A DNA stretch of 33,250 bases from Planctomycetota bacterium (GTDB lineage Bacteria; Planctomycetota; Phycisphaerae; Phycisphaerales; SM1A02), in NCBI GenBank assembly GCA_027618565.1, contig JAQCEQ010000027.1, forward strand, positions 1 to 33,250, given 5' to 3'. Positions 1 to 33,250 of this stretch are shown piece after piece (within the stretch, counting starts at the first letter, position 1; every line of letters starts with the position of its first letter). The notes beneath the pieces were generated by a model. That model did no database searches. It saw nothing but the letters and a program-made list of their open reading frames with translations, and was not told where the DNA came from. The position numbers and the translations under genes are program-made.

Positions 1-106
1 CGGCTTTGGCGGCGGTGCGCCTTCATCCGCGGCAGCCACTGCTCCCGCAGCCGGCACCGCGCCTGCGACTCACCCGGCAGCGTCCTCGGACACCCCGCAA
101 TCCTGA
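1..106 (+). CDS. rpsE: C-terminal end of 30S ribosomal protein S5 (partial)
   Basis: Only the last 34 residues are present, read in the frame starting at base 2 and ending in TGA at 104-106. They form a Gly-rich then Ala/Pro/Thr-rich tail (GFGGGAPSSAAATAPAAG...). The sequence alone would not identify it. The call rests on position: rplO and secY follow directly, and in the spc operon the gene before rpmD/rplO is rpsE. The low-complexity tail would be an unstructured C-terminal extension of S5. No rpmD (L30) fits in the 33 bases before rplO, so L30 is absent here. Another upstream ribosomal gene with such a tail cannot be excluded. Confidence 0.6.
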   Translation, partial: GFGGGAPSSAAATAPAAGTAPATHPAASSDTPQS

Positions 107-139
107 ACTTGATGAAACTCCCGTAGGAGAACACACGCC

Positions 140-586
140 ATGATGATCCATGACATCACCGCCAAGGTCGGCAAGCACAAGAAGCGCATGCGCGTCGGTC
201 GCGGCGAAGGCAGCGGCAAGGGCGGCACCAGCGGCCGTGGCCATAAGGGCGCCAAGAGCCGCGCCGGCTGGAGTAGCCGGCCGGGCTACCAGGGCGGCGC
301 TACGCCGTTCATGCGCCGCTTCCCCAAGCGCGGCTTCTCCAATGCCGGCTTCCGCACCATCTATGCCGTCATCAATGTGGCGGACCTGGACAAGCACTTT
401 GACGCCGGCGCGCGCGTCGACCGTGACACGCTCCAGAAGATGGGCCTCATCCCGTCGGGCGACGAGCCCCTCAAGATCCTTGGCAACGGCACGATCAGCA
501 AGAAGCTGACCGTGGTCGCCAACGCCTTCAGCGCCACGGCACGCGAGAAGATCTCGGCTGCGGGCGGCGAAGCGACCGCGGACTGA
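140..586 (+). CDS. rplO: 50S ribosomal protein L15
   Basis: L15 is a large-subunit protein that binds 23S rRNA late in assembly. The 148-residue product has the family hallmarks: a very basic, glycine-rich N-terminal extension (about residues 12-50, with GRGEGSGKGGTSGRGHKG), the GGATPFMRRFPKRGF segment near residues 52-68, and a compact C-terminal domain. Length matches typical L15 (about 145). The start at 140 is preceded by TAGGAGA (124-130), a good ribosome binding site. A second in-frame ATG at 143 is an equally possible start. It lies between the S5 tail and secY, the normal spc-operon order without L30. Confidence 0.96.
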   Translation: MMIHDITAKVGKHKKRMRVGRGEGSGKGGTSGRGHKGAKSRAGWSSRPGYQGGATPFMRRFPKRGFSNAGFRTIYAVINVADLDKHFDAGARVDRDTLQKMGLIPSGDEPLKILGNGTISKKLTVVANAFSATAREKISAAGGEATAD

Positions 587-628
587 TTGATTCACTGTTG
601 ACGGACTGATTCACGCATCACCTTTCGA

Positions 629-2038
629 ATGCTCACTGCCTTCCTGAACATCTTCCGAGTCGCCGACCTGCGCAACCGCGTGCTGTTTACGCTGGGCATG
701 CTGGCGATCTATCGGATCGGCTTCTGGATCCCGCTGGTCGGCGTGGACCAGGTGGCCCTGTCCGAGGCGGCGCAGCAGGCGAACGACGACGCGAGCGGAT
801 TCGGCCGGATCCTGCAGTTTGCCAGCGTGTTTTCCGGCGGTGCGCTTGGGCAGTCGACGGTCTTCGGCCTTGGCATCATGCCGTACATCACGGCATCCAT
901 CATCTTCCAGCTCCTCCAGTCCGTGTGGCAGCCGCTGCAGGACCTGAAGAAGGAGGGAATGAGCGGCCAGCAGAAGATCCAGGAGTGGACCCGGTACGCC
1001 ACGATCGGCCTGTGCATCGTGCAGGGCATGATGTGGCTTGGCTACATGTACAGCCAGAACCTGGTCCAGCCCAGCTACATGGCGGGGACCGGGCGCATGG
1101 TGTTCTATGTGTCAGGATTGACGGCGCTCACCGCCGGCAGCCTCTTCCTGATGTGGCTTGGCGAGCAGATCGACAAGCACGGCATTGGCAACGGCGTGTC
1201 GCTCATCCTGACCGCCGGCATCCTGGCGCGCATGCCCGCGGCCGTGGAGTGGGTCGTGGCAAACTTCAACCCGAGCATCCAATCGGGCGACGGCAAGGTG
1301 GGCGTGGTCGGCGTGGCCCTCCTGGTCCTTGGCTTCTGCGTGGTCGTGGGTGGTGCGGTGCTCATCACGGTCGCCCAGCGGCGCATCCCGATCCAGCAGG
1401 CCAAGCATGTCCGTGGCCGCAAGGTCTACGGCGGCCAGCGACACCACCTGCCGCTGCGGCTGAACCACTCCGGCGTGATGCCGATCATCTTTGCCTCGTC
1501 GCTCATGGTCTTCCCCAGCACGATCTTTGGCTGGCTGTCCGGCAAGGCGGCGCTGGAGGGATGGTCCGAGTGGCTGGTCCAGGCGACCGCGTTCCTGGCG
1601 CTGAATTTCCAGATGGGCTCGTACCCATACATCGTGGTCGAGATCGTGCTGATCTACTTCTTTGCCTATTTCTGGGTGACCGTGCAGCTGTCGCCCGACG
1701 ACATGGCGAAGGAGCTGCGCAAGCACTCCAGCTTCATTCCCGGACTGCGGCCGGGCCCCCGCACGGCGGAGTACCTGGAGACGGTGATCGGCCGCATGAC
1801 CTATGTCGGCGGCGGGTTCCTGTGCATCATCGCGATCATCCCCTCGTTCGTCTCGCAATTCTTTGGGGTCCCGCCCTATGTATCCCAGTTCCTGGGCGGC
1901 ACGGGACTCCTCATCGTGGTCAGCGTCATGCTTGACCTTGTCCAGCGCATCGAGGCCAACCTCCTCATGCGAAACTACGCAGGCTTCCTCTCCACGACTG
2001 GTGAGGATGGTCCCCGACTTCGGAGCGCTCGAGGCTGA
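629..2038 (+). CDS. secY: Protein translocase subunit SecY
   Basis: SecY forms the protein-conducting channel of the Sec translocon in the cytoplasmic membrane. The 469-residue product has ten hydrophobic segments and typical motifs: the start LRNRVLFTLGMLAIYRIG (TM1), the plug/TM2 region with GIMPYITASIIFQLL, GNGVSLIL, the cytoplasmic loop with RRIPIQQAKHVRGRKVYGG, and the C-terminal loop ELRKHSSFIPGLRPG. It is slightly longer than the usual 430-450. The last 20 residues after MRNYAGFL are polar and not well conserved. No Shine-Dalgarno is visible before 629. Unlike most bacteria, no adk or map follows; infA starts 12 bases after the stop. Confidence 0.97.
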   Translation: MLTAFLNIFRVADLRNRVLFTLGMLAIYRIGFWIPLVGVDQVALSEAAQQANDDASGFGRILQFASVFSGGALGQSTVFGLGIMPYITASIIFQLLQSVWQPLQDLKKEGMSGQQKIQEWTRYATIGLCIVQGMMWLGYMYSQNLVQPSYMAGTGRMVFYVSGLTALTAGSLFLMWLGEQIDKHGIGNGVSLILTAGILARMPAAVEWVVANFNPSIQSGDGKVGVVGVALLVLGFCVVVGGAVLITVAQRRIPIQQAKHVRGRKVYGGQRHHLPLRLNHSGVMPIIFASSLMVFPSTIFGWLSGKAALEGWSEWLVQATAFLALNFQMGSYPYIVVEIVLIYFFAYFWVTVQLSPDDMAKELRKHSSFIPGLRPGPRTAEYLETVIGRMTYVGGGFLCIIAIIPSFVSQFFGVPPYVSQFLGGTGLLIVVSVMLDLVQRIEANLLMRNYAGFLSTTGEDGPRLRSARG

Positions 2039-2050
2039 GTATCACCCCAT

Positions 2051-2266
2051 ATGGCCAAGGAAGACAAGATCACCCTAGAAGCCGAAGTCGTCGAGGCGTT
2101 GCCTAATGCACGATTCCGCGTCAAGCTCCCCAACAGCCAGCAGATCATCGCCTATGTCAGCGGCAAGATGCGGAAGTTCTTCATCCGCATCCTCCCGGGA
2201 GACAAGGTCACCATCGAAATCAGCCCCTACGACATGACGAAGGGGCGCATCACCTTCCGCCAGTAA
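2051..2266 (+). CDS. infA: Translation initiation factor IF-1
   Basis: IF-1 is a single OB-fold protein that binds the 30S A site during initiation. The 71-residue product has the family length and core: a start MAKEDKI, then [33 protein letters not shown] and a C-terminal [13 protein letters not shown]. Position between secY and rpmJ is the common bacterial arrangement when infA is part of the alpha operon. The usual infA core reads GKMRKN-IRI; here the Asn is replaced by Phe-Phe, a small divergence. There is no obvious Shine-Dalgarno, so translation may depend on coupling to secY, whose stop is 12 bases upstream. Confidence 0.97.
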
Positions 2267-2282
2267 GGCACGGAGCACCACC

Positions 2283-2399
2283 ATGAAGGTCCGCAGCAGC
2301 ATCAAGCGTCGAACCCGAGACTGCCAAATCGTCGTCCGAAAGGGCAAGCGGTTCGTCATCAACAAGAAGAACCCCCGCCTCAAGCAGCGTCAAGGCTGA
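2283..2399 (+). CDS. rpmJ: 50S ribosomal protein L36, zinc-ligand-poor form
   Basis: This 38-codon gene starts at ATG 2283 after GGAG (2273-2276) and ends with TGA at 2397-2399. The protein begins [21 protein letters not shown] and ends NPRLKQRQG, matching both ends of L36. Canonical L36 holds zinc with Cys11, Cys14, Cys27 and His32. Here position 11 is Thr, position 27 is Asn and the His is Leu; only Cys14 remains. It is therefore a C-minus type L36 that should not bind zinc. Its place between infA and rpsM is the standard one. Confidence 0.95.
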
Positions 2400-2428
2400 C
2401 CTGACCGCCGACCACAGGAGCACGAACC

Positions 2429-2806
2429 ATGGCCCGTATCGCAGGCATCGACATCCCCGAGAAGAAGAAGATCATCTTCGCACTTCAGTACGTCCACGGC
2501 ATCGGCCCGAAGGCCGCCGCAGACATCTTGCGGCGGACGGGCATCGACCCCGACCGCCGGTCCAACTCCCTGGATGACCAGGAGCTGTCGGCGATCGCCA
2601 GCGACATTAACGAACATGTCCTGGTGGAGGGCGCACTGCGCCGCAAGGTCTCACAGGACATCGCACGGCTGAAGGATGTCCGTTCCTACCGTGGCGAGCG
2701 CCACCGCAAGGGCCTGCCGGTCCGCGGCCAGCGCACGCGAACCAACGCCCGTACGCGCAAGGGCAAGAAGAAGACGGTCGCCGGCAAGAAGCCCGTCAAG
2801 GCCTGA
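2429..2806 (+). CDS. rpsM: 30S ribosomal protein S13
   Basis: S13 sits in the head of the small subunit and contacts the P-site tRNA and the large subunit. The 125-residue product starts MARIAGIDIPEKKKI, carries the H2TH-type YVHGIGPKAAADIL segment (about residues 21-36), the RRKVSQDIARLKDV region and the conserved basic tail RHRKGLPVRGQRTRTNARTRKG followed by a Lys-rich end. Length is normal (about 118-126). AGGAG at 2416-2420 precedes the ATG. It is followed after 24 bases by rpsK, as in nearly all bacteria. Confidence 0.97.
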   Translation: MARIAGIDIPEKKKIIFALQYVHGIGPKAAADILRRTGIDPDRRSNSLDDQELSAIASDINEHVLVEGALRRKVSQDIARLKDVRSYRGERHRKGLPVRGQRTRTNARTRKGKKKTVAGKKPVKA

Positions 2807-2830
2807 TCGCCCCAGAGGAGCCATCGAACC

Positions 2831-3202
2831 ATGTCCAAGAAGAAGGTCCGCAAGAATGTCATCAAGGGCGTCGTGCACGTGCACGCCTCCTTCAACAACA
2901 CGATCGTCACCATCACCGACCCGAGCGGCGAGACCCTGTGCTGGGACTCAGCCGGCGCGGCGGGCTTCAAGGGCTCGCGCAAGTCCACGCCGTTCGCCGC
3001 CACTCGCGCCAGCGAACGTGCGGTGGGCAAGGCGAAGCGCCTGGGCCTGAGGGAAGTCGAAGTCCGCGTCCGCGGCATCGGTCCCGGCCGGGAATCGGCG
3101 ATCACGGCGCTCGCCCACAACGGCCTCAAGGTTCTCAGCGTCGAGGACCACACGCCGCTTCCGCACAATGGCTGCCGCCCGCCCCGCAAGCGCCGCGGCT
3201 GA
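2831..3202 (+). CDS. rpsK: 30S ribosomal protein S11
   Basis: S11 lines the platform of the small subunit near the E site. The 123-residue product has the conserved [15 protein letters not shown] segment (residues 16-30), [14 protein letters not shown], the [14 protein letters not shown] motif and the invariant end [18 protein letters not shown] strong AGAGGAG at 2814-2820 precedes the ATG. Normally rpsD follows; here 139 bases of non-coding sequence with one hairpin lie before rpoA, so S4 must be encoded elsewhere. Confidence 0.97.
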
Positions 3203-3232
3203 CCCAAGACTCCTCCCGCCTCACGGCAGGGG

Positions 3233-3261
3233 TCGATGCGCCACCTGGCACGGCGCATCGG
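3233..3261 (+). other. Intergenic hairpin between rpsK and rpoA
   Basis: A perfect 9-bp stem (CGATGCGCC at 3234-3242 pairing with GGCGCATCG at 3252-3260) encloses a 9-base loop; a T-G pair can extend it by one. No T-run follows, so it is not a classical terminator. It lies in the gap where rpsD is usually found. It could protect or process the mRNA, or be a regulatory site. Its function is unknown. Confidence 0.4.
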
Positions 3262-3341
3262 CATCCGATCGAGGCGGGTTCACCCGAACGCCGGCGAGTC
3301 CGGCATCCAGGTTCGTGCCAGATTGTTGGAGAAACTGACCC

Positions 3342-4331
3342 ATGGCAACCCACATTCGTTGGCGAGATCTCGTCCTTCCCGCGCGCGTCGAAGCCGACCA
3401 GCGCACCCTGACCAAGACCTTCGGCACCTTTTCTGCCGAGCCGTTCGAGCGAGGTTACGGCACCACGATCGGCAACAGCCTTCGCCGCATCCTGCTCTCG
3501 TCTATCGAGGGAGCTGCGGTGACCAAAGTGCAGATCGAGGGCGTTACGCATGAGTTCGGTTCGATCGAGGGCATCAACGAGGACATCGTCGACATCCTCC
3601 TGAACATCAAGGGGCTCATCGTCCAGATGGACGCCGAGGAGCCGCGCGACGTTCGCATCAGCGTCAACGGCCCCGGTGACGTGACTGGCGCGCACATCGA
3701 GTGCGACGCCGCCGTCAAGATCCTGAATTCCGAGCATGTCATCTGCCGTATCACGGGCAGCGTGTCGTTCAACGCGACGCTCTCCATCGAGCGCGGTCGC
3801 GGTTACCGCCCAGCAAGCGAGTATTACGCTTCAGGCCAGGAGCAGATCCTGGGTGAGATTCCCGTGGATGCGATCTTCTCGCCGGTCCAGCGTGTTCGCT
3901 TCCGGACTGAGGACACACGCGTCGGCCAGCGCACCAATTACGACCGCCTGGTGATGGACATCTGGACCAATGGCTCGATCTCCCCGGAGATGGCGCTCAT
4001 CGAGTCTGCCACGCTCCTGCGCAAGCACCTCAACGCCTTCGTCCAGTACGACGAGGCCGGTGACGAGCTGGCGGCGAGCGGCCTGGCCGAGGAGGATGCG
4101 CGCGAGGACGAGCAGAACCGCCTCCTCGTGGCATCGATCACGGAGCTGGACCTTTCCGTGCGCAGCCTCAACTGCCTGCAATCCGCTGGCATTGCGACCG
4201 TCGGAGAACTGATTCAGAAGTCTGAGGATGACCTCCTCGGGATCCGCGCGTTTGGGCGGACCTCGTTGGTGGAAGTCGAAGAGAAACTCACGAGCCGCGG
4301 GCTTGCCCTCGGCGCCTCAGTCAACGCCTGA
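3342..4331 (+). CDS. rpoA: DNA-directed RNA polymerase subunit alpha
   Basis: The alpha subunit nucleates RNA polymerase assembly and contacts UP elements and activators. The 329-residue product has the N-terminal dimerisation domain (about 1-230, with AEPFERGYGTTIGNSLRRILLSSI near residues 30-55) and a C-terminal domain (about 265-325) containing LDLSVRSLNCL, where the Arg and Asn align with the UP-element-contacting Arg265 and Asn268 of E. coli. Length is standard. The ATG follows GTTGGAG (3325-3331). The acidic linker (EEDAREDEQN, near 250-260) joins the domains. rplQ follows after 80 bases in which I see nothing else. Confidence 0.98.
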   Translation: MATHIRWRDLVLPARVEADQRTLTKTFGTFSAEPFERGYGTTIGNSLRRILLSSIEGAAVTKVQIEGVTHEFGSIEGINEDIVDILLNIKGLIVQMDAEEPRDVRISVNGPGDVTGAHIECDAAVKILNSEHVICRITGSVSFNATLSIERGRGYRPASEYYASGQEQILGEIPVDAIFSPVQRVRFRTEDTRVGQRTNYDRLVMDIWTNGSISPEMALIESATLLRKHLNAFVQYDEAGDELAASGLAEEDAREDEQNRLLVASITELDLSVRSLNCLQSAGIATVGELIQKSEDDLLGIRAFGRTSLVEVEEKLTSRGLALGASVNA

Positions 4332-4411
4332 CCACTCACGCACACTCGACCACACCCTGCACGACGGACCGGTTCACAGATTGGGCCGACTGGCCCTGAT
4401 GGAGCACTGAC

Positions 4412-5044
4412 ATGCGTCACAAGATCGCTGGAAAGCAACTCTGCCTCGAGAGCGACCACCGCCGCGCCATGCTGCGCAACCTGGCGGCCGGTCTCTTCGA
4501 ACACGGCCAGATCGTCACCACGCTTCCGAAGGCGAAGGCCGTCCAGCCGTTCGTCGAGAAGCTCATCACCGCGGCGCGCAAGCGCTCGCTCGCCTCCCGG
4601 CGCCAGATCACGGCGAAGCTCACCGACCGCAAGGTGTTCGCGTGGGTGGCCGACAAGAACGTGAAGGAGGAGCGCAAGAAGTCCGACTTCTGGGAGCTCC
4701 CCAGCAAAGGCGACATCTCCTTCAATCGCTACGGCGAGCTGAAGAAGGCCCCGCGCCTGGTGCAGCACCTCATGACCAAGGTCGCGCCGCTCTTTGAGGG
4801 GCGCGCCGGCGGCTACACCCGCATCGTCAAGTTGGACAAGCGCCGACTCGGCGACGCGACTGACCTGGTGCTGCTGCAGCTGGTGGGGCGCGAAGTCGGT
4901 GCGCAGGTGTCCGGCGGACAGAGCGGCCGGCGAAAGCAGGCCGACAAGCGTTCGGCGTTTGCCTCCAAGCGCCGCAAGGGCGCGACGGCAGCCGCCGCCG
5001 CTCCCGAGACCGATGCCGGCGCGGCGCCCGCGGCCGACGCTTGA
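4412..5044 (+). CDS. rplQ: 50S ribosomal protein L17 with internal insertion and C-terminal tail
   Basis: L17 lies near the exit tunnel of the large subunit. The family start (MRHKIAGKQL) and the HRRAMLRNLAAGLFEHGQIVTTLPKAKA region (about 16-43) are clear, and the core closes with RAGGYTRIVKL (about 131-141). At 210 residues it is far longer than the usual 115-130. About 40 extra residues (roughly 72-115) are inserted between the RRQITAKL helix and the LVQHLMTKVAPLF segment. A Lys/Arg- then Ala-rich tail of about 45 residues follows the core. GGAG at 4400-4403 precedes the ATG. It ends the alpha operon, followed by a strong terminator. Confidence 0.95.
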   Translation: MRHKIAGKQLCLESDHRRAMLRNLAAGLFEHGQIVTTLPKAKAVQPFVEKLITAARKRSLASRRQITAKLTDRKVFAWVADKNVKEERKKSDFWELPSKGDISFNRYGELKKAPRLVQHLMTKVAPLFEGRAGGYTRIVKLDKRRLGDATDLVLLQLVGREVGAQVSGGQSGRRKQADKRSAFASKRRKGATAAAAAPETDAGAAPAADA

Positions 5045-5088
5045 TGTGGGAGTCCCGCCTCCTGGCGGGTGAGTACTGTAGAAAGTCC

Positions 5089-5118
5089 AGAGAGGACCCC
5101 TCAGGGGTCCTCTCTTTT
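5089..5118 (+). terminator. Rho-independent terminator of the alpha operon
   Basis: A perfect 12-bp stem (AGAGAGGACCCC, 5089-5100, with GGGGTCCTCTCT, 5104-5115) has a 3-base loop and is followed by TTTT (5115-5118). It lies 45 bases after the rplQ stop. A smaller hairpin (CCCGCC-TCCT-GGCGGG, 5054-5069) lies just before it. The site separates the ribosomal operon from pheS. Confidence 0.85.
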
Positions 5119-5149
5119 CATTCACCGTGCGCCGATAGACTTTGCCTCG

Positions 5150-6145
5150 ATGCGGCAGACGTGCGACCAATTGGAAGCAAAGGCCATTGAATCGCTTGGC
5201 CAGGTTGCCAGCGCCGCGGCGCTGGAGGCGTGGAGGGTGGATTACCTCGGGGCGAATGGGGCGATTCGAGACCTCATGAACCAGTTCAAGGGTGCACCCA
5301 AGGACCAGAAGCCAGCGCTGGGGAAGCGGCTCAATGAGCTGAAGGGCGCGCTGGAGGAAGCGTTTGAATCCCGCAAGTCATCGATGGAGCCCGCGGCGGC
5401 CACTGCGGGGCTGGATGTGACCGAGCCGGGGGTCGAGGTGGGGCTCGGTCGCCGGCACCCGATCTCGCGGACGATTGATGGAATCGTGGATGCGTTCCGC
5501 ATGATGGGATTTCAGGTCGTGGACGGTCCCGAAGTGGAGGACGAGTGGCACAATTTCACCGCCCTCAACATCCCAGAGGGCCACCCGGCGCGAGAGCGCA
5601 CGGACAACTTCTTCATGCCAAGCATTGGCGGCGTGGCGCGGTTGCTGCGGACGCAGACCAGCACGGTGCAGATCCGCGCGCTGGAGTCCATGCCCTTGCC
5701 GCTCAAGGTGGTCGCCGTGGGCCGGGTGTACCGCCCCGACACGCACGACGCGACGCACTATTCGATGTTTCACCAGGTCGAGGGGCTCTCTGTCGACCGG
5801 GGCGTGTCGATGGCGGACCTCAAGACGACGCTCATCCAGTTCGCGCACGCGTACTTTGGCGAGGAGGCAGAGGTTCGCATGCGACCCAGCTTCTTCCCGT
5901 TCACGGAACCAAGCGCCGAGGTGGACATGAAGATGCAGATCAAGGGGCAATGGCAGTGGGTGGAGATCGGCGGCTGTGGGATGGTGGATCCGGCCGTCCT
6001 GCAAGCGGTCGGTGTCGACCCAGAAGCGTGGACCGGATTCGCCTTCGGCCTGGGGGTGGAGCGCATCGCCATGCGAAAGCACGGCATCGCCGACATCCGT
6101 TGGCTCTTTGAGAACGACGCACGGTTCCTTCGGCAGTTTGGGTGA
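5150..6145 (+). CDS. pheS: Phenylalanine--tRNA ligase alpha subunit
   Basis: PheS is the catalytic subunit of the heterotetrameric synthetase that charges tRNA-Phe. From ATG 5150 the product is 331 residues, the family's usual length. An N-terminal helical region (about 1-90) is followed by the class II core: HPISRTIDGIVDAF, ALNIPEGHPAR, the motif-2 region HYSMFHQVEGLSVD, RPSFFPFTEPSAEVD, and motif 3 FAFGLGVERIAMRKHGI. The frame is open upstream to 5069, but that would put the rplQ terminator inside the gene, so 5150 is preferred. No clear Shine-Dalgarno is seen. pheT does not follow, so the beta subunit is elsewhere. Confidence 0.95.
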   Translation: MRQTCDQLEAKAIESLGQVASAAALEAWRVDYLGANGAIRDLMNQFKGAPKDQKPALGKRLNELKGALEEAFESRKSSMEPAAATAGLDVTEPGVEVGLGRRHPISRTIDGIVDAFRMMGFQVVDGPEVEDEWHNFTALNIPEGHPARERTDNFFMPSIGGVARLLRTQTSTVQIRALESMPLPLKVVAVGRVYRPDTHDATHYSMFHQVEGLSVDRGVSMADLKTTLIQFAHAYFGEEAEVRMRPSFFPFTEPSAEVDMKMQIKGQWQWVEIGGCGMVDPAVLQAVGVDPEAWTGFAFGLGVERIAMRKHGIADIRWLFENDARFLRQFG

Positions 6146-6175
6146 GTCTTCGCGGTTGCGCACCAATGGCACAAC

Positions 6176-6194
6176 CCCCTGACTCCGTCAGGGG
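6176..6194. terminator. Possible bidirectional terminator hairpin between pheS and argJ
   Basis: A perfect 8-bp stem (CCCCTGAC, 6176-6183, with GTCAGGGG, 6187-6194) has a TCC loop, 30 bases after the pheS stop. pheS and argJ converge here. No T-run follows on the plus strand, so it may be a weak or assisted terminator. I see no supported gene in the remaining gap (6195-6374). Confidence 0.45.
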
Positions 6195-6374
6195 CCCCTG
6201 AAAGATGGCGCGCGCTTGGATGTGTGTCCCGAAGTCCCGATCATCCGAAAGGGCTCGTTCACTTCCGGTCGCATGGAACGCACGACCGACGGGAGAGAGA
6301 CTCAGGGCGTGCGTGTGCGCAGGGGAGTTGGTGGCGCAATTCAACGCGCTGCGCGAGGAGGAGGATCGCGCCGC

Positions 6375-7576
6375 TCAGGTCGTGTACTCGGCGTTGAACT
6401 CCACATACGCCTTGGTGAGGCCGCAGGTGAGGAATCGATCCGCTCCCCCGCCGCAGTGGAGGTCGATCTCCAGCGCGACATGGGCCGACGAGAATGCACG
6501 GCGGAGCTGTTCACGCGGCGTTGCGGCGGGCGCACCGTCCGTGAAGAGCGGCAGGCCGTTCGCGGTGACGCAGGCCCTTGCGGGGTCGAACGCCACGCCA
6601 GCGCGGCCCATCGCGGCCAGGATTCGTCCCCAATTTGGATCGCCGCCTGTGATCGCCGTGCGAACGAGCAGGCTCTGGCCCACGGTGCGGGCCACCTGCA
6701 GTGCGTCGGCTGGTGTGGGGGCGCCACGCACCACGATTTCCAGCCCGCGCTCGTAGCCCTCGGCATCCATGACCACCTGCCGTGCGAGGGAGAGCGTGAC
6801 TGAAGTGAACGCCTCTTGCAGCGCGGTCTCGTCGATCGTGGGACCGGCGCCCGATGCCAATGCGAACACCGCGTCATTCGTGGAAGTGTCGCCGTCGATG
6901 GAGATGCGGTGGAAAGAACGATCAACCGCCGCCCGCAAGAGCCGATCCAACGCAGCGGGGTCCAGGGTTGCGTCCGTCGTGATCGCACCGATCAGCGTGG
7001 CCATGTCCGGGTGGATCATTCCCGCGCCCTTGACCACGCCGGTGACGGTTGCGGATCGATCCTGCGAATCAGTCACTCGGACGGATGCCGTCTTCGTGTG
7101 TGTGTCGGTGGTGAGGATGCCGGTGGCGAATGGGTCGACGGAGCCCGCCGCCAGCCTTGTGAGGAGTCCGGGGATGGCAGAGGCGATCTTGTCCGTATCC
7201 AGTTGCACGCCGATCACACCGGTCGAGTTGTGCAGGACTTCGAAGGGTTGGAAGCCCAACGCGGCGGCGACGGAGGCGGTGACCAATGCCGCTCGACGAT
7301 CTCCCTCAGGCCCGGTGGCGGCGTTGGCGCAGCCGGAGTTGACGAAGAGGGCGCGGCAGCGACCCTGCGCCGAGGCCAGGTGCGCGCGCGAGAGTCGAAC
7401 GGGAGCTGCCTGCACGATGTTTCGCGTGAAGACGGCCGCGCTGGCGGCGTGAGGCCCGTCGCAGATGAGCAGCGCAACGTCCGGTCGTCCCGAAGGCTTG
7501 AGCCCGGCAGTGCCGCCGGAAGCACGAAACCCCGCTGGCCACTGGCGCGGCGCGGCCTGGTCAGTCATCGTCGATG

Positions 7577-7580
<4 letters not shown>
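6375..7580 (-). CDS. argJ: Bifunctional glutamate N-acetyltransferase/ornithine acetyltransferase ArgJ
   Basis: ArgJ moves the acetyl group from N-acetylornithine to glutamate, making the cyclic arginine pathway; some members also use acetyl-CoA. The 401-residue product has the family length and the self-cleavage signature KGAGMIHPDMATL, in which Thr195 would become the N-terminal nucleophile of the beta chain. Also visible are HNSTGVIG, the TTDTHTK segment and the C-terminal GGDPNWGRILAAMGRAG and CGLTKAYVEFNAEYTT. The ATG at 7580 overlaps the argH stop as ATGA, which favours it over an in-frame ATG at 7568. It is the last gene of the arginine operon. Confidence 0.95.
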
Positions 7581-9489
<1,909 letters not shown>

Positions 9490-9493
<4 letters not shown>

Positions 9494-10788
9494 GCGCAGC
9501 CACCGTGGCCGCAACCGCAGGAGCCGTGGGAGGCAGTGTGTGAGGGCTCATTCGCCTGCGCGTTGAGGGCGCGGATGCGCGACGGCAGTGAGAAGAGTCG
9601 AATGAAGCCCTCGGCGTGGTGCTGGTCGTAAACCTCGTCCTCGCCAAAGGTGGCGAAGGCGTGGGAGAAGAGGCTGTGCGGACTACGACGGCGGCAGGCC
9701 GTGGCGGAACCCTTGAAGCACCGCACGACCACCTCGCCGGTGAGCACTTCGGACATCGACTCGAACGAGGCCCAGATCGATTCGCGCAGCGGCGTGAACC
9801 AGGTGCCGTTGTAGATGATCGACGCAAACTCGTGCGCCAGTTTCTCGCGGAAGTGGAGCGTGTCGCGGTCGTAGACCAACTGCTCCAGACCGCGCAGCGC
9901 CTCCGTGAGGATGGTGCCGCCCGGGGTCTCGTAGACGCCGCGGCTCTTCATGCCGACGAGGCGGTTCTCGCACAGGTCCACGCGTCCCACGCCGTGGCGT
10001 CCGGCGATGTCATTGAGCGCTTCGAGGAGCGCCACGGGATCCAGTTCCTTTCCGTTGACGGTGCAGGGGAAGCCGCGATCAAACTCGATGTGGACATCCT
10101 CGGGCGTGGACGGCGCGTCCACGGGGTTGGCGGTGCGCATCCACACGCCGTCGTTGGGCGCGTTCCACGGGTCCTCCAGCTCTGCGCCCTCGTGAGAAAT
10201 GTGCCAGAGATTGGCATCGCGCGAGTAGATCTTGGTGGCGCTCGCGGTGGTGGGAATGTTGCGAACCCGCAGGTACTCCAGCATGTCCTCGCGGCTGCGC
10301 AGCGACCAGTGTCGCCACGGCACAATGACCTTGAGGTGCGGCGCGAGCGCTGCGTAGGTGGCCTCGAAGCGCACTTGATCGTTGCCCTTGCCGGTGCATC
10401 CGTGGGCGACGGCATCGCAACCGGTCTCCAGTGCGACACGCACTTGGGCGCGCGCGATGCAGGGCCGCGCGATGCTGGTCCCCATGAGGTATCGGCCCTC
10501 GTAGACCGCACCGGAGATCGCCATCGGGAAGGCGAACTCCTCCAGGAACTCCTCGCGGAGGTCCATGACATGGCACTCGCTGGCGCCGGTGTCCTTGGCC
10601 TTCTTCTCGATGCCCACAAGTTCGGCGGAGCCCTGGCCGACATCGGCAACGACTGCCACCACCTCGCAGCCCGTGTTCTCCACGAGCCAGGGGATGACGC
10701 AGCTGGTATCCAGGCCGCCGGAATAGGCAACGGCGATCTTGGTGCAGGCGGGGAGATTGTGCTTCACGGTGTTGGTGGCGGATGGCAT
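9490..10788 (-). CDS. argG: Argininosuccinate synthase
   Basis: ArgG joins citrulline and aspartate using ATP to form argininosuccinate. The nucleotide-binding motif AYSGGLDTS lies at residues 21-29. Other conserved parts are [29 protein letters not shown] and the substrate-binding region around [22 protein letters not shown]. The 432-residue length is somewhat above the common 400. The excess is a C-terminal tail rich in His and Cys ([14 protein letters not shown]), which is not part of the usual fold. The ATG at 10788 lies 54 bases after argF without a visible Shine-Dalgarno, the one loose junction in the lower part of the operon. Confidence 0.96.
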
Positions 10789-10842
10789 GGCTGGTGCAGT
10801 CGATGAATGGAGAGACGGGGCGGGTCGATCGCGTGCGGTCGG

Positions 10843-11820
10843 TCAGTGAGTCGCGGTCGGGGCAAGGAGGTGGAGAAGGAGTGACGCCTGCGCGTGCATT
10901 CGATTCTCCGCTTGGTCAAACACGATAGAGGCTGGCGAGTCCATCACCGAATCGGTGACTTCCTGGCCTCGCTTGGCGGGCAGGCAGTGCATGAATCGAG
11001 CCTGCGGGCCAGCGATGGCCATGAGGCGATCGTTCACCTGGAAGGGCTCCAGCGCCGCGCGCTTGGCTTCGCCGTCTGTTTCGCCCATCGAGACCCAGAC
11101 ATCCGCGTACACCGCGGTGACGCCGGCGATGGCATCAAGATCATTGCTGAGCGTGATGGTGGCTCCGGTGCGCATCGCGCGTCCCTGCGCCTTCGCGGTG
11201 ATCGCCGCGTCCGGCTCCAGCCCCTTGGGCGTCACGACCGTGATGCGCGAGCCCAGTGCCGCGGCACACTCCATGAGCGAGTGGCAGACATTGTTGCCGT
11301 CGCCCACCCAGGCCAGGTGGATGCGCGCGGGATCGGGTTGCAACGCAAGGAGCGTCTGGAAGTCCGCCAGCGCCTGGCAGGGGTGGTGACGATCGCAGAG
11401 CGCGTTGATGACCGGGACGTGCATGGACTCGCAAAGACCCTCGATCACCGAGTGCTTCATGACGCGAGCCACGAGGCAATCGACGAACCGCTCCATGTTG
11501 TGGCCAAAGTCGGCCAGCGTCTCGCGCACGCCTAGCGGGCTGTTCTGTTGGTCCAGGTAGATGACCGAGCCGCCAAGTCGCTGGAATCCCACTTCGAAGG
11601 AGACGCGCGTGCGCAGCGAGGCCTTCTCGAAGACCAACGCCATCGCGCGGCCCGACATCGCGTGCGACCACGGTGCGTAGCCCTGCGTGCGCAGGCGCTC
11701 GGCGAGTGCGATGATCGAGCGGACCTCGCCACCGGTGAGGTCCAGGATGCGGGCCAGATGCTTGGAGCCGAGCGAGAACTTGGGTTCGGTCAGCGTGGAT
11801 GGGGTCACGACAGTGGTCAT
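10843..11820 (-). CDS. argF: Ornithine carbamoyltransferase
   Basis: ArgF transfers the carbamoyl group to ornithine, giving citrulline. Carbamoyl phosphate is bound by FEKASLRTRVSFE (the S-x-R-T motif, here S-L-R-T, with Ala where Pro is common). Other motifs are the HHPCQALAD segment, the ornithine-side DVWVSMGE loop and the catalytic MHCLPAKRG. From ATG 11820 the product is 325 residues, normal for the family. This start overlaps the argB stop as ATGA. A longer open frame to 12024 runs antisense-like over argB and is not credible. The HCLP and SMG motifs favour ornithine over acetylornithine or aspartate as substrate. Confidence 0.95.
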   Translation of the reverse strand: MTTVVTPSTLTEPKFSLGSKHLARILDLTGGEVRSIIALAERLRTQGYAPWSHAMSGRAMALVFEKASLRTRVSFEVGFQRLGGSVIYLDQQNSPLGVRETLADFGHNMERFVDCLVARVMKHSVIEGLCESMHVPVINALCDRHHPCQALADFQTLLALQPDPARIHLAWVGDGNNVCHSLMECAAALGSRITVVTPKGLEPDAAITAKAQGRAMRTGATITLSNDLDAIAGVTAVYADVWVSMGETDGEAKRAALEPFQVNDRLMAIAGPQARFMHCLPAKRGQEVTDSVMDSPASIVFDQAENRMHAQASLLLHLLAPTATH

Positions 11821-12659
11821 GCGGTTACCTCCTGCGGCCGGGCGGCCGCGCATGTGGGACAGGCGATGGTGGTCCCCGCCGCATGCCCTTGGGCCAGTGC
11901 GGCGAGTGCGTCGGCATCCTGCCACGAGGCGATGGTGACGGGCGCGCCGCTCGCTGCCGCTGCGGCGAGGGCCCCCTTCACCTTGGGCACCATCCCGCCA
12001 TGGATGATGCCGAGCGAGATCCATTCATCGATGTGGGCGGCGTCCAGCGAGGTGGCAACCGTGCCATCCGGACCACGGATGCCTGCGACATCCGTGAGTA
12101 GCGCCAATCCGCGTGCGCCAAGGACCGACACCAGCGCCGCCGCTGCATCGTCGGCATTCACATTGAGGAGGGCGCCGTTGCGAGTGGCTCCGATCGAAGC
12201 GATGACCGGCAGCGTGCCCGCAGCGAGAATCGCGCGCACGACCGTGGGATCGCCGCCAACGACGCGACCCACCTCGCCAACTTCGAGAGAGGGGTCAACT
12301 CGTTCACATGCAGCGAGGGCGCCGTCCAGCAGTCGCATGCCCTGTGCGTTGACTCCGCGCATGAGAAGGCCGGAGACAAGCGTCGCGTTCACGGTCCCGC
12401 CAAGCACGCCAGCGATCACGGGCATCTGCTCTGGGGGAGTGACGCGAATGCCATGCCGCTTCATCGTGGTCATGCCCAGCGCCGTGAGCGCGCGCTCGAT
12501 CGCAGCGCCGCCGCCGTGCACCAAGACGACGGAGCCGGGCTGGGCACGGTGCATCGCGGCAACGGCGTCCAACATGCGGCCAAGCGAGGTGGCGTCGTCC
12601 AGCACCGCGCCGCCCACCTTGATGATGATTGGTTGCAAGGGATGCGAGCGCCGAGTCAT
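11817..12659 (-). CDS. argB: Acetylglutamate kinase
   Basis: ArgB phosphorylates N-acetylglutamate, the second step. The 280-residue product opens with the amino-acid-kinase motif IIIKVGGAVLDD and then VVLVHGGGAAIERAL. It also has RHGIRVT, NVNADDAAAALVSVLGARGLALLTDVAGI and, near the end, IIHGGMVPKVKGALAAAASG, matching the C-terminal GGM-PK motif. The ATG at 12659 overlaps the argC stop as ATGA. The N-terminal arginine-sensing helix of the inhibitable type is short or missing (only about 10 residues precede IIIKVGG), so feedback inhibition at this enzyme may be weak. That last point is inference. The C-terminal tail contains a CPTC pair. Confidence 0.95.
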   Translation of the reverse strand: MTRRSHPLQPIIIKVGGAVLDDATSLGRMLDAVAAMHRAQPGSVVLVHGGGAAIERALTALGMTTMKRHGIRVTPPEQMPVIAGVLGGTVNATLVSGLLMRGVNAQGMRLLDGALAACERVDPSLEVGEVGRVVGGDPTVVRAILAAGTLPVIASIGATRNGALLNVNADDAAAALVSVLGARGLALLTDVAGIRGPDGTVATSLDAAHIDEWISLGIIHGGMVPKVKGALAAAAASGAPVTIASWQDADALAALAQGHAAGTTIACPTCAAARPQEVTA

Positions 12660-13744
12660 GCCACGCTCCCTTCCAGGGGCACAGTCGCTGGCGCACCCAA
12701 ACGCGCATGCACCGGCCCAAGGCCCGCCGTCACCGGCAAGCCATGCCGAAGATTGAAGCAGTGGATGGCCTGGCCGGCGGCGCCCTTGACAAGATTGTCG
12801 ATGGCACTGGTGATGACCGCATGGCGACGGCGCTCGCAGGCCTTCACGCTCAGCTGGCACATGTTGGTCCCTCGCACGGCGGCCACGGATGACCATGTCC
12901 CGGCGGGCAGCGTGTGCACGAAGGGACTGTGGGAGTAGGCAGCACACCAGGCGGCGCGGATGTCGGACTCCTTGCACGCGGGCATCAGGGGTACATGGAT
13001 CGTGGACAGAATGCCTCGATCAAACGGTCCCAGGTGCGGCGTGAAGATGACCTCGGCGCCGGAGTGTTCGATGATCTCTGGCTCATGGCGATGCGAGAGG
13101 ACGCCATACGCCTGCTGGCTCACCTCGCAGAAAAGATTCTTGAGGGTGGGGTGTCGCCCAGCGCCACTCACTCCCGAGGTGCTGTCGATGATGATGCGCT
13201 CGTGCACATCGATGATCCCGGCGTCAACCAGCGGACGGAGAGCGAGGATCGCCGAGGTGGGATAGCAGCCGGGCACCGCGATGAGGTCTGCTGCCCGAAT
13301 GGAGTCGGCGTTGAGGTCCGCCAGCCCATAGGCCGCCGACGACAGCAGTTCTGGCGAAGGGTGCTGGAAGCCGTAGTGCGCCGGATACGCCGCCGCATCT
13401 CCCAGGCGAAACGCCGCCGAGAGGTCAAGCACTACGCACCCGGCTTCAAGCAATGCCGGGGCGAGCTGCGCGCTGGCCTCGTGCGGAGTGGCCAGGAAGA
13501 CGGCACGAGCGCCTGACTCCAGAATTTCCTCTGGCGTTCCCTCAAGGATCGGCAGGTCCAGCACGCCGGCAAATCGCTGGAACGAATCTCCAAACGCGGA
13601 GCCATCACCGCTCTTGCCGCGCGACCCAAAGAGGCCCGCGATGTGCGCGTTGGGGTGGCCCAGCAATCGCTCGCAGAGCTCGGCACCGGTGTATCCGGCG
13701 GCGCCGACCACGGCAACGGGAATGGACTCTGTGTGGTGATTCAT
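12656..13744 (-). CDS. argC: N-acetyl-gamma-glutamyl-phosphate reductase
   Basis: ArgC reduces N-acetylglutamyl phosphate to the semialdehyde with NADPH. The 362-residue product (usual 310-350) has the Rossmann start VAVVGAAGYTGAELCERLLGHP (residues 9-30), the catalytic cysteine in PGCYPT (Cys160), the substrate segment STSGVSGAGRHP and the C-terminal HCFNLRHGLPVTAGLG, where the family usually has DNLVKGAAGQA just before; both are present. ATG 13744 lies 12 bases after the argR stop. Its product, after transamination by ArgD (not in the window), becomes acetylornithine for ArgJ. Confidence 0.95.
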   Translation of the reverse strand: MNHHTESIPVAVVGAAGYTGAELCERLLGHPNAHIAGLFGSRGKSGDGSAFGDSFQRFAGVLDLPILEGTPEEILESGARAVFLATPHEASAQLAPALLEAGCVVLDLSAAFRLGDAAAYPAHYGFQHPSPELLSSAAYGLADLNADSIRAADLIAVPGCYPTSAILALRPLVDAGIIDVHERIIIDSTSGVSGAGRHPTLKNLFCEVSQQAYGVLSHRHEPEIIEHSGAEVIFTPHLGPFDRGILSTIHVPLMPACKESDIRAAWCAAYSHSPFVHTLPAGTWSSVAAVRGTNMCQLSVKACERRRHAVITSAIDNLVKGAAGQAIHCFNLRHGLPVTAGLGPVHARLGAPATVPLEGSVA

Positions 13745-13756
13745 AGGGAATCCGAC

Positions 13757-14257
13757 TTAGCGGTGGGCCACCGCGCGCGGAGTGTCGCGTGAGGAACCCC
13801 GTGGCAACTCGGCTGACGCACCCAGTGCTGCAGCGATCTTCGCTGCCGATCGCGCGTCTCTGGTGGCGATGAAGAGGCAGTCATCGCCGGCGATGGTGCC
13901 CAATGCGCCACGAAGCGACGAGTCATCGGGCGACGCGTCGATGGCCACTCCAAGGATGCTGGCTTGACCGGGCGCGGTCTTCAGGACAACGATCGTGCCG
14001 CCCACCTCGACGCTGACCAGGGTGTCTCGAAGCACGCGATGGAGGTCCGGTCGCGTTGATGCGTTCACCTCGCCCGGAAGGACATACCCATCGGGACCCT
14101 TGAGGATGCCAAGCTCCGCGAGGTCCCGGCTGAGCGTGGCCTGCGTGACTTCCACCCCACGGGACCGCAGCGCCGCAGCCAATTCGGCCTGGCTGTACAG
14201 ATTGCCGGCGCCGATGAGGCGCGCAATCAAGTGGTGGCGGGGGAGGCGGGCCGACAT
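13757..14257 (-). CDS. argR: Arginine repressor ArgR
   Basis: ArgR is a hexameric repressor that uses L-arginine as co-repressor. The 166-residue product has an N-terminal winged helix-turn-helix (SQAELAAALRSRGVEVTQATLSRDLAELG, about residues 22-50, with the typical TQATLSRD recognition helix) and a C-terminal arginine-binding/oligomerisation domain with VVLKTAPGQASILGVAID and GTIAGDDCLFIAT (the DD pair binds arginine). The ATG at 14257 is chosen because a GTG at 14278 would lie inside the promoter, upstream of the expected RNA start. It is the first gene of the operon it most likely controls. Confidence 0.94.
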   Translation of the reverse strand: MSARLPRHHLIARLIGAGNLYSQAELAAALRSRGVEVTQATLSRDLAELGILKGPDGYVLPGEVNASTRPDLHRVLRDTLVSVEVGGTIVVLKTAPGQASILGVAIDASPDDSSLRGALGTIAGDDCLFIATRDARSAAKIAAALGASAELPRGSSRDTPRAVAHR

Positions 14258-14260
14258 GAG

Positions 14261-14274
14261 TGCATGATTATACA
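14261..14274 (-). promoter_or_regulatory. ARG-box-like operator 1 (overlaps -10)
   Basis: Minus-strand TGTATAATCATGCA matches 11 of 14 positions of the E. coli ARG-box core TGAATwwwwATTCA and is palindromic when purines and pyrimidines are grouped. It covers the -10 hexamer, so ArgR binding would block RNA polymerase. Confidence 0.65.
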
Positions 14275-14294
14275 ACACTCTGCATAAATGTCAA
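14267..14294 (-). promoter_or_regulatory. Consensus sigma-70 promoter of the arginine operon
   Basis: On the minus strand TTGACA (14294-14289) and TATAAT (14272-14267) are both exact consensus hexamers separated by 16 bases. The expected RNA start is near 14260, only about three bases before the argR ATG at 14257. No Shine-Dalgarno can fit, so the mRNA is predicted to be leaderless or nearly so. Confidence 0.85.
14281..14294 (-). promoter_or_regulatory. ARG-box-like operator 2 (overlaps -35)
   Basis: Minus-strand TTGACATTTATGCA matches 10 of 14 positions of the ARG-box core and covers the -35 hexamer. It is offset from operator 1 by 20 bases, about two helical turns, the spacing of paired ARG boxes in E. 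coli. Confidence 0.5.
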
Positions 14295-14334
14295 GTCATC
14301 CACAGTACCCCCGGGGTTCAGGCCTGCGGGGTCG

Positions 14335-14358
14335 TGCCAGTGCCAGTGCCAGTGGCAG
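14335..14358 (+). repeat. Tandem hexamer repeat TGCCAG
   Basis: Three perfect TGCCAG units are followed by one variant TGGCAG, between the end of the FAD-dehydrogenase gene and the arg promoter. The last two units form a small palindrome (TGCCAGTGGCA). A CCCCCGGGG palindrome lies at 14309-14317. The region may simply be the 3' tail of the upstream transcript. Confidence 0.6.
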
Positions 14359-14407
14359 CTCGGCAGCCGGGTGCTCGCGTGCGACCTGCGCGGAGATCGG
14401 GCGTGGG

Positions 14408-16063
14408 CTAGGGGTGTCCAGGAGCGAGGCTTGCCACCGTCCTCAGGGCAACCGCCTCGGCGACTTTGATGCCGTCAACCGCAGCGGAGAGAATGCCGCC
14501 CGCATAGCCCGCACCTTCGCCAGTGGGAAACAAGCCGAGCGTGTTCCGGCTCTGGAAGTCCGCGTCGCCACGCGTGATGCGAATGGGCGATGATGTCCGC
14601 GTTTCCACGCCGGTCAGCATGGCGTCCGCGAGATCGAAGCCCTTGAGCTGCTTTGCAAACGCGGGGATCGCTTCTCGGATCGCGTCAATGGCAAACGCCG
14701 GAAGCGCGCCCGCAAGGTCGCAAGGATGCACGCCCGGGGTGTAGGACGGCGTCACGCTCCCAAACGCCGTCGACGCCCGTCCCGCGAGGAAATCGCCGAC
14801 GCGTTGACCGGGAGCAAAGTAGTTCGATCCACCAAGTGTGAACGCGCGCGACTCAAGTTCGCGTTGCAACGCGATGCCGGCGAGCGGCCCGTCAGGGAAG
14901 TCGACTTCAGGCGTGATTCCCACCACGATGCCAGCGTTCGCATTGCGCTCGTTGCGCGAGTACTGGCTCATCCCGTTGGTGACCACGCACCCGTGTTCCG
15001 ACGTCGCGGCCACGACGGTGCCGCCCGGGCACATGCAGAAGCTGTAGACGGAACGGCCATTGCTGGCATGATGGACGAGCGAGTAGTCCGCGGCGCCGAG
15101 AAAGGGATGCGAGGCCTGTGCCCCGTAGCGGCATGCATCGATGAGTGACTGCGGGTGCTCGATGCGGAAGCCGATCGAGAATGGTTTCGGTTCGATGAAG
15201 ACGCCGCGCGCATGCAGCATGGCAAAAGTGTCGCGTGCGCTGTGGCCAACGGCGAGGATGACATGGTTCGCAAGGATCCGCTCGCCGCCTGCGAGAGTGA
15301 TGGCGCACACCCGCTGCGTGCGTTGCGCACCGTCGCCAATCGGTTCGCACTCGATGTCATCGACGCGGCTCTCGAAGCGAATCTCGCCACCGAGCGCGAG
15401 GATGGTCGCGCGCAACTTCTCAACCATGCTCACCAGGCGGAAGGTTCCGATGTGCGGCTTGCTGGCGAACAGGATCTCGTCGGGCGCGCCCGCGTCGACA
15501 AACTCGCGAAGAACCTTGCGCCCGTAGTGCTTCGGATCCTTGATTTGGCTGTAGAGCTTGCCGTCGGAAAAGGTTCCCGCGCCACCCTCCCCGAACTGTG
15601 TGTTGGACTCGGCATTCAAGACTCCCTGGCGCCACATGCAAAAGGTGTCCTTCGTCCGATCGCGCACGCACTTGCCGCGCTCTAGCACGATGGGCTTGAA
15701 TCCACTCTGCGCCAGGATGAGTGCAGCGAACAAGCCCGCGGGTCCCAGGCCAATCACCAGTGGTCGTTCGGCGGCGGGGAGGTTGGCTGGCGCGTGCGCG
15801 ACTGGCTTGTACCGCATGTCAGGCGCGATGCTCACGCGCCGGTCCTGCTTGAGCCGATTCAGGACCCTCGCTTCATCAGTGACTGTGCAGTCGAGCGTGT
15901 ACACGAACACGATCGCACTGCGCTTGCGCGCGTCGACGCCGCGACGGAAAATGTCAATGGAGTGCACGTCCGTCGACGGCACGCCGAGTCGCGAGAGCAC
16001 TGCCGCACCGATCGCCTCGGGAGCGTGGTCAAGCGGGAGGACGACTTCGGTCAGGCGAATCAT
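14408..16063 (-). CDS. FAD-dependent dehydrogenase, COG2509 type
   Basis: From ATG 16063 the product is 551 residues. An N-terminal domain (about 1-85, with LPLDHAPEAIGAAVLSRLG and RRGVDARKRSAIVFVYTLD) precedes an FAD-binding Rossmann fold with VIGLGPAGLFAALILAQSG (102-121) and VLERG. Other visible blocks are FGEGGAGTFSDGKL, the second dinucleotide-like VILAVGHSARDTF, SFCMCPGGTVVAA, and a C-terminal FPTGEGAGYAGGILSAAVDGIK that closes the flavin site. These are features of a widespread family annotated as NAD(P)/FAD-dependent oxidoreductase; its substrate is not known to me. The open frame extends upstream to 16519, but that part is antisense to a toxin-antitoxin remnant and has no family similarity. 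Confidence 0.88.
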   Translation of the reverse strand: MIRLTEVVLPLDHAPEAIGAAVLSRLGVPSTDVHSIDIFRRGVDARKRSAIVFVYTLDCTVTDEARVLNRLKQDRRVSIAPDMRYKPVAHAPANLPAAERPLVIGLGPAGLFAALILAQSGFKPIVLERGKCVRDRTKDTFCMWRQGVLNAESNTQFGEGGAGTFSDGKLYSQIKDPKHYGRKVLREFVDAGAPDEILFASKPHIGTFRLVSMVEKLRATILALGGEIRFESRVDDIECEPIGDGAQRTQRVCAITLAGGERILANHVILAVGHSARDTFAMLHARGVFIEPKPFSIGFRIEHPQSLIDACRYGAQASHPFLGAADYSLVHHASNGRSVYSFCMCPGGTVVAATSEHGCVVTNGMSQYSRNERNANAGIVVGITPEVDFPDGPLAGIALQRELESRAFTLGGSNYFAPGQRVGDFLAGRASTAFGSVTPSYTPGVHPCDLAGALPAFAIDAIREAIPAFAKQLKGFDLADAMLTGVETRTSSPIRITRGDADFQSRNTLGLFPTGEGAGYAGGILSAAVDGIKVAEAVALRTVASLAPGHP

Positions 16064-16075
16064 CGGGCTGGAACT

Positions 16076-16555
16076 GTAGCGCGTGGCGAGATCCGTCGCC
16101 TCGGACGCGGCGTCTACGACTTCCCGAAACACCATCGAGTGCTCGGTGAGGTCACCCCGTCGGCCGATGTGATCGCGGTAGCGCTTGCGGGCCGCGACCG
16201 ACTCCGCCTGCAGCCAAGCGGCGCGTACGCCGCCAACCTGCTTGGGCTCAGCGAGCAGGTTCCGGCGAGGGTTGTATTCCTCACCGACGGCGCCACGCGC
16301 GCAGTGCGGATCGGCCGTACCACCATTGAGATACGTCGGACAACTCCGCGAAACATGGCAACTGCGGGTCGCTTGAGTGGGATCTTGATTCAAGCGCTTC
16401 GCGCGCTCGGCAAGCGCAGTGTCACGCCGCAGCGGATCGCGCACCTGAATAGGACGATCCCGGCGGCGGAACGGCGCGCCCTGCTCAAGGACCTGTGTTT
16501 TGCTCCGGCGTGGATGCATCCGATGTTCCGAAACCTGGCTGGAGATGGACGGTGA
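16076..16555 (+). pseudogene. Truncated AbiEi-like antitoxin (DUF6088 type) remnant
   Basis: Reading in the frame that ends at TGA 16553-16555, the segment from RGEIRRLGRGVYDFP onward resembles the C-terminal part of type IV toxin-antitoxin AbiEi/DUF6088 proteins: PSADVIAVALAGRD, LQPSGAYAANLLGLSEQVPARVVFLTDG, IRRTTPRNMATAGRLSGILIQALRALG. The N-terminal winged helix expected before RGEIRRLG is missing; upstream codons are antisense to the neighbouring FAD-dehydrogenase gene (start 16063) and show no similarity. The antitoxin therefore seems to have lost about its first 50-60 residues and its promoter. It overlaps the following toxin remnant by GTGA, as in intact pairs. A translated fragment cannot be excluded. 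Confidence 0.65.
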
Positions 16556-17072
16556 GGATTGCCTTCCTAGGACTTCCGGTGGCGGAGCAAAGGCTGTACA
16601 TCGAGGAGGTCGCCGCGCGCCGTGGCGTATCGGCAGTCATCATCGAGAAGGACTTCTGGGTGTGCTGGTTGCTTGCGGTCCTCTTCCGCAGCGAATTCGC
16701 GGGAAGCCTCGTCTTCAAGGGCGAAGGCGCGGAGACAGACCTGCTGTTTCATTACCCCTCGGTACTTCCGAGCGGCTTCGAATACATCCGGAGGTCTGTG
16801 AAGCTCGAGTTCGGCTCGCGGCGCACCCCTCGGCCAAAGCGGCATTGGCGATGACCGACCTGCGCGATCGGGTCGTGGCCTGGAAGGAGCGCTACTTCCA
16901 CTCGGCGTGGGCCAGATATGACCTCGCACGGCCCGGCTCATTCCAGTTGCTTCCAGCGCCGTCGCGCATCAGGGACATCATGCGGGACTACGAGGCAATG
17001 CGCGAGATGTACCTGGCGGAGAGGTGTGGCATGGCGTCGTCGCCGAGGCTCAGCGGACATCTAGACCTCTGA
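16552..17072 (+). pseudogene. Degraded AbiEii-like nucleotidyltransferase toxin remnant
   Basis: A GTG at 16552 overlaps the antitoxin stop. The first frame reads FLGLPVAEQRLYIEEVAARRGV and VIIEKDFWVCWLLAVLF, the usual start of AbiEii/AbiGii proteins. It then runs from SLVFKGEG straight into LLFHYPSVLP and VKLEFGSR. The GG-T-S-K and Asp motifs of the catalytic centre, normally between these, are deleted. That frame stops at 16854. A second frame (from about 16851 to TGA 17072) gives DRVVAWKERYFHSAWARYDLARPGSF and RDYEAMREMYL, the C-terminal part of the same family. Two internal losses and a frameshift make it inactive. The family assignment is from recalled motifs. Confidence 0.72.
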
Positions 17073-17075
17073 AAC

Positions 17076-17110
17076 GGTGGAATAGAGCGGGTTAACGCTC
17101 TCTTTCCACC
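17076..17110. terminator. Long hairpin between the toxin remnant and infC
   Basis: An outer 7-bp stem (GGTGGAA, 17076-17082, with TTCCACC, 17104-17110) and an inner 6-bp stem (AGAGCG, 17084-17089, with CGCTCT, 17096-17101) are split by a small internal loop and close on GGTTAA. infC ends at 17159 on the other strand, so this can terminate transcription from both sides. A short TTTC follows it on the minus strand. Confidence 0.6.
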
Positions 17111-17158
17111 AATTCAGAGCCTCAGTGCGTTGGGGCGTGCGGCACTGGCAGCGCCAAC

Positions 17159-17986
17159 CTACGACTGCCCGTCCGCGCCTGCGTCGCCAGTTGCACCATC
17201 AGGCCCAGCGTCGGTCAGGTCGGTCAGGACCTCGACACCCTGATTGTCGTGCTCGACATGGTCGTCATCATCGTCGTGGTCCGGCTCTGGATTCTCGGTG
17301 ACTGCGCGCGAGGCGGCGATCGCAGCCTCGGCGGCCTTCGACTCGCGACGCTTGTACTGATCCACCTTGGACTTGTCGGGCGCCATGATCATGTTGAGCC
17401 GGCGGCCGTTGAGCCGCGGGACCAGCTCCACCTTGGCGAGGTCGGAGAGTTGCGTGGCCACATTCTGCATGCGCTCCAGGCCCTTGCTCTGGAACTGCAT
17501 CTCACGGCCGCGGAAATTCTGCACGATGAGGACCTTGTGGCCCTCGAGGAGGAACCCGCGCGCCTGGCGGATGCGGATCCCGATGTCATGCGGGTCGATC
17601 TTCATCGATCGACCGAGGCGCACTTCCTTGAGTTCCTGCGTCTTGCTCTTCGCGCGGTTGGCACGCTCCTGCTTGGAGGTCTCGTACTTGTGCTTCCCGT
17701 AGTCCATGATCTTGCACACGGGAGGGCGCACATCGGGGGCAATCTCCACCAGGTCGAGGCCGGCCTCGTAGGCCTGCCGACGGGCCTCGTCGGTTTCGAC
17801 GATGCCCACCATCTCGCCTGTCTGGTCGATCAGGCGGATCGGCGTGATGCGAATGCGGTCGTTCATGCGCGGGCCTGGAGGCGCCGCATCGCGTCGGGGT
17901 CCGCGAGGGCCGCCAAATCCACCTGGGCGCGAACCTGGGGGGCCGGAAGGTCTGAATCCGCCCGGACGAGCTGGGTAACCGCTAAT
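17159..17986 (-). CDS. infC: Translation initiation factor IF-3, AUU start
   Basis: IF-3 checks start-codon and initiator-tRNA pairing on the 30S subunit. The chosen start is ATT at 17986, eight bases after AAGGAGA (18001-17995), giving 275 residues. AUU is the known atypical start of infC in E. coli, used for self-regulation. After a Gly/Pro/Arg-rich stretch (about 1-40) comes the N-domain (MNDRIRITPIRLIDQTG and AYEAGLDLVEIAPDVRPPVCKIMDYGK), a basic linker, then the C-domain (LKEVRLGRSMKIDPHDIGIRIRQA and so on). A highly acidic tail with DHDDDDDHVEHD ends the protein. Alternative starts are ATG 18067, without a Shine-Dalgarno, and ATG 17866. rpmI and rplT do not follow. Confidence 0.93.
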   Translation of the reverse strand: MSGYPARPGGFRPSGPPGSRPGGFGGPRGPRRDAAPPGPRMNDRIRITPIRLIDQTGEMVGIVETDEARRQAYEAGLDLVEIAPDVRPPVCKIMDYGKHKYETSKQERANRAKSKTQELKEVRLGRSMKIDPHDIGIRIRQARGFLLEGHKVLIVQNFRGREMQFQSKGLERMQNVATQLSDLAKVELVPRLNGRRLNMIMAPDKSKVDQYKRRESKAAEAAIAASRAVTENPEPDHDDDDDHVEHDNQGVEVLTDLTDAGPDGATGDAGADGQS

Positions 17987-17994
17987 AAGAACAA

Positions 17995-18001
17995 TCTCCT
18001 T
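17995..18001 (-). promoter_or_regulatory. Strong Shine-Dalgarno that sets the AUU start of infC
   Basis: Minus-strand AAGGAGA lies eight bases before ATT 17986-17984. It is among the strongest Shine-Dalgarno matches in the window, whereas the in-frame ATG codons at 18067 and 17866 have none in the right place. Confidence 0.8.
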
Positions 18002-18092
18002 CAGCCGGCAGGTTGGATGCGACCGCAACCGCCGGGCCGGTGCCGGCGGTGGGTGTCTTGAACACATTCAGGATGGTGGGCAGGAGCCACCG

Positions 18093-18110
18093 CCTGCTGG
18101 TCACAGCAGG
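18093..18110 (-). other. Hairpin in the thrS-infC intergenic leader
   Basis: A perfect 7-bp stem (CCTGCTG, 18093-18099, with CAGCAGG, 18104-18110) closes on GTCA. It lies in the 269-base gap between the thrS stop and the infC start, which holds no gene I can support. It may be part of an infC leader or an mRNA end; no T-run follows. Confidence 0.35.
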
Positions 18111-18255
18111 GGTCCGATGATGAGCATCATTCGTGGGCAGTTCCTGACATCGCCAAGGTGAGGCATCAGCCTCGTGACGGGAAATGTACCGCATCCCGGG
18201 TAAGAGGCAAGCCAAATGGGAGAACGGCCCGAGCGATTTTCCACTCCCGAGGCGG

Positions 18256-20337
18256 TCATCCGGCAGAAACTGCGGGGAATGCCGCCGAAAGCGAGGTTGC
18301 CCCGCGGGACCGGACTTCTTCGGAGAGGCCCGCGACGAAGGTGTCCAGCGGGAGTGTTCCTAGATTGTCCTGCTTCCCACGCATGCGGACCGAGACGGCG
18401 CGCGCCTCGGCGTCCTTGGGGCCAACGATGACCATCCAAGGGAGTTTCTCCTCGGCGGCAACTCGGATCTTGCCTTGGACGCGCTCGTTGGAGTCGTCCA
18501 GCGTGGCACGAATGCCGGCAGCCTTGAGTGCAGCGAGGACCTCGCGGCCGTAGGCGTCACTCTTCTCGGAGATGGTGAGCACGCGGCACTGTTCGGGGCT
18601 GAGCCAGGTCGGGAAGGCGCCGGCGAAGTGCTCAATCAACACGCCCACAAATCGCTCCATGCTGCCAAAGGGCGCGCGGTGGATCATGACAGGCCGGTGC
18701 GGCTTGTTGTCAGCACCCGTGTACGAGAGGTCGAATCGGATTGGCAGGTTGTAATCCACTTGCACCGTGCCCAGCTGCCAGCTTCGGCCGATGACATCCT
18801 TCACGACGAAGTCGATCTTGGGCCCGTAGAACGCGGCCTCGCCGGGTTCTTCCGAGAAAGGGACGCCAAGCGTGCGTGCGGCGTTGCGGCACGCGTCCTC
18901 GGCCTTGTCCCAGTTCGCAGCCTCGCCCACATACTTGCTGCTGTCGGGGCCGCGAAGCCCCACGCGAACGCGATAGTCATTCATCCCCAGCGTGCGGAAG
19001 ATGAGCTTGACGATCGACAGGCAGCCGAGCAACTCTTCGGCGATCTGGTCTTCGCGGACAAAGAGGTGCGCGTCGTCCTGGGTGAAGCCGCGCACGCGGG
19101 TCATGCCGCCAATCTCGCCCGATTGCTCCCAGCGGTAGACCGTGCCAAACTCCGCCAATCGCACGGGAAGGTCGCGGTAGGAGTGAGCCTCGCTGGCATA
19201 GATCGCGATGTGGTGGGGGCAGTTCATCGGCTTCAGGAGGTAGCCGTCGATCTCGCCCTTCTCCATGCGGTTGACCAGTTCGCCGCAGGTGCAGCCCTCC
19301 TTGGCCAGCATCGCCAACTGCTCGTGATCGACGAGCGGTGGGTACTGGCTCTCGCGGTAGTAGGGGAAGTGTCCGCTGGTGCGATAGAGGTCCAGCTTGC
19401 CGATGTGCGGCGTGAAGACCTGGTGGTAGCCCTGCTTGCGCAGTTCCTCCGAGATGAAGGTCTGGAGCTCCTGGCGGACCGCGGCGCCCTTGGGTGCCCA
19501 GAGGATGAGCCCCGCGCCGACGCGCTCGTCGGTGTGGAAGAGGTGGAGCTGTTTCCCCAGCACGCGGTGGTCGCGCTTCTTGGCCTCATCCAGCTGCGCC
19601 AGGTGCGCGTCCAGCTCAGCCTTGGTGGCAAACGCCGTCCCGTAGACGCGCGTGAGCCGGTCGCTCTTCTCGTCGCCCTTCCAGTACGAGCTGGCGATGG
19701 ACATCACCTTCGCTGCGCCGATGCGACCCGTCGTCGGAACATGGGGACCTCGGCACAGGTCTTCAAAGTGCGTGCCCGGCGTGCCCGTGGCGTACCACGA
19801 AAGAGTCGTGGACCCCGCCTCGCACGCTCGCTGCGCGTTGTCCAGCTTGTACTTGCTGCCTTCCGATTCAACGCGCTTCATGCCCTCCGTGGCGGCAAGT
19901 TCAAAACGCGTGAAGGGTCGATTCTCGGCCACAATCGACTGCATCTCGGCGTCGATCTTCGCGAAGTCGTCGGAACTGGGGGTTGCGCCTGGCGGGAACG
20001 CGATGTCGTAGTAGAAGCCGCCCTCGACCGGCGGGCCGTACACCAACTGGATGCCCGGATAGAGGCGCCCGAGCGCTTCCGCCATGACATGCGCCGCGCT
20101 GTGCCGGACCAGAAAGAGCGCGTCATCGTCCACGCTTCCATCGCGCTTCTTGGCGGTCACCAGCGTGAGCGAGCAGTCCTTGCCGATCGTTGTCCCAAGG
20201 TCGCACAGCGTCCCGTCGATCTTGGCGCCGAGCGCAGCCTTCGCCAGTCCCGGGCCGATGTCAGCGGCCACCTGGGCGGCGGTCACGGGAGCGTCGTAGC
20301 GTCGTTCACTGCCATCAGGCAGGCGGATGCAGGGCAT
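18256..20337 (-). CDS. thrS: Threonine--tRNA ligase
   Basis: ThrRS charges tRNA-Thr and edits mischarged serine. The 693-residue product has a TGS domain (about 1-65), an editing domain with HSAAH (79-83) and CRGPH (195-199), then the class II core: PKGAAVRQELQTFI, TPHIGKLDLYRTSGHFPYY, LKPMNCPHH, TRVRGFTQDDAHLF, and motif 3 HRAPFGSMERFVGVLIEH. Zinc ligands are Cys373, His424 and His553. The anticodon-binding domain follows from about 580. The core holds roughly 25 extra residues before LKPMNCP, including EGCTCGELVNRMEKGEI. Length exceeds the usual 640 accordingly. It sits between nrdR and infC; thrS before infC is a widespread order. Confidence 0.97.
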   Translation of the reverse strand: MPCIRLPDGSERRYDAPVTAAQVAADIGPGLAKAALGAKIDGTLCDLGTTIGKDCSLTLVTAKKRDGSVDDDALFLVRHSAAHVMAEALGRLYPGIQLVYGPPVEGGFYYDIAFPPGATPSSDDFAKIDAEMQSIVAENRPFTRFELAATEGMKRVESEGSKYKLDNAQRACEAGSTTLSWYATGTPGTHFEDLCRGPHVPTTGRIGAAKVMSIASSYWKGDEKSDRLTRVYGTAFATKAELDAHLAQLDEAKKRDHRVLGKQLHLFHTDERVGAGLILWAPKGAAVRQELQTFISEELRKQGYHQVFTPHIGKLDLYRTSGHFPYYRESQYPPLVDHEQLAMLAKEGCTCGELVNRMEKGEIDGYLLKPMNCPHHIAIYASEAHSYRDLPVRLAEFGTVYRWEQSGEIGGMTRVRGFTQDDAHLFVREDQIAEELLGCLSIVKLIFRTLGMNDYRVRVGLRGPDSSKYVGEAANWDKAEDACRNAARTLGVPFSEEPGEAAFYGPKIDFVVKDVIGRSWQLGTVQVDYNLPIRFDLSYTGADNKPHRPVMIHRAPFGSMERFVGVLIEHFAGAFPTWLSPEQCRVLTISEKSDAYGREVLAALKAAGIRATLDDSNERVQGKIRVAAEEKLPWMVIVGPKDAEARAVSVRMRGKQDNLGTLPLDTFVAGLSEEVRSRGATSLSAAFPAVSAG

Positions 20338-20382
20338 CTGGGGAGGATACTTGGGTGACAGCGTGCTGAGCCGTCGCGGGAG

Positions 20383-20916
20383 TCACGCGCTTGGCGGCGA
20401 CTCGCTGCCGGGCTGCGGCTCGCCATCATCAAAGAGCCGCTGCTGCGTGGGTGACTCCTCGGGGATCGCGGCGAGATCCTCGGCCTCTCGCATGAAGTCC
20501 TGGAGGTCCTTGAATTCGTAGAGCTCGCTGGCGAAGCGAAGCGCGGCAATGCGATCCAGCCGCCTGAGGGCACGGGCCACGCGCACGCCGATCTCGTGGC
20601 TGTCCACTTCCTTCTCGAATTCGCGGTGGAGCGTGTCCTCGATGAACTGAGCCAGCTTGAGCTTGGCTTCCTCGGGGACAGGGCGCTTGCCGCATGCGGT
20701 CTGGATGCCTGCCAGGATCTTGGTGCCATTGAAGGGCGTGCGGGTGCCGTCCTTCTTGACCACTACCAAGCGGGCGGTCTTTTCCATCCGCTCGTAGGTG
20801 GTGAATCGCTTCTCGCACTTGGCGCATTCGCGGCGGCGGCGCGTGGATTCCCCGTTGTCAGCCTCGCGGCTGTCGATCACCTTGCTCTCGGGGTGGGTGC
20901 AATAAGGGCAAAACAC
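20383..20916 (-). CDS. nrdR: Transcriptional repressor NrdR
   Basis: NrdR senses ATP/dATP and represses ribonucleotide reductase genes. The 177-residue product has a zinc ribbon at the N terminus (MFCPYC with Cys3/Cys6 and CAKC with Cys31/Cys34) and the conserved RRRREC and KRFTTYER segments. An ATP-cone follows (about 48-138): VVKKDGTRTPFNGTKILAGIQTAC and EVDSHEIGVRVARALRRLD. The last 35 residues are a non-conserved acidic/Pro/Ser tail, so it is longer than the usual 150. It lies 45 bases upstream of thrS and 63 bases after the beta-helix protein. No reductase gene or NrdR box pair was recognised in the window. Confidence 0.96.
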   Translation of the reverse strand: MFCPYCTHPESKVIDSREADNGESTRRRRECAKCEKRFTTYERMEKTARLVVVKKDGTRTPFNGTKILAGIQTACGKRPVPEEAKLKLAQFIEDTLHREFEKEVDSHEIGVRVARALRRLDRIAALRFASELYEFKDLQDFMREAEDLAAIPEESPTQQRLFDDGEPQPGSESPPSA

Positions 20917-20979
20917 GCTGGTGGGATGATCTGCGGGACCTCGGTGCCCGTCAAGGGGCGTTGCAGTGAGGGGCCGAAG

Positions 20980-23277
20980 TCAGGGTGTGACCAGGGGCGG
21001 CGGGCACGCTTCGAACCACACCCTGAGCGTGGCGTGGCCGTCGAGGTCAAACCAGTCCACCTGGAGGTCGATTTCCCGCGCTTGGGTCACCGAGATCGTG
21101 GCCTCATGGGGCGTGGCGCCGTGGTGGGTCCAGTCCTCGATGTTCGGGTTGCCGTCGACGAGGACGCGAATGCCGTCGTCGCTCACCGTTTTCAGGAGCC
21201 AGCAGCCCGGGGGGAAGAGCACTTTGGCGGTGGCCCGGAAGCCAAAGTTGTCCGCGGGGACTCCCTGGGCAAACGCGCACTCCGAATGTGACCAGAGCGG
21301 TGCCGATCCAAGGGAGAAGTTCAGGCCACCCCGCACGGTGTGGTCGGTGGCTGTTGCCGCCGCCTGCTCGAAAGAGGCGGGGTCATCCACTGGATTGGTG
21401 GGGAGCGCAAACGCCCGCGTGTGCCAGAGGATGGGAGCGATCACGCCGCTGCGCCGGATCACTTGCGCGCGGTCGCTGCCCCATCGCACGGACAGCGAGT
21501 AGGGAAGCACGGCGCTCTCCTGCCCAAGTTCATCCGGTTCCTCGGGTGGCTCGCGATAGACATGAACCGTGTCGGTGTTGATATCGATGGTCGTCCGGAT
21601 GCCGAATCGACCCAGAACTTGAGCACCCTCGACGCTGGCACCAAGGAGATCAAAGTAGTGCTCATCGATTCCCAGCCCGTGCCTGACCAGGACGGGAGTC
21701 ACCTGGTTCCACGGTCCCCACTCCGTCATCTGGATGCGCTCGCGACCGGTGAGGGACGAGCGATTGCCAACGGTTCGCCTGAGCGGCGCCAAGGTCTCTA
21801 CCGCCTTGTTGGCAGCGGCGCGGATCGTGGTCACGCTGTTGGACACCTCGGCGGACGACGGCGAAGGGTGCTCAGCCTGGGTCAGCGGCTGGCCGTTGTC
21901 GGTGGCTTCGATGGAGCAATCGACGAACGCATTGCCCGCAATCGTGGTGTCCTTGGTGTCGCGCAGTTCGATGCCAACCGCGCACCGGCTGAAGGTGTTG
22001 CCGGAGATGGAGGAGCCGATCGCATCCGTACCGGTCGCGCGCGCCCAGGGCGTGGCGAAGATCGAAGGATCCTCGTCCCACCACAGGACCACGCCGGCGG
22101 GGGACTTGGAGACGGTGTTGCGTGCGATGACGCACTGGCGACCGTGCTCAATGTTGACTCCGCCGCGCTCCGCGCCACTGCCGGCCTCGCCGTTGCGCTC
22201 AATCGTGTTCTCGGCGATGAACAGGTTTCCCGAGTAGCCGCCCCACACGCCGCATATGGCGTTGCGCGAGATGGTGTTGCCCACCACGCGATTCCGCTCC
22301 GAAAAGGTGATCTCCACGCCATGCGCGGCCGCGTCGGAGAAGTCGTTGCCGACCAGCACATTGTCGTTGCAGCCCAGCCCCTTGTGGTCTTCGGGGAGCG
22401 GTGAGCCCCGGCCACCCTCGCCCAGCGCCTCGCGGCCGGCGAAGGAGAAATAGCCGTCGCCGCAGTGCGTGGCGGAGTTCTCGGCGAACAGGTTGTTGGA
22501 CGATTGCTCAAACACCAGGATTCCCGCGGAGTCCTGGCCGCGGTTGTAGATGCCGTGGCTGTAGCCGCGGACGCAGAAATCGAAGGCATTGCGCACGACC
22601 GTGTTGCCCGAGCTGCGCCACATCGCCAGCCCCCAGCCGCTCAGGAAGGAGCAGTCGCAGTCCACCACCGCACTGTCGCGCACGCGATCAAGGATGATCC
22701 CGTTCTGCGTGTGTCGAGCCGTGATGCCGCGGATCGTGACACCGCCCGCGGACTCCACGCACAGGCCGGCGCCGTAGTTGGTGCGCCACTCCTGCGAGTC
22801 GTTCTCGTGGGGCCAGAGCCAGTCGGAGGGGTCCTCGGCGCTGTCAGTGCTCAGGAGCCGCTGCGCAAAGTTGTCGCTCACATTGAGGTTGATGAAGGAG
22901 CCGCCGGTGCAGCCTCGCCCCAGGATCCCCACCATGTAGCCCGCCACGCCGCCGTTCTGGAGTGTGACGCCTGGGGCATCGACGACGATTCCGATCCCGC
23001 GCAGCCGGTCAGGGGGGGCACCCACGATCGCGCCGTGCAGAGTGCCGCCTCCCAGGTCCACGGTGATGCCCGGTGCCTGGATCTGGACCACGCCGTCGCC
23101 GTTGAGATCGGGGATCGCGCCAACGGGGAATACAAGCCGGCACGACTCGCGGATCATCGTGTTGTCGGAGCGGACTTCGACCAGCGGAAGTGTGGTGTCC
23201 TGGGGGGACGCGCCTGCGATCTCTCCCGCCGTGGCGGCGAAGGCAAGCAGGAGTGAACCGATTCGCGCCTCGCGCAT
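20980..23277 (-). CDS. Secreted right-handed parallel beta-helix protein with C-terminal PA14-like domain
   Basis: The 765-residue product starts with a hydrophobic segment (GSLLLAFAATAGEIAGA) that fits a signal peptide. Residues about 60-470 contain many turns of a parallel beta-helix of the NosD/pectate-lyase kind, with repeated asparagine-rich units such as NNLFAENSATHCGDG, NRVVGNTISRNAICG, NLFIAENTIERNGEAG and GNTFSRCAVGIEL. The last 130 residues (LNFSLGSAPLW... SDDGIRVLVDGNPNIEDWT... ATLRVWFE) look like a PA14 carbohydrate-binding domain. This points to a secreted or surface polysaccharide-binding or -cleaving protein; the substrate is unknown and no catalytic residues can be named. It begins five bases after the frr stop and lies inside a housekeeping gene string. 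Confidence 0.82.
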   Translation of the reverse strand: MREARIGSLLLAFAATAGEIAGASPQDTTLPLVEVRSDNTMIRESCRLVFPVGAIPDLNGDGVVQIQAPGITVDLGGGTLHGAIVGAPPDRLRGIGIVVDAPGVTLQNGGVAGYMVGILGRGCTGGSFINLNVSDNFAQRLLSTDSAEDPSDWLWPHENDSQEWRTNYGAGLCVESAGGVTIRGITARHTQNGIILDRVRDSAVVDCDCSFLSGWGLAMWRSSGNTVVRNAFDFCVRGYSHGIYNRGQDSAGILVFEQSSNNLFAENSATHCGDGYFSFAGREALGEGGRGSPLPEDHKGLGCNDNVLVGNDFSDAAAHGVEITFSERNRVVGNTISRNAICGVWGGYSGNLFIAENTIERNGEAGSGAERGGVNIEHGRQCVIARNTVSKSPAGVVLWWDEDPSIFATPWARATGTDAIGSSISGNTFSRCAVGIELRDTKDTTIAGNAFVDCSIEATDNGQPLTQAEHPSPSSAEVSNSVTTIRAAANKAVETLAPLRRTVGNRSSLTGRERIQMTEWGPWNQVTPVLVRHGLGIDEHYFDLLGASVEGAQVLGRFGIRTTIDINTDTVHVYREPPEEPDELGQESAVLPYSLSVRWGSDRAQVIRRSGVIAPILWHTRAFALPTNPVDDPASFEQAAATATDHTVRGGLNFSLGSAPLWSHSECAFAQGVPADNFGFRATAKVLFPPGCWLLKTVSDDGIRVLVDGNPNIEDWTHHGATPHEATISVTQAREIDLQVDWFDLDGHATLRVWFEACPPPLVTP

Positions 23278-23282
23278 GTGCC

Positions 23283-23849
23283 TCAGACCTCTTCGATCTC
23301 GCCGACCTTCTTGTCGGCGAGCGCGTCAATGGAGTGCGTGTACTTCTTCGTGAGGTCGTCCACCGATTCCTTGGCGCCGTCGCGCGCGTCGTCAGAGAGC
23401 TTGACCTTGGGGTCGTTGTGGAGCTGGTCGATGTGCTTGTTGGCATCGCGCCGGGTGTTCCGGATGGTCACGCGGGACTCCTCCGCCATCTTCTTGACCT
23501 GCCCAGACAGCTGCTTGCGCCGATCGGCGCTGGGGGATGGGATATTGATGCGGATCTGGTTGCCTTCCGCCATCGGGTTGAGTCCCAGGCCGCTCTTCTC
23601 GATCCCCTTGATGATGTCGCTCTTGGTGCCGGGGTCGAAGGGCTTGACCAGGAGCTGCGTGGCCTCAGGAACGGAGATGGCAGCCAGTTCGCGGAGGTCG
23701 GTCGCGCTGCCGTAGTAGTCGACCTTGATGTACTCCAGGAGTGCCGTGGTGGCTCGCCCCGTGCGAAGCCCCCTGAGTTCCTTGGTGAAGTACTCCACGG
23801 CCTTCTCCATGGCCTCCTCGCACTCCAGCAGAATGGTGTCGGTGTCCAT
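23283..23849 (-). CDS. frr: Ribosome recycling factor
   Basis: RRF splits post-termination ribosomes together with EF-G. The 188-residue product matches the family length and motifs: ELRGLRTGRATTALLEYIKVDYYGSATDLRELAAISVPE in the N-terminal half (about 24-62), GLGLNPMAEGNQIRINIPSPSADRRKQL near the middle, and the long-helix C-terminal part with RNTRRDANKHIDQL. Both the three-helix bundle and the beta/alpha/beta domain are covered. It follows pyrH after 59 bases, the common pyrH-frr order. A beta-helix gene begins five bases downstream. Confidence 0.97.
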   Translation of the reverse strand: MDTDTILLECEEAMEKAVEYFTKELRGLRTGRATTALLEYIKVDYYGSATDLRELAAISVPEATQLLVKPFDPGTKSDIIKGIEKSGLGLNPMAEGNQIRINIPSPSADRRKQLSGQVKKMAEESRVTIRNTRRDANKHIDQLHNDPKVKLSDDARDGAKESVDDLTKKYTHSIDALADKKVGEIEEV

Positions 23850-23908
23850 GGGTGTTCCTTTCTGGGCGCTTCGTGCGACCGGGCGTTCGGGCCGTTGCCC
23901 CTGATCCG

Positions 23909-24625
23909 TCAGGCGCTCACGCGTGTTCCGATCGAGCCACCGGAAACCGCCTTGGCGATGTTGCCGGGAGTCTTGTAGTCAAAGACGACGACGGGGAGCT
24001 TGTGCTCCATGCACATCGTCATCGCTGTGAGGTCCATCACGCCCAACTGGCGTTTCAGCGCCTCCCCAAAGGTCAGTCGGTCGAATCGCTTCGCGGCCGG
24101 GTGTTTGCGGGGATCCTGGTCGTAGATGCCATCTACCTTGGTGGCCTTGAGGAGGATGCTGGCGCCCAGCTCGATGCCGCGCAGCGCGGCGCAGGTGTCG
24201 GTCGTGAAGAATGGGTTGCCGGTCCCCGCGGACAGAATCACCACGCGGCCCTTCTCCAGGTGCCGGATCGCTCGTGCGCGGATGAATGGTTCGGCCACGG
24301 CAGGCAGGCTGATGGCGCTCTGGACTCGAGCCTGAAGGCCGCGGGCACCCAACGCTTCTTTGAGGGCGAGCGCGTTGATGACGGTACCCAGCATGCCCAT
24401 GTAGTCCGCGGTGGACTGATCGATGTGTCCGGTCGCGGCGAGTTGCGCTCCGCGGATGATGTTCCCGCCGCCCACCACGATGGCGATCTGGGCGCCCGTC
24501 GAGTGCGCCTGAGCGATCTCGCCGGCGATGAACGCCAGCTCGTCGGGGCAGATGCCAAACTGACCGGGGACGGTGAGGCTCTCGCCGCTGAGCTTGAGGA
24601 GAACTCGATTGGGCGTGGTGCTCAT
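23909..24625 (-). CDS. pyrH: Uridylate kinase (UMP kinase)
   Basis: PyrH phosphorylates UMP to UDP. From ATG 24625 the product is 238 residues, typical for the hexameric bacterial enzyme. Motifs of the amino-acid-kinase fold are visible: NRVLLKLSGESL at the N terminus, IAIVVGGGNIIRGAQ, the UMP-binding DYMGMLGTVINALAL, ILSAGTGNPFFTTDTCAALR, ATKVDGIYDQDPRKHP and the end VVVFDYKTPGNIAKAV. An upstream TTG (24658) would add 11 unconserved residues. The usual upstream partners rpsB and tsf are absent; the gene instead diverges from the vWA gene across a 51-base spacer. Confidence 0.96.
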   Translation of the reverse strand: MSTTPNRVLLKLSGESLTVPGQFGICPDELAFIAGEIAQAHSTGAQIAIVVGGGNIIRGAQLAATGHIDQSTADYMGMLGTVINALALKEALGARGLQARVQSAISLPAVAEPFIRARAIRHLEKGRVVILSAGTGNPFFTTDTCAALRGIELGASILLKATKVDGIYDQDPRKHPAAKRFDRLTFGEALKRQLGVMDLTAMTMCMEHKLPVVVFDYKTPGNIAKAVSGGSIGTRVSA

Positions 24626-24676
24626 CGTCGGGAAGGTGAAGGAGCGTACTACAATCAACCACAGGTCGGCGTCACA

Positions 24677-25621
24677 ATGAAAGTACCTTCCCAGCAGCGG
24701 AAATCGACCTCTGGGCGATCACCCGCGAGGCGTTCGCCGTGGTTTCTGTTTCTGCTGGGCGTGATCGTGTCGCTGCCATTCCACGCCCTGTTGGTGGCGA
24801 TACTTGCGGGGTGGTCCGTGCCCTCGGGCAGCATCGGCAGGTCCGACGAGCCCGCGGTGGACATCGTGGTCGCGCTGGCACCGGTCTCGCGCGACGCCGC
24901 GCCAGCGGCGGCGGACACCCCATCCGTGGATACGCAGCCCTTCGTGGAGTCCTCGGAACTGCTGGACCCTGCGCCGCCGAGCATCACGCTAGTGACCGAA
25001 GGCGGCGGCCAGTCCATCAGGCCCGCGGGAATCGTCGCGTCGGGTGGCGGTGGCGCGGGAGGCGGTGCCGAAGTCCGGTTCTTTGGCTCAGCTGGAAAGG
25101 GGCGGCGGATTGGCTACGCGGTGGACTCGTCGGGAAGCATGCTTGCCGCGGGGCGGCTCATCCGCGCCCGCGCCGAACTGGCGCGATCGATCGGATCACT
25201 CCCTGACTATGTCAGCGTGTGCATCGCCTTCTTCAGCGAGGACTGCGTGACGCCGCCGCCGCCGGTGGTGGGGGGCGAGGACATCCGCGGCTTCGTGAAG
25301 GCGCGGCCTGAGAAGACCGACGCACTCCGTGCCTGGATGCAGACAGTGTCCGCGAAGGGGGGGACCAGACCCTCCCGGGCGATTCGCCATCTCTTTAACT
25401 ATCGAGACCCACCCGATGTGATCTTCCTTCTTTCCGACGGCGAGATCAACGAGGAGGAGGTGGAGGCCATCCTCTCGATCAACCGCGCTCGCGGCCCGGC
25501 TCCGATCCATTGCATCCTTTTCAATGCCGGCGACTCCGACCAGGGCCAGAGCCTGCAGCGGATTGCGCAGGAAACCGGTGGCACCTTCCGCCGCACGGCG
25601 ATGGGGGACGGCGGTGGTTGA
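24677..25621 (+). CDS. Membrane-anchored von Willebrand factor A domain protein
   Basis: From ATG 24677 the product is 314 residues. A short basic cytoplasmic start is followed by one membrane segment (WFLFLLGVIVSLPFHALLVAIL, about 22-43), a low-complexity linker (about 50-130) and a vWA domain (about 140-310). The metal site is complete: D150-S152-S154 in AVDSSGSM, Thr230 in GGTRPS and Asp254 in LLSDGE. The topology puts the vWA domain in the periplasm. It is the first of eight overlapping genes that include ExbB and two ExbD proteins. A TACAAT at 24650-24655 could be a -10 element, without a convincing -35. vWA domains mediate protein binding; the partner is unknown. Confidence 0.85.
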   Translation: MKVPSQQRKSTSGRSPARRSPWFLFLLGVIVSLPFHALLVAILAGWSVPSGSIGRSDEPAVDIVVALAPVSRDAAPAAADTPSVDTQPFVESSELLDPAPPSITLVTEGGGQSIRPAGIVASGGGGAGGGAEVRFFGSAGKGRRIGYAVDSSGSMLAAGRLIRARAELARSIGSLPDYVSVCIAFFSEDCVTPPPPVVGGEDIRGFVKARPEKTDALRAWMQTVSAKGGTRPSRAIRHLFNYRDPPDVIFLLSDGEINEEEVEAILSINRARGPAPIHCILFNAGDSDQGQSLQRIAQETGGTFRRTAMGDGGG

Positions 25622-26759
25622 GGTCAGGGTCTGGACAGCCGGCAGCATCCTCGGATTCGCATGCATCGTCGTCCCCGCCGGGGCGCTTCTTGCTGCGTCA
25701 CACGGACTCATTCCCGACACGGTGGTGATCCGGCACGTGCAGGAGCCTGTGCAAGGCACGATTCGCCAGTGGGATGGTGCCGGTGTCCTGATCGTGCGCA
25801 CGGGCGACTCGACACCGACCACGATTCCGTGGACCCGCATCGCGTCGGTCGAAATCGCAGAGCCGGACTCGGACCGCATGGCCGCCATGCGGCGGTGGCT
25901 GGAGGCGTCGGATGGACTCTGGCGCGGCCAGCAGCGGCTGGGTCGCGGCGACTTCGAGATGGCGTGCGAGGGCTTTGCCAAGGCAAGCGCACTCTTTCGC
26001 GACGATGACGGCGAGGCCGGTCAGTTGCTCATGGAGGGCTGGCTTCGATCAATGATCGGTCGCGGATTGACGGCTGATGACCTCCCGGCGGCGTGGTCGC
26101 TTGTCTTGGATGCGGCCGCTCGGCGTGTCGGATCCAAGCAACCAGATGCCTTCGAGCAGCTCCACGATCCGATCGCGGACGGGTTCGGATTGGCGCCCAG
26201 CGTGCCTCCGTTGTTTGTGCCGGCGAAGCTGGCGGAGGCTGCGATCGCTGCCGTTCCTGGGGGCACGGGCGGTGCCGCCGCGCAGGAGGCCCTCCGGTCG
26301 CGCGTCCTGGCGATCGCCGCAGCCGAGGCGGGCGGCGAGGGATCGACTCGCGCAAAGAAACCGGCGAAGGCGAGTGATCGCGACGGATCCGTGGAGTGGG
26401 TGGCGACAATGGATCTCCTGGATCTCTGGATCAAGGGACTCTCTGGCGACGACCGGGCGAGGTCGGACGCCCGAGAGCGACTTGGGGCGATGCCTCTCAC
26501 GCACGAATGGCAGCGGGCGTGGGCTGCGTTGGCTCGCGCGAGGAGTTGGGAGCGAGAGGGCGATGGCACCGGAACTGGCGAGGCCGTGCTGGCGTATGTG
26601 GAGGCCGCGGAAATCGCCTCGGAGAAGGAGCCCGGACTGGCTCGACTGTCGGCACAACAGGCTGCGCGCGTGCTCCGCGGCATGGGTGACAACGCAGCGG
26701 CAGAGCGCGTGATCGGGGCGTACGCTCCCGGCACCATGGAAGGATCGACGAAGCAATGA
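25614..26759 (+). CDS. Exported or membrane-anchored helical protein of unknown function
   Basis: The start is taken as GTG 25614, which overlaps the vWA gene stop by eight bases, giving 381 residues. The N terminus has a hydrophobic stretch (GSILGFACIVVPAGALLAA, about 10-28), consistent with a signal peptide or anchor. Residues about 40-85 look beta-rich (VVIRHVQEPVQGTIRQWDGAGVLIVRT). The rest is mostly helical and alanine-rich, with helical pairs such as LWRGQQRLGRGDFEMACEGFAKASALFRDDDGEAGQLL that resemble TPR units. I do not recognise a named family. Its job is presumably in the same envelope complex as the ExbB and ExbD proteins that follow. Confidence 0.72.
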   Translation: MVEVRVWTAGSILGFACIVVPAGALLAASHGLIPDTVVIRHVQEPVQGTIRQWDGAGVLIVRTGDSTPTTIPWTRIASVEIAEPDSDRMAAMRRWLEASDGLWRGQQRLGRGDFEMACEGFAKASALFRDDDGEAGQLLMEGWLRSMIGRGLTADDLPAAWSLVLDAAARRVGSKQPDAFEQLHDPIADGFGLAPSVPPLFVPAKLAEAAIAAVPGGTGGAAAQEALRSRVLAIAAAEAGGEGSTRAKKPAKASDRDGSVEWVATMDLLDLWIKGLSGDDRARSDARERLGAMPLTHEWQRAWAALARARSWEREGDGTGTGEAVLAYVEAAEIASEKEPGLARLSAQQAARVLRGMGDNAAAERVIGAYAPGTMEGSTKQ

Positions 26760-27496
26760 TGCCACTGGTTCACGGGCCCGGATTGGTCGCCGCCACGCTT
26801 GCGATGGCTGACGCCACCTTGGAGGGCAACGCAACGAACACCCTCATCAAGTATGTCATCGGGGGAGGATGGATCGGCGGGGTGATCGTGTTGATGAGCA
26901 TCGTGGCGCTGGCCTTGGCGATCGCGACGGGGCTGCAGTTGCGGCTCTCCGTCCTGGTGCCGCAGGATCGAGTCAAGAAGTTGCGTTCGCTGGTGGCGAG
27001 CGGCGACTTGGCGACCGCACTCAAGGCCTGCAAGCATCCCGAGAACGACTGCTATGTCTTCCGGATCGCCGGTGCCGCCCTGGAGCGCGCCACTCGGGGC
27101 GTCTTTGGCGGGATCGATGCTCGGCATGCGGCGGAAGAGGAGGGTGAAGCACAGACCATGCGGCTGTTTCGATTGGCGGAGCCGCTGGCCGTCATCGCGG
27201 CCATCGCACCTCTCCTGGGGCTCTTGGGGACGGTGCAGGGGATGATCGGCGCCTTTGAGACGGTGGCCACGCAGGCGGTGGGAGACACCGGCTATTACGA
27301 GCGGCTCGCCGCCAACATCTCCGTGGCCTTGATCACGACCTTCCAGGGGCTGGTCGTGGCGATCCCATGTCTGGTCTTGCACAGCTGGTATCGGTCCAAG
27401 ATCGAGAACGCAGCGAACGAGGTGGGCGCGATCGTGGATGGCATCCTGAGCGTCACGGAGCGTGCCAGCATGTCCCCGGAGGCTGGACACGCGTGA
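26756..27496 (+). CDS. ExbB/TolQ/MotA-family proton channel protein
   Basis: This family forms the pentameric inner-membrane channel that, with ExbD/TolR, turns the proton motive force into work on envelope partners. The 246-residue product has three hydrophobic segments: about 36-61 (GGGWIGGVIVLMSIVALALAIA), about 143-165 (AVIAAIAPLLGLLGTVQGMIGAF, with the family signature PLLGLLGTV-GMI-AF) and about 188-210. The first 25 residues (VHGPGLVAATLAMADA) could be an extra N-terminal segment or signal. The ATG overlaps the preceding stop as ATGA. The length excludes the long-tailed ZorA type. Confidence 0.92.
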   Translation: MMPLVHGPGLVAATLAMADATLEGNATNTLIKYVIGGGWIGGVIVLMSIVALALAIATGLQLRLSVLVPQDRVKKLRSLVASGDLATALKACKHPENDCYVFRIAGAALERATRGVFGGIDARHAAEEEGEAQTMRLFRLAEPLAVIAAIAPLLGLLGTVQGMIGAFETVATQAVGDTGYYERLAANISVALITTFQGLVVAIPCLVLHSWYRSKIENAANEVGAIVDGILSVTERASMSPEAGHA

Positions 27497-27903
27497 GGTT
27501 TGCCAGGCATCGAGCGCTGTCGCCCGCACCGGACATGACGCCGATGGTGGATGTCGTCTTCCTGCTCCTCATTTTTTTCCTCACGACGACGCAGATGGCG
27601 CAGTCCGCCCGCAGCGCCGTCGACCTTCCGGAGGAGGAGGGTGAGGAGGGGGATCTGGTCGCGCGTTCGGCGCTGGTGGTCAACATCGATGCGAGCGGCT
27701 CGTACATCGTGATGGACGATGCTCGCAGCCCCAGCGAGCTGAACTCGCTGGCCCGCGAGGCGGCGTACCTCAATCCTGGCGCGATCCCCATCATCCGCGC
27801 CGACCGGCGGGCGCCGGCGAGCCGACTGAACTTCGTTGTCGAGACGCTTCGTGACGCCGGATTCACCGCCGTGCGACTGGCCACGGCGCCGGAGGGTCGC
27901 TGA
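27493..27903 (+). CDS. ExbD/TolR-family protein 1
   Basis: A GTG at 27493 overlaps the ExbB stop as GTGA; the product is 136 residues, normal for ExbD. A short cytoplasmic start with the family motif SPAPDMTPMVDVVFLLLIFFLTTT gives one membrane helix (about 17-36) carrying the key aspartate (MVDVVFLLL) thought to be protonated during the cycle. The periplasmic domain (about 60-136) shows the TolR/ExbD beta-alpha pattern, including ALVVNIDASGSYIV and IIRADRRAPASRLNFVVETLRDAGFTAVRLA. It pairs with the upstream ExbB. Confidence 0.93.
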   Translation: MRFARHRALSPAPDMTPMVDVVFLLLIFFLTTTQMAQSARSAVDLPEEEGEEGDLVARSALVVNIDASGSYIVMDDARSPSELNSLAREAAYLNPGAIPIIRADRRAPASRLNFVVETLRDAGFTAVRLATAPEGR

Positions 27904-28328
27904 TGCGCTTTGCCTCGCACGCGCTCCGGCGCCGGTCGCGATCCACCGTTCTTGGGCTCACCAGCATGATCGACGCCACCTTCCTGCTGCTGGCGTACTT
28001 CATCTTCACTTCCGGCATGCAGCGTCCCGAGAGCGACCTTCGTGCGCAGACGGCGACGGAGTCCGACCGTGCCAGCGGCGCGGCGATGCTCGAACCGCAG
28101 GTCGTGGATGTGCTTCCCGGCGCGGCTGGCGGGGCGGTCTTCCGGCTTGGTGTCGTGAACCATTCAGATCGCCAATCCCTGGAGACGGCACTGCGCGGGC
28201 TGCCGCGGGGCCCTGGCCTGGTCGTGCGCGTCCACGATGGCGTGATCGTGGCCGATGCCGCGGCGGCGATGCAAGCGGGCCGCAATGCCGGATTTGAAGA
28301 GGTGTCCTATGTGCCTGCCTTGCCGTGA
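27903..28328 (+). CDS. ExbD/TolR-family protein 2
   Basis: This 141-residue product starts in a one-base overlap (TGATG) with the first ExbD. It has a basic cytoplasmic start, then SMIDATFLLLAYFIFTSGM (about 21-39), keeping the critical membrane aspartate, and a shorter, more divergent periplasmic part (about 60-141) with VVRVHDGVIVADAAAAMQAGRNAGFEEVSYV. Two adjacent ExbD paralogues suggest a heterodimeric stator instead of the usual homodimer. That arrangement is inferred. Confidence 0.9.
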   Translation: MRFASHALRRRSRSTVLGLTSMIDATFLLLAYFIFTSGMQRPESDLRAQTATESDRASGAAMLEPQVVDVLPGAAGGAVFRLGVVNHSDRQSLETALRGLPRGPGLVVRVHDGVIVADAAAAMQAGRNAGFEEVSYVPALP

Positions 28329-30912
28329 CCCATCGGTGAGTGCGGGTGCGTCGCGCGCCGCAGGATCGTCGTCGCGGCTGGCCCTGGCGATGGCGACATT
28401 CGTCGTTGCGGCCTTCGCACCCTTGGAGCGCGGAGCCTTGGCCCAGGCCACCGACATCGAGCGAGGCCGCGTGGAGCGACGCATCGAGCAGCTCGGGCTG
28501 GACCACCTGCGCATCGGGCAACTGGAATCGCAATTGGACGGGACCGGGAATCCAGCCACCAAGCAGCCCGTGGCGGAGGAACTGGCACGCTTGTACCTGA
28601 GTGCGCTGGCCGCCGATCGCTTGGACTTGGAGGGCACGAGCCGCGACCGAATGCTGCGCCTCATGGAGGTGTGGGATGTCGGCATCGAGAACGCGCTGGC
28701 GCTCGCCATCGCCAGCCGGGCGTATGAACGGGGCGAAGCCATCGCCGAGAGCGGGCGCACGCACACATTGACCCCCGAGGAGCTGGCCAAGGCGCAAGAG
28801 TGGCTGCAACTGGCGGAGCGAACCAGCGAGAGCGCGCGGGTCCTTCTGGAGCAGGCGCGGGCGTCGCTTGCCAAGTCTGCGGGCACCACGACCGATGCGC
28901 GGCACCGCCAGGAGCTCTCTGAGAAACTGGAACTGGTCCGCCCAAGCCTGGTCGAGGCCCAGTTCCGTCACGCGTGGTCGGGGTACAGGCTCGCGTGGCT
29001 GGCGTGGGATGGCTTGGCGGAAGACGCTCGGCAACGAGAGGGGGAGGAGCTGGTCAGTCGGTTTGCGAGGGTTCTTGAGATCGATTCCGGTCATCCGCGT
29101 GCGGCCGACGCCAGCATCGACCTTCGAGGCGAGCCCTACTACGCCAGTGCCCTGGAGGGCATGGCGCTGTCGCAGGCTCTGATCGCCCGAAGCGAGCAAA
29201 ATGCCGTGATGGCCGCGTCGTGGGTGGAGTTGCTGAACCATGAGCGCACGGCGGCGGCTTCGCGCGAGAACGCCGCGTCCTTGGCGGTGATCACGGCGGT
29301 TGACGCTCGAGACTGGCAGCGGGTCGAGAAGCATCTCAACGAGTCGAATGCGCCGGCGCACGCGATGGAATGCGTCCTCGAGGCATCGCTGGCTGGCGGG
29401 CAGGGCGATCCGCTGGGCACCCAGGCCGCGCTCGGCGCCGCGCTGGGGCTCATGCGCGACTTAGCCTGGAGATCGATCGTGCGGCACGGCGATGGGTTGC
29501 GTCGCCTTGGGGATCCCGCCGGCAGCCAGGGCACCACGCTTGCCGCAGCACTGGTGGACGCCGCGATGGCACTGGTGGCTGCGGAACAGTCCGACGGAGC
29601 GCCGCGTCGTGCTGCGGCCTGGGATGCGGTGGCTCCCTTGCGGGAGATTCTCTCCACCGATCATGTCTCTGCTAACCAGCCGCTGGCCCGGAGCGCACGA
29701 GCGGCGCTGGGGTGGGCACTCTTGGAGAGTGGTCGACCCGCCGAAGCCGCGCCCATCCTGGCGAAGGCAGCTGAAGATGACTGGTCGCAGGCGGAGCGAT
29801 TCTTGTGGCTGGCGATCGTGGCACGAGAGCGTGCTGCGGGGGACTTGGCGCTCAAGGACGCGGAGTTGGCGCGACTACGAGAGCAGTACCAAGCCCGCTT
29901 TGGCGCGATGGGCAAGGGGGCGGCGATGCTGGTGCGCGACAGCGCCTCGCGCCAACCACCCGAACTTGGATTCGTGTCCGCACTCTCGCAGGTGCCGGCC
30001 GCTGATTCCGCGTGGGCGGACTCGATCCGGGAACTCTCGAGGATCCACTATTGGCACTACCGCAATGCGCGCGGAGACCAGCGACTGGTGGAGGCGCGCG
30101 CGCTCCTGGCGTTGCCCCTGCCGCCCGTGGCGGAAGGGCGGCCCGGCCCCGAGGAAATCCTCCGCCGGCAATTGGAAGTGGCGCTGGACGGCGCTGCCGG
30201 CGATCCCGTGACCGCCGCGAGACTGTTGGCGGTGGCGCGCGAGTTGGCGTCGCGAGGCCTGATGGCGGGTGCCGAGGCCGAACTGGCCTGCCGCGAGGTC
30301 CAGGTCGCGTGTGCCGAGGGTGACTTGGAAGCAGCGGCGGGCCGGTTCGGCGAGCTGGACCAGCGGGAGCCAAGTCGTGCGTGGCGAGACCTGGCCAGGA
30401 CCATCTACCTCCGCTCGATCGACAGCGTGGTTGCCGGCGGCGGCACGCTCAACGGAAGCGTGGCGCGAGTGGCCAGTCAGTGTGCTCGCGAACTCCTCAC
30501 CGATGCACGGGGTGGTGACGCGAGGGCGACGCTCCGTGCCTGCGAACTTCTTCTGGCGGTAGGCGACAGGGATGGACTCACGGACGCGGCTGCGGCGTTC
30601 GATGCGCTTCCCGAGGCGGACGCGCGAGCTCCCGCGACGCTCCTCATGCGCGGACGGGTGTCGCTGGCGCTGGGGAACGCTGACCATGCGAAGGCCGCCT
30701 TCACCGCCGCCATGACCGGCGCTCGGCAAGGCGACCTCACTTGGTACGAGGCCAAAGTGCAGTTGGTAGGGGTGCTTGAGGGATCCGATCCGGAGGCGGC
30801 CCGCTCGCTCCTGAAGCAACACAAGGCGTTGGACCCATCGTGGGGTCCGGAGCCAGCAGGCTCGGTCCTTCGCGATGCCGCGCGTCGGCTTGGCGTGGAG
30901 GCTGGATCGTGA
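28309..30912 (+). CDS. Large exported TPR-like protein of unknown function
   Basis: The start at ATG 28309 follows GAAGAGG and overlaps the second ExbD gene by 20 bases, giving 867 residues. An N-terminal hydrophobic stretch (LALAMATFVVAAFAPLERGALAQ, about 25-47) with ALAQ at its end fits a cleaved signal peptide. The remainder is almost wholly helical and alanine-rich, with recurrent two-helix units of about 34 residues, e.g. GWALLESGRPAEAAPILAKA and RGRVSLALGNADHAKAAFTAAM, typical of TPR-like solenoids. There is no catalytic motif. Such proteins scaffold complexes; a periplasmic partner of the ExbB/ExbD channel is the most likely role, but this is not shown by sequence. Confidence 0.75.
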   Translation: MCLPCRDPSVSAGASRAAGSSSRLALAMATFVVAAFAPLERGALAQATDIERGRVERRIEQLGLDHLRIGQLESQLDGTGNPATKQPVAEELARLYLSALAADRLDLEGTSRDRMLRLMEVWDVGIENALALAIASRAYERGEAIAESGRTHTLTPEELAKAQEWLQLAERTSESARVLLEQARASLAKSAGTTTDARHRQELSEKLELVRPSLVEAQFRHAWSGYRLAWLAWDGLAEDARQREGEELVSRFARVLEIDSGHPRAADASIDLRGEPYYASALEGMALSQALIARSEQNAVMAASWVELLNHERTAAASRENAASLAVITAVDARDWQRVEKHLNESNAPAHAMECVLEASLAGGQGDPLGTQAALGAALGLMRDLAWRSIVRHGDGLRRLGDPAGSQGTTLAAALVDAAMALVAAEQSDGAPRRAAAWDAVAPLREILSTDHVSANQPLARSARAALGWALLESGRPAEAAPILAKAAEDDWSQAERFLWLAIVARERAAGDLALKDAELARLREQYQARFGAMGKGAAMLVRDSASRQPPELGFVSALSQVPAADSAWADSIRELSRIHYWHYRNARGDQRLVEARALLALPLPPVAEGRPGPEEILRRQLEVALDGAAGDPVTAARLLAVARELASRGLMAGAEAELACREVQVACAEGDLEAAAGRFGELDQREPSRAWRDLARTIYLRSIDSVVAGGGTLNGSVARVASQCARELLTDARGGDARATLRACELLLAVGDRDGLTDAAAAFDALPEADARAPATLLMRGRVSLALGNADHAKAAFTAAMTGARQGDLTWYEAKVQLVGVLEGSDPEAARSLLKQHKALDPSWGPEPAGSVLRDAARRLGVEAGS

Positions 30913-32888
30913 CTTCGATTCTGGCGCAGGCGTGTGGCGTCGCCGATGGTGCCAGCGACGAGGCGGTGGTTGGTGTGCTGGCACTTCCGGGCCGCAAGGA
31001 GATCTCGGATGCCATCGACATCCGGCTCCGGGCAATCGCCGCACACCCCAACAGCCAGGGCCCGCGTGGCGTGGAGGCTCGAGCCAGGGTCGTGCAGGCG
31101 GCGCGGCGCCTGATGCGGGATGCCTTGGCTCGGGAGCGAGAGAGCGCTGAGCGGATGGGGGCTCGCGGCAAGGTTCTCCAGAAGCCGCCCTCTGGGACCG
31201 CGACAGCCGGCGTGTCCTTGCCCGACGGCACCACACGCGAGTTGGCGGCCATCCTGAGGGCCGCAGGGGGCTGGAACGAGCGCAGCCGGCAACGCGTGAT
31301 GGCTTGGGCTCGGCACCGCAGACTGTCCGCGGACCAGCTCCGGCTGGCGTTCACAAAAGTCATTGGTGCGCGAGCGCGTGGTCCCAGCCGTCGCGAGGCG
31401 GATCTTCCGGCGGCCGCGATGGAGGGCCTCGCCGCCAGCATCGATGTGGTGATCGATCCGCCACGGTCGAGCCGCTGGGTCACCGCAATGTTGGTGGTGG
31501 CGGGAGCCCTGCTCAGCCTGACCGCCGGAATCGTGGCGTGGAACGCGATGCGCGCGCCCGACGGGAGTGGCGACGCTCAGCCGACCGTGCGGCACCCCGA
31601 CCGGACGACGGCCGATCGCATCACCGAGAGCGATGTCGCCGTTGCAGCGGGCCCCGGCGTCGACGGAGTGCCAGAGAACGGCGCGGGCTCCGCGGGCCAG
31701 CCCGGACGCACCGAAAGAGAATCGAACGCCCCACACTCAGAGGGCGGCGGGGGAGACGCATCGACCGCTCCCACCCCAGCGCCCGTCGTTATCCACCGCG
31801 ATGATCGCGTGCTCGCACTCCTCGCCCAATGGAATCAGGCCGCAAGGTCCACCTGGGAACTGGAGCAGCTCCCGGCCTCGCCGCTGGAAGTGATCGCGCG
31901 GCTGGAGAGGACTCACGCGCTCCTGGAGGCCGCATCGTCGATTGAACATGGCCAATTGGAATCGGCGGCCGGGCTGCTGCAATCGACGCCCGCCAGTCCA
32001 GCGCGATTGGCCGTGCGCCCTGTCCTGCCGACCGTGGAAACGGCGGATTCCATACTGAGTTCTTCGCTCAAGCAGGCAGGCCAGGCGGCCAGCTCGCGCC
32101 GTCGTGCGCTGGAGCAGTTCGCTCGAGAGGGGGCCAATCGAATCGGACCCGAGAACGCGGCCGCGCTGGCCACCGCGGCGTTCTCGGACGAATCCGTCGA
32201 TGTCAGGAGCCTTGCACAGAGGATGGTGCTGGAGCAGTTCGTGGGCAGCCGTGCGATGACGCTGGCGATGGTCAATGCGCTGCCGCTGGCACTTCCGGCG
32301 CGGGAACGCGAGGCCCGCGAGTTCGTGGAGCGCTACCTCCAGGAGTCGTGCGATGTTCCCACGGCGCGGTGGCGCGCCTGGGCTACTCGAGCGCTCGCGG
32401 ATCGAGCCCTGCACGACATCAGCGCCGTGAGCGTGGCGATCGACCGGCGCGCGGAGACGCTGCGGGCGACGGTGGGCTCGCGTGCCGTGGTGGTTGGTGC
32501 CAGCCCCAGCGAGGTGGCCTCCGCCCGCACCGCGGAAGAGTGCGCCGCCCTGGTCCTGGCGAAGCTCTTGGCGAAGCTCTTGGCGGAGGCACCTGCCTCC
32601 GAGCAACAGGGGCACGCGAGGGCCTTGGCACTGCGGATTCGTGCTGCCGATGGCCCCCCGCAGCGATTTGAAGCGGTGCAGTGGACGATGGTCGAAGTGA
32701 CGGCGTCGGGAATCGTGTCGCGATGGCCGGCGGAACGCGAGGCCGTGGGGCGGATCGTCGAGGGCGCGACACGGAGTCGCGATGGTGCTGCAACGATATT
32801 GGAACAGTTGGCCAGCGACGCTCGCGCGTTGCTCGCCCTCACCGAGCTCCGGCTCCACCTGCAGTTCAGCCTGGGAGGCAAGGCATGA
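30909..32888 (+). CDS. Single-pass membrane protein of unknown function with periplasmic helical domain
   Basis: GTG 30909 overlaps the preceding stop as GTGA; the product is 659 residues. Residues 1-189 appear cytoplasmic: two helical parts, the first (about 15-75) with EAVVGVLALPGRKEISDAIDIRL and ARARVVQAARRLMRDAL, which faintly recalls a J-like helical pair but has no HPD. One membrane helix follows (WVTAMLVVAGALLSLTAGIVAW, 190-211), then a Gly/Pro/Thr-rich linker (about 215-280) and a long helical region in the periplasm. It could connect cytoplasm and periplasm in the envelope machine. No known family was recognised. Confidence 0.72.
   Translation: MTSILAQACGVADGASDEAVVGVLALPGRKEISDAIDIRLRAIAAHPNSQGPRGVEARARVVQAARRLMRDALARERESAERMGARGKVLQKPPSGTATAGVSLPDGTTRELAAILRAAGGWNERSRQRVMAWARHRRLSADQLRLAFTKVIGARARGPSRREADLPAAAMEGLAASIDVVIDPPRSSRWVTAMLVVAGALLSLTAGIVAWNAMRAPDGSGDAQPTVRHPDRTTADRITESDVAVAAGPGVDGVPENGAGSAGQPGRTERESNAPHSEGGGGDASTAPTPAPVVIHRDDRVLALLAQWNQAARSTWELEQLPASPLEVIARLERTHALLEAASSIEHGQLESAAGLLQSTPASPARLAVRPVLPTVETADSILSSSLKQAGQAASSRRRALEQFAREGANRIGPENAAALATAAFSDESVDVRSLAQRMVLEQFVGSRAMTLAMVNALPLALPAREREAREFVERYLQESCDVPTARWRAWATRALADRALHDISAVSVAIDRRAETLRATVGSRAVVVGASPSEVASARTAEECAALVLAKLLAKLLAEAPASEQQGHARALALRIRAADGPPQRFEAVQWTMVEVTASGIVSRWPAEREAVGRIVEGATRSRDGAATILEQLASDARALLALTELRLHLQFSLGGKA
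32558..32581 (+). repeat. 12-bp tandem duplication inside the 659-residue membrane protein gene
   Basis: GGCGAAGCTCTT occurs twice in a row, encoding the doubled LAKLLAKLL stretch (near residue 555). It preserves the frame and looks like a recent slippage event in a helix. Confidence 0.8.
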
Positions 32889-33250
32889 AGCGGTGCGTCC
32901 TCGTGGCAGCGGGCTTGGTGGCGTTCACCGCCACGCCGCAGGCCGCCCCACAGTCCCCGGCGGCTGGGCGTGACGGGTCTGGCGGTCGCACCGCGGCGCT
33001 TGAGGCGCTGGTGCCGGAGAGCCCAGAGTCGTACTTCCTCCTGGCGGAGACCGTGGCCGATGGCGCCCAGTCGCCGGGGGCGTGGCGACTGGCAGCGCAG
33101 CTCTTCGCGCTGAGCGGCGCCCTGGATCCGGAACGATTCGGACGCAGCGGGGCATTGGGCGTGGCGGATGTGACAGACGCACGGAGTGCGGGTGGAGAGC
33201 GCTGCCGGTCGGCGGCACAGGCCTTGGCCCACTCCAAGGGCGCGCGCGTG
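32885..33250 (+). CDS. Exported protein of unknown function (3' end outside the window)
   Basis: ATG 32885 overlaps the previous stop as ATGA and the frame stays open to the window edge (122 codons seen). The start MKRCVLVAAGLVAFTATPQAAPQ is a clear Sec-type signal peptide with an AxA-like site near residue 21. The following part is helical (YFLLAETVADGAQSPGAWRLAAQLFALSGAL), again TPR-like in character. It continues the operon of the vWA and ExbB/ExbD proteins and would be a further periplasmic component. Confidence 0.75.
   Translation, partial: MKRCVLVAAGLVAFTATPQAAPQSPAAGRDGSGGRTAALEALVPESPESYFLLAETVADGAQSPGAWRLAAQLFALSGALDPERFGRSGALGVADVTDARSAGGERCRSAAQALAHSKGARV

Follow-up and report, generated by a model that had tools for sequence, protein, structure and literature searches.

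The transducers TonB and TolA carry an SHLS motif (Ser-X3-His-X6-Leu-X3-Ser), the Ser and His of which were identified by cryo-EM as conserved contacts, with the Leu and the last Ser varying in Ton (PMC12215075). In E. coli, this Ser and His contact Ser34 and Trp38 of ExbB and are linked to Pro190 (PMC12215075). Recently, vWA force transducers have been predicted from PVC operons (Mol Biol Evol 2025, Fig. 4a,b; PMC12204202). In the passages of that paper drawn on here they stand as a prediction only, presented without phenotype, client or known function; their architecture is predicted by AF3 to dock, and gliding is suggested as a role. The Agl motor, finally, consists of AglR together with AglQ and AglS, and is associated with the TPR protein GltC, with GltG and GltJ, which have large periplasmic regions, and with the vWA lipoproteins CglB/CglD (PMC4488436).

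The stretch of DNA analysed here (the window; 33,250 nucleotides from a Planctomycetota bacterium) constitutes all of contig C33 of a 2.26 Mb genome in 62 contigs, and ends in an operon of eight genes. With a probability of approximately 0.72, this operon would encode a trans-envelope machine powered by the proton motive force, composed of an ExbB/ExbD channel, a vWA transducer docked through an SHLS motif, and scaffold partners with helical repeats. Judged from sequence, this is the most likely reading, and the evidence for it is the gene set, its fixed order, the co-occurrence of the genes and the invariance of docking, metal and channel residues.

The operon is of the recently proposed vWA-transducer kind, but its vWA gene comes first and three further families are included in a fixed order. 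The features it has in common with the PVC transducers, as these are described in the passages cited from PMC12204202, are the SHLS-bearing transmembrane (TM) helix, the Pro-rich linker (approximately 100 residues there) and the C-terminal vWA domain, as well as an adjacent TPR gene, one tolQ-like gene and two different tolR-like genes. According to the same passages, the PVC vWA gene is often, but not necessarily, located downstream of TPR/tolQ/tolR, whereas it opens the operon in the window; the genes g2, g659 and g8, which the window operon adds in fixed order, are not mentioned there. A reading made earlier from the sequence alone had considered the machine to be of a type not assignable to any described system. 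This view had to be abandoned, since the passages cited already predict the vWA-transducer class. What appears to be new is the rigid eight-gene set with its three unnamed families and a J-like domain on g659; a literature search covering few subscription journals and no preprints returned no paper on the eight-gene module. A layout like that in PMC12204202 (HEAT-TPR-ExbB-ExbD-ExbD-vWA) was found in a sister family (L083, genome G064, contig C50). Of 15 other genomes searched for this layout, mostly from families lacking the operon, only G085 had a clear vWA relative of the G064 type (G085:C1:4770253).

Compared to Ton, the window shares the ExbB/ExbD channel, the S-x3-H docking helix and the linker, but has a vWA domain instead of TonB_C, two ExbD genes, and a genome without a TonB-dependent receptor plug. 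With Tol-Pal it has in common a TolQ/TolR-like motor with a trans-periplasmic lever, while a vWA domain replaces the C-terminal domain of TolA, four helical-repeat proteins are present, the operon lacks Pal and the genome lacks TolB_N. The second family outlined in the cited passages of PMC12204202, TPH-vWA/TolQ, likewise has a vWA protein tethered at a TolQ-like pentamer; there, however, ExbD is absent and the pore Asp is located on the vWA helix, whereas the window encodes two ExbD proteins and has no Asp in this helix. Likened by its parts list, Agl-Glt of Myxococcus may be the nearest functional analogue, with one TolQ-like and two TolR-like proteins, a periplasmic TPR protein, large periplasmic parts and vWA proteins. 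It differs in that the vWA protein of the window is tethered to the inner membrane and carries SHLS, and in that the operon has no barrel genes.

Gene order and conservation of the operon

The operon (24677-33250) comprises eight open reading frames in the same direction, all uninterrupted and running up to the contig end, in the order vWA, g2, ExbB, ExbD1, ExbD2, TPR (867 aa), g659 and g8 (Table 1). The junctions overlap by 8, 4, 4, 1, 20, 4 and 4 bp, respectively, exactly as the sequence-only reading had listed them. Its assignments of the vWA, ExbB and two ExbD proteins were likewise confirmed by Pfam matches over the cut-offs, while its TPR-like call for the 867-aa protein corresponded to TPR matches below the Pfam cut-off. 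For g2, g659 and g8, no match was obtained in Pfam and nothing usable in NCBIfam. Since the window is the entire contig, g8 is incomplete; in relatives of the same genus it is 268-269 aa long and the last gene of the operon, followed by a gene on the opposite strand.

Table 1. Position and supporting evidence of the features discussed, numbered within the window except for the last entry, which is located on another contig of the same genome
Feature	Position	Strand	Evidence
vWA protein, predicted force transducer, 314 aa	24677..25621	+	PF13768 (VWA_3), E 3.4e-11; orthologue alignment
SHLS motor-docking motif in TM helix, S32-x3-H36-x6-L43-x3-S47	24770..24817	+	read directly
Metal (MIDAS) site, D150-x-S152-x-S154, T230, D254	25124..25438	+	invariant in 29 orthologues
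g2, exported, 381 aa, no Pfam family	25614..26759	+	sequence alignment
ExbB/TolQ-type channel, 246 aa	26756..27496	+	PF01618 (MotA_ExbB), 83 bits; alignment with solved TolQ/ExbB
ExbD1, 136 aa, pore aspartate D20	27493..27903	+	PF02472, 84.5 bits
ExbD2, 141 aa, pore aspartate D24	27903..28328	+	PF02472, 33.7 bits
TPR-like exported protein, 867 aa	28309..30912	+	sub-threshold TPR matches; family in 72/101 relatives
g659, bitopic, 659 aa, no Pfam family	30909..32888	+	AlphaFold2 model, mean pLDDT 80
J-like domain of g659	30957..31178	+	profile search; Foldseek; HPN motif
TM helix of g659, residues 189-215	31473..31553	+	AlphaFold2 model; hydrophobic stretch read directly
g8, exported, TPR-like, 122 of approximately 268 codons before the contig end	32885..33250	+	relatives; model of the L064 orthologue
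Second S-x3-H transducer (degenerate TonB_C), adjacent to ExbD and STAS genes	L224 (G000:C41:8000-24000), 6461-8390	-	

The conservation of the arrangement was assessed in 80 loci from named genomes, many of them Phycisphaerales, which were picked by an alignment search with the vWA protein alone. All eight genes were found in this order in 40 of the 80 loci and in another order in none; most of the remaining loci were truncated at contig ends or had incomplete gene calls. Poorly called loci (8 of the 80, as well as L066 and L091) were left out of the absence counts. In stretches of 20 kb centred on TPR-gene relatives, the eight genes came in the identical order with g8 last, frequently with an opposite-strand gene after it. 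The overlaps themselves are kept in relatives: most junctions have 4 bp as their most frequent overlap, and many relatives have 17-20 bp between ExbD2 and the TPR gene. The operon is conserved across more than 50 genera, which excludes chance. In 30 of 32 loci the nearest divergent gene upstream was pyrH, followed in 21 by frr; the position of the operon is therefore also old. Elsewhere in the window, between genes for ribosome recycling factor and an NrdR-like protein, lies a gene for an exported protein of 765 aa whose repeats resemble a parallel beta-helix (20980-23277, minus strand).

Among 101 relatives, the TPR-protein profile and the g659 profile were both matched in 70, one of the two alone in 2 and 2, and neither in 27. 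The operon genes thus do co-occur, a check that had been proposed along with the sequence-only reading. Two families of the order lacked the operon, as did a few near-complete genomes of its own family; it is therefore not indispensable. Conversely, full eight-gene copies were present in a distant planctomycete family (L119-L121). In this distant family, a second, paralogous copy of six genes (vWA, g2-like, ExbB, ExbD, ExbD and TPR) was also found (L123 in G363 and L130 in G328), in a genus (g207) that has the eight-gene operon as well. This copy lacks g659 and g8, which are consequently not needed for every vWA motor.

The channel and the predicted docking helix of the vWA protein

The channel proteins belong to the MotA/TolQ/ExbB and ExbD/TolR families, as seen from Pfam matches over the cut-off, pore threonines and pore aspartates. 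In ExbB, S48, T159, T194 and P204 were invariant in all 32 sequences compared. T159 and T194 are the pore threonines, while S48 and P204 match Ser34 and Pro190 of E. coli ExbB; Leu or Val predominates at the position of Trp38, so that two of the three docking residues are invariant. The pore Asp of ExbD was invariant in 47 sequences covering both ExbD types, which differ from each other in their periplasmic parts.

The vWA protein has an N-terminal TM helix, a Pro/Gly-rich linker (approximately residues 48-135) and a C-terminal vWA domain matched from residue 149. Its TM helix (SLPFHALLVAILAGWS) contains the full S-H-L-S spacing. The S-x3-H part was present in 32/32 orthologues and in all 24 vWA proteins of a set that included the distant family and the paralogue, compared to a background of 10 in 540 hydrophobic segments (1.9%) from the remaining proteins encoded at these loci. 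The Leu and final Ser of the motif are not conserved in most vWA orthologues. After the helix, where the vWA transducers of PMC12204202 have a motor-box beta-strand, the orthologue alignment revealed a conserved EFAxL/VDIVVALAP stretch. The complete metal site that had been noted in the sequence proved to be invariant across the orthologues aligned. As to the earlier suggestion that the vWA and TPR proteins take the place of TonB and TolA, the part concerning the vWA protein is well supported, since its TM helix bears the SHLS docking motif, which had been overlooked; the part concerning the TPR protein is only conjectural. With docking residues invariant on both partners, the locus provides strong independent support for the vWA-transducer prediction of 2025.

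Helical-repeat proteins and g659

At its N-terminus, g2 bears a conserved G-x-V...IPWDRV segment, after which helical repeats follow. For g8, the orthologue of the closest relative (L064) was predicted to be almost all-helical and TPR-like, with a mean pLDDT of 81. A fold search with g8 returned a TPR-type arrangement for residues 28-118 (best Z 9.8, rmsd 3.0, 86 aligned). This arrangement is common and not specific for a repeat protein, and the assignment of g8 to a specific repeat-protein fold was thus rejected. In some lineages (L072:12668-13618, L075:6808-7740, L090:12659-13615, L081 and L098), g8, an exported protein, contains an inserted Cys-rich stretch with CxxC repeats, which resembles a zinc finger of the DnaJ type.

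The g659 protein is not simply exported. Approximately 190 of its residues are predicted to lie in the cytoplasm; a single TM helix follows, and then a disordered linker and a helical domain in the periplasm. The first 90 residues display the helix-HPx-helix order of a J domain, and a profile built from 29 g659 N-termini gave DnaJ as the top match in the PDB, albeit a weak one (E 0.017), with the Pfam DnaJ match (0.03) below the cut-off. Foldseek similarly returned the J domain of DNAJC12, with a probability of 0.97 but an E value of 1.1. The motif reads HPN in the window and HPD in 9 of 29 orthologues, and the domain was also found in relatives (L065, L067, L074, L078, L084, L094 and L099). 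On this sequence and model evidence the N-terminus is termed J-like, and is not called a J domain. A fold search also matched residues 376-504 to armadillo-like repeats (best Z 8.1), which was discarded as lying within the chance range for helical repeats.

Proposed mechanism and alternative explanations

In the proposed mechanism, five ExbB subunits and a pair of ExbD subunits, probably one ExbD1 and one ExbD2, would form the proton channel, and the vWA TM helix would dock on ExbB via Ser32 and His36, as TonB and TolA do, with the linker and vWA domain extending into the periplasm. The metal site probably holds an acidic residue of a partner, and proton flow through ExbB/ExbD may result in a pull or in release of the vWA grip, the force passing via the linker. 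The most likely partners are g2, the 867-aa TPR protein, g8 and g659 (its periplasmic half); jointly, these would constitute a scaffold to a client in the outer membrane or wall; the binding of the vWA domain to helical-repeat proteins is proposed from gene order alone. In addition, g659 may act as a reporter between the cytoplasm, through its J-like domain, and the scaffold. A bolder proposal, put forward only tentatively, is that the operon encodes a machine separate in kind from Ton, Tol, Mot and Agl, as well as from the minimal vWA clusters, with a MIDAS-tipped lever, four mostly unnamed helical-repeat scaffold proteins and a bitopic J-like protein coupling it to the cytoplasm, perhaps to Hsp70. 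The analysis defines a list of parts that are conserved across an order and also outside it, and delimits three unnamed families that should hold the target-side parts of the machine, which makes the question of what a vWA motor pulls on testable.

Alternatively, the operon could be a diverged Tol-Pal or Ton system, with the vWA protein as the local TolA or TonB and the operon maintaining the outer membrane or taking up nutrients. Of the solved structures and the NCBIfam models, those nearest to the window ExbB and ExbD are indeed TolQ and TolR, OmpA/Pal-type proteins are encoded elsewhere in the genome (contigs C5 and C55), and TolB_N was found in none of the 61 genomes searched (control genomes were positive), leaving room for a replacement. 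This explanation is nevertheless unlikely, as the genome that lacks TolB_N also gave no match to TonB_C (PF03544) or the receptor plug (PF07715) at E 0.001; both are absent from its genus, each being found in 27 of 61 relatives. Furthermore, no Pal or TolB gene is conserved in or beside the operon, and no OmpA-type gene lies inside it. A Tol/Ton-like system moreover seems to be present already: a second likely transducer of 389 aa, which combines S-x3-H and a Pro-rich linker with a weak match to TonB_C (E 0.047), is encoded on contig C41 next to its own ExbD, and a TolQ-like gene adjoins an FHA/SpoIIE-type gene on contig C28. The vWA machine may thus work beside such a system and need not replace it, and a Tol/Ton replacement was dropped as the main reading in view of the separate transducer on C41. 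The idea of an envelope machine that is powered by protons and belongs to neither Ton nor Tol is hence supported. The sequence-only reading had named two findings that would count against it, namely TolA/Pal-like partners just beyond the window and a lack of co-occurrence in relatives; a search next to the operon in relatives revealed no such partners, and since the genes do co-occur, neither finding was made.

That the operon encodes a gliding or surface-secretion machine working by analogy with Agl-Glt appears about equally improbable. Gliding has been proposed for vWA transducers in the cited passages of PMC12204202, and one TolQ, two TolR, a periplasmic TPR protein, a bitopic regulator and a vWA part would be shared. 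CglB and CglD are, however, known or predicted outer-membrane lipoproteins, whereas the vWA protein of the window is held at the inner membrane, and genes for OmpA-type barrels like GltA/GltB are missing from the operon. Least probable is a metal-dependent role of the vWA protein in assembly or adhesion, as an operon mate of the ExbBD motor that is not driven by it. vWA domains are frequent adhesion or assembly modules, which would suit such a role, but the TM helix of this protein invariably carries the S-x3-H docking motif, and the operon encodes no other transducer resembling TonB or TolA.

Several further observations concern motor genes and their surroundings. Over the 61 relatives, OmpA/Pal-type proteins were universal and TolB_N occurred in none; any Tol-Pal system in this order would accordingly work without a recognisable TolB. 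Another MotA/ExbB-like gene of the genome (L105, G000:C4, 7827-17782, minus strand) has two partners with a TM helix plus coiled coil and lies in a cluster of large unknown proteins. In a relative (L128, G381:C36, 10900-14718), a 1273-aa protein is encoded after TPR-ExbB-ExbD, with a seemingly beta-propeller-like N-terminal part and a later TM helix that contains ALLVH, with no Ser at -4.
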